Positions 1 to 45,569 of a DNA stretch of 45,569 nt are shown piece by piece. The notes beneath the pieces are model-generated. The model searched no databases. It worked only from the letters and a program-made list of their open reading frames with translations, and was not told the origin of the DNA. The position numbers and the translations under genes were made by a program. The stretch's first letter is position 1. Every line of letters starts with the position of its first letter. Source of the DNA: Deltaproteobacteria bacterium (GTDB lineage Bacteria; Myxococcota_A; UBA9160; UBA6930); NCBI GenBank assembly GCA_019312665.1, contig JAFDCZ010000008.1:1-45569 (forward strand). The letters run 5' to 3'.

Positions 1-954
1 GAGGCGGCAGGGATCGAAGTGCCCGAGGAGTACCATGGAATCGAGCAGCAGCCGATGGATGGTGTCTCGATGATGTACTCCTTCGACAACGCCTCAGCGG
101 CGAACAAGAAGGAACGCCAGTACTACGAGATGTTCGGCAATCGGGCCATCTGGTCCGACGGCTGGAAGGCCGTCACGCTGCATGCCAATCGCATGCCCTG
201 GGATGTCAACGTCGTACTGCCCTTCGACAACGATGTCTGGGAGCTCTACCACGTCGCAGAGGATTTCTCGGAGAGCACGAATCTCGCCGACGAGAACCCC
301 GAGAAGCTTGCCGAGATGGTCGCGATGTTCGACGAGGAAGCCTGGAAGTACAACGTCTACCCCCTGTACGACGACATGATCAAGCGGCTGGGCGCGCAAC
401 AGGACCGCTTGTTCGGTGATCAAAAAGAGTTCGTCTACTTCTCACCGGGCGCGGTGCGCATCGCGGAGAAGTCATCGGCACCGGTCAAGAATCGTGCACA
501 CACGATCGAGACCCGACTGGATCTCGAGGGTGACGAGGAAGGGGTCATCGCGGCCGTCGGTGGCATGACCGGCGGCTACACGATGTTCATCAAGGATCAT
601 CGTGTCTACTACGACTACAACTTCCTCGATGGCGTGCACTACGTTCTCAAATCGTCACCACTTCCCCAGGGCAAGACGGACTTGAAGTTCAACTTCATCA
701 AGACGGCGGAGTTCGGTGGGACGGGCGAACTCTACGTGAACGGCGAGAAGGTCGACGAAGTCGAAATGCCCCAGATGCATATCGCGACGTACTCGCTAGC
801 GGAGACCTTCGACATCGGCAGGGATACCGGCACACAGGTTTCCAGGCTCTACACCGGTGTGTTCGAGTTCAATGGCGAGCTCGACAGGGTCGTCATCACG
901 GTGTCGGACGACAACACCGTGCCGCCTCGGCAGATGCCCGCAAGCAACTACTAG
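1..954 (+). CDS. Arylsulfatase, C-terminal part (5' truncated by window edge), with C-terminal lectin-like extension
   Basis: Frame open from base 1 (EAAGIEVPEEYHGIEQQPMDGVSMMYSFDNASA...WELYHVAEDFSESTNLADENPEKL), typical arylsulfatase C-terminal region; stop TAG at 952-954. Confidence 0.8.
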   Translation, partial: EAAGIEVPEEYHGIEQQPMDGVSMMYSFDNASAANKKERQYYEMFGNRAIWSDGWKAVTLHANRMPWDVNVVLPFDNDVWELYHVAEDFSESTNLADENPEKLAEMVAMFDEEAWKYNVYPLYDDMIKRLGAQQDRLFGDQKEFVYFSPGAVRIAEKSSAPVKNRAHTIETRLDLEGDEEGVIAAVGGMTGGYTMFIKDHRVYYDYNFLDGVHYVLKSSPLPQGKTDLKFNFIKTAEFGGTGELYVNGEKVDEVEMPQMHIATYSLAETFDIGRDTGTQVSRLYTGVFEFNGELDRVVITVSDDNTVPPRQMPASNY

Positions 955-1154
955 CCCTGAAATAGGCGCCCAGGAATTGAACCGGCCGAATCTGGCCCAC
1001 GGGGCTCCTCCAGTTGGCTCAATCTTGGCCTCGGAGGTGTCCATGATTCCAGGGGAAGTCCATCATGCCGGCCGAGAGCCCGGGCTACGCGGACGCTCTC
1101 TCCGCGGCCTCAAACGGCTCTGGCCTCAGAGGCCCCCACCGCGATCGTGCGCCT

Positions 1155-2438
1155 CTAGAAGTTCAACCGCGTCCTCAAGCCCAATACCCAGGCGGTATCG
1201 GCGCCTGCACTGAGCGGGGTGCCTTCCTGGCCCGGATCGATGACCTGCAGGTCGGCGGTGAGGTGGAACCAGGGCGTGATCTCGAAGTTGTACCAGGCCT
1301 CCATCCCCTGCTCGTCGTCGAGGCCGAGCAGCCTCAGCGGAGCCGCATCGCTCGGCTTGGTGTAGTAGTAGCCGAGACCGAAAGTGTCATTGGGCCGGGA
1401 GCTGAACATGCCCTTGCCACCGACGCCGACGGACATGTCCCAGTCGAATATGGCTTCGCCATCGGTGAATCCGAAGCGCCCGAATACACCCCACTTGCGG
1501 TCTCCCTCAGACCAAACGTACTGGTAGACGTTGTAGTAGACGGCCAAAACGTCATCGTCCGTCGCGGGGACTCCGGTATTCGGGATATTGTCTCGGGGGT
1601 CCTCGCCGATGGCGACGAAGTCGGTGTCGAACGAATAGATCAGCCCAATGACCTGGCCCCCTGATTGACCGCCCAGCTCATGCTTGATGGTCCACTCGGT
1701 GGCTAGGGTCGTGCCCTCGTTGGTGTCGAAGGGGTTGTGTCCCGACGATTCCTCGGTGTCCATCAGCATCAAACTCCCGAGAATCCAATCATTTGGAACG
1801 AAGATGGCACCCGCAGCCAGCGTCACCATGGGGGCTCCTCCAGGTATCGTGGCCGCGATCACCGAATACCGGAAGGCACTGTTCAAGAAGTGAGAGTCGC
1901 TCCCGGGACTGCCGGCCAGCTCGTTCGCATCTCCGCCCATGCCGTTGATGAGGCCGAGAATGACGCCGAACTTCGGCGACAGGAACTGCGTGAAGGTGAG
2001 TTCCGTGATCCCCCCGACGTCCTGGTCCACCTGATCTGGTACAGCGGGAAAGAGGGCATCGCCGTTGACCGGCTGAAGGGTGCCGGCCTGGCTATTGACG
2101 GACTTCCCGAACCTGGTCTCGACCCTGGTCTTGAAGAACCCGCCGGGCCAGAGGCCAGCCTTGCCCGTGTCCAGATTCAGCACCAGATCTGCGGAACTAA
2201 CGAAGTCGTCCGCCTCATCGAAGCCGCCGTTCACGATGTTCTGGTAGGTTCCTGTGTAGTCGAGGTCGATCGTGAAGCCCTTTGAAGCCCAGGCTGTGCG
2301 CGTACCGCCCCAGTCGCCGGTCAGCTTGGTTCGGGACCAGAGATCGCCGCTGTAGTCCGGGCTCAGTGCCTGCGCGGATGCGCCTGCACTGATGCACACA
2401 GCCAACGTGAGGAGAGTGAAGTACAGGCTTGTTCGCAT
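1155..2438 (-). CDS. OprB-family carbohydrate-selective porin
   Basis: Signal peptide MRTSLYFTLLTLAVCISAGASAQA, then LTGDWGGTRTAWASKGFTIDLDYTGTYQNIVNGG, typical OprB N-terminus; C-terminal ...TRLNF ends in aromatic Phe. Start placed at internal ATG (2438) in front of the signal peptide. Confidence 0.8.
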   Translation of the reverse strand: MRTSLYFTLLTLAVCISAGASAQALSPDYSGDLWSRTKLTGDWGGTRTAWASKGFTIDLDYTGTYQNIVNGGFDEADDFVSSADLVLNLDTGKAGLWPGGFFKTRVETRFGKSVNSQAGTLQPVNGDALFPAVPDQVDQDVGGITELTFTQFLSPKFGVILGLINGMGGDANELAGSPGSDSHFLNSAFRYSVIAATIPGGAPMVTLAAGAIFVPNDWILGSLMLMDTEESSGHNPFDTNEGTTLATEWTIKHELGGQSGGQVIGLIYSFDTDFVAIGEDPRDNIPNTGVPATDDDVLAVYYNVYQYVWSEGDRKWGVFGRFGFTDGEAIFDWDMSVGVGGKGMFSSRPNDTFGLGYYYTKPSDAAPLRLLGLDDEQGMEAWYNFEITPWFHLTADLQVIDPGQEGTPLSAGADTAWVLGLRTRLNF

Positions 2439-2744
2439 AATTCCACCTCTGTGAGACAATGGCGAATCTGTGCGGCGGCGTCGAACAAGCGGTGATCAAG
2501 GCCGACAGGGTCTGAAGTGTGAACTCGCCTGGGGCCCTGCGGTCCGGGATGGTTATGTGCTCACATCTCCTGAGGCATCCTGTCCGGGCAGCCGGGCGCT
2601 GAGGCGTATGTACCCTCCAGCCTCCGGCCCTGGAGGTTTCTCGTGCCACGGGCTCTGGCACGCGGTGTGCAGCCCATGAACGGAGACATCGGAAGGGGTC
2701 GCTTTGCGCGCGACGCTCTCCCTTCAAGAACACGAGGGACAAAC

Positions 2745-4403
2745 ATGAAGGTTTTTGGTCGCGCGGCCACTGGTGCTCTTGTCTCGATCGTGTCGGCTCT
2801 CTTGGCGTGCGGAGCCGACGCCGCTTCCAGGCCCAATATCCTGCTCGTCGTCGCGGACGACATGGGATACTCGGACGTCGGGGCCTTCGGTGGAGAGATT
2901 CGGACGCCCAACATCGACGCGCTCGCAGAGTCCGGGTTCCGTGCGACGAGCTTCTACGTCTCGCCCAGCTGCGCCCCGACGCGAGCGATGTTGATGAGCG
3001 GGGCGGACAATCACGTGGCCGGGCTGGGCAACCAGAAGGAGGCCCTCACGGAGAACCAGAAGGGCAAGCCGGGCTACGAAGGCCACATCAATGATCGGGT
3101 GGTGACCGTCGCTTCCCTCCTGCGTGACGCCGGGTATCACACCTACATGGCGGGCAAGTGGCATCTGGGCGATGAGATCGAGCAGGATCCCCACAACCGG
3201 GGATTCGAGAAGGCGTTCACGCTGCTGCAGGGCGGCGCCAGCCACTTCGCTGACGAGTGGATGATGTACGCCAACTACACACCGATCTATCGCGAGAACG
3301 GTCAGCGGGTGCACCTGCCCGAGGGTTTCTTCTCCAGTGAGTTCTACACGGACAAGCTGATCGAGTACATCGACGGCGCGAAGGATGAAGAGCCCTTCTT
3401 CGCCTACCTGGCCTTCACCGCGCCACACGACCCGCTGCATCTGCCCGATGATTGGCTGGACAAGTACGAGGGACGGTACGGCGCGGGTTACGAGGCCCTG
3501 CGCAAGGAGCGCCTGAAGCGCATGAAGGAGCTCGGCATCGTCGCGGCGAAGACCGAGCTCTCGCATTCGTTGCCGATGATCCCCAGGTGGGATTCGCTCG
3601 ATGCCGAGCAGAAGCGTGTCATGGCCAGGCGGATGGAGCTGCACGCCGGCATGGTCGAGAACCTGGATCATCATCTGGGCCGGCTGCTTGCCCACTTGAA
3701 GCAGAAGGGCGTCTACGACGACACGCTGATCATCTTCTTGTCGGACAACGGCGCCAGCCCGGCGGAGGTCCACAACTATCCTGACACGACCGCCGCCTGG
3801 GTGGAGCGCAACTCCGACAACCGTCTCGAGAACCTGGGGCGCCGGGGCTCGCGAACGGGCCTCGGCATGGCTTGGGCACTCTCCAGCGGCACGCCGCTGC
3901 GCTTCTTCAAGGGTTTCCATGCAGAAGGCGGAATCCGCGTGCCGCTCGTCGTCTCCGGTCCCGGCGTGGCGAGGATCGGGCAGATCGATGCCGCTTTCAC
4001 CCATGTCATGGACATCGCGCCGACGCTGCTCGATGTGGCCGGGGCGTCTCACCCCTACCCCGACAAGTACAAGGGGCGCCAGGTGCAGCCGCTTGGAGGC
4101 AAGTCCATGGTGTCCTTCCTCGCCGGGAAGACGGATGGCGTGCGGGATGACAGTGAAGCGGTCTCCTGGGAGTCGGTCGGATGGCGCGCCGTTCGCAAGG
4201 GTCCCTGGAAGGCGACCTGGTTCGCGAGCCCCTTCGGGCCGGACGACTGGCAACTGTTCAACCTCGACGATGACCTCAGCGAGCGAAACGATCTCGCCCA
4301 CGAGAACAAGGCGAAGCTCGACGAGCTGATCCTGGCGTGGGAGGACTACGCCGAGGAGGCCGGTGTGGTGCTGCCAACCTCGGGGCTCCAGCTGGGCGAC
4401 TGA
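2745..4403 (+). CDS. Arylsulfatase (formylglycine-dependent sulfatase)
   Basis: RPNILLVVADDMGYSDVGAFGGEIRTPNIDALAESG and CAPTRAMLMSG (C-x-P-x-R type motif), GKWHLG, DNGAS. Start at 2745 gives a signal peptide MKVFGRAATGALVSIVSALLACGADA. Confidence 0.9.
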   Translation: MKVFGRAATGALVSIVSALLACGADAASRPNILLVVADDMGYSDVGAFGGEIRTPNIDALAESGFRATSFYVSPSCAPTRAMLMSGADNHVAGLGNQKEALTENQKGKPGYEGHINDRVVTVASLLRDAGYHTYMAGKWHLGDEIEQDPHNRGFEKAFTLLQGGASHFADEWMMYANYTPIYRENGQRVHLPEGFFSSEFYTDKLIEYIDGAKDEEPFFAYLAFTAPHDPLHLPDDWLDKYEGRYGAGYEALRKERLKRMKELGIVAAKTELSHSLPMIPRWDSLDAEQKRVMARRMELHAGMVENLDHHLGRLLAHLKQKGVYDDTLIIFLSDNGASPAEVHNYPDTTAAWVERNSDNRLENLGRRGSRTGLGMAWALSSGTPLRFFKGFHAEGGIRVPLVVSGPGVARIGQIDAAFTHVMDIAPTLLDVAGASHPYPDKYKGRQVQPLGGKSMVSFLAGKTDGVRDDSEAVSWESVGWRAVRKGPWKATWFASPFGPDDWQLFNLDDDLSERNDLAHENKAKLDELILAWEDYAEEAGVVLPTSGLQLGD

Positions 4404-4435
4404 CGGGATCCGGGCCGGCCGGAGGGAGAGCGATC

Positions 4436-5170
4436 ATGAACATCCAGATTCAAGCCTACGTGTCTCGGGCGCTCGCGCTCGTGGTCCTGCTGGTGGTGAG
4501 CGCGTCCCTGGTGGCGTGTCCGACCCTGCGCGCTCGGCGCGCTGCGCCCACCCAGCGGGGCTTCCTTGGCGACTACTCCCAGCTCCAGAAGATCAAGGGC
4601 TACGACGCCCAGCTCCTCTACATCAACCCCGACGCTCGTTGGACGGACTACGACGCCGTGCAGATCGATTCGGTCACGCTCTGGGCCGGAGAGGGGACGG
4701 AACGGCTCGAGCCCGAGGACCAGCAGATGCTGACGGACCTGCTGTACATGGCGATACACGATGAGCTCGGTGCCCACTTCAGGATCGTAGAGGAGCCTGG
4801 GCCGGGCGTAGTAAGGCTCCGGATCGCGCTGACCCAGGCCAAGCCGACCTTTTCCGTGCCGTTGCGGACCATCACGACGGTGATCCCCAAGACCCTCGTG
4901 ATCGGGACCATCGTGGGCCTTTCGCTGGACACGGCGAACACCGTAGGATCCGCGACGCTGGAGGCGGCTGTCGAGGATCCGATCACTGGCGCCCGGTTGG
5001 CTTCCGCCGTGGATGAGCGGGTCGGCGTCAAGTCGCTGCTGAGCGCAAATATGTTCAAGACGTGGGGCGACGTGAACGACGCTTGTCACTTCTGGGCAAA
5101 GCGCGCCGCCCGCTTCCTCGCGCGGGAGGGCGTGCAGCGAAAGCCCGGTGCACCCCCGATCCCGGACTGA
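4436..5170 (+). CDS. DUF3313-type lipoprotein
   Basis: Signal peptide with lipobox LVAC; GFLGDYSQLQ...YINPDARWTDYDAVQIDSVTLW...RLRIALTQAKPT resembles DUF3313 proteins. Confidence 0.75.
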   Translation: MNIQIQAYVSRALALVVLLVVSASLVACPTLRARRAAPTQRGFLGDYSQLQKIKGYDAQLLYINPDARWTDYDAVQIDSVTLWAGEGTERLEPEDQQMLTDLLYMAIHDELGAHFRIVEEPGPGVVRLRIALTQAKPTFSVPLRTITTVIPKTLVIGTIVGLSLDTANTVGSATLEAAVEDPITGARLASAVDERVGVKSLLSANMFKTWGDVNDACHFWAKRAARFLAREGVQRKPGAPPIPD

Positions 5171-5476
5171 GCGTGGCGAGGTAGCCCCAGACTCCCCGCT
5201 GGAGCTGTCACATCGCACGCTATCGGACGTGGCGCGATACCCAGGCGTGGCCAACGCCCTGTCGTTGTCATCGCAGTGTGGTTGCTTGCAATTGTCGGCA
5301 CAGCTCTGAGCGCCTGGATCAAACCATGGGAGGAGGCGTAGGGGTCTATCTCATTGTCGCCGCCCTATCTTCTTGGTATTCGCCATGCACAGGATCAGGG
5401 CGCTAATCAAGCAACGCGATGCCGCGCTTGCGGAACGCGACGAGGCTGTCGCGACCCGGGACGGATGGCCTCAACG

Positions 5477-6472
5477 TTATAGGGTCCGGCCACCCGAATT
5501 CGCAAGCATTCCGAGATCGTGGTCGACCGCCACCGGCCCCAGATCCCCGATCATGCACTTTACCGAGCCGCCGCCCTTCTTGAGGAACTCGGAGACATCG
5601 ACGGTGACGGGTGAGACTCCTCGCTCGCGGATCTGATCGAGGAGGGTCTCCGAGACGCCTGCGGGCAGGATCAGATGGGAGGCGCCGGCCTGGCTGAGGG
5701 TGAACGAGTTGGCGGCGTAATGCTCGGCGTCGGCCACGGAGAGCCGGATCAACCGCTCTCCGAAGGACGTTTCGAGTTGGCTCCACGCCTCGGGCTCGAT
5801 GCTCTCGCGGTAGGCGAGCAGGAATTCGCGGCTCGGCCCGAAGGCGCACAGCGCGGTGTCGCCGTGGTAGTGCGCTTCGAGGACGAGCTTGATGTGAAGC
5901 ACGGGGCGCGGAGCCACGAGTCCCTCGAGAAATGGTGCAACGCCGACGTCGGTGCGAAACCCGTACACCCGCTTCCATGGCGGCCAGGTGAAGGCGGGCA
6001 CGAAGCGCTGCTTCTCGATGCCGCCGAAAGTCAGCAGGTAGTGGTCGCCGGCGGGAAAGAAATCGGCTTCACCTTCCATGCGGTAGCGTTCGTCGATTTC
6101 AGCGAGTCGAAAGCCTGCGGCTTCGAGCACTCGACGGTAATGCGCTTTTTCGCCAGCGCGCGTTGGGAGCAGGTTGGCCAGGTAGAAGGTCTTCTCCGAG
6201 AGCGGGCGTTCGGCATCGACGTCCGTCTGGAACCCGGCGTTGGCCGGATAGACCATGCCGGGCTGCGCCGGGTCGGGCGGAACGACCAGCACCTGGACGC
6301 CCAGGTCGCGCAGGGTATCGCGGAGGTGTTGCCACTGGACGATGGCTTTCGATCGGTCGACGCTGCGCCGGCGGCCCCAGCGATCACGGGTATGTGGGTT
6401 GGCGCCGCCTTGCACGCTGAAGTGGGCAGGGTCGCCCATCAGCACCCAGTGTCGGTAGCGGGTTTCGCTCAC
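5477..6472 (-). CDS. Amidinotransferase/DDAH/arginine-deiminase-like (COG1834-like) hydrolase in the astB position
   Basis: GTG start at 6472 overlaps the stop of the upstream aldehyde dehydrogenase (GTGA). Pattern ...VLVVPPDPAQPGMVYPANAGF...FFPAGDHYLLTFGG...KKGGGSVKCM, with a C-terminal GGG-x-x-x-C catalytic-Cys motif of the guanidino-modifying enzyme superfamily. Confidence 0.75.
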   Translation of the reverse strand: MSETRYRHWVLMGDPAHFSVQGGANPHTRDRWGRRRSVDRSKAIVQWQHLRDTLRDLGVQVLVVPPDPAQPGMVYPANAGFQTDVDAERPLSEKTFYLANLLPTRAGEKAHYRRVLEAAGFRLAEIDERYRMEGEADFFPAGDHYLLTFGGIEKQRFVPAFTWPPWKRVYGFRTDVGVAPFLEGLVAPRPVLHIKLVLEAHYHGDTALCAFGPSREFLLAYRESIEPEAWSQLETSFGERLIRLSVADAEHYAANSFTLSQAGASHLILPAGVSETLLDQIRERGVSPVTVDVSEFLKKGGGSVKCMIGDLGPVAVDHDLGMLANSGGRTL

Positions 6473-7890
6473 GAACGGGGGAAGCCGGTGGGCAGGGCCT
6501 CGGGGTCGAGCCCGCCTTCGAACTCCAGGTGCGCCTGAGGGACGGTGCAGTAGACGGTCGCAAGAATTCCAGCAGGGCGATCGTTGCCGCTTTTTCCGCC
6601 GCCGCCAAAGGGGAGCCGGCCGCTCGCGCCGATCGTACCCTTGTTCCAGTTCAAGATGCCCGTGCGGACATTCCCGACACAATGCTCGAAGTGGGCGCGG
6701 CTACGCGTCATGACAGAGGCGGCCAGGCCGTATTCCGAATCGTTGACTGCGGCAATTCCCTGGTCGAGGTCGTCGATTGGATACAGGGCGGCTTCGGGCC
6801 CGAAGAGCTCCTCGCGTTGGTAGGCGTGTGTTTGTTCCGTGCTGGCGAAGCGCACCAGGCCCGGCGCGATATAGGGCGCGATGCGGAGCGTCTCGCCGCG
6901 GAAGACGCGCTCGCCGCCCGCCGCTTCAGCTTGGGCCCGCATTCGTTGCACGCGCTCGAAGGCGGTACGGGAGACCAACGGCCCCATGAAGGTGCCCTCT
7001 TCGAGCGGCGGACCGATCTGCAAGCCGGAAAGGATGCTCGTCAATCGCTCCTGCATCTCCTCCAGGACGGAGTGGTGCACGAAGAGCCGCGACAGGCATG
7101 AACAACGTTGTCCCGTGGTCGCGGTGATCGAGAGCGCGGCTTCCGCAGCCGCCAGCTCGAGATCCGCGTCCTCCAGCACGAGCATGGCGTTCTTGCCACC
7201 CATCTCCAGCGCCAGGAGCTTGCCGGGCTGATCGAGCGTGGCTTCACGCAGCGCTCGGCCGACGGCGTAGGAGCCCGTGAAGAGCACGCCGTCGACGTCT
7301 TCGGCGAGGGCGAGGGTCTGGCCTGTTTCGGCGCCGCCTTGCACCAGTTCGAAGACGCCAGGGGGGAGTCCGGAGTCGCGCCAGGCCCGCTGCATCCATT
7401 CTCCGACGGCCGGTGTGAGATCACTCGGCTTGAAGACCACACAGTTGCCGGTGGCCAGGGCGGGCACGATATGGCCGTTCGGGAGATGCGCGGGAAAATT
7501 GAAAGGGCCGAGCACCGCGAGTACGCCTCGCGGATGAAAGGTCGCACGCGCACTCGCATTGACGATCATCGTCTCGGCGTAAGCCATGCCATGCTCGAGG
7601 GTCACGTCCACCTTGGCGGGAAGCAGGGCCGCTTCGCCGCGGGCATCCCAGAGCGCTTTGCCCATTTCTCGAGCGATCAGCTGGGCTAGCTCTTCTTTGC
7701 GCTCCGAGGTCAGATCCCGAAAACGGCGCAGCACGTTCGCGCGCTCCTCGAAGCCTGCATCTCGCCAGCGCGGGAAGGCCTCTCGCGCTCGGCCAACGGC
7801 TTCGGCGATGGCATCCGAATCCCATATCGCGAAGCGTCCGATCTCGTCGGCCGGATCCGCCGGGGAAAGACTGCGCAGGATGTCGCTCAT
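6469..7890 (-). CDS. astD: N-succinylglutamate 5-semialdehyde dehydrogenase (aldehyde dehydrogenase family)
   Basis: FNFPAHLPNGHIVPALATGNCVVFKPSDLTP, LFTGSYAVGRALRE, LALEMGGKNAMLVLEDADLELA, ATTGQRCSCLSRLFV; context with AstA. ATGA overlap with the upstream gene. Confidence 0.85.
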   Translation of the reverse strand: MSDILRSLSPADPADEIGRFAIWDSDAIAEAVGRAREAFPRWRDAGFEERANVLRRFRDLTSERKEELAQLIAREMGKALWDARGEAALLPAKVDVTLEHGMAYAETMIVNASARATFHPRGVLAVLGPFNFPAHLPNGHIVPALATGNCVVFKPSDLTPAVGEWMQRAWRDSGLPPGVFELVQGGAETGQTLALAEDVDGVLFTGSYAVGRALREATLDQPGKLLALEMGGKNAMLVLEDADLELAAAEAALSITATTGQRCSCLSRLFVHHSVLEEMQERLTSILSGLQIGPPLEEGTFMGPLVSRTAFERVQRMRAQAEAAGGERVFRGETLRIAPYIAPGLVRFASTEQTHAYQREELFGPEAALYPIDDLDQGIAAVNDSEYGLAASVMTRSRAHFEHCVGNVRTGILNWNKGTIGASGRLPFGGGGKSGNDRPAGILATVYCTVPQAHLEFEGGLDPEALPTGFPRS

Positions 7891-8912
7891 GGCAGAGGTG
7901 TGACCGAGACGCGGTCGCCTGAGTGGACGTCGAGCGCTGCTCGGCAGCCTTCGGAGACGATGGGCGCGTCGTCGCTTGTGAGCGGGACGACGGTTGCGCG
8001 GAAATGTCCGCCGGCCTCGGTGGAGAGCAGGGCCATATCAGGTTCGGCTTGCTCGTCTTGTTCGACGGGAACACCGGGCAACACCAGCTCGCGCCGCTCA
8101 CGAACAGAAGCGATGGCGTCCCGTGCCGCGCCGTAGTAGGGCCCGCCATCGAAGGGATCGACTTGGTTCAGTGGATGGAAGCCGACGCGTTCGAGGATGC
8201 GCACGGCGGCCTTGGCCGATTCATTGGCCTGGCCGATCACTTTCTGCACTTCATCGGGGAAGAGGGTCGCGTAGACGGGATCGCGAGGAAACAGATCGGC
8301 GATGAACTGCTTGGAGCGCGCGGAGAGATGGTCGGCCTCCCGATAGGGAACGCCGGTGAATTTCGCACCGAAGGCATCCCAGAGCAGGTTCTTTCCCGGG
8401 GCTTCGAACGGCGAGAGCATTTCCGCGATCACCTCGCGTTCGAAGCACTCACGATGGGCTCCGATGTAGGCAAAGCGCACGATCGAAAGGGCCTTGCCGC
8501 AACGTTCAGCGTGGCCCCGGTAGGCCGGATCGAGAATCAGCCCGCCTACCTCGGTGGGGCCGTCCTCGGTCGAGCGCAACTGCAGCTTCTGATGGACGAA
8601 GCGCGCATCCAGCTCAGCGCTGCGTCGTTCCTCGGTCGAGACTTCGAGCCAATAGTAGGGCACGCCAGGCCGACCATGTTTGGCCAGGATCAACGACGTT
8701 CCTACGCAGCGCGACGCTTCGTGGTCGTAGAGAACGAATTGATGGACCGCTTCGCTGGGGTCGTCGAGAAGCCCGGCGAACGATCGCTCCGAGAGCGCGA
8801 TGCGTGTGGCCAGGAATTCCGGATCCCGGGGCAGGTTCATCGAGTCCAGCAGGCCGGCGAGCAGGGCGAGATCGTCGAGATCTCCTGCAGCCACCGGGCG
8901 AAGCGTCAGCAC
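7887..8912 (-). CDS. astA: Arginine N-succinyltransferase
   Basis: LTLRPVAAGDLDDLALLA...VGTSLILAKHGRPGVPYYWLEVSTEERRSAEL...LILDPAYRGHAERCGKALSIVRF...MLSPFEAPGKNLLWDAFGAKFTGVPYREADHLS. GTG start at 8912 overlaps the aminotransferase stop. Confidence 0.88.
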   Translation of the reverse strand: MLTLRPVAAGDLDDLALLAGLLDSMNLPRDPEFLATRIALSERSFAGLLDDPSEAVHQFVLYDHEASRCVGTSLILAKHGRPGVPYYWLEVSTEERRSAELDARFVHQKLQLRSTEDGPTEVGGLILDPAYRGHAERCGKALSIVRFAYIGAHRECFEREVIAEMLSPFEAPGKNLLWDAFGAKFTGVPYREADHLSARSKQFIADLFPRDPVYATLFPDEVQKVIGQANESAKAAVRILERVGFHPLNQVDPFDGGPYYGAARDAIASVRERRELVLPGVPVEQDEQAEPDMALLSTEAGGHFRATVVPLTSDDAPIVSEGCRAALDVHSGDRVSVTPLP

Positions 8913-10285
8913 GGGAGCCCCCGCTCTTCGCCGACCGCAGCGAGTGCCTTCTCGAGGATCGCGAAACCCTGCTCCAGCTCTTCGTCCGTGGTGTTGACGG
9001 GCAGCAGCATGCGTACCTTCATGGGGCTTCGGCCAGCGCCGAAGACGAGGAGGCCTTCTTCGAAGCACTTCCTTAGGACGGCGCCGACCACCTCCGGGTT
9101 CCCGTTCCATGGAACGAAGGCCTGCATGGCGCCGATTCCGCTGCGCGGGCCGATCGCCTGGGGCATGCGCTTCGCGAGGGATTCGAAGCGGCGCTCTACG
9201 CGGCGAGCCAGCACGACGACCCGACCCTCCGGGCCGAGGTAGCCCTCCTGGTCGAGGCGTTCGATGATGCGGGCGCCGACCGCCATGCCGACCGTGGAGC
9301 CGGCGTAGGTGCCGGAGATCAAGCCGGGCTTCGGGTTGTAGCGCCGGCTGAAGAGCACAGCGCTGCCTTGGAGTATCTTGCCTAACGTGACGACGTCGAC
9401 GAGATCTTCCAGCCCGAGGGTCCGAAAGGCGTAGAGCTCGCCGGTTCGCGCAAACGTCTGCACCTCGTCTACCCAGACCGCGAGGCCTGCTTCACGACAG
9501 CGCTCCATGAGCGCCCGGAAGTATTCCGGCGGGGCGGTGTTGAAACCACCTTCGCCTTGCACCAACTCGAACATCATCGCTGCGATCCGGCCCGGGAAGC
9601 GGCCCAGGTGGGCCTCCAGCGCATCGAGGCTGTGCCGGATCGGATCCGTTTGCGTCGGGTCGTAGAAAGGAACGTGCAGCACGTTGCCGCGCAACGGCAG
9701 GCCTTCGCGGAAGCCGGGCTTGTCCGTGAGCTCTGCCATGGCGAGGGTGCGACCGGCGAAGGCGTTCTCGAAGACGAGGATGCGATCCGCGGGCTGGTGC
9801 TTCTGGAGGATCATCTTCAGCGCGTTCTCATTGGCCATCGCGCCGGAGACGGAGAGCCACGCATGCTTCAGCTGGGGGCCCGCGTGCTTGATGAGCAGCT
9901 TCGAGAGTTCGAGGTTCTCAACGCCGGGAACCAGGTGGCCCTGGAAAACGGTATCGACAGCGGCCGCGGCCACGGCGGTTTCCAGCAGGTTGCGGTCGCT
10001 ATGACCGAATGCGTAGACGCCGATTCCTCCTATGAAATCGAGCAGTTGGGTGCCGTCCGCAAGCCGAACGGACGCACCCTGGCCAACGCCAGCCTGCAAC
10101 ATGGGCCAACCGAGCGGGCGCCCGCGGAGCCGCTCGAGTTGCTTGATCGCGCGCTCGTACGCAGCGGGGCTGAGCGCCCGGGAATGGGCCTCTTCGGCGA
10201 CGGCATCCAACAGGGCCGCTGCAGCCTTTTTGATCGCCGGCGAGTCCAGCAGGGAACCGCTGGCGCTTCGGGAGCGTCTTGCCAT
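8906..10285 (-). CDS. Class III PLP aminotransferase (astC/argD-like)
   Basis: DFIGGIGVYAFGHSD, SVSGAMANENALKMILQKHQPADRILVFENAFAGRT, WVDEVQTFARTG, VTLGKILQGSAVLF (PLP lysine), SGTYAGSTVGM. Confidence 0.85.
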   Translation of the reverse strand: MARRSRSASGSLLDSPAIKKAAAALLDAVAEEAHSRALSPAAYERAIKQLERLRGRPLGWPMLQAGVGQGASVRLADGTQLLDFIGGIGVYAFGHSDRNLLETAVAAAAVDTVFQGHLVPGVENLELSKLLIKHAGPQLKHAWLSVSGAMANENALKMILQKHQPADRILVFENAFAGRTLAMAELTDKPGFREGLPLRGNVLHVPFYDPTQTDPIRHSLDALEAHLGRFPGRIAAMMFELVQGEGGFNTAPPEYFRALMERCREAGLAVWVDEVQTFARTGELYAFRTLGLEDLVDVVTLGKILQGSAVLFSRRYNPKPGLISGTYAGSTVGMAVGARIIERLDQEGYLGPEGRVVVLARRVERRFESLAKRMPQAIGPRSGIGAMQAFVPWNGNPEVVGAVLRKCFEEGLLVFGAGRSPMKVRMLLPVNTTDEELEQGFAILEKALAAVGEERGLPC

Positions 10286-10478
10286 GATCCCAGCCTATCG
10301 GCACGAGGCGTAGCTGCCTTGGGGGTTGTGTCGTAGGGAGGAGGGATCCCTGCGGATCCGTCCGTTTCCATGAAGTTTTGCGAGTGAAATTCACCCCAGC
10401 CAAAGCCGTTCGCTATGATCGTACCCGATCAACGCGCACGACCACGGGTGCGGGTTGACCGCGGGGCGCCGGCGACCG

Positions 10479-11387
10479 ATGACCACCTACATGATTGACA
10501 AGGAGTTCGGGCACGACGACCCGGCGCCGCCGAGGGGCCGCTTGCGCCGCTCTGTCGCGGAGAGTCGCGCCCGCAGAGAGCGAGCCGCAGAGCGCAAGGA
10601 CGCCCTTGCCGCTGCGATTCCCTATCTCGCCGCAGTACGGGCACCGAGCCTGCCGCTGGGTGGCACGATGGGTAGGGATGTCTCCGTCGCCAGCTACAAC
10701 GTGCACCGCTGGGCAGGCTTGAACGGAGTCCGGGCGCCCGATCCGGCCCGGGCTGGATTCGTGATCTCCGAGCTGGAGGCCGACGTCATCGGTCTCCAGG
10801 AAGTGCTCCGGCCCTTCGATGCAGAAGAGGATCCGCTCGAACGTCTGGCGGACGCCCTGCATCTTCACCTGGCCTTTGTCGCGACCCGCGTGCATCGCCG
10901 GGGCGAAATAGGCAACGCGATTCTGTCGCGCTGGCCCATCACCAGTGTGTTTTCCCTCGATCTCTCCTTCTCCAGGGTCGAGAAGCGTTCCGCCGTGGCC
11001 GTGGAGTTCGCCAGCAGCGAAGGGCCGGTGGCGGTCGTGGCCACCCATCTCGCATTGGTCGATCGCACGCGTTCCCGCCAGGTGAAGAGCATTCTCGAGA
11101 ATCCCCGGCTGCAGGGGCCCGTGATCCTGCTCGGGGACATGAACGCCTGGCGGAACTGCAAGGCGACCCGCACGCTCGAGCGCGAGTTGATCGGCGACGA
11201 GGAAATGACCTGGCCGCGCACCTTCCCGGCAGCTCGCCCGGTGCTGGCACTCGACCGGGTCTATGCGCGAGGCGCGCGAATCGAGCGGGTGGCCGCCCAT
11301 GAGAGCCCGGCGGCCCGCAAGGCCTCGGATCACCTGCCGGTGATCGCCCAGCTTCGGATCGAGGGGAACGGGAACCAGGACGGTTGA
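10479..11387 (+). CDS. Endonuclease/exonuclease/phosphatase (EEP) family protein
   Basis: VASYNVHRW, VIGLQEV, GNAILSRWPI, ILLGDMNAWR, SDHLPVIAQL are the EEP motifs. Start uncertain (10479 or a downstream Met). Confidence 0.85.
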   Translation: MTTYMIDKEFGHDDPAPPRGRLRRSVAESRARRERAAERKDALAAAIPYLAAVRAPSLPLGGTMGRDVSVASYNVHRWAGLNGVRAPDPARAGFVISELEADVIGLQEVLRPFDAEEDPLERLADALHLHLAFVATRVHRRGEIGNAILSRWPITSVFSLDLSFSRVEKRSAVAVEFASSEGPVAVVATHLALVDRTRSRQVKSILENPRLQGPVILLGDMNAWRNCKATRTLERELIGDEEMTWPRTFPAARPVLALDRVYARGARIERVAAHESPAARKASDHLPVIAQLRIEGNGNQDG

Positions 11388-11422
11388 GGGACGAGGGCTC
11401 TGGCGTGCGCTATCCCCTGGCC

Positions 11423-11785
11423 ATGGCCGCCCGCCGTTTCCTTCCGGTTCTCCTGGCCCTCGGGCTCGGGGCCCTGTCTGGCATGGGCTGCACATCCATC
11501 GAGGGTGCGCGCTTGGCTCGCGGCGGCAGCCAGGCCCTCGATCGCGGTGACGCCGAGCAGGCCGTCAGCTTGCTGGAGCAGGCTGCTCAGCTCGAGCCCG
11601 ACGCAGCTCCGATTCTGAACAATCTGGGCATCGCCTACCTCGCAGCGGGGCGGCCCTTGCAGGCCGAGCTCGCATTCGAGCGGGCGGTTGCGTTGGATTG
11701 CAGCCACCAGCCCGCCCAGCGCAATCTCCGCGCGCTTCGGGACGAGCCTCGCCACGAGAGCGTGGCTCGTCAGTCCACGCCCTAG
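11423..11785 (+). CDS. TPR-containing lipoprotein
   Basis: Signal peptide plus lipobox (LSGMGC); EQAVSLLEQAAQLEPDAAPILNNLGIAYLAAGRPLQAELAFERAVALD, TPR pattern. Confidence 0.65.
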   Translation: MAARRFLPVLLALGLGALSGMGCTSIEGARLARGGSQALDRGDAEQAVSLLEQAAQLEPDAAPILNNLGIAYLAAGRPLQAELAFERAVALDCSHQPAQRNLRALRDEPRHESVARQSTP

Positions 11786-11828
11786 ACGTCGCTTGAACGC
11801 CACCCTGCCATCGCGTAGGGTCCATTCG

Positions 11829-12272
11829 ATGGCCAACGAGTTGGAGCAGAAGGCACTCGCGTCGTACCTGGAGGATCACCACCTCAAGCAGACGAAGCAG
11901 CGAGAGGCGATCCTGGACGTGTTCCTCGAGGTCAAGGGGCATATCACCGGGGACGAGCTCTATCAGAGGGTTCGCGATCGGCACTCGAATATCGGATACA
12001 CCACGGTGTATCGGACGATGAAGCTGCTTTGTGATGCGGGGCTCGCCAGCGAGCGGCATTTCGACGATGGAGTCACCCGCTACGAGATCGAGCATGAGCA
12101 CCACGACCACCTGGTCTGTGTGCGTTGTGGGAAGATCGTCGAGTTCGACTGCCAGATGATCGAAGCGGCCCAGGACGAGATCGTGAAGCGCTACGGCTTC
12201 CGGCTGCTGCGCCATCGCCACGAGCTCTACGGGCATTGCCCGGATTGCCAGCAGCGGGATCTCGACAGGTAG
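11829..12272 (+). CDS. fur: Fur-family ferric uptake regulator
   Basis: LKQTKQREAILDVFLEVKGHITGDELYQRVRDRHSNIGYTTVYRTMKLLCDAGLA; HEHHDHLVCVRCGKIVEF; HCPDC. Confidence 0.93.
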   Translation: MANELEQKALASYLEDHHLKQTKQREAILDVFLEVKGHITGDELYQRVRDRHSNIGYTTVYRTMKLLCDAGLASERHFDDGVTRYEIEHEHHDHLVCVRCGKIVEFDCQMIEAAQDEIVKRYGFRLLRHRHELYGHCPDCQQRDLDR

Positions 12273-12360
12273 AGTGAGGCATGCCCTTGCGCTGGTACGT
12301 GGCGCTGGGCAATCTCAGGCCACACGCCCCCCATGCTCTTCCCTCCGAAGGAGGCCTGGC

Positions 12361-13344
12361 GTGTCGATCGACCACCGCTGTCTGTCCGTGTTCCTCTCGT
12401 TCCTCGCAGTCGGCTTCGTGGGCTGTGCCCACCTGACGCAGGAGCAGCTCCCGCCCGAACCGGAACTCGCGATGGAGGAGCCCGCTCCGAGCGTCGAGCT
12501 GCCTTCGTCGCTCCACACGGTGGCACCTGGTGAGACGGTGTGGGCGATTGCGCGGCGCTACGACTTGACGGTGGAGGAGTTGGTTGGCCTGAACGAAATT
12601 GCCGATGTCCGCCAGGTCTCTGTGGGGGCGGAGTTGATCGTACCCGAGGCGCCGCAGTCGGCGCCCGATCTGGAGCCGGATCCGGAACTGCCCGATGTTG
12701 CTGCGGCTCCAATTCCTACGCTCGACCCCACATCGCATAACTACCGCGTGCGGCGCGGCGAGACGCTTTGGCGCATCGCTCAGCGCCACGGCATCTCGCC
12801 GGGTGAACTGGCCGCGATGAACGGCATGCAACGCCCCGAGCGCCTCCGCGCGGGTCGCGTCATTCAGGTGCCGGGCGAAGCTCCTCCCCAGGAGTGTGCT
12901 TGTGAGCGTCCGGCGCCGGTCGAGATTGCGATCCAGGAGCCGGTCGCATGCGAGGTGCCGCCGGCGCCCGAGCCGGTCCTCGCGCCTGCAATCGCTCCGG
13001 TTTCCGAAGCGCCCTACGCCGCGATCGATGCCGTTCTCGGTGTTGGTGACGGGTACCTGGATTCGGCTCGCTTCGATGAAGCCATCGACATGGCCGATCT
13101 CGGCCTGGATCTGCTAGGCGAGTTCTGGGTTCGGGAGGACGCAGGCCCGCGCATCGCCCGCGCCGAACTTCTTCGCGGGATCGCCCATGTCGCCCTGGAG
13201 CGCCCCTCCGAGGGGCGTGCCTCGTTCCGCGCGGCTCTGCGAATCGAACCCGAGATCGTCGTCGGCGCCGATGCATCCCCGAAGGTCCAGGAAATCTTCG
13301 ACTCCGCACGGACAGAGGTCTCCGCAGCCCTCGCCTCGCAGTAA
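12361..13344 (+). CDS. LysM-domain lipoprotein
   Basis: Lipobox FVGC; two LysM repeats (HTVAPGETVWAIARRYDLTVEELVGLNEI...; YRVRRGETLWRIAQRHGISPGELAAMNGM...). GTG start proposed at 12361. Confidence 0.85.
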   Translation: MSIDHRCLSVFLSFLAVGFVGCAHLTQEQLPPEPELAMEEPAPSVELPSSLHTVAPGETVWAIARRYDLTVEELVGLNEIADVRQVSVGAELIVPEAPQSAPDLEPDPELPDVAAAPIPTLDPTSHNYRVRRGETLWRIAQRHGISPGELAAMNGMQRPERLRAGRVIQVPGEAPPQECACERPAPVEIAIQEPVACEVPPAPEPVLAPAIAPVSEAPYAAIDAVLGVGDGYLDSARFDEAIDMADLGLDLLGEFWVREDAGPRIARAELLRGIAHVALERPSEGRASFRAALRIEPEIVVGADASPKVQEIFDSARTEVSAALASQ

Positions 13345-13380
13345 GTCAATTGTAAACCCCGTCCCCGCTCGTTGGCTTAC

Positions 13381-14460
13381 TCAGCTGAGGGCCCAGGCCT
13401 CGAGGTCTTCGGGGAGGTCGAAGGGGTCGTCGGCGATGCTGCCGAAGGCGCCCTGGAAGTTGGCCTCGAACATTTCGTCGAAGTGGCCGCAGATGCGATC
13501 ACTGAACAGGCCGATGGCTTTGAGGGTCGGGATCACGAAGCCCCGAACCGGGCCGGTACGGCCGCCCGAACGTTCCAGCGAATTCTTGATCAGCTCGCGC
13601 TCCTCGATCAGGGCTTTCATGGCTTCTGCCGGGTCTACGCCAGCGTCGGCCCATAGCTGGAGAGCGGTATCGCGCATGGACAGGCCGGCTCGTGAGTCGA
13701 TCAGCAGGCGGGCGGATTCGAAAGCGAAGTCTTCGATCTCGGCGATCTGTGGGTCGTCGAGGGTCGGCACGATCGCGGAGAGATATTTCACGCCGTAGCC
13801 CGTATGCCGCGCCTCATCACGAGAGACCAGCGTCAGCAGATCCTTCAGCAGCGGCTCCTCGGATTGGTTTCGCATGTCCCGGAAGCTGTAGAGGGCGAGG
13901 CCCTCGGTCACGACGTTCATGCCAACGGCCTTGAGCAGCCAGTTGTCCGTCTCGAGCACACTATCGAGCAGCTTCTTCAGGCCCGGCGCAATCGGCTGCA
14001 CGTCTCCAAGCTTTCGGATGTAGGCGGCGAAGACTTCGACGTGCCGGGCCTCGTCCATGGTCTGTGTGCTTGCGTAGAACTTCCCATCCATATGAGGCAC
14101 GGCGTTCACGAGTTGGCCTGCGACCATCATGGCGCCCTGCTCGCCGTGCAGGAAGTTGGAGAGCATGAAGGTGGCCGTGCGTCGGGCGACGTCCCAGCGT
14201 GTATCTACGGGCAAGCTCTTCCAGAACCGGGTTTCGCTCACCGGGATGCCGCCCATCGTGAAGGAACGCGAGAACGCTTCCCTGTCGATGTCACGATCCC
14301 AGTCCAGGTCTTTCATGGCGATCCATTGGCGGTCCAGGGCATTCGCATACAGCGTTCGCACCTGATCGATCTCGCTGTCGTAGTTCCAGTTGTAGATCGC
14401 TTCCAGCGCGGTTTTCACGCCTTCGGTCTGGACGGGATGTTTTTCGGGCAGGTCGGTCAT
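13381..14460 (-). CDS. Ferritin-like diiron-carboxylate domain protein
   Basis: Two E-x-x-H style metal motifs (TMDEARHVEVF and SRDEARHTGYG), each preceded by a conserved Glu helix (LHGEQGAM, NVVTEGLALYS). Confidence 0.7.
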   Translation of the reverse strand: MTDLPEKHPVQTEGVKTALEAIYNWNYDSEIDQVRTLYANALDRQWIAMKDLDWDRDIDREAFSRSFTMGGIPVSETRFWKSLPVDTRWDVARRTATFMLSNFLHGEQGAMMVAGQLVNAVPHMDGKFYASTQTMDEARHVEVFAAYIRKLGDVQPIAPGLKKLLDSVLETDNWLLKAVGMNVVTEGLALYSFRDMRNQSEEPLLKDLLTLVSRDEARHTGYGVKYLSAIVPTLDDPQIAEIEDFAFESARLLIDSRAGLSMRDTALQLWADAGVDPAEAMKALIEERELIKNSLERSGGRTGPVRGFVIPTLKAIGLFSDRICGHFDEMFEANFQGAFGSIADDPFDLPEDLEAWALS

Positions 14461-15197
14461 CGGGGGTCTCCTGTGGAGTCGGCGGTGGTCTGGCCGACGC
14501 TGGAATAGGAAGAAAGAGCTTCGAGCGCCTGGTCGCGCCCGGCGCGCAAGAAGCTGCGAAGGGCACGCTCGGCTGCATCGGCATCTCGCAGGGCGATCGC
14601 CTGGTCGATCTCGGCGACCATGTTGCGGATCCGCTCGTCCGGTGGCCGGAAGCGGCGGCGGATCTCGCGGAAACGTTCGTCGAAGAGCGGGTTGACGGCG
14701 CGGCGGGCCATCTTGAGAACGAGGTTGCCGCTGGCTTCGCCGATCAGGCCGAGAACCTCCTCGATCGTGTCGAGGAAGGTCTCCACATCCGTGGACGAAT
14801 CCGCCAGCTGTCCGAGCAGCTCGCGGGCCCGATCGAGCTGCAGGGGATCACCATGCTCGATGGCCAGGCGGGTTCCTCCGACCAGCAGCAGCTCATGAAC
14901 TTCGAGGACCTGCTCGAGAAGCTTCCGATCGGGGGCGCCGGTCACAGCGAGCAGATGGCGAATCACATCGATACTGGCTCGCTCGATGGGGAGAACGGTC
15001 GCGCCTCCTCCGTGAACGATCTCGACCAGGCCCGATTGTTCGAGCTTGCGCAGGGCCTCCCGAACGGAGCTGCGGTTGGCGCCCAGCCGTTGGGCCAGCT
15101 CCCGCTCCGCCGGCAGCCGCCCGCCGGCGGGGTAGACGCCGCGAAGGATCTCACCCCGGAGATGCTCGGTGATCGTGTCTCGAGCGGTTTGGGCCAC
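14457..15197 (-). CDS. GntR/FadR-subfamily transcriptional regulator
   Basis: ITEHLRGEILRGVYPAGGRLPAERELAQRLGANRSSVREALRKLEQSGLVEIVHGGGATV, GntR wHTH plus FCD-like C-terminal. GTG start at 15197; ATGA overlap with the diiron gene. Confidence 0.88.
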   Translation of the reverse strand: MAQTARDTITEHLRGEILRGVYPAGGRLPAERELAQRLGANRSSVREALRKLEQSGLVEIVHGGGATVLPIERASIDVIRHLLAVTGAPDRKLLEQVLEVHELLLVGGTRLAIEHGDPLQLDRARELLGQLADSSTDVETFLDTIEEVLGLIGEASGNLVLKMARRAVNPLFDERFREIRRRFRPPDERIRNMVAEIDQAIALRDADAAERALRSFLRAGRDQALEALSSYSSVGQTTADSTGDPR

Positions 15198-15236
15198 GGT
15201 TCCCCTGCGATTTCCCCGAGGGGAATAGTTTGCCAG

Positions 15237-15263
15237 TGGTCGGACCAATTGGCCGGGCCAATT
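15237..15263. promoter_or_regulatory. Two adjacent palindromes, candidate FadR-type operators
   Basis: TGGTCGGACCA (15237-15247, TGGTC-G-GACCA) and AATTGGCCGGGCCAATT (15247-15263; core TGGCC-G-GGCCA), centres 13 bp apart, between the FadR-type regulator and the divergent zinc-ribbon gene. Confidence 0.65.
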
Positions 15264-15321
15264 TATGGCAAGCGGGCCGCGAGGGTCAAGGCTTTTTTGT
15301 CCAAGGACGAAGAGAGACGCT

Positions 15322-15480
15322 ATGGCCAAAGATCTCGAATGCCCGGTCTGCAACGCGGACATCCCCCTCTCTGGCGACGAGAAGAAGGGAGAAGAGGTGT
15401 TCTGCGCCTACTGCCGGGCTCCCCTGGTCGTCCAGCAACGCGGGGACGACGAGGAGCTGATGCTCGAGGACGACTACTAG
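15322..15480 (+). CDS. Small (52 aa) zinc-ribbon protein, LysW-like layout
   Basis: MAKDLECPVCNADIPLSGDEKKGEEVFCAYCRAPLVVQQRGDDEELMLEDDY: two CxxC pairs and an acidic C-terminal tail. Confidence 0.65.
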   Translation: MAKDLECPVCNADIPLSGDEKKGEEVFCAYCRAPLVVQQRGDDEELMLEDDY

Positions 15481-15487
15481 GGCGCGC

Positions 15488-16252
15488 TCAGCCGGACTTC
15501 CCCGCGCCTCCGTCCACCACCAGGCATTCGCCGGTAACGAGGCGCGAGCCCAACAGGAAGCCGAAGATGGCGTCCTTCACGTCCTCGGGGGTGCACACCG
15601 CGCCTAGCATCGAGCGCCCGACCATGGCCTGCTTCACCGGGTCGAAGGCCGCACCCAGCCCTCCCTGTAGCCAGGCGCCGTCGATGAAGCCGGGGCAGAC
15701 CGCGTTCACCTGCACTTCCGGTCCGAGCACGCGGGCGAGCGTGAGGGTCAGGTTGTTGAGGCCCGCCTTCGACGCACAGTAGGGGATCGAGCTGCCCGTG
15801 CCGTAGACGCCCGCCACGCTCGATACGTTGACCACCTGGCCTCCCCCATCGGCCTTCAGGGCAGGGGCTGCAGCGCGGGTGCATTGGAAGGGTCCAATGA
15901 GATTGACGCCGAGGATCGTCGTCCAATCGTCGGCGGTGATCTTCTCGAGATCGCGGTGCGGGATGAAGCTGGTGGTGCCCGCGTTGTTGACCAGGATGTC
16001 GAGCCTGCCGAACTCGCGCGTCGCGGTCTCGATGAGTTGCCGGCAATCGTCGTCCTGGGAGACATCCGCTCGGATGGCGAGCGACTTGACGCCCTTGCTC
16101 GCCGCTTCGGCCGCGACTTCTTCCGCCGCATCCTTGGATCGGCTGTAGTTCACGAGGACCGAGCATCCGTGTTCGGCAAGTGCCAGGGCGGTTGCCCGGC
16201 CAACACCCGTCCCTGAACCCGTAACGATCGCCGCCTTGCCTTCGAGTTGCAT
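15488..16252 (-). CDS. Short-chain dehydrogenase/reductase (SDR)
   Basis: TGSGTGVG cofactor motif, NNAG, YCASK catalytic motif, LVVDGGAG at the C-terminus. Confidence 0.9.
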   Translation of the reverse strand: MQLEGKAAIVTGSGTGVGRATALALAEHGCSVLVNYSRSKDAAEEVAAEAASKGVKSLAIRADVSQDDDCRQLIETATREFGRLDILVNNAGTTSFIPHRDLEKITADDWTTILGVNLIGPFQCTRAAAPALKADGGGQVVNVSSVAGVYGTGSSIPYCASKAGLNNLTLTLARVLGPEVQVNAVCPGFIDGAWLQGGLGAAFDPVKQAMVGRSMLGAVCTPEDVKDAIFGFLLGSRLVTGECLVVDGGAGKSG

Positions 16253-16285
16253 GATCTCTCCTTCGACGGGAGACCATAGCCCGGT

Positions 16286-16834
16286 TCAGTAGCTGGGGAG
16301 GCGGTCGCGAAGGGACGAGAGCGGCGGGGCGGAAGCGTCCCGCTCCGAGACGATGGGGTCGCTCTCCGGCCAGGGGATCGCGAGTTCCGGATCGTTCCAG
16401 GCGACGGCGATCTCTCCCGACGGGGAGTAGGGCGAGGTCACCTTGTACTCCACTTCAGCTTCGTCGGAGAGCACCAGAAAGCCGTGGAGGAAGCCCTCCG
16501 GGATCCACAGCTGCCGGTGGGTATCTGCGCCCAGGGTTTCGGCATGATGTTGGCCGAACGTCGGGGAACCGACGCGTACGTCGACCGCGACGTCGAGGAC
16601 CTCGCCACGAACCACGCGGACCAGCTTTCCCTGCGACGGCGCAAGCTGGGCATGCAGGCCGCGCAGGGTTCGGCGCTTCGACGAAGAGTGGTTGTCCTGC
16701 ACGAAAGGCCCGGTGATCCCGGCGTCCCTGTATTTTTCCTCGTGGTAGGACTCGAGGAAGAAGCCCCGCGCATCCCGATGGACGTCGGGTTCGATGACGA
16801 TGACACCCGCAAGGGAGGTCCGACGAAATTTCAA
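16286..16834 (-). CDS. rfbC: dTDP-4-dehydrorhamnose 3,5-epimerase
   Basis: [80 protein letters not shown]. Confidence 0.93.
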
Positions 16835-17706
16835 TCTCGCCCCTCGCTGGCAACGCGTTGCAGGTACGCCCCGTACTCGTTCTTCTTCATCTCACGCCCA
16901 ATCCGCATGAGATCCTCGCTGTCGATCCACCCGTTTCGCCAGGCGATCTCCTCGATGCACGAGACCATGAGCCCCTGTCGCTCCTGAACGGCCTGGATGA
17001 AGTTGCCCGCCTGCATCAGTGATTCATGGGTACCGGTATCGAGCCAGGCGAAACCACGGCCCAGCTTCTCGACCTGGAGTTCGCCGCGTTCGAGGTAGAC
17101 GTTGTTCACGTCGGTGATCTCGAGCTCGCCACGAGGCGAAGGCTCGAGATCGGCTGCGATCGCGGTGACCTGCGAGTCGTAGAAGTAGAGCCCGGTCACG
17201 GCCCAGTTCGTCCGCGGATCTTCGGGTTTTTCTTCGATGTTCAGTGCGCGCCCGCTCGAATCGAACTCCACCACGCCATAGCGTTCCGGGTCGCGCACCT
17301 GGTAGCCGAAAACGGTTCCGCCCGTCGTCCTGGCCGCAGCGCCGCGCAACACCTCGGGGAGGCCGTGGCCGAAGAACACGTTGTCACCTAACGCCAGCGC
17401 GACGGACTCGTTTCCGATCCATTCCCGCGCGATCAGGAAGGCCTGGGCGATCCCTTCGGGTCGAGGCTGGGCCGCGTACGTGAGGGAGATCCCGAGCCGG
17501 GAGCCGTCCCCCAGAGCCCGCTCGAAACCGGGCAGATCTTCCGGTGTGCTGATCAGCATCACGTCCCGGATCCCCGCCAGCATCAGGGTGCTGAGCGGGT
17601 AGTAGACCATCGGCTTGTCATACACGGGAAGCAATTGCTTGCTGACACCGAGCGTGATCGGATACAGCCGCGTGCCTGAGCCACCGGCGAGAACGATTCC
17701 CTTCAT
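16831..17706 (-). CDS. rfbA: Glucose-1-phosphate thymidylyltransferase
   Basis: [48 protein letters not shown]...[11 protein letters not shown]...[21 protein letters not shown] overlap with rfbC. Confidence 0.95.
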
Positions 17707-17715
17707 GCCACCATC

Positions 17716-18930
17716 CTAAGGCAGGAACTGGCTCGGATTGGCGAGCTTTCGGGGCAGGTATTCCTCGATCACGTAGTTCAGCCCCCATTTGGCCAAGGCC
17801 TGCTGCTCGGCGCGGACGCCCATCTTGAGCAGATCGTTGAGAGCCTTCTGCCAGGGCTTGTGGGCCTGGAAGAAGGGGTCGTTCTTGAGCGCATCCCGCG
17901 CCCGCTTGATATCGACATCGTGTAGCGGGTGGGTCGGCAGGTCGTACTCCCGGATGTCTGCTGGCGTGACCCCGAGGTACCGGGCCTGGGGGACGCAGAA
18001 GAACTGGGAAAGGTGAGCGGCATTTCCAGAGCCCACCTTGAGGGTTCGGTAGATATTGGAGATCCCGTAGGGGTCGCAATCCACGAACGCGTAGACCGGC
18101 AACTTGCATTCATCCGAGAGCTTGCGGATGAAACGCCGGGTCGCCCGGGTCGGTACACCGGCGAGCGAGACCAGGATGCAATTCGAACTCTGCCAGAATT
18201 TGTGGCTCTGGAGCCGCTGGAAGATACCGCCCGTTTCGATTGCCAGGATGAACTTCGCGTCGGTTTCGAAGGAAAGGTGCTCGACGGTCGAGGGGATCGA
18301 GTAGGCGCCCGAGCCAAAGCGTGTGCAATCGATGCGTTCCACCTCGCCGGTCTCGCGATCCGGGTCGAGCACGACCAGATTGCCGGCCACCGCGCCGCCG
18401 TGTTCGTCCGGAACGAAGCGCAGCTGTTCCCGGGAGACCCCCCGAATCGAGAACATTGCCTCGATATCGTCCATGACCGCATCGCTCTCGCTCTGCTCGT
18501 CGAAGCGCGCATCCTCCCAGTTCTTGCTCTGATAGTAGGCGTCCCGCTTCGTGGCGAAGTCATTCGATTCGACCATCTCCTTGGAGAGGCCCATCATACG
18601 CAGCGTCTGGGCGAAGCTCTTCACCGTGTTGACGGTCAGCGTGCGCGTCTTCTTCTGTCGGCCGATCTCGAAGTAGCCCTTCTTCTGGGAGTAGGAGACA
18701 TTCTTCAGCGAGCGGATCGGAAAGTGGAGATCGGGCTTCCCCTGCCGGTTGATGCGTTGGTGAACGCCCTTGGCGGTCTCCTTGATGAGATCGACGGTCA
18801 ACGCGTCGAGCTTCGCATTCCTCTTCCGGACCTCCTGAACCTTCTTCTGGATTTCCGCCTCGGAAGTCTTCTTCGGGGCCGCTTTCTTTCTCGTTGTATT
18901 TTTGCGCGTCGCTTTCTTGCGAGCTGCCAT
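17716..18930 (-). CDS. top6A: DNA topoisomerase VI subunit A (Spo11/Top6A family)
   Basis: TKRDAYYQSKNW (catalytic-Tyr region), FDEQSESDAVMDDIEAM, FILAIETGGIFQRL and VDCDPYGISNIYRTLKVGS (TOPRIM), YLGVTPADI; Lys/Arg-rich N-terminal tail. Confidence 0.88.
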   Translation of the reverse strand: MAARKKATRKNTTRKKAAPKKTSEAEIQKKVQEVRKRNAKLDALTVDLIKETAKGVHQRINRQGKPDLHFPIRSLKNVSYSQKKGYFEIGRQKKTRTLTVNTVKSFAQTLRMMGLSKEMVESNDFATKRDAYYQSKNWEDARFDEQSESDAVMDDIEAMFSIRGVSREQLRFVPDEHGGAVAGNLVVLDPDRETGEVERIDCTRFGSGAYSIPSTVEHLSFETDAKFILAIETGGIFQRLQSHKFWQSSNCILVSLAGVPTRATRRFIRKLSDECKLPVYAFVDCDPYGISNIYRTLKVGSGNAAHLSQFFCVPQARYLGVTPADIREYDLPTHPLHDVDIKRARDALKNDPFFQAHKPWQKALNDLLKMGVRAEQQALAKWGLNYVIEEYLPRKLANPSQFLP

Positions 18931-18932
18931 GG

Positions 18933-20681
18933 CTAGAGCTTCCTGCTCTTTTCGAGCACATCGGTGAGGTTGTTCACGACCTTGTCACGCTCCTTGTCCG
19001 TGAAGCCCAGGATCTCCTGAAGCCCCACGGCCACCTGCGGGATGTATTTCACGATGTAGGCGCGCTTCTTCTCTTCGTCGGCTTCGCGCCGTTGCTTGCG
19101 GATATGCCGGGCGACCTGCCGACCGCATTCCTGCAACCCCAGTCGGATTTCCTTGAGGATCTCAGGGTAGTGCGCCACCGCTTCCTTGCTCTCGGAGGTG
19201 AACGGCACCCAGACGCTGGCGATATGCACCATCAGGAGCATCGGCCCTACCGGCATTGCGCCCCGGGGCTGCTGCATCTTGTAGGCCTTCCAATCCGTGG
19301 CCGTGATCGCCTTGGTGATCGCGCAGGCGCCCTGCTGGTACTGCAAAGGCACACGGTTCGCGAAGCGGAAGGCCGTCACCGAGTCGTCCCCGGAAAGCTT
19401 GCCGCCGTAGGCGAGCCCGACCTCGATCAGGAACGGATTGCCTCGGTAGACCGTCGGCTTGCGGGTGACGGACGCATAGAAATCCGCCTCCACCTCCTGC
19501 CGGAGTGCGCTCTCGAGCAGTTCTTCGCCGATGGGTGCGATGCAATCGGTCGGCGGCGACATGATCTTGGTCGCCTGGATGCTCTTGTGGACCCGCTCCG
19601 CTTCGTCGCGGGTCACCTCACTCGGACGGCGTTTCCCGGCCACCTTGGCTCGCGTGCAGATCTCGTCTGCGATCCGTCCGGAGACCCGGGAGAAATCGGC
19701 CTGCAGGCAACCGCGCAGGTTGCGGGATTTCGTGTCCCGGAACATCTGCATCAGCACGCCGAGTTCGACACCATACGGATGCGGTTTGATCTCATCCGTC
19801 TCCGGGGGCAGCTCCTCCGTGACACGATCGAAGAGGACGGCACCGTTCGTCTTGCTCGGGTTCGGCGGGAGGAACTCGAGCCGCGCATGGGGATTGGCGA
19901 GCGAGATCTGGCGGATGTACGCCTCGACCGAATGCTGGCCGCCTCGGTAGGCGCCTTCCAGCTCGATCTCGACCCGCGTGCCATGATTGGCCGCCCACTC
20001 GACCTCGATGTCCTTCTTCACGCGCGGTTCGTTTGTCTTGGTATCGATGACCAGCTCGAAGTGGTGTGCGGGTTTCCTGGCGCCCGTACGAGTCGTGATG
20101 ACGATGGGCTTGCCAGTGGTCAGCAGGCCGTACATGCCGGCCGCGCTGATGCCGATGCCCTGTTGGCCGCGGCTCTGGCGAAGCCGATGGAACTTCGAGC
20201 CATACAGCAGGCGCCCGAAGATCTTCGGTACCTGGCTCTTTACGATGCCCGGCCCATTGTCTTCGATGGCGATGCGAAAGCGCGTCTCGTCCTTCTGGTG
20301 GATCTCGACACGAATGTCCGGAACGATGCCCGCTTCCTCGCAGGCATCCAGTGAGTTGTCGACGCCTTCTTTGACCGTGGTGAGCAGCGCCTTCGACGGG
20401 TTGTCGAAACCCAACAGGTGGCGGTTCTTGGCAAAGAACTCGGAGACCGAAATGTCTCGCTGCTTGCCGGCCATCTCCTGGGCCGTCGTGCGGCTGCGCG
20501 GTTTCGCGGCCTTCTTGCGACCCGCTTTCTTGACGGCCGGCTTCGCGGCCTTCTTGCGGCCCGCCTTCTTCACGGCCGGCTTCGCTGCCGTCGCCTTTTT
20601 CTTCGGCGCCTTCCGAGCGGTTCCCTTGGGCGTCTTCCCACCCTTGCCGCCGGTGAACGCGAAGCTCCCCTGCTTGCTCAT
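18933..20681 (-). CDS. top6B: DNA topoisomerase VI subunit B (GHKL ATPase)
   Basis: [17 protein letters not shown] (N box), IEDNGPGI (G1), [37 protein letters not shown] (G2 region); 2-bp gap to top6A. Lys/Ala-rich N-terminal extension. Confidence 0.9.
20503..20580 (-). repeat. Tandem 39-bp (13-codon) repeat in top6B encoding [13 protein letters not shown]-type units
   Basis: TTCGCGGCCTTCTTGCGACCCGCTTTCTTGACGGCCGGC followed directly by TTCGCGGCCTTCTTGCGGCCCGCCTTCTTCACGGCCGGC (plus strand), differing by 3 bases. Confidence 0.85.
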
Positions 20682-20750
20682 GCATCACCCCCGAGAGGGA
20701 TCATCGGGATCGGGCCCGATGGGGTCAACAACCCCGGAGGGCGGGCTCGT

Positions 20751-20963
20751 CTAGGCCAGCACCAGGCGCTGCCCGGCGAAGTTGCCCGTCAGGCGGACCC
20801 GGTCTTCCCGAAGCAGCTCGAGGACCACTTCGACGATCTCGCGGTCGTCGTCGGTCAGGTCGCCAAGGGTTTGGACCAGCTCGAGCAGGGTGGTTTCGAC
20901 CGGTCGGCCGCCGGGCTCCTGGTCGAATCCCTGATCTGTGCTGAGTGTGGCTGTGCGGCCCAT
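20751..20963 (-). CDS. Small hypothetical protein (70 aa)
   Basis: ORF VETTLLELVQTLGDLTDDDREIVEVVLELLREDRVRLTGNFAGQRLVLA, protein-like composition, same strand and upstream of top6B, with a sigma-54-like element upstream. Confidence 0.5.
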   Translation of the reverse strand: MGRTATLSTDQGFDQEPGGRPVETTLLELVQTLGDLTDDDREIVEVVLELLREDRVRLTGNFAGQRLVLA

Positions 20964-21009
20964 CTGGACGCCTCCGGTCTCGGGTCCTCGGCTCTTGCCC
21001 AGGAACCAG

Positions 21010-21025
21010 AGCAGGATGTGTGCCA
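21010..21025 (-). promoter_or_regulatory. Candidate sigma-54 (-24/-12) promoter upstream of the small ORF/top6BA
   Basis: Minus strand TGGCAC-ACATC-CTGCT; GG-N10-GC spacing, one mismatch to TGGCAC-N5-TTGCW; about 47 bp upstream of the ORF start at 20963. Confidence 0.45.
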
Positions 21026-21202
21026 GCTTTCGCCGGCTCCCGCGCCGTTCCGGGATTTCAGTAAAACTTGTTCATTCTCGGCCAGTTACGCCGCTCTCTG
21101 GGGGTTTCCCTGGGTCTCTTCGACGCGCAAGCAGGTGACGAAATTCGGTCGCTTGTGTACGGGAATTGACACTCTGCCGACCGGCCGTTCAGCTCCGGGG
21201 AG

Positions 21203-21919
21203 CTACAGCAGGAATTCGGCCAGGCGGGCGGTGACGAAGCTGCTGAGCGGGTCCTCCCCCGTGGCGGGCTCGAGGAACGTCACTCCCATTCCCGAGGGGC
21301 GAAGAGAGGCTCCAACGGCGTGGTTGGCGACGACGCATTTGAGCGAAACCGGCCCATCCGGCAGCGGGATCCGCAGCTTGATCTTCTGGCCGATCTCGAG
21401 AGGCGAGGGCGTCTCGAGAAAGGCGCCCCCCTTCGAGAGGGTCGAGCAGACGAGATCCTTGCGCCGGATCCCCCAGGAAGCGCGGCAGAGCAGGTCCGTC
21501 GGCGCCCGCGAGAACCGGCGCTTGGGCTGGTGCTCATGCTCGAAACGAGCCTCGTTGGCCATCCAGCGCAGGGCGCTGTCGTCGAAGGGTGTCCGCAGAA
21601 CCCGGTCGACCCCGGCCTTGCGTAGCTCCGCCAGCCGTTTTTCATCCGCCAGCTCGCCCACGGCGACCAGGCTCGTGATCGACCCGTCCCGGTTGGCGGG
21701 CAGTCGGGGCAGCACCCTGCCGAGAATGGCCAGATCCAGCTCCTCCGGAAGCATCACGGCGCGTACGCCGCCGGCCTCGGCCTGGCGGCAGAACAGCACC
21801 GCCTCGTCCGGGTCCGCAGCATAGAAGACATCGATGCCCATGCGGAGCAGCCGCAGGGCGGCCCTTCCCAGGCCCGTGGAGGCGTCGTCCAGGATCAGCG
21901 TAAAGGGATGATCGTCCAT
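21203..21919 (-). CDS. PilZ-domain protein with N-terminal receiver-like region
   Basis: RRFSRAP...CSTLSKGGAFLETPSPLEIGQKIKLRIPLPDGPVSLKCVV...PSGMGVTFLEP matches the PilZ RxxxR + (D/N)xSxxG layout. Confidence 0.7.
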   Translation of the reverse strand: MDDHPFTLILDDASTGLGRAALRLLRMGIDVFYAADPDEAVLFCRQAEAGGVRAVMLPEELDLAILGRVLPRLPANRDGSITSLVAVGELADEKRLAELRKAGVDRVLRTPFDDSALRWMANEARFEHEHQPKRRFSRAPTDLLCRASWGIRRKDLVCSTLSKGGAFLETPSPLEIGQKIKLRIPLPDGPVSLKCVVANHAVGASLRPSGMGVTFLEPATGEDPLSSFVTARLAEFLL

Positions 21920-22022
21920 CGGGTCCTCCCGCGTGGCTCGGCGATTCCCTGCATCGGGAAGGGGGGACGAAAGCTTGAGGTGGGGCTGTGGAAAGCGGGC
22001 GTGATGCGTCGCGCGGGCTCGA

Positions 22023-23345
22023 TCAAGCGCCGGTCGTGCGCCTCGTTGCGGGGAGATCGAAGCGCCAGAAGACGAGCGCGCCGATGGCGAAGCCGACGGC
22101 CGGGATGCCCGCGAAGAGCTGGCGAAGGGCCAGCACTGTTGATTCGGCCTGGACGGCGTTTGGTTCGAAGCCTATGAGGCCGAGCGCCACCCCGACTCCG
22201 CCCGTCGAGAACGCGATTCCTGCTTTCAATGCGAAGTTCAGCGCGGCGGTGTACGTGCCTTCCTTCCGCTCTCCTGTGCGAACTGCATCCGCGTCGATGA
22301 CATCCGCCAAGACGGCGCTGGACAATGCGCCTCCACAGCCCATGCCTGCGCCGGCGATGGCAAGGGCGACCGCCATCGCAACGATCTGGCCCTCGCCCAC
22401 GAAGAAAGTTGCGCCGAATCCAGCTCCTCCCGCACCCATGGAGACGAGCCAGGTCGCGTGCTTGCCGAAGCGGCGCGCCGCCATCACCCACACAGGCAGG
22501 CTGATCACCCCGGCCACCACGTACACCCCAGGCAGGACACCCATCAGATCCGGCCGCCCAAGGGAGTACTCGATGACGAAGGGAGCGAGGCCTCCGAGCA
22601 CCCCCACGCCCAGGTTCTCGATGAACCAGACGAGCAGCAGGATCCGTGCGTGCCGCGATCGCATGACGTCGCGCCATGCGGCGCGGAAGCCGGCGCCGCC
22701 CCGGCTGCTGTTTTTCGCGGGTTCGCGCAGGAGGAGCGGGGTCAGTGCGAGGAAGATCACCGCGGCGGCTCCGGTCGCGAGTGCGAGAAGTGCGGTGTCG
22801 TGAGCGGGCGCTGGAAGGCCGCGAGCGAACTGGATCGCGCCGAAGGCCAGCAGCAGCCCGATCGTCCAACTCGCCTGGCGAAGAGCGAACGCTCGAGTGC
22901 GTTGGTGTGGATCGTCACTCAACTCCGCCCCCCAGGAGCCGTGCGGCACCGAGTAGAGAGTGAAGCCGGTGTAGAAGACCAGCAGCGAGACGAAGCAAAA
23001 CGCGGTGACAGCCGCTGGGGGCATTCCGGCCGGCGGGGTCCAGAGCGCTACGAAGCCCAGGAGCATCACCGGGAGCCCGGCAAACATCCATGGGCGTCGT
23101 CGGCCCAGGGGGCTCCTCGTCCGGTCACTCCACGTTCCGACGAGCGGGTCCGATATCGCATCCCAGAGTTTGGCAACCGTCATGGCGACGCCGATCACCG
23201 CCGGAGCGAGCAGGAGCACGTCCGTCGCGAACTTCAGAAAGTAGAATTGGAGGAAGAAGAGCAGGTATCCGAGCCCGAAGGCGGGCCCGCCGTACGCGGT
23301 GAGCCGCGCGATCGAAATCCGAGGCGGATGGAAACTTGACACCAT
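22023..23345 (-). CDS. GPH-type MFS transporter
   Basis: Multiple TM helices; AKLWDAISDPLVGTWSDRTRSPLGRRRPWMFAG is a GPH family signature. Confidence 0.85.
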   Translation of the reverse strand: MVSSFHPPRISIARLTAYGGPAFGLGYLLFFLQFYFLKFATDVLLLAPAVIGVAMTVAKLWDAISDPLVGTWSDRTRSPLGRRRPWMFAGLPVMLLGFVALWTPPAGMPPAAVTAFCFVSLLVFYTGFTLYSVPHGSWGAELSDDPHQRTRAFALRQASWTIGLLLAFGAIQFARGLPAPAHDTALLALATGAAAVIFLALTPLLLREPAKNSSRGGAGFRAAWRDVMRSRHARILLLVWFIENLGVGVLGGLAPFVIEYSLGRPDLMGVLPGVYVVAGVISLPVWVMAARRFGKHATWLVSMGAGGAGFGATFFVGEGQIVAMAVALAIAGAGMGCGGALSSAVLADVIDADAVRTGERKEGTYTAALNFALKAGIAFSTGGVGVALGLIGFEPNAVQAESTVLALRQLFAGIPAVGFAIGALVFWRFDLPATRRTTGA

Positions 23346-23382
23346 AGGTGTCAGTCTGCATTGTTGACACCTAGGATGTCAA
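23337..23382. promoter_or_regulatory. Paired inverted repeats in the MFS/marR divergent region
   Basis: TGACACC-ATA-GGTGTCA (23337-23353, perfect) and TTGACACCTAGGATGTCAA (23364-23382, one mismatched pair), centres 28 bp apart. The first covers the MFS start codon (23343-23345). Confidence 0.75.
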
Positions 23383-23460
23383 GTGTGACGGAAGCGCCCG
23401 TACCACTCGGCGAGCCGGGAATGCGGGCCAGGTTCGGCGCCAGCTCGCTGGAGGATCCCA

Positions 23461-23949
23461 ATGGCAGGTCCGGCAGACTCTGAAAAGAAGGTGTCCCGTC
23501 GCGGCCCGTCACCCGCAGGAGACGCGCTGCATGCGCTCCTCTACGAAGTCGCCTTCACACATTTCCGGGTTCAGGCGGTCTTCGCCCAACGAGGCGCCGG
23601 TGCCCTGACGCCCGGGCAGGTCTCCATGCTCCGTTCGCTCGCCCTCGAGGGGCCCCAGACCGTACCCGCGATCGCGAGCGCAAGACCCGTGGCGCGCCAA
23701 CCGGTCCAGCGGATGGCCGTCGATCTCTGTGAGCGAGGGTTGACGACCTTCGAGACCAACCCGAACCACCGGCGCTCCCGGCTTCTCACCCTCACGACCG
23801 AGGGACGCCGTATCTACGCTCGCATCGAGCGTGCTCAGCGCGCCTGGGCGAGTCGGTTGGTCGATGGCGAACTGGGCGAGAGGCGTCTCCGCGATGCCGC
23901 CCGATTGCTCCGCAAGATCAGCGAACGGGTGCGTGCTGACGGAGAGTAG
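23461..23949 (+). CDS. MarR-family transcriptional regulator
   Basis: GALTPGQVSMLRSLALEGPQTVPAIASARPVARQPVQRMAVDLCERGLTTFETNPNHRRSRLLTLTTEGRRIY, MarR wHTH pattern. Confidence 0.85.
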   Translation: MAGPADSEKKVSRRGPSPAGDALHALLYEVAFTHFRVQAVFAQRGAGALTPGQVSMLRSLALEGPQTVPAIASARPVARQPVQRMAVDLCERGLTTFETNPNHRRSRLLTLTTEGRRIYARIERAQRAWASRLVDGELGERRLRDAARLLRKISERVRADGE

Positions 23950-24061
23950 GGGAGGCCAGCTTCAAGTCATTGTCCGGGGCCCGCCAGAGAAGCGCCAGCA
24001 ATCGCCTGATCTCCTTCCTTCGCGTCTGATCTCCTGTCCCTTCGTGGAAGGACTCGGATGC

Positions 24062-25585
24062 CTAACGCTCCGCCCGGAATCCCACCGCCTCCGCCATGAC
24101 CGCCGGCCCCACTTTTTCCTCGCCCGCCAGGTCGGCAATCGTTCGTGCGACGCGCATCAGGCGGTGCGCGGCTCGGGCCGAGAGCGCCATGCGATCGACC
24201 GCCCTGGAGAGGATGCGGCTCGCTTCGGGTGTGGCCGCGACGAGTTCGTCGAGTGAAGACATCGGAATGGCGGCGTTGTGATGGGCGTGTTGGCCGAGGC
24301 CGGCTCGTTCGAGGCGGTGCGTCTGTGTCTCCCGAGCTGCGATGACCTGGGCGCGAAGCGCCATTGTGCCTGGACCCGTTGGCGGAAGAGCCAGATCATC
24401 GAAGGGGACCGGCTGCACCGACAGGTGGAGGTCGATGCGGTCGAGCAGCGGGCCGGATACCCGTGCCTCGTAGCGGGCGAGTGATCCCTCGTCGCAGCGG
24501 CAATCCCGCACTCCGGAGCCGTACCATCCACATCGACAAGGATTGGCGGCGGCGATGAGCTGAAAGCAGGCGTCGAGGGTGATTCGTCCAACCGCTCGTG
24601 CGTGCACGACCTGCCCCTCCTCCAGGATCTGCCGCAGGCTCTCGAGGGCGCTGCGATCGAACTCGGGGAGCTCGTCGAGGAAGAGCACGCCGCGGTGAGC
24701 GAGCGTGACTTCACCTGGGCTGAGGCTTGGCCCGCCACCCAACAATCCGGCACGCGTTGCGGAATGGTGTGGTGCGCGGAAGGGCCGTTGATGAAGAGGC
24801 TGGGTATCACTGGAGAGGCCGGCTGCGTCGCGGATGCGCGCCACCTCGAAGCATTCTTCTCCGGTGAGCGGCGGCAAGAGGCCAGGCAGGCAGCGCGCGA
24901 GTAGCGTCTTGCCTGCGCCGGGGGCACCGCGCAGAAGCAAGCCATGGCCACCGGCTGCAGCGATCAACAGGGCGCGCTTGGCTTCCCACTGGCCGCGTAC
25001 CAGGCCCAGGTCGGATGCCGCGGGTGGGCCCGGCGTGAGGAGCTTCGGAGGCCTGGCCAGTTCGAGCGCAGCGCCGGTGGCGAGCTTCTCGATCACTTCA
25101 CCGAGATGGCGGGCCAGTTCCGGCGGTTCTGCCAGCAAGCCGGCTTCGCTGGCATGACTGGCCGGCAGGATGACGCGCGTGCAACCGGCAGCCCGAAGGC
25201 AGGCCGCTTGGGAAAGCGCACCGCGCACCGGCCTCAGTCGACCATCCAGCGCGAGCTCGCCGATCAAGCCAACGCCTTCCAGGGCCGTGGGGGGAAGCGT
25301 TCCACCCGCGGCCAGGATGCCGACGGCGACGGCCAGGTCGAGACCGGCCCCCTGCTTGCGCAATGCTGCCGGTGCAAGGTTGATGGTGATTCGGCGATCC
25401 GGGAACGGAAGGCCGATCGCCTGCACGGCCGCACGTACCCGGGCGGCGCTCTCCCGCATTGCCGCCTCGGGCAGTCCCACGATATCGATGCGCGGCAGCT
25501 GGGAGCTGATGCGCGCCTCGACCTCGACCGGGATCCCTTCGATGCCGAGCAGGGTCGCACCGAGCACCCTCGCATGGCCTGCCAT
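24062..25585 (-). CDS. comM: YifB/ComM family Mg-chelatase-like AAA+ ATPase
   Basis: VEARISSQLPRIDIVGLPEAAMRESAARVRAA; GAPGAGKTLLARCLPGLLPPL; FRAPHHSATRAGLLGGG; LFLDELPEF; CRCGWYG. Confidence 0.93.
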   Translation of the reverse strand: MAGHARVLGATLLGIEGIPVEVEARISSQLPRIDIVGLPEAAMRESAARVRAAVQAIGLPFPDRRITINLAPAALRKQGAGLDLAVAVGILAAGGTLPPTALEGVGLIGELALDGRLRPVRGALSQAACLRAAGCTRVILPASHASEAGLLAEPPELARHLGEVIEKLATGAALELARPPKLLTPGPPAASDLGLVRGQWEAKRALLIAAAGGHGLLLRGAPGAGKTLLARCLPGLLPPLTGEECFEVARIRDAAGLSSDTQPLHQRPFRAPHHSATRAGLLGGGPSLSPGEVTLAHRGVLFLDELPEFDRSALESLRQILEEGQVVHARAVGRITLDACFQLIAAANPCRCGWYGSGVRDCRCDEGSLARYEARVSGPLLDRIDLHLSVQPVPFDDLALPPTGPGTMALRAQVIAARETQTHRLERAGLGQHAHHNAAIPMSSLDELVAATPEASRILSRAVDRMALSARAAHRLMRVARTIADLAGEEKVGPAVMAEAVGFRAER

Positions 25586-25862
25586 GGAAGTCTCCGCGGG
25601 ACCGCGGGGGTGAGCTCGACCGAATCCAAGCAGCGGCAGAAGGCAGGGCCCCCGAAGGAACCCTGCCCTCCCACCTTTGAGAAGCCCCGCCAGGGTTGGG
25701 GCATCCGTATAGGAAGTGGTGAGAAGGCACCAGAAGTGTCAACGCCCCATCAGCTTTCTTTCCGTTCACGAGAGAATTCCCCAAGGGGGCCAATTTTTCC
25801 CTGCGGGGGGCGAATGTCCGCGGTGCGGTGCACATCCTATGTTGGAGCACTCGGAGGACCCC

Positions 25863-26690
25863 ATGTCACGCCCCGACAGCCCTGTCTCTTTCTGGCTTGC
25901 CCTGCTGCTGGCTTTGAGCCTGCCTGTTCTGGCTTGCCAGACCACGACCGGAACGGCCCTGGACAAGAAATCCACCCAGGGCGCGATCGCCGGTGCCGTC
26001 CTGGGCGCCGCCGCCGGGGCCGCTATCGATGGCCACAAGCGCGGCCGTGGCGCCGTGATCGGCGCTGCTGTCGGCGGGCTGGCCGGCGGTTTGATCGGGC
26101 ACACCCTCGATCGCCAGGCCCAGGAGATCGACGTGATTCCGGATGCCCAGGTGGAGCGTCGTGACGACCGGTTGTTCGTGGCGTTCCCCAACGACGTGAT
26201 GTTCGATACGGGCTCGCACGCTCTGTATCCGGGCGCTTACAGCCGCCTCGATCAGTTGGTTGATTCCCTGCTCCGCTACCCGGATACGGAAGTGGTCGTG
26301 AAAGGCCACACGGATTCGACCGGAAACCGGGATTCGAACCTCAGTCTCAGCGAGGATCGGGCCGACGCGGTGCGCCGCTATTTGATCGCCCGCGGAATTT
26401 CGCCTTCGCGTGTGACGGCGATCGGCTTCGGAGACGCCATGCCGTTGGCCACGAATCAGACCCAGGCCGGCCGCCTGCGGAACCGCCGGGTGGAGATCGA
26501 GATCCGGCCGACCCGGGAGTTGCGAGAGCGCGACCGGCAGCAGCGCGAGGCGCAAGAGAGCTACACCCCGGCTGGCGATGACCGTTACGATCCCTATGAA
26601 TCTTCCGCGCCTACGGATGCCGGTTCAAATGGCGATCCGTACGAGCCTGGAGATGCCGACCGGTACGACGATCCCTACGAGGTGAGATGA
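25863..26690 (+). CDS. OmpA-family lipoprotein with glycine-zipper region
   Basis: Lipobox VLAC; GAIAGAVLGAAAGAAIDGHKRGRGAVIGAAVGGLAGGLIG; OmpA core VVVKGHTDSTGNRDSNLSLSEDRADAVRRYL...GFGDAMPLATNQTQAGRLRNRRVEIEI. Confidence 0.9.
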   Translation: MSRPDSPVSFWLALLLALSLPVLACQTTTGTALDKKSTQGAIAGAVLGAAAGAAIDGHKRGRGAVIGAAVGGLAGGLIGHTLDRQAQEIDVIPDAQVERRDDRLFVAFPNDVMFDTGSHALYPGAYSRLDQLVDSLLRYPDTEVVVKGHTDSTGNRDSNLSLSEDRADAVRRYLIARGISPSRVTAIGFGDAMPLATNQTQAGRLRNRRVEIEIRPTRELRERDRQQREAQESYTPAGDDRYDPYESSAPTDAGSNGDPYEPGDADRYDDPYEVR

Positions 26691-27967
26691 CCCGCCACGC
26701 CCGGACCCTGCCCGCACTCGTCGTCTGGTTCCTCCTTTTCGGGGCCGCGGCCGCCCCCGGCCTTGCAGAGAACGTGGTGCGAGTGGTCATCGAATCCCCC
26801 GCGCCGGGCGTGACGGTCGAGGGACACGTCCACCAGGCGCAGCTCAGCGGGCGGGCAGCAGCCGCGGGCGAGCGCCCCGAGCATTTCGACGTGATCGTGG
26901 CGATCGATGTTTCCTACTCGACCACGACGGCCAGCGGGCTCGATGTGGATCGGGACGGGATCGTCGGCGTGAATCCGCATAACGAGTTGCTGCCTCCGGG
27001 CGCCTACGACAAGAGCGTGCGAAGCACGGATCCCGGAGACACGATCCTTGCCGCGCAGGTTCAAGCGGCGAACGCGCTGCTGGAGAGCCTGGATCCGGAT
27101 CGCGTGCGAGTCGGGGTGATCAGCTTTTCCGGGGAAGTCGATCCGATCACGGCTCGTCGCAAACGGCTCGATCAGGAGGACGCACGGCTGGAGGTTCCAC
27201 TCACGGCGGATTTCCAGGCGGTCGGGCGCGCTCTCGGTGCTGTGCTCGCCCGTGGTGCCCGCGGCGCGACCAACTACGCGGCCGGTATCCGGATCGCGAT
27301 CCGAGAGCTTGCAGGATTGTCCGGTGCAAAGAGCCAGCCGCGCGAGGGCGTTCGGCGCGTCATCCTGTTTCTCTCCGACGGTTCGCCCACCTTGCCGGTT
27401 GGCCGGGGTGACGTGGTCGATGATGGCGACAAGGAAGCCGCCATCCGAGCCGCCGAACTGGCCCACCGGGCCGGGATCTCGATCAATGCCTACGCACTCG
27501 GGCCGGCGGCGCTTCGTTATCCGAAAGTGATGACGGAGATCTCTCGCGTCTCCCTGGGCACCTATACGCCCGTCCAGCGTCCTGGTCAGATCGTGACGCT
27601 CCTCCAGGGCATCACCTTTGCGAACGTCGAAGACATCGTCTTCACCAACCTGACGACGGGTGATTTTTCTTCGGACGTACGTCTTTCCCCGGACGGCGGA
27701 TTCACCGGTTTCGTTCCCGTCGCGGAGGGAATGAACAGGGTGCGCGTCACGGCTCTGGCAACCGACGGCTCGAGGGGCTCCGTGGAGTTCGACCTGATGT
27801 TCGCGCGTGCGACGTTACCCGACCGCGACGCGATGGCAGAGCTCGATCGCATCCGAAAACAGAACAAGCAGCTCGAGATCCGGCGCATGGACATGGAGAT
27901 CGAAGCGTTCCGGGATGAGCAGCGCAAGCAGCTGAAGATCGACGTGGAGCGACGGAAAGAGGAGTAG
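26687..27967 (+). CDS. Secreted von Willebrand factor A (VWA) domain protein
   Basis: ATGA overlap with the OmpA gene; MIDAS-like VIVAIDVSYST; VILFLSDGSPTLP; signal peptide; C-terminal charged coiled coil. Confidence 0.8.
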   Translation: MTRHARTLPALVVWFLLFGAAAAPGLAENVVRVVIESPAPGVTVEGHVHQAQLSGRAAAAGERPEHFDVIVAIDVSYSTTTASGLDVDRDGIVGVNPHNELLPPGAYDKSVRSTDPGDTILAAQVQAANALLESLDPDRVRVGVISFSGEVDPITARRKRLDQEDARLEVPLTADFQAVGRALGAVLARGARGATNYAAGIRIAIRELAGLSGAKSQPREGVRRVILFLSDGSPTLPVGRGDVVDDGDKEAAIRAAELAHRAGISINAYALGPAALRYPKVMTEISRVSLGTYTPVQRPGQIVTLLQGITFANVEDIVFTNLTTGDFSSDVRLSPDGGFTGFVPVAEGMNRVRVTALATDGSRGSVEFDLMFARATLPDRDAMAELDRIRKQNKQLEIRRMDMEIEAFRDEQRKQLKIDVERRKEE

Positions 27968-27998
27968 GGCGTGTGCCCTGGCTCGGGCGCGTCGTCGC

Positions 27999-28820
27999 TC
28001 AGTCGACCTCGACGCGGAGCAGGAACACCCGCTCCTCGCTTCGCTGGTTCGTCGAGAGCACCCGACTGCCGCGTTGGCCCGCATCCTGGCGTTGGCCGAT
28101 CCCGCCTACCGCCATCGTCTTGCCCGGCTGAAGCTCGACGGTCATCATGCCGCCGGCGAAGGCCACGTTGCCTGCCGGGTCCACCCGGGCATCGATGGGT
28201 ACGAGTTCGACCCGGACGTTCCCGTTCCCCAGGATTCGCGGAGTGGCCTCGAACCCCTGCTCGCCCGTGACGAAATCGGTAGCCGCCCGGCCGTAGCGAT
28301 CCCGCACCGTCACGGGCACCGTGTGCCCGGCGCCGATGCGACCGGTTTCGCCGTCGAGAATGCGCAAGCTGCTCTCGAGTCGACGCTCTCGCTCGGTGCG
28401 CAGGATCTCGGCGGAGACTTCAACCCGATTCTCCGGAAAGAGGACATTGCCGACCCGCACCGAGCCTCCGCCTACCGTCCAATCGACCCGGACTCCCGCG
28501 GCAGCAAGTTCCGCCTGGTCTCGCGCGCTCCAGTAGAGCGTGACGCTTCGCTGCCGCCGGTCCTGAGCCTGCACGAGGCTCTTGGCGCGATCGACGGCCT
28601 CGCGGCTCCCCACCAGAACGAGGCTGTTCGTGCTGCGGTCATGGGTCGCCGTGCCGTCTTCACCCATCACCGTCTGGGCGAGCGGCACGAGTTCTTCGGC
28701 CAGCCGATGCGCGGGGCGAATGACTTCCACGACGCGCTCCGCATGAGCCTCCGTCGCAAGCCCGAGCGCGACCACGATCAGGAGCAGCCAACGCGTCAGA
28801 ATGGCTCGTTCGTACTTCAT
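27999..28820 (-). CDS. Short secretin-like periplasmic protein (secretin N-domain plus secretin-core-like C-terminus)
   Basis: Signal peptide MKYERAILTRWLLLIVVALGLATEAHA; DRSTNSLVLVGSREAVDRAKSLVQAQD resembles secretin N domain; LRILDGETGRIGAGHTVPV...FEATPRILGNGNVRVELVPIDARVD...TVELQPGKTMAVGGI resembles secretin core. ATG at 28820 overlaps the permease stop. Confidence 0.6.
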   Translation of the reverse strand: MKYERAILTRWLLLIVVALGLATEAHAERVVEVIRPAHRLAEELVPLAQTVMGEDGTATHDRSTNSLVLVGSREAVDRAKSLVQAQDRRQRSVTLYWSARDQAELAAAGVRVDWTVGGGSVRVGNVLFPENRVEVSAEILRTERERRLESSLRILDGETGRIGAGHTVPVTVRDRYGRAATDFVTGEQGFEATPRILGNGNVRVELVPIDARVDPAGNVAFAGGMMTVELQPGKTMAVGGIGQRQDAGQRGSRVLSTNQRSEERVFLLRVEVD

Positions 28821-30298
28821 GATTGGATCTCCGGCTCCTGGACGATCTCGCCCCTGGCTTTGGCGGCGAAGGCTTCTTCCGGGGAATACACCAGGTGGTG
28901 TCTTGCGTGCAGGCCGAAGTAGAGCAAGCCCAAGGCGTACCAGATCGCCGCGCCCACGACGACCTTCTGATAAACCTCGTCGACCACGAACAACGCGACG
29001 AGTGTGATGGCGGCAACCGCCCCGGCAAACAACGCACCGGGAATGCCAAAAGGGCTGCGATAGGGGCGCTCGATGTTCGGCAGGCGAATGCGGAGCAGCA
29101 CGTAGGATGCCATTTGAAGCACGTACGAGATGACGGCGCCAAAGACTGCCATGTTCAGGAGTACGGCACCGACCGGGTGCTCCGGACCGAGCAGATGGAT
29201 CGCGAGAGCGACACCGTAGCCGAGCAGGGCCCCCGCGATGAGCGCGCGATGGGGCGTCTCCCGCGTTGCATGGGTGACCGAGAGCCAGCGCGGAAAATAG
29301 CCGGCCCGGGAGAGTGAGAACACCTGTCGTCCATACGCAAAGATGATGGTGTGGAAGCTCGCGACCAGGCCGGCCACCGCGACCAGCGCCAGCAGACGGG
29401 TCCCCAGCCCGGCACCGAAGACCGTGCGGAAGCTGTCGAAAAGCGGCTCCTCCGAGCTGCCAAGTGCTGCCGCACCGGGAGCGATGCCCACCGAAAGGAT
29501 GAGCGTCGCAAACGCGCAGACGACGAGGGTGAGCAGGCCGAGCAGGATGCTTCGGGGCATGTCCCTCTTGGGGTCGTGGCTCTCCTCTGCCGCAAGGGGT
29601 AGTTCCTCGATCGCGAGGTAGAACCAGATGGCAAAGGGCAGGCTCGCGAGCACGCCTTTCCAGCCGAAGGGCAGGAAGGCGCTTCCGCCCGCCGCCGGCT
29701 CCACGTCGAAGGCGAAGCGCGCGAGGTCGAGGTGGGGGAGGGCTGCGACGTAGAAGACGACGAGGATGCCAAGGGCCAGCAACGTGATGGCGATGGTGAA
29801 ACGGAAGCTCGTCTCCACGCCGGCAACGTTCAGCCCGACGAATACGGCGTAGGCCCCCGCCCACCAGAGTGGCTCCCAGGCTTCTGCGGTTCCAAAGATG
29901 GCGCCCAGATAGCTTCCGATCGCGACCACGATGACCGCGGGCGTCAGCACGTACTCCATGTTCTCGGCCATGCCTGTGATGAAGGCGCCCCAGGGCCCCA
30001 TGGCCGATCGGGCGAAAGAATAGGCACCCCCCGTATGGGGTAGGCTAGGCGACATCTCGGCGATGCTGAAGCAGAGCCCGACGTACATGGCCGTGATGAT
30101 GATCGTCGCGATGAGAAGGCCGCCGAAGCCGCCTGCAGCGAGACCGAAATTCCAGCCGAAGAAGTCACCGGAGATGACGGCTCCGACGCCGAGTGCCCAG
30201 AGCGAGCCCACACCGGCATGCCGGCGAAGGCCGCGCTCGGAGAAGTAGTCCGAACCGACAGCTTGGTATTCGACGTTGCCCGGCGGGCCTTTCGCCAT
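28817..30298 (-). CDS. APC-family amino acid/ethanolamine-type permease
   Basis: VGSLWALGVGAVISGDFFGWNFGLAAGGFGGLL...YSFARSAMGPWGAFITGMAENMEYVLTPAVI, typical ethanolamine permease-like APC. Start set at MAKGPPGNVEYQ. Confidence 0.82.
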   Translation of the reverse strand: MAKGPPGNVEYQAVGSDYFSERGLRRHAGVGSLWALGVGAVISGDFFGWNFGLAAGGFGGLLIATIIITAMYVGLCFSIAEMSPSLPHTGGAYSFARSAMGPWGAFITGMAENMEYVLTPAVIVVAIGSYLGAIFGTAEAWEPLWWAGAYAVFVGLNVAGVETSFRFTIAITLLALGILVVFYVAALPHLDLARFAFDVEPAAGGSAFLPFGWKGVLASLPFAIWFYLAIEELPLAAEESHDPKRDMPRSILLGLLTLVVCAFATLILSVGIAPGAAALGSSEEPLFDSFRTVFGAGLGTRLLALVAVAGLVASFHTIIFAYGRQVFSLSRAGYFPRWLSVTHATRETPHRALIAGALLGYGVALAIHLLGPEHPVGAVLLNMAVFGAVISYVLQMASYVLLRIRLPNIERPYRSPFGIPGALFAGAVAAITLVALFVVDEVYQKVVVGAAIWYALGLLYFGLHARHHLVYSPEEAFAAKARGEIVQEPEIQS

Positions 30299-30349
30299 TC
30301 TTCCACCCCCGCCGGAGCCTAGCCGTCGGTATGCTCCGTCCCATCCGAC

Positions 30350-31699
30350 GTGGAGGGAAGAGTGAGAGCCGGTACGAGTAGCATTCCGCTTCCGCTCGAG
30401 ATCGGGACGGAGATGATGGGCTACGGCGCACGGCAGGAGCCGGCACGAGAGTTCCACGATCCGTTGCACGCGCGCGGCCTGTTCTTGTCGGCTGAGGCCA
30501 GCGTGCTGCTGGTCTCGCTCGAGGTCTGCCTGATCGCGCCGAGCCAGGCCCAGCAAGTGGCGACACAGATCGCCGAGCAGACGGGCCTGCCTTCCGAGAA
30601 TGTGGTCGTTACCTGTATCCACACCCATTCCGGTCCGGATACGGGTTTGGCTGCGCTCCTCGGTGGAGCGGAGGCACCGCCTCACGTGGAGGGAATCCTT
30701 GCCGCCGCTGTTCGTGCGGGTGTCGAGGCCGTGCAGGACGCACGACCGGCGCGGCTGGGTGTCGGCTTCGGTCGTGTGCGCATCGGGCGCAACCGGCGCA
30801 TGCAGGACGGGCCCGTGGATGATCAGTTGCGAGTGCTGCGCGTGGACGATCTCGCGAGCGGGGAACCCATGGCCGTCGCGTATCTGTACGGTTGTCACCC
30901 GACCGTGCTCGGCCACGACAACCTGGCCTGGTCCGCAGATTGGCCCTGGGCGGCGGGCGCCCGGATCGTGGACGCGTTCCCCGGTGCGAATCCGATCTTC
31001 CTGCTGACGGCCCATGCGGATGTCGACCCCCGGACCCGCGGTCTCCAGGATCTGGCGATTCCCGGGCAGAGCGTTGGCGAGGGGTTCGATGCCGTTCTCG
31101 AGCTGGGGAACGAAGTGGGCGACGAAGTCGTGAGGGTGGCTCGCGAGACCCGGGCCGATCGCAAAGGGATGATCGGCGTGGCTTCGGACCGGGTTCGTCT
31201 CGTCGCGCACACGCCGAGCGCCGAGCTCCGCGCGGATGCCCTGGCCGCACTCGATCTGCCGGAAGACGCAAAGGCTGGAATCGGGGACCTGTTTCGCATG
31301 GAGGCGGAGCGCACGGCGCAGTACCCGCAGCATGAGCGTCGCGAGCGGATTGCTCGTGTGCGTCGCTATCTACGCGATCGGACGGCCCGGCGATTCGCGT
31401 TCGGTGAGACACCGGAGGTCTTGCTCCACGTCCTGCAGATCGGCCCCCTGCGTTTGCTGGCAGTTCCCCTCGAACCCACCGTGGATGTCGGTCTGGCGTG
31501 GGAGGCTCGGGTTGCCGACCGTCCCGCAGCTGTGCTTTCGATCGCCGGCGGTTGGATGCGCTATCTCCCCCATCCCTTGAATTTCGACGAGCCCGGGGCC
31601 GACGCCGCCTACGAAATCCTGCAATCCACCTTCGAGCCCGGCGCCGCAGAGCAGCTGCTGGCGCTCGGAGCGAGTCTCGATCCGGAGCTTCCTGCATGA
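30350..31699 (+). CDS. Neutral/alkaline ceramidase-like hydrolase
   Basis: MMGYGAR...[12 protein letters not shown]...[15 protein letters not shown]...IGRNRRM...YGCHPTVLG, neutral ceramidase N-terminal domain pattern. Start uncertain. Confidence 0.72.
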
Positions 31700-33036
31700 C
31701 CACGCCTAGCGTGAAATCCGTTCTTGCCGAGGGTCGCGTTGGCGATCCGGTCACCGTGCAGGGCTGGCTGCGCACGGCCCGGCATTCGAAGGGCCTCTCC
31801 TTCCTGGATCTCACGGATGGCTCGTGCCTGGCAGGGCTCCAGGTCGTGGCGCCGCCGGAGCTCGAGAACTACGAGAGCGAGGTTCGACTGCTCGGCACGG
31901 GCTGGGCCGTGCGTGTGCAGGGGGAGCTGGTCGAATCGCCGGGCAAGGGCCAGCATGTCGAGCTACGCGCAGCGCAGCTCGAAGTGGTTGGCGAGGCGGC
32001 GGATGACTACCCGTTGCAGAAGAAGCGGCATTCGTTCGAGTATCTGCGGACGATTGCGCACCTGCGCCCTCGCACCAACTCGTTGGGTGCGGTCTTCCGA
32101 GTTCGCAACGTCGCGGCGCGCGCCATCCACCAGTTCTTCCAGGAACGCGGATTCGTCTGGCTGCATACGCCCATCCTGACTGGCGCCGATGCCGAAGGTG
32201 CCGGCGAGATGTTCGAGGTCGAAGGTGGGGAGGCGTTCTTCGGCCGGCCCACCAGGCTCACGGTTTCCGGCCAGCTGGAGGCTGAAATCGGGGCGCTCGC
32301 CCTCAGCAACGTCTACACCTTCGGGCCGACGTTTCGCGCTGAGAACTCGAACACCAGCCGCCACCTGGCCGAGTTCTGGATGGTCGAGCCCGAGATGGCT
32401 TTCTGCGATCTGCGCGGCAACGCGGAGCTGGCGGAAAGCTTCCTGCGCACCGTGATGAAAGCCATTCTCGACGATTGCGCCGAGGACATGGCGTTCTTCG
32501 ACGAGCGCATCGAGAAGGGCGTTGCAGCGGCACTCGAGCACGTGGTGGAGACGCCCTTCGAGCAGATGACGTACACCGAGGCCGTCAAGCGCCTCGAGGC
32601 CAGCGGCCAGAAGTTCGAGCATCCCGTGCACTGGGGCGCAGACCTGCAGAGCGAGCATGAGCGATGGCTCACCGAGCAACTGGTGGGGAAGCCGCTCGTC
32701 GTCACGGACTATCCGGCCGGGATCAAGGCCTTCTACATGTATGCCAATGACGACGGCAAGACGGTGCGTGCGCTGGACGTGTTGGTGCCGCGAATCGGCG
32801 AGATCATCGGCGGCTCCCAGCGCGAGCACCGTCATGATGTGTTGAAGGAGCGCATGCTGGCGCAAGGCCTCGACCTCGACGAATACGGCTGGTACCTGGA
32901 TCTGCGCCGGTTCGGCTCCGTGCCTCATGCGGGCTTTGGCCTGGGCTTCGAACGCATGGTGCAGTTCGCAACCGGAATGGCCAACATTCGCGACGTCATC
33001 CCGTTCCCCCGCGTCCCCGGCTACGCAGAGTTCTGA
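31696..33036 (+). CDS. asnS: Asparaginyl-tRNA synthetase
   Basis: [136 protein letters not shown]. Confidence 0.97.
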
Positions 33037-33261
33037 GAGGTCGCTCACGCGTTCTTTGCGCGGCCTCGATCACGGAGTAAGCTCGACCCCGAACTCCTCA
33101 TCGAGGATCCGAATGGAAGCCAAGCGTCGTAACTGATCGTCTGGTCTGGCGCCCCGGTTCTGGCTGGGCCGCGCCCGCTGCGCGCAGGGTTGGCCTGCGC
33201 CGGTGGTTTCCATTCCCTCTCGCTCGAGCGGCTGCCCATGCGCCGCGACCGAGGAGTTCTC

Positions 33262-34626
33262 ATGCCTCAGGACATTCGTGATTTCGCAGACCTTCCCGCT
33301 CCGGGACTCGCCCGCCCGGACGATCTGATCGAGGATCTCGGCGACGGATTGTTGTTGCGCCGCGCCCGGGAAGAAGACATCGAAGCGATTGCGGCCTTTC
33401 AGGCCGTCGTCCAGGCGGATCCGCCGGATTTCGAGCGTTACGAACACATCGCCCAATGGGTGCGGCAGCTGATGGATGGCAGCCATCCGAGTGCGCGGGC
33501 CCGGGATTTCCTGCTCGTCCACGATACCCAGCGCGAGCTCGTCGCGTCTTCTCTCTGCCTGTTGCGGCATCAGTTTGCCTACGACGGAGTCGAGGTTGCG
33601 GCCGGTATGCCCGAACTGGTCGGTACCCATCCGGACCATCGTCATCGGAAGTTGGTGGCACGTCAGTTCGCCGAGGTGCATCGCTGGAGCGATGAAGGTG
33701 GCGACTGGATGCAGGTGATCGACGGCATCCCCTGGTACTACCGACAGTTCGGGTATGAGATGGCGGCTCAGCGGTTCGGTGGAAGAATCGTTCCGCACGC
33801 GGATCTTCCGAAGAAACCGGTCGCGGGGCTCCGTGTGCGCGCGGCAAGACCAGGCGACGAGAAATTCATCGCCGAGGCGTTCGATCACGGAATGCAGCGC
33901 TATCGGCTCACCTGCCAACGCGATCAGGCGTTCTGGGGGTTCGAACTCGACGGGCGTCGTGCGTTCACCACTCAGACCCGGTTCTTCAGGATCGTCGAGA
34001 CGGAGAGCGGGGAGCCCCGGGCGGTGTTCAATCATGTTCCGATCCTGATCGAGAACGGCCATACCTGGACGCCGTTCCTCGAAGTGGCCGCCGGAACAAG
34101 TTGGAAGCCGCCGCTGATGGCTGCGCTTCACGATCTTCGTGAGATCGGAACTGAGCTGGCGGTGGCCGGGGAGTGTGAGCACGCAGGTGCGGGGTTGGTG
34201 CTCGGAACCGACCACCCGGCATTCGATGTACTGGGACACGTCGGCAAACAGCGACGACCCTATGCCTGGTACATCCGAGTCGCCGATCTGCCAGGCTTCC
34301 TGCTTCATGTGGCTCCCGCGCTCGAGGCGCGCCTGGCCCATTCGATCTTTGAAGGCCACGATGGAACGCTCTCCCTGAGCTTCTACCGAACGGGTGTGCG
34401 CCTGCGTTTCGAGAAGGGCCGCCTGATGGCCGCGACACCTTGGCGGCCGAGTACGGAAGAGGTGGGTGACGCGGCCTTTCCGGACCTCAGCTTCCTCCAC
34501 CTGCTCTTCGGTCATCGTTCCCTCGGAGAACTCGAGAACGCCTTCCCTGACGTTCAGGTCAAGGAAGCTGCGCTCGTCGAAGCACTCTTTCCGAAACAGG
34601 CGTCCTTCCTGATGGCAACCAGCTGA
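33262..34626 (+). CDS. Eis-like GNAT N-acetyltransferase (GNAT plus C-terminal SCP2-like domain)
   Basis: LVGTHPDHRHRKLVARQFAEVHRWSDEGGDWMQVIDGIPWYYRQFGYEMA, GNAT core; length and C-terminal HLLFGHRSLGELENAFPDVQV typical of Eis-like proteins. Confidence 0.75.
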   Translation: MPQDIRDFADLPAPGLARPDDLIEDLGDGLLLRRAREEDIEAIAAFQAVVQADPPDFERYEHIAQWVRQLMDGSHPSARARDFLLVHDTQRELVASSLCLLRHQFAYDGVEVAAGMPELVGTHPDHRHRKLVARQFAEVHRWSDEGGDWMQVIDGIPWYYRQFGYEMAAQRFGGRIVPHADLPKKPVAGLRVRAARPGDEKFIAEAFDHGMQRYRLTCQRDQAFWGFELDGRRAFTTQTRFFRIVETESGEPRAVFNHVPILIENGHTWTPFLEVAAGTSWKPPLMAALHDLREIGTELAVAGECEHAGAGLVLGTDHPAFDVLGHVGKQRRPYAWYIRVADLPGFLLHVAPALEARLAHSIFEGHDGTLSLSFYRTGVRLRFEKGRLMAATPWRPSTEEVGDAAFPDLSFLHLLFGHRSLGELENAFPDVQVKEAALVEALFPKQASFLMATS

Positions 34627-34661
34627 GCGAAGAGGGAGCAATGGCTGGTCGAGCCGCGGGG

Positions 34662-34847
34662 TCAATCGGGCTCGGGGCTCACCACGACGCCTCGCTCGAT
34701 GAGAGCGAAGACCGCTTCCGTCCGATTGGCGACCTGCAGGATCCCCAGCAAAGTCTCGACGTGGGTTTTCACCGTCCCGGGCCGCACGCCGAGTACATCG
34801 GCGATCTCCTTGTTCGTGAGCCCTCGCGCGAGAAGTTCCGCAACCTC
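34662..34847 (-). pseudogene. LuxR-type HTH fragment, interrupted upstream by in-frame TAG
   Basis: Minus strand reads *EVAELLARGLTNKEIADVLGVRPGTVKTHVETLLGILQVANRTEAVFALIERGVVVSPEPD*, a recognisable LuxR/NarL HTH; TAG at 34848-34850 immediately upstream. Not in the ORF track. Confidence 0.75.
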
Positions 34848-34909
34848 CTAGTAGGTGTAGTATCGAGAACGTCGGCGGGGATTCACGAGACATAGGTTGG
34901 GATGGTTGT

Positions 34910-37330
34910 ATGGCAATCGGGCAGAGTTTGAAAAGAAGCGCGCACGTAGCTGTTCTCACGGGGCTGCTTCTGCCAGCGCTCTTGTGGGGTGTCGTGGGCT
35001 GTCCCTCGACCGAGGAGCAGATCTCCGAGGCCCGCGACGCGGTTCCGGCGGCGCTCGAGCGTGGCGACCGTGACGCGGCGCGCGCCGCGGTGGCGGCTCT
35101 CGGGGACGCGATCCCAGAGAATCCCGATGAACTGATCGAGCTAGCGAAAGTCCTTGTGCACGCGGGCGAGTCGCCGCGCGCGCTCTGGGTGCTCGAAGCG
35201 GGCGTGGAAAACTTTCCGACTCGCACGGACATTCGCTTCCTGCTCGCATCCGTTGCGTTGGGCCTGTCGAACCCGGCGATGGCGCGCACCGTCGCGTCGC
35301 AGGTGCCCGAGGATTCGCCGGAGCACGCCGACGCCGTGTTCCTGTTGGCCCAGGCCGAACTCGGCCTGGGAAATTTGGAATCAGCCCTCACCATGTTGAA
35401 GCAGGCCGAAGCGCGCTACCCGGACAAGCCCGAAAGTCGGCTGGTTCGGATCGCCACGCTCAGCTCCGAGAATCGAAGCGAGGAAGCGGCGCTGGCGGTC
35501 GAGGACGCCATTGCGGCAGTGAAGGGGAACCCCGATCAACTGCGACTCGAGCGTACCTTTCGCAAGATCCTGGTTCAGATCCAGATCCAGCAAGAACAAT
35601 TCGAGCCCGCGCTGGCGACACTGCGGCCGATGGTCGAAGCAGACCCAACGGACAGCTCTTCGTGGCAACTCCTCACCCAGGCTCTCGCCGCCGATGGTCA
35701 GGCCGCCGAAGCGGTGGCCCTGATCGAAACCAATCTGGCGGGCGAGGCACCCTTGGCAGAGCTGTACGGTCTCCTTGGGCCGCTCTACGCCGCGACGGGC
35801 CAGGCCGAGAAGGCAGAGCAAGCCCTGCGCAGCTACGCAGCGCGCTCGGAATCGCCCGCTGCGGTCGAACCCCTGGTCCGCTACCTGAGCATCCAGGGGG
35901 ATGCGGAGGGCGTCGAGCAGGCGATCCGCGAAGCAATCGAGCGCTTTCCGGACCAGGGGCAGCTTCACGTGATGCACGTGGAGGCGTTTCTGATGCTGGG
36001 CGATCGCGCTGCGGCAAAGCAGGCGACGGAGATCCACCGAGATCTTCCGAACGCGCTCGATGCAAATCGAGAGTATCTGCGCGCGCGAATAGAACTGGAC
36101 GCTGGCAACGCCGAGGCGGCCGCCAAACGTCTGCGCTCTCTGGCACCGAAGCTCGATCTCGCGCCTACGCAGTACTGGCTCGGTCGTGCACTCGAAACCC
36201 TGGGCGATTTCGACGGCGCGCGTCGACGATTCGATCTGGCCAGACAGCGCGATCCGGCGTGGCCCTCGCCGGTGTTTTCGCTGCTTGGTCTGGCGGAGGC
36301 GCGCGGTGATTGGCAGCAGGTCGTGGGACTCGCACGGCTGCTGGTTTCGAACCTGCCCCAAAGTCGGGAGGGCTGGTTGTTGATGAGCCGCGGGCTGGTC
36401 GAGATCGGGAACGGCGAGGCTGCGCTCGAAGCCACGGACGCGGCCAAACAGGCCCTGCCAGACGAGCCCATGATTCGTGTGTATCACGCACACGGACTGC
36501 GCCTGCTCGGACGCAGGGAAGAGGCGCTCGAGGAGATCGAGGCCACGCTGAAGGAATTCAGCGGTGAGCCCGCGGTGGTGGCCGAGGCTGCCATCGTGCT
36601 GGGCATGTTGGATCGGGTCAGCGGGGGCATCGATCTGCTGAAGCGCGGGCTGGCAGAACATCCGGATGACGCTGGCCTGCACGCTGCTGCGGCGGCCCTG
36701 CTCTATGACATGGGAGAGGTGGCGGAGGGCGACCGCTCCACCGACCGCGCGCTCGAGCTGCGACCCGAGGACCCAACGCCGTGGGTCATCCGCTGCGCCT
36801 TCCGCGCGGCGAACGGCCTGCATGCGGGCGCCATTGCCGATTGCACGAAGTACGAATCCCGGCGTCCGGCCGACCCGCAGGGACCCTACCTGCGAGCCTC
36901 TGCGCATTGGGGTGCCGGCGATCTCGCGGCGGCGATCGAAGCCTACCGCCGTGCGGCCCAGCTCGACCCCGAGGACCACCGACCGCTCAACAACCTCGCT
37001 TGGCTGCTGGCACAGCAAGGTGATCTGGAAGCCGCACTCGAGGCTGGGCAAGAGGCGTACCGCCTCGCTCCGGAGAATCCGAATGTCGCGGACACCCTGG
37101 CCGATCTCTATCTGCGCAAAGGGCTGGTGGCTCGCGCCATCGCATTGCTCGAGCCGGCCCATCGGCAGGCCCCCGAGATGCCAGACGCCACCCTGCACCT
37201 CGCGCAGGCCTACGTGCGCGCGAGCCGGGTGCAGGAGGCGCGGCCACTCCTCGAGTCGCTCGACGGAGCCTTGCCGCCGAACCATCCATTGCGCCCGGCG
37301 CTGAAGACTGCACTCGATGGCTTGCGCTAA
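34910..37330 (+). CDS. Large TPR-repeat lipoprotein (possibly PrsT-like)
   Basis: Lipobox VVGC; many TPR-like repeats (e.g. DLAAAIEAYRRAAQLDPEDHRPLNNLAWLLAQQGDLEAALEAGQEAYRLAPENPNVADTLADLYLRKG). Confidence 0.85.
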   Translation: MAIGQSLKRSAHVAVLTGLLLPALLWGVVGCPSTEEQISEARDAVPAALERGDRDAARAAVAALGDAIPENPDELIELAKVLVHAGESPRALWVLEAGVENFPTRTDIRFLLASVALGLSNPAMARTVASQVPEDSPEHADAVFLLAQAELGLGNLESALTMLKQAEARYPDKPESRLVRIATLSSENRSEEAALAVEDAIAAVKGNPDQLRLERTFRKILVQIQIQQEQFEPALATLRPMVEADPTDSSSWQLLTQALAADGQAAEAVALIETNLAGEAPLAELYGLLGPLYAATGQAEKAEQALRSYAARSESPAAVEPLVRYLSIQGDAEGVEQAIREAIERFPDQGQLHVMHVEAFLMLGDRAAAKQATEIHRDLPNALDANREYLRARIELDAGNAEAAAKRLRSLAPKLDLAPTQYWLGRALETLGDFDGARRRFDLARQRDPAWPSPVFSLLGLAEARGDWQQVVGLARLLVSNLPQSREGWLLMSRGLVEIGNGEAALEATDAAKQALPDEPMIRVYHAHGLRLLGRREEALEEIEATLKEFSGEPAVVAEAAIVLGMLDRVSGGIDLLKRGLAEHPDDAGLHAAAAALLYDMGEVAEGDRSTDRALELRPEDPTPWVIRCAFRAANGLHAGAIADCTKYESRRPADPQGPYLRASAHWGAGDLAAAIEAYRRAAQLDPEDHRPLNNLAWLLAQQGDLEAALEAGQEAYRLAPENPNVADTLADLYLRKGLVARAIALLEPAHRQAPEMPDATLHLAQAYVRASRVQEARPLLESLDGALPPNHPLRPALKTALDGLR

Positions 37331-38708
37331 CCCCTTGCGGGGCAAAACAAGTCGACGGGTTGCAGCCGGCGCCGCACTGGCCGGGCTCGCGCTCCTGGCC
37401 TGCGAAGCGGTGGTTCCAGCCGCTGATATTCCCGAGCGGATCGAGACAATTCCCCAGCTCGACGTCGTATTGATCGTGATCGATACGCTGCGCGCGGATT
37501 GGACGACGCCCTACGGTTTTGAAAAGGACACCACACCCGAGCTGGCAAGCTGGGCCCAGCGCGGCGTCTTGTTCGAGCAGGCCCGCGCCCAGTCGTCGTG
37601 GACGAAGATCTCCATGGCATCGATGCTCACCTCGCTCTGGCCTCGCAGCCACGGAATCCGCGAGGCCCAGGACGGCCTCGCGGAAGGCGCCCAGACCCTG
37701 GCCGAGGTGCTGCAGCAGGCTGGCTACCAGACCTTCGCGGTGCAGACCAATGGCTGGCTCCATCAGAGCTTCGGCTTCCATCAGGGCTTCGATCGCTATC
37801 TGTTTCCGGCGGGTGCGAGCGGGAAGATCGCGCCCCACGAGAAACCCTCGCTCTGGACACACGCGGACCGGGTCGTCGAAGAAGCCGAGCATCTCATCCA
37901 GACACGCGATCCGGATCGCCCGATGTTCCTTTATGTTCATTTGATGGACGTGCACGAGTTCGCTGCACCGCCCGAGTTTCAAGTCTACGGCAACGACACC
38001 GCGGCGATGTATCAAGCGGCCGTACGCTGGTCCGACGATGCGCTGCGCCGGATCCGCGAGGCTTTGGACGCGGCCGGGACACTGGATCGCAGCGTCGTCG
38101 TCCTGGCCTCGGACCACGGCGAGACGTTCGGTGAGCACGGAATCCACGGACACGCGCGCAACGTGCTGACGCCGTCGATCCACGTCCCACTCGTTTTCCG
38201 GCTGCCATTTGCTGTGGCGCCGCTGCGGATCAAGAGTCAGGTCCGCAATCTCGACCTCGCGCCGACGCTGCTCGAGCTGGCGGGGGTTCCGTCCCCGTCG
38301 CGATTCGAGGGCACCTCGCTGCTCCCTCTCATCACTTCATCGTCCCAAGGCGAAGATCGGCCCAGCTATGCAGCTCTGGGTTTCACCCTGTTTCGCGATG
38401 CGTCAGTCCAGGACGCCTTGACGACAGGCGATTGGACTTACGCGCGCAACGCGCCCGCCAAGGAAAACGAGCCGGACGACTACACTTCCCGAGCGGTTGC
38501 TCCGGGCGGTGAATTTCTCTTCGATCGCAGCGTGGATCCGGGTGAGAAAGTGAATCTAATCGAGCTGGAAGGGGCCCGTGCCGCAGCGATGCGAGGGGAA
38601 CTCGAAAAACATCTGGCCGAGGCCGAGCTGAACGACGTAAAGGACGAAGGCGTCCGGATCGATCCAGCTATCGCGGGTCGATTGCGTGCGATGGGCTACC
38701 TGCGCTGA
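37317..38708 (+). CDS. Sulfatase-superfamily (alkaline-phosphatase fold) hydrolase lacking the formylglycine Cys
   Basis: LDVVLIVIDTLRADWTTPYGFEKDTTPELASWAQRGVLFEQARAQSSWTKISMASMLTSLWPRSHG; SDHGETFGEHG; overlaps the TPR gene by 14 bp. Confidence 0.8.
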   Translation: MACANPLRGKTSRRVAAGAALAGLALLACEAVVPAADIPERIETIPQLDVVLIVIDTLRADWTTPYGFEKDTTPELASWAQRGVLFEQARAQSSWTKISMASMLTSLWPRSHGIREAQDGLAEGAQTLAEVLQQAGYQTFAVQTNGWLHQSFGFHQGFDRYLFPAGASGKIAPHEKPSLWTHADRVVEEAEHLIQTRDPDRPMFLYVHLMDVHEFAAPPEFQVYGNDTAAMYQAAVRWSDDALRRIREALDAAGTLDRSVVVLASDHGETFGEHGIHGHARNVLTPSIHVPLVFRLPFAVAPLRIKSQVRNLDLAPTLLELAGVPSPSRFEGTSLLPLITSSSQGEDRPSYAALGFTLFRDASVQDALTTGDWTYARNAPAKENEPDDYTSRAVAPGGEFLFDRSVDPGEKVNLIELEGARAAAMRGELEKHLAEAELNDVKDEGVRIDPAIAGRLRAMGYLR

Positions 38709-38956
38709 GCGCGAATCCGATGCCGAGCTGGAATCCGAGCGACCCAGATCTGAAACGCTGCTTGAATCGGGACCGCAACAGCCCCTGACGCGGCGTTCCG
38801 AGTCCGAGGCGGCCCCAGCGCGGGTCCTTTCCGCGCTGGTCGGTGGAAGACTTCTTCCGCTCCCGAGGAAGCGCCGTTCCGCGCTTTACCTCAGGACCTG
38901 AGGGAGACGGGTGCTAAGTCCCTGAAATCACGAATGTTTGCTACTCCGCACCCAAG

Positions 38957-38972
38957 CGGCGCCCTTCTTGCA
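38957..38972 (+). promoter_or_regulatory. Candidate sigma-54 promoter upstream of the PEP-CTERM gene
   Basis: CGGCGC-CCTTC-TTGCA: GG (38958-38959)-N10-GC (38970-38971) spacing, perfect TTGCA -12 element, two mismatches in the -24 element. Confidence 0.35.
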
Positions 38973-39033
38973 TATTTCTTGTGTCGAGTCGGTTTCTGGA
39001 ATCGACAGCTCACTTGGGGAGGGAGTTTTTGTC

Positions 39034-39699
39034 GTGTTGAAATTAGGAATGTTGAAGCTCGCCGCGGTGTGCGTTCTAGTGCTTGGAATTGCCGGTAGCG
39101 CCGCAGCAGGACCGATCATCGTGACCTACGCAATCGTTCCTGGCACGGGAACTGCCACCTGGCAAGGAACGCAATTCGCGGCTCCTTTTGGGGTACCCGC
39201 CAGTGGTAATCTTGGTGGTACGATGGTCGTCGTCTACGACAACGGAACCGCCGCCATCAGCGGGTCACTTGGAGCTGGGGCCGGGGTGCTTAGCCTCCTC
39301 AAACTCTCAATGAATCCCGGCACCCTGCTCGCGAGTGCGGTTCCTGGGATGGGTGTGGGCGCGGGGCTGGCTGGTACCGGCGTGTTTGCTGGCGCAACGT
39401 TCCAACCGGCCAGCACGTTCGCGCCGCTTTCGATCGTTGGCAACGTAAGCGGTCTCACCCTCTTCGGCGCGCCAGGGACCGTAGTGATCAGCGGAGCTGG
39501 GACCCAGTCTTTCCCCGCGTTCTCGGCGCTCGGAATCGGGGCCAACTGGACAGTCACGGGCCTCGTTGGTGTAGAAATCAGCCGGGTTGACCTCAACCTC
39601 TATCCCAACCCCATTCCCGAGCCGCAGTTGGCTCTGCTGCTACTCGGCGGCATGGTTGGCATGGCGGGTTACGCCGCGCGACAGCGACGCAACGACTGA
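39034..39699 (+). CDS. PEP-CTERM sorting-domain protein (exosortase substrate)
   Basis: N-terminal signal peptide (MLKLAAVCVLVLGIAGSAAAGP) and C-terminal PNPIPEPQLALLLLGGMVGMAGYAARQRRND (PEP motif, TM helix, basic tail). GTG at 39034 sits behind GGGGAGGGAG. Confidence 0.85.
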   Translation: MLKLGMLKLAAVCVLVLGIAGSAAAGPIIVTYAIVPGTGTATWQGTQFAAPFGVPASGNLGGTMVVVYDNGTAAISGSLGAGAGVLSLLKLSMNPGTLLASAVPGMGVGAGLAGTGVFAGATFQPASTFAPLSIVGNVSGLTLFGAPGTVVISGAGTQSFPAFSALGIGANWTVTGLVGVEISRVDLNLYPNPIPEPQLALLLLGGMVGMAGYAARQRRND

Positions 39700-39732
39700 A
39701 CAAACCGGCGCACCGCGCAAGCGGCATGGTTG

Positions 39733-39772
39733 AGACCGCCCAAGGTACCCTCGGGGGTACCTTGGGCGGTCT
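39733..39772. terminator. Perfect 18-bp stem / 4-nt loop hairpin, terminator or element-end palindrome
   Basis: AGACCGCCCAAGGTACCC-TCGG-GGGTACCTTGGGCGGTCT, 33 bp after the PEP-CTERM stop; no T-tract. Confidence 0.55.
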
Positions 39773-39774
39773 GC

Positions 39775-40043
39775 GTTCTGCGTCTGCAGCGGCGGATTGC
39801 CGCTCGGCCCCATCCCCCCATCGTCGAATCGCCTCAGCCACTTATGAGCCGTCTGCTTGCTTACACCCGCAGCTTCGGCGGCCCGCTTCACGGGCCAACC
39901 CTTTTCTCGAACTCGGCGGATCAGGAGCCGGCGGGACGCCGGCGTCAGCTTCGCGTTAGCATGAAGTCGCGCTCGGGGATCTCCTCTGAGGGTCGATGGT
40001 TGGTCTTTCAACCCCATCTTTCCTCAGAGGTCCCGGGTCAACA
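39775..40043 (-). mobile_element. IS481-like transposase N-terminal remnant with possible IS end
   Basis: Minus strand LHANAKLTPASRRLLIRRVREKGWPVKRAAEAAGVSKQTAHKWLRRFDDGG is an IS481-type HTH; similarity ends at the hairpin. Minus strand TGTTGACCCGGGACC at 40043 could be the terminal repeat. Confidence 0.6.
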
Positions 40044-40067
40044 ACCTTGTGAGGTCCCACACCTAGG

Positions 40068-40250
40068 GTGCCTCACGACCGGAAGCCGCAGAGGATCTTG
40101 ACAGCCGACGCCCAGGCCCGGGTAATCGACGCGATCGTCCCCGAGCGCCGCGGGATCTTCCTCGCGATGGCGCACACGCTCCGGCCCGGTGAAGCTCGAG
40201 CGGCTGACCTGTTCCACTGGCAGGAACCCGACATTCTCGTCCAGGCTGCC
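40068..40250 (+). mobile_element. Tyrosine recombinase/integrase fragment
   Basis: PHDRKPQRILTADAQARVIDAIVPERRGIFLAMAHTLRPGEARAADLFHW resembles the catalytic-domain start of phage-type integrases (LRPGEA motif); continuation lost. Confidence 0.45.
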
Positions 40251-40531
40251 GCCTCTCGTCCGCGTAGTAGCGCTCGAGCGCGCGGATCGAGGCGTCGATC
40301 CAGGCCCGCTTTCTCCCCCGAAGTCCGATAACTCCCACCTATGTCAACAGCCGGGGAGGGGACGAGGCGTTCTCGGGACGATTTCAAGCTTCCTCGACCT
40401 AGCATGACGTGGTCCTACCCTCGTCCGCGTCGCAGGGTCGCTGCGAAAGCGTTCACCGGACACACCTCTGCTGCGGCGGGGTCAGGATGTATCCGGTGTG
40501 AAGTGGGGTGCCGAGTGGCGACGAAGCGTGG

Positions 40532-40852
40532 TCAGGCGCCAATATCCCACGCGGGTGGGACGCTCTGGTCGAATTCGAAGTCCGACCATGTGGCGTCCTT
40601 CCGGTCGATCGCATCATCGCGTTGCGCCGAGCGCTCTGCGAAGATGCTCGGCCGGTTGGGTGCGACGGGTGGTGCACGCGTTGGCAGGGCCAGGCAGGCG
40701 AGGATGCGCCGGGCGACATCGGCCTCGGTGATCACGGCGAGGATGCGCATCCGGCCGCCGCAGTAGGGACAACACAGCGCATCGATTTCGAAGACGCGTT
40801 GCAGGAGATCCGCCCAGGGGTGCCGGCTGGCCGGGCGCGAATATGGAGAGAT
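40532..40852 (-). mobile_element. IS91-family transposase C-terminal remnant
   Basis: Minus strand HPWADLLQRVFEIDALCCPYCGGRMRILAVITEADVARRILACLALPTRAPPVAP, the C-terminal zinc-finger region of IS91-type transposases; no N-terminal part present. Confidence 0.7.
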
Positions 40853-40913
40853 GTGTGCGGAACGCGCTCATGGGCCCAGCCTGGTGGCAGTCTGGAAGGA
40901 TGCCTTGAAAGTT

Positions 40914-40945
40914 TAACGCCGTTAGCTATCTTGAACGGCGTTCAA
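40914..40945. promoter_or_regulatory. Paired palindromes upstream of tetR, candidate TetR operators
   Basis: TAACG-C-CGTTA (40914-40924) and TTGAACG-G-CGTTCAA (40931-40945), both perfect, centres 19 bp apart, 31-63 bp upstream of the start codon. Confidence 0.65.
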
Positions 40946-40976
40946 TCCGCGCCCACGGATCCTGAATCCCCTCTCC

Positions 40977-41612
40977 ATGAGTGCCCAAGCCCAGCAGGAG
41001 CGCCGACGCGAGCGTCGTGCGGAAGCGCGGCGCGTGATCCTCGACGCCAGCGATGCCCTCCTTACCGAAGGCGGACAGGAGGCGTTCTCCATCCGCCGCC
41101 TGGTCGAGCGCTGCGGCTACACGGCACCCACGATCTACCAGTATTTCGGGGACAAGGATGGTCTCCTGGATGAGATTCTCGCTCTGGATTTCGAGCAGCT
41201 CCTCGCGCAGCTCGATCGCGCACCACAGAGCGGGGATCCAGTCGAAGACCTGACCCGTCTGGCGCAGATCTTCGTGCGCCACGGCATCCGGCATCCCAAC
41301 CACTATCAGTTGCACTTCCTCCCGCGGAGCCCGGATTGGCAACCTCCTGCTGTGATCGATGAGACCCGGGCTCATTTCGACCGGATCTGGGAACGCCTTC
41401 GGGAAGAAGGTCGCATGTCTGGGGATCCGGAGAGCGCCGCCCAATCGCTTTGGGCGCTTTGTCACGGGCTCATTTCCGGCCGCATCCATCGGCCGGATCG
41501 TCCCTGGTCAAAGACACTCAACCAAGATGCCATTGGCGCCTTGCTACGCGGACTGGTCGAGCCCGCAAAGGCGAAGGGCACCCGCCGCCGAAAGAAGGAA
41601 TCGAAATGCTAG
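40977..41612 (+). CDS. TetR-family transcriptional regulator
   Basis: RRVILDASDALLTEGGQEAFSIRRLVERCGYTAPTIYQYFGDKDGLLDEIL, canonical TetR HTH. Confidence 0.93.
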   Translation: MSAQAQQERRRERRAEARRVILDASDALLTEGGQEAFSIRRLVERCGYTAPTIYQYFGDKDGLLDEILALDFEQLLAQLDRAPQSGDPVEDLTRLAQIFVRHGIRHPNHYQLHFLPRSPDWQPPAVIDETRAHFDRIWERLREEGRMSGDPESAAQSLWALCHGLISGRIHRPDRPWSKTLNQDAIGALLRGLVEPAKAKGTRRRKKESKC

Positions 41613-42775
41613 GTCTTTCAAGCTGGAGGTGGATCGCTGCATCCGCGCTCGTGGTCGTCGCTCTGGCGTGCTCCGAGGCTCCTGAGCCGCTGGGCGATAT
41701 CGCTCGTCCTGTCGTCGTGCGGGAAGTGGAAATCGTGACGCTCGACGAGCAGATCGAAGCCACCGGGGAGCTCCTGGCCAAGGAGTCGGCGACCCTTGCA
41801 TCCGAGGTCCCTGGGCGGATCACCGAGCTCCAGGTCGATGAGGGAGACGAGGTCGAGGAGGGCAGCTTGTTGCTCTCGATCGATCCGCAAAAGCGCGAGC
41901 TCGAGCTTGCGGATGCGCGCGCGCGGTTGACGGAAGCCGTGGCGAATCTGGAGGAAGGCCAGCGTGAGCTGGTTCGCAGGCAGCAGCTCTTCGATCGCAA
42001 CATTGCCTCCAGCCAGGCGCTGGACAAAGCAAAGACGGCGGTCTCCCTGGCGCGCTCCCGCAAGCAGGCGGCCGAGGCGAGAGTCGGCGTGGCCGCGCGA
42101 GCGGTCGAAGACAGCCAGGTTCGTGCGCCCTTCTCCGGACTGATCGCCTCCCGGGAAGTATCCCGCGGTGAGTACGTGCAGGTAGGACAGGCGCTCTTCG
42201 ACCTGGTCGCACTCGACCCGATCGAGGTCGAGTTCAGTGTCGCCGAGCGGGACTCGGCGCGTGTGCGCATCGGGATGGAGGTAGCCGTTCGCGTTTCTCC
42301 GTATCCGGACGAAGTCTTCAGGGGCAAGGTGTCGGTCATTTCTCCGCGGATCGATCGGCGCACGCGTACGCTGCGGGTGAAAGCACGAATCTCGAACGGC
42401 GATGGACGTCTGCGGCCTGGCCTCTTTGCGCGCGCCGATCTCGGCGTGGCGACTCGCGAGAGGGCCGTGGTGGTGCCGCAGGAAGCCGTGCTGCTGCGGG
42501 CCGAAGGCCAGATCGTCTACACGGTGGATCCGGACAATCGGGTGCATCGCGTCGTCGTCGAGGCCGGGCTTCATGTGGGGGTGCGGATCGAGATCGTCTC
42601 CGGGCTGAGCGAAGGGGATTCGGTGGTGATCCGCGGCCACGCGGCGCTCTCCGACGGCATGCTCGTATCCCGGCGAAACCCGGATGGCAGCGATGAGCGA
42701 AGTGAGATGAACGTGGCGTCCGACGCCCCGAACATGGCGGCGGGTGGTGCCGCGCCTTCGAAGGCCTTGCGTTGA
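41606..42775 (+). CDS. RND efflux periplasmic adaptor (MFP) lipoprotein
   Basis: Lipobox ALAC; ESATLASEVPGRITELQVDEGDEVEEGSLLLSID...VRAPFSGLIASREVSRGEYVQVGQALFDLVAL...RTRTLRVKARISNGDGRLRPGLFARADL. Overlaps the tetR stop. Confidence 0.92.
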   Translation: MLGLSSWRWIAASALVVVALACSEAPEPLGDIARPVVVREVEIVTLDEQIEATGELLAKESATLASEVPGRITELQVDEGDEVEEGSLLLSIDPQKRELELADARARLTEAVANLEEGQRELVRRQQLFDRNIASSQALDKAKTAVSLARSRKQAAEARVGVAARAVEDSQVRAPFSGLIASREVSRGEYVQVGQALFDLVALDPIEVEFSVAERDSARVRIGMEVAVRVSPYPDEVFRGKVSVISPRIDRRTRTLRVKARISNGDGRLRPGLFARADLGVATRERAVVVPQEAVLLRAEGQIVYTVDPDNRVHRVVVEAGLHVGVRIEIVSGLSEGDSVVIRGHAALSDGMLVSRRNPDGSDERSEMNVASDAPNMAAGGAAPSKALR

Positions 42776-45569
42776 ACTGGATCGATCTCTTCATCCGCCG
42801 GCCCATTCTCACGTGGATGGTCTCGCTCTCGCTGATCGTCTTCGGTGTGCTGGGCTTCGTCCGTCTCGGTGTCAACGCGTATCCGGACATGGAGTTTCCG
42901 GTCGTGGGTGTGACCGGGATCCTGGACGGTGCGAGCCCCGAGGTCATGGAGGAGGACGTCACCGACCCTCTCGAAGAGCATTTGAACACGATCGAAGGCG
43001 TTCGGAAGCTTTCCTCCCAATCCAGGCAGGGGCGGACCTCGATCGCCGTCGAGTTCGTGCTCGGCACGGATCTCGATGCGGCCACCCAGGATGTGCGCGA
43101 TCGGGTCGAGCGGGCCCGCTTCGATCTGCCCGAGGAGATGGAACCGCCGGTCGTCAGCAAACATGATTTCAGTGGGTTCCCGATCATGTGGGTTCCGCTG
43201 CTCAGCCCGCGCCCCCAGAGCGAGGCCAGCGAGTTCGTCAAGCGACAGGTCAAACCCCTTGTCGAGACGATTCCAGGCGTCGCAGCCATCGAGATCTTCG
43301 GAGAGCTGAATCGCGAGATCCGCATCTGGTTGGACGGCGAGGCCCTGCGGGCACGTGGCCTCGCGGCAACTGACGTGATCGCCAGCCTTCGCCGCGAACA
43401 TGTCGAGCGGCCCGGCGGTGTGGTCGAAGGTGGCATGATCGAGTTCTCCGTGAAGACCGACGCGGAATACAGGACGGTCGATGAGCTCGCGGACATGGTG
43501 TTGGCCTTCGAGAACGGGGCTCCGATCCGCCTCCGGGATGTGGCCCGCGTAGAAGACGGCGTCGAGGATCAGCGCTTCTACTCGCGCTACGACGGTGGGT
43601 CGGCCGTTGGAATCGGCGTGGTGAAGACCTCCGACGGCAACACGGTTGCCGTGGCGGATGAGGTCCGGCGGCGACTCGGGAAAATCCAGGAGACGCTGCC
43701 GGACGACATGCGGTTCAAGGAAGGGGACGGTGTCGCGTATTTCTCCCGTTCGGTTCGCGAATCCGTGGAGGAGGCGATCTTCAGCCTCTGGTTCGGCGCA
43801 TTGCTTGCGACGTTGACCGTCTTCGTGTTCCTGCGCCGCTTCCGCCCGACCCTGGTGGTCGCATTGGCGATTCCGTTCTCGCTGATCACGACCTTCGGCG
43901 TGATGTGGATCCTCGGCTACACGCTCAACTCGATGACGTTGTTGGCTCTCACGCTGGCGGTGGGCGTCGTCATCGACGACGCCATCGTGGTACTCGAGAA
44001 TATCGAGCGTCATAGAGAGCTTGGCGAGGATCCACGAACCGCCGCGTCGAAGGGCGCTCGCGAGGTGGCGTTTGCCGCGACGGCCGCAACGATCTCGATC
44101 GCCGTGGTGTTCCTGCCGGTCATTTTCGTCGACGGGATGGTCGGAAATTTCCTGGCCGAATTCGGAGCGACCGTGGCCGCCGCCGTGATGATCTCCCTCT
44201 TCGTCGCACTCACCCTGACACCCATGCTTGCAGCACGCATTCCGGCTCCCAAGGAACGAGCCCACGGAAGCATCTACGACACCTTCGAGCGTTGGCTCGA
44301 TGCGTTGGAGAGTGGATATCGGAAGGTGCTCGGCTGGGCCGTTTCGCATAGGGCGGCCACGCTCTTCGTAGCGGCCCTGACATTCTTCGCCGCCTTCGGG
44401 CTCGCGGGCCAGCTCGGTGCGGAGTTCTTCCCATCCTCGGATGAGGGGCGCCTCTTCATCAGTATCGAGACACCGCCGGGTACCAGCCCGGAAGGGACCT
44501 TGGAGATGCTGAAACTCGGTGAGGATTGGGTGCTCGCCCAGCCCGAGGTTGCCGGCGCCTTCGGTGGGGCAGGTACGGGTGGCTCCAGCAGCGGTTCGGA
44601 TCCTACCCGGGGCATCATGTTCGTGATGCTCAAGAACCGCGCCGAGCGGGAGCGCAGCGCCCAGGAGATCGTTCGTGAAGCGCGGGAGTTTCTTTCGAAG
44701 ATTCCCGGAATGAAGGTTCGCGTGAGCGACATGTCCGGTTTCGGGGGCAGCTCCGATCGCAGCGACTTAGAAGTGGAGCTCCAGGGCAATGTCGAACTCT
44801 CGACCCTCGATCGGTTGGGGGAGCAGCTGATCAGCGAGCTAGATGCGCGCGGCGGCTACGTGGGTCTGAACAAGAGTTTGAAGATGGGCAGCCCAGAGAT
44901 CCGGGTCATTCCAGATCGCGAGAAGGCTGCGTCGCTAGGCGTCAATGCAGAGCAGCTGGCTTCAACCGTGCAGGCGATGATCGGGGGGCTTCGCGTTGGA
45001 ACATTCAAGGAGGCAGGCAACCGTTACGACATTCGCATGCGTCTCGAGCAAGCGGACCGCGCTGACCCGGAATCGATTCTCGGTCTCTATGTTCGCACCC
45101 GCGCTGGGGATGTGGTCGAGTTGCGAAACCTGGTGAGGATCGAGGAGACCGCCGCTCCGTCCACGATCACACGAACGAATCGTCAACGCAGTGTGAAGAT
45201 CTCGGCAAACCTGGAAGGGAAGGATCTGGGCACGGCTCTGGCTGAAGCCCAGGAGATTGCAGCGGGCATTCTGCCGGAAGACGTGAAGCTCGTCGCTTCC
45301 GGGGGTTCCGAGGAGTTCCTCTCCTCCTTTCGGGAGCTGGGCTTTGCGATGATGCTGTCCATCCTCGTCATCTACATGATCCTGGCTGCCCAGTTCGAGA
45401 GCCTGGTCCACCCGCTGACCGTCATGTTCGCGCTACCGCTGGCCATGGTCGGCGCCTACGGGGGGCTCTTCCTGAAGGGAATGACGCTGAACATCTTCTC
45501 GATGATCGGGATCATCCTGCTCTTCGGGCTTGCCACCAAGAACTCGATCCTGCTGGTGGACTACGCCAA
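42772..45569 (+). CDS. RND-family efflux transporter (3' truncated by window edge)
   Basis: Open frame from a TTG codon overlapping the MFP stop (TTGA): NWIDLFIRRPILTWMVSLSLIVFGVLGFVRLGVNAYPDMEFPVVGV...LTLAVGVVIDDAIVVLENIERHRE...FLPVIFVDGMVGNFL...; no stop before the window end. Confidence 0.92.
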   Translation, partial: MNWIDLFIRRPILTWMVSLSLIVFGVLGFVRLGVNAYPDMEFPVVGVTGILDGASPEVMEEDVTDPLEEHLNTIEGVRKLSSQSRQGRTSIAVEFVLGTDLDAATQDVRDRVERARFDLPEEMEPPVVSKHDFSGFPIMWVPLLSPRPQSEASEFVKRQVKPLVETIPGVAAIEIFGELNREIRIWLDGEALRARGLAATDVIASLRREHVERPGGVVEGGMIEFSVKTDAEYRTVDELADMVLAFENGAPIRLRDVARVEDGVEDQRFYSRYDGGSAVGIGVVKTSDGNTVAVADEVRRRLGKIQETLPDDMRFKEGDGVAYFSRSVRESVEEAIFSLWFGALLATLTVFVFLRRFRPTLVVALAIPFSLITTFGVMWILGYTLNSMTLLALTLAVGVVIDDAIVVLENIERHRELGEDPRTAASKGAREVAFAATAATISIAVVFLPVIFVDGMVGNFLAEFGATVAAAVMISLFVALTLTPMLAARIPAPKERAHGSIYDTFERWLDALESGYRKVLGWAVSHRAATLFVAALTFFAAFGLAGQLGAEFFPSSDEGRLFISIETPPGTSPEGTLEMLKLGEDWVLAQPEVAGAFGGAGTGGSSSGSDPTRGIMFVMLKNRAERERSAQEIVREAREFLSKIPGMKVRVSDMSGFGGSSDRSDLEVELQGNVELSTLDRLGEQLISELDARGGYVGLNKSLKMGSPEIRVIPDREKAASLGVNAEQLASTVQAMIGGLRVGTFKEAGNRYDIRMRLEQADRADPESILGLYVRTRAGDVVELRNLVRIEETAAPSTITRTNRQRSVKISANLEGKDLGTALAEAQEIAAGILPEDVKLVASGGSEEFLSSFRELGFAMMLSILVIYMILAAQFESLVHPLTVMFALPLAMVGAYGGLFLKGMTLNIFSMIGIILLFGLATKNSILLVDYA

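Follow-up and report, generated by a model that had tools for sequence, protein, structure and literature searches.

A probable second family of N2-succinylarginine dihydrolases in the astB position of an arginine succinyltransferase operon

Introduction

Textbooks describe the arginine succinyltransferase (AST) pathway, encoded in Escherichia coli by astCADBE, as one way of using arginine. The locus described here lies in a window of 45,569 nucleotides (the whole stretch of DNA analysed) and raises the question of which enzyme would act on N2-succinylarginine in an operon where a gene of another family occupies the position of astB. No substitute for AstB was found described in the open-access literature searched.

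Organization of the locus

The operon runs on the minus strand from position 10285 to 5477 and comprises four overlapping genes, encoding a class III aminotransferase, AstA, AstD and a guanidino-modifying enzyme (GME) of 331 aa; the genes and their junctions, including the GTG start at 8912, lie exactly where the sequence-only reading had placed them. The PLP-dependent aminotransferase (8906..10285, minus strand, 459 aa; PF00202, 166 bits), for which the AstC role of N2-succinylornithine transaminase is proposed, shares at its end 7 bases (GTGCTGA) with the start of AstA. The latter (7887..8912, minus strand, 341 aa, GTG start) belongs to the arginine/ornithine N-succinyltransferase family, with 290.9 bits to PF04958 (cut-off 29.4) and 218 bits, under the cut-off, to TIGR03243. 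It is followed through an ATGA overlap by AstD, a succinylglutamate semialdehyde dehydrogenase-like protein (6469..7890, minus strand, 473 aa) that keeps the GQRC motif and whose top NCBIfam models, PRK09457 and TIGR03240 (426 and 408 bits, both under the equivalog cut-offs), are succinylglutamate-semialdehyde dehydrogenases. A GTGA overlap leads to the GME gene (5477..6472, minus strand, GTG start), whose product is the proposed N2-succinylarginine dihydrolase replacing AstB.

AstA and AstD are encoded side by side, as in an AST operon, and they are 33% and 39% identical, respectively, to their E. coli counterparts. The core order aminotransferase-A-D-dihydrolase is also that of E. coli, and the same chemistry is proposed; unlike astCADBE, however, the window has no AstB (PF04996) and carries the 331-aa enzyme instead, the operon has no AstE, and the aminotransferase is just 31% identical to AstC. 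In the latter comparison the GK, DEVQT and QGEGG motifs align, and TIGR03246 is absent from the 25 best NCBIfam models of the window protein. The earlier description of the operon as astCAD-like therefore holds, by profile matches, for AstA and AstD, while the aminotransferase is only a distant relative of AstC.

Search for astB and astE in the genome

The genome that contains the window measures 5.3 Mb and is 90% complete. In its sequenced part no astB (PF04996) was found, while both control genomes, E. coli and Caulobacter, score with this profile, and the best match to the AstE model TIGR03242, a secreted-looking ORF, scores 26 bits where the cut-off is 306. The earlier remark that no astE follows the operon can thus be extended to the genome, and the canonical astB or astE elsewhere that would have spoken against a replacement was not detected. 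Among the 189 genomes of the phylum sample there is a single AstE-like match of note, so that genomes of this phylum generally have no astE, those with AstB included. Two kinds of candidate for the desuccinylase were rejected: the PF24827 matches, consisting of one secreted-looking ORF beside a putative membrane/transglutaminase-like gene and two weak matches, and L083, the nearest of nine PF01546 (M20) matches, which at about 29% identity resembles an ordinary ArgE.

Acinetobacter has a partial AST operon that likewise lacks astB and astE, namely astNOP, a second AST locus, for ornithine (PMC12375414), but it has no GME enzyme and depends on a full astCADBE elsewhere, whereas no astB occurs anywhere in the sequenced part of the window's genome.

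Family placement of the GME enzyme

The 331-aa protein is shorter than AstB (about 440 aa) by about 115 residues and has no match to PF04996, and the hhalign comparison with E. coli AstB gives a probability of 2%, the direct alignment being unusable and the comparison limited to the level of motifs; the lack of recognizable AstB sequence noted at the outset is thus borne out. The two proteins nevertheless belong to the same fold superfamily, as had been proposed: in Foldseek the predicted fold matches AstB (1YNF; E 2e-13, TM 0.65 to query), the Asn-Glu-His-Cys set is aligned, and the residue at the alpha-nitrogen is uncharged in both (Ser in AstB, Gly in GME). Among solved proteins ArgZ/AgrE, which are arginine dihydrolases, come nearest in both sequence (E 1e-15) and fold, ligand-bound ArgZ being the top Foldseek match (E 5e-23, TM 0.90 to target).

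Alternatively, GME could hydrolyse methylarginine (as a DDAH), citrulline (as a CtlX) or arginine (as a deiminase) and be cotranscribed with the ast genes by chance, in line with its Pfam match to DDAH_eukar (40 bits, C-terminal part only) and its top NCBIfam match, a "dimethylargininase" model of mycobacterial type (121 bits, cut-off 300). Against this, no equivalog cut-off is reached for any DDAH (NF045658, 27 of 450 bits; NF045659, 121 of 300; NF045660, 27 of 340), for CtlX (NF046062, 28 of 334) or for ArgZ/AgrE (NF052232, 84 of 450), so that the HMM comparison suggested with the initial reading assigns GME to none of these families. Residues D60, E65 and D66 of Pseudomonas aeruginosa DDAH correspond to G72, A77 and N78 in GME. 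The putative citrullinase CtlX, which adjoins ocd or aruFG (PMC9007349), is likewise a GME-superfamily enzyme beside AST-pathway genes, but its FPNN/HTN signature is missing from GME, which has YPAN/HGD, and CtlX-type relatives retain Asp at the alpha-nitrogen site. Moreover, a chance neighbour would not occur with AstA, and never with AstB, in one phylum after another (see below), and we regard this explanation as very improbable. Of the initial "COG1834/DDAH-like" assignment, the length and the GGGSVKC motif (residues 300-306) are retained and the DDAH/deiminase label is not: sequence and predicted structure place GME in the ArgZ-type dihydrolase stock, as neither a DDAH nor a deiminase.

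Active site and substrate

All nine catalytic and substrate residues of ArgZ that were compared (N22, N71, R90, E118, D122, R139, H168, D170 and C264) are kept in GME. The catalytic Cys306 of GGGSVKC (codon 5555..5557, minus strand) aligns with ArgZ C264 and AstB C365, and Asn78 (6239..6241, minus strand) with the dihydrolase asparagine, N71 in ArgZ and N110 in AstB, which is present in nearly all members of the GME clade. The enzyme thus combines the fold of the superfamily, a catalytic Cys, His and Glu, and the dihydrolase Asn, as an AstB-type enzyme does.

Unlike ArgZ/AgrE, GME has no ornithine cyclodeaminase domain, carries an extra segment between E133 and R173, in which R168 is invariant and R156 near-invariant, and differs at two substrate positions. 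Gly72 (6257..6259, minus strand), in the alpha-nitrogen subsite, aligns with ArgZ D65, P. aeruginosa DDAH D60 and E. coli AstB S104; it is Gly in 28 of the 28 rows of the clade alignment (A1) and in every clade row of a second comparison, while its equivalent is Asp in all ArgZ-, DDAH- and CtlX-type sequences examined. This aspartate we take to be the one that holds the free alpha-amino (alpha-ammonium) group of the substrate. At the catalytic histidine (His203-Gly204, 5861..5866, minus strand), HLD is replaced by HGD, ArgZ L169 being an invariant glycine in the clade. The two glycines together suggest room for a bulkier N-substituent. The suggestion, made alongside the initial proposal, that the enzyme acts on free or methylated arginine has become less likely: the glycine that invariably stands in place of the alpha-ammonium aspartate disfavours free arginine, and the absence of the DDAH signature disfavours methylarginine.

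Free arginine nevertheless deserves attention, since the pathway might be reordered, with GME acting as an ArgZ/AgrE-like dihydrolase that yields ornithine, and with AstA succinylating ornithine ahead of the aminotransferase and AstD; no succinylarginine would then be made and AstB would be unneeded. The nearest characterised relatives of GME do use free arginine, and the residues for the alpha-carboxylate (R105 and R173) are retained. AstA-family enzymes can take ornithine (PMC12375414, PMC9007349): Acinetobacter AstO succinylates it for growth on ornithine (PMC12375414), and CtlX, another GME enzyme, adjoins aruG and seemingly supplies ornithine to it (PMC9007349). The replacement of both the Asp and the neighbouring Leu by Gly, as if for a bulkier N-substituent, argues against this order, as does the distribution of the genes.

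Distribution and exchange with AstB

The aminotransferase-AstA-AstD-GME arrangement recurs in 24 related loci, some of them cut by contig ends, so that the gene order of the window is far from chance, and the AstA-AstD-GME order is found in genomes labelled Myxococcota, Omnitrophota and other Deltaproteobacteria. GME lies away from AstA in most Binataceae-type loci and in all loci of family f15 that were examined. Of the plasmid matches, two from actinobacteria were used in place of a Mycobacterium one (H2).

The genomic survey proposed with the initial reading shows that the clade follows AstA and excludes AstB. Among the genomes that carry it, AstA is present in 48 of 50 and AstB in none of 50; within the phylum sample of 189 genomes, AstA is present in 30 of 31 carriers (Fisher p 3e-14) and AstB in 0 of 31, and the AstA-positive genomes include 30 with the GME clade, 24 with AstB and none with both (p 3e-8), these and the following co-occurrence p value being inflated by relatedness among the genomes. 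Much of the same co-occurrence would also result if a dihydrolase acting on free arginine supplied AstA with ornithine. The true ArgZ-type homologues of the phylum, those with Asp, are however found in genomes without AstA (AstA in 0 of 8, against 30 of 31 GME-clade carriers; p 1.5e-7), and in a close relative from the window's own family (G175, family f1), with the order M20-aminotransferase-AstA-AstD-AstB and an aminotransferase 43% identical to that of the window, a true AstB occupies the slot of GME. With both observations against it, the reordered pathway seems unlikely.

Neither AstB nor the GME clade was found in 17 of the 71 AstA-positive genomes, with at most 12 candidates scored per genome; AstA may not strictly need either enzyme, or a further substitute may exist, or the detection may have missed them. 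ANGP-type homologues were rejected as the substitute in all these AstA-only genomes, with clear full-length matches in just two. Since families f1, f6 and f15 each contain both AstB users and GME-clade users, more than one switch between the two enzymes is likely.

A non-orthologous replacement of AstB, as first proposed from the sequence, is thus well supported, because the clade tracks AstA, excludes AstB, and has a true AstB in its slot in a relative. In our judgement GME is quite probably a second family of N2-succinylarginine dihydrolases; we infer this substrate, like that of every other enzyme of the operon.

Proposed pathway

The operon would encode an AST pathway in which AstB has been replaced by an enzyme descended from ArgZ-type stock. 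AstA would convert arginine and succinyl-CoA to N2-succinylarginine, and GME would hydrolyse the latter to N2-succinylornithine, 2 NH3 and CO2. In this step Cys306 would attack the guanidinium carbon, assisted by H203, E133, D137 and D205; Asn78, where Asp is usual, would permit a second hydrolysis and hence an amine product rather than a citrulline. R105 and R173 would grip the alpha-carboxylate, G72 and G204, in place of the Asp and Leu that in ArgZ line the free alpha-amino group, would admit the succinyl-amide, and the clade-specific arginines R29, R156 and R168 possibly bind the succinyl carboxylate.

Deiminases occur widely in the superfamily, and in ArgZ one residue at the position of Asn78 alters the outcome, as indicated by the title of 6JUZ, an ArgZ N71S crystal with a trapped intermediate, so that GME might instead be a succinylarginine deiminase whose reaction ends at N2-succinylcitrulline, used for example via Bacteroides-type succinylated intermediates of arginine biosynthesis. 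Such an activity is hardly to be expected in a clade that retains the dihydrolase Asn in nearly all its members, and in an operon whose AstD and class III aminotransferase require an amine product.

From N2-succinylornithine, the proposed dihydrolase product, the aminotransferase would give succinylglutamate semialdehyde and AstD succinylglutamate, from which an amidohydrolase, presumably encoded elsewhere in the window's genome, would remove succinate. The operon begins with an M20 gene in several relatives.

Implications

With moderate confidence we propose that Myxococcota, Binatota, Omnitrophota, Elusimicrobiota and Nitrospinota use a form of the AST pathway that has largely been overlooked, in which a so far unnamed second family of N2-succinylarginine dihydrolases, arisen from arginine-dihydrolase stock by loss of the alpha-ammonium Asp, would have displaced AstB repeatedly, with M20-type desuccinylases in place of AstE. 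If this is true, one enzyme function has arisen twice within the same fold, and Asp or Gly at one site separates free-arginine from succinylarginine enzymes in a large and badly annotated superfamily. Where AstB and AstE serve as annotation markers, these genomes would be recorded as having a defective AST pathway or none at all; if one enzyme family fills the AstB gap, by the same swap across several bacterial phyla, many genomes that seemingly have no AST pathway may in fact possess it.

The Operon and Its Predicted Terminal Dihydrolase

The operon comprises four minus-strand genes, a class III aminotransferase (10285-8906), AstA (8912-7887; Pfam 291 bits against a cut-off of 29), AstD (7890-6469, AstD models being the top-scoring ones for this dehydrogenase) and a 331-aa member of the guanidino-modifying enzyme superfamily (GME; 6472-5477). 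Neighbouring genes overlap head to tail at GTGCTGA, ATGA and GTGA, in that order, as the sequence-only reading had described. A sulfatase-like gene (2643-4403, plus strand) and the apparent end of another at the window edge (1-954, plus strand) lie nearby; a MATE-like efflux gene, not seen in the window, is found near the operon in many relatives (L005, L010, L012, L016, L018, L021, L056; about 300-2100).

The GME attains no cut-off of the curated equivalog models. Its nearest solved proteins by sequence are the arginine dihydrolases Sll1336 (ArgZ) and Alr4995 (AgrE) (E 1e-15), and its AlphaFold model (pLDDT 89.5) matches ligand-bound ArgZ first (E 5e-23, TM 0.90 to target), then DDAH (4e-14) and AstB (2e-13), so that the earlier label, DDAH/deiminase, gives way to a dihydrolase of ArgZ stock. 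Alignment equates ArgZ N22, N71, R90, E118, D122, R139, H168, D170 and C264 with GME N25, N78, R105, E133, D137, R173, H203, D205 and C306, respectively. The Asn at N71/N78 is common to the dihydrolases ArgZ and AstB, whereas deiminases and DDAH have Asp; the ArgZ N71S substitution reportedly alters the reaction outcome. The crystal of this variant holds a trapped intermediate, according to the title of 6JUZ. From the Asn at N78, shared with ArgZ and AstB, the GME is predicted to convert guanidine to amine rather than to citrulline; it would be AstB-like in function, yet it lies outside the AstB family.

Probable Replacement of AstB

An even sample of the window's phylum, 189 genomes in all, contains 71 with AstA, 26 with AstB and 31 with the GME clade. 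Of these 31, 18 carry a close member and 13, in family f15, one of a second tier; 30 of the 31 also have AstA. AstA-positive genomes have the GME in 30 cases, AstB in 24, both in none and neither in 17, an exclusion whose Fisher p (3e-8) is inflated by relatedness. Three families contain both users: f1, the window's own (AstB in G175; GME in G000, G056, G096 and G189), f6 (AstB in G170; GME in G121) and f15 (AstB in 3, GME in 13). Genome G175 has an operon of the order M20-aminotransferase-AstA-AstD-AstB, in which the aminotransferase shares 43% identity with that of the window and AstB stands in the GME position. This shows that AstB and the GME have equivalent positions in operons of one type. 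The AstA and AstD of G175 are closer to the E. coli type and, therefore, this is not a one-gene swap within an otherwise vertically inherited operon. No AstB was found in the window's genome (5.3 Mb, 392 contigs, 90% complete), where a canonical astB was looked for, or in a same-genus genome with AstA and GME (97% complete). The replacement proposed from sequence is thus well supported by the counts and by the G175 slot. Two of the AstA-positive genomes without AstB and without window-type GME, G097 and G136, encode a divergent 361-368-aa GME protein (L101, L105; motifs TANGP, HGDT and GKAGGGPAC), possibly a third substitute.

A pattern search of species genomes found 58 loci, whose record titles name Myxococcota or Deltaproteobacteria, Binataceae, Omnitrophota, Elusimicrobia and Nitrospinae. 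The order aminotransferase-AstA-AstD-GME is held by 24 of them, some ending at contig ends, while an M20-family hydrolase precedes AstA-AstD-GME in L024, L028, L029, L030, L038, L047, L049 and L050, all from this search, as well as in L075, which came directly from a genome; in L039 the arrangement is M20-AstA-GME. In most Binataceae-type loci the GME is separated from AstA, yet nearly all of the genomes concerned carry AstA at another site. Among 50 clade-bearing genomes, AstA is present in 48 and AstB in none.

Succinylarginine or Free Arginine

A GME acting after AstA, on succinylarginine, would fit this co-occurrence and is the favoured, though unproven, reading; a GME acting before AstA, on free arginine, would also account for it. 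In DDAH, D60 binds the alpha-ammonium group of the substrate, and R85 and R132 its carboxylate; the counterpart of D60 in ArgZ is D65. Asp occupies this site in ArgZ (PDMVFTAN), actinobacterial "DDAH" (PDMVFAAN), DDAH (PDSVFVED) and CtlX-type proteins (PDAVFPNN), and Ser in four AstBs (SASxMW), while the window clade (PGMVYPAN) and the f15 clade (TGMVFAAN) have Gly, with no exception among the rows examined. In the tree all Gly-type proteins fall on one side of a branch with support 100/97, opposite ArgZ, DDAH and other Asp-type proteins, and in the window's phylum AstA accompanies 0/8 ArgZ-like Asp-type genomes versus 30/31 of the Gly type. The site, the tree split and the AstA distribution therefore favour succinylarginine over free arginine, short of proof. 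The clade also has Gly at the neighbouring ArgZ L169 position (HLD to HGD), R29 in the lid loop and a specific extra segment between E133 and R173 (P164, P165 and R168 invariant, Q155 and R156 near-invariant); as a guess, this segment and R29 could hold the succinyl carboxylate.

Three loci (L093, L094, L095) encode proteins 48-53% identical to cyanobacterial ArgZ, and two of the open frames (689 and 794 aa) are long enough for a bifunctional ArgZ; they come from Myxococcota-type genomes of the family and order to which the window belongs, none of which has AstA. Another Gly-type subfamily has Glu for the dihydrolase Asn (AEAG) and HGN for HGD (L074, L091, L096, L097, L098, L103).

Desuccinylation and the Proposed Variant Pathway

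Hardly any AstE turns up in the window's phylum, not even where AstA and AstB are present; the one notable match in the 189-genome sample, in G170, follows AstB. The window's genome has no AstE near the curated cut-off. M20 hydrolases head AST operons without AstE in L028, L029, L030, L038, L047, L049, L050 and L075, upstream of AstA, and in L072 (10666-11958), and the G175 operon likewise starts with one. These enzymes, of an ArgE-like and a PRK07338-like subfamily, are the natural candidates for the succinylglutamate desuccinylase and likely act as such. No clear orthologue of the operon type was found in the window's genome, where the closest M20 protein (L083) resembles ArgE.

No earlier report of such a replacement was found in the open literature searched; the AST pathway itself is known, and the variant proposed here would be a new one.
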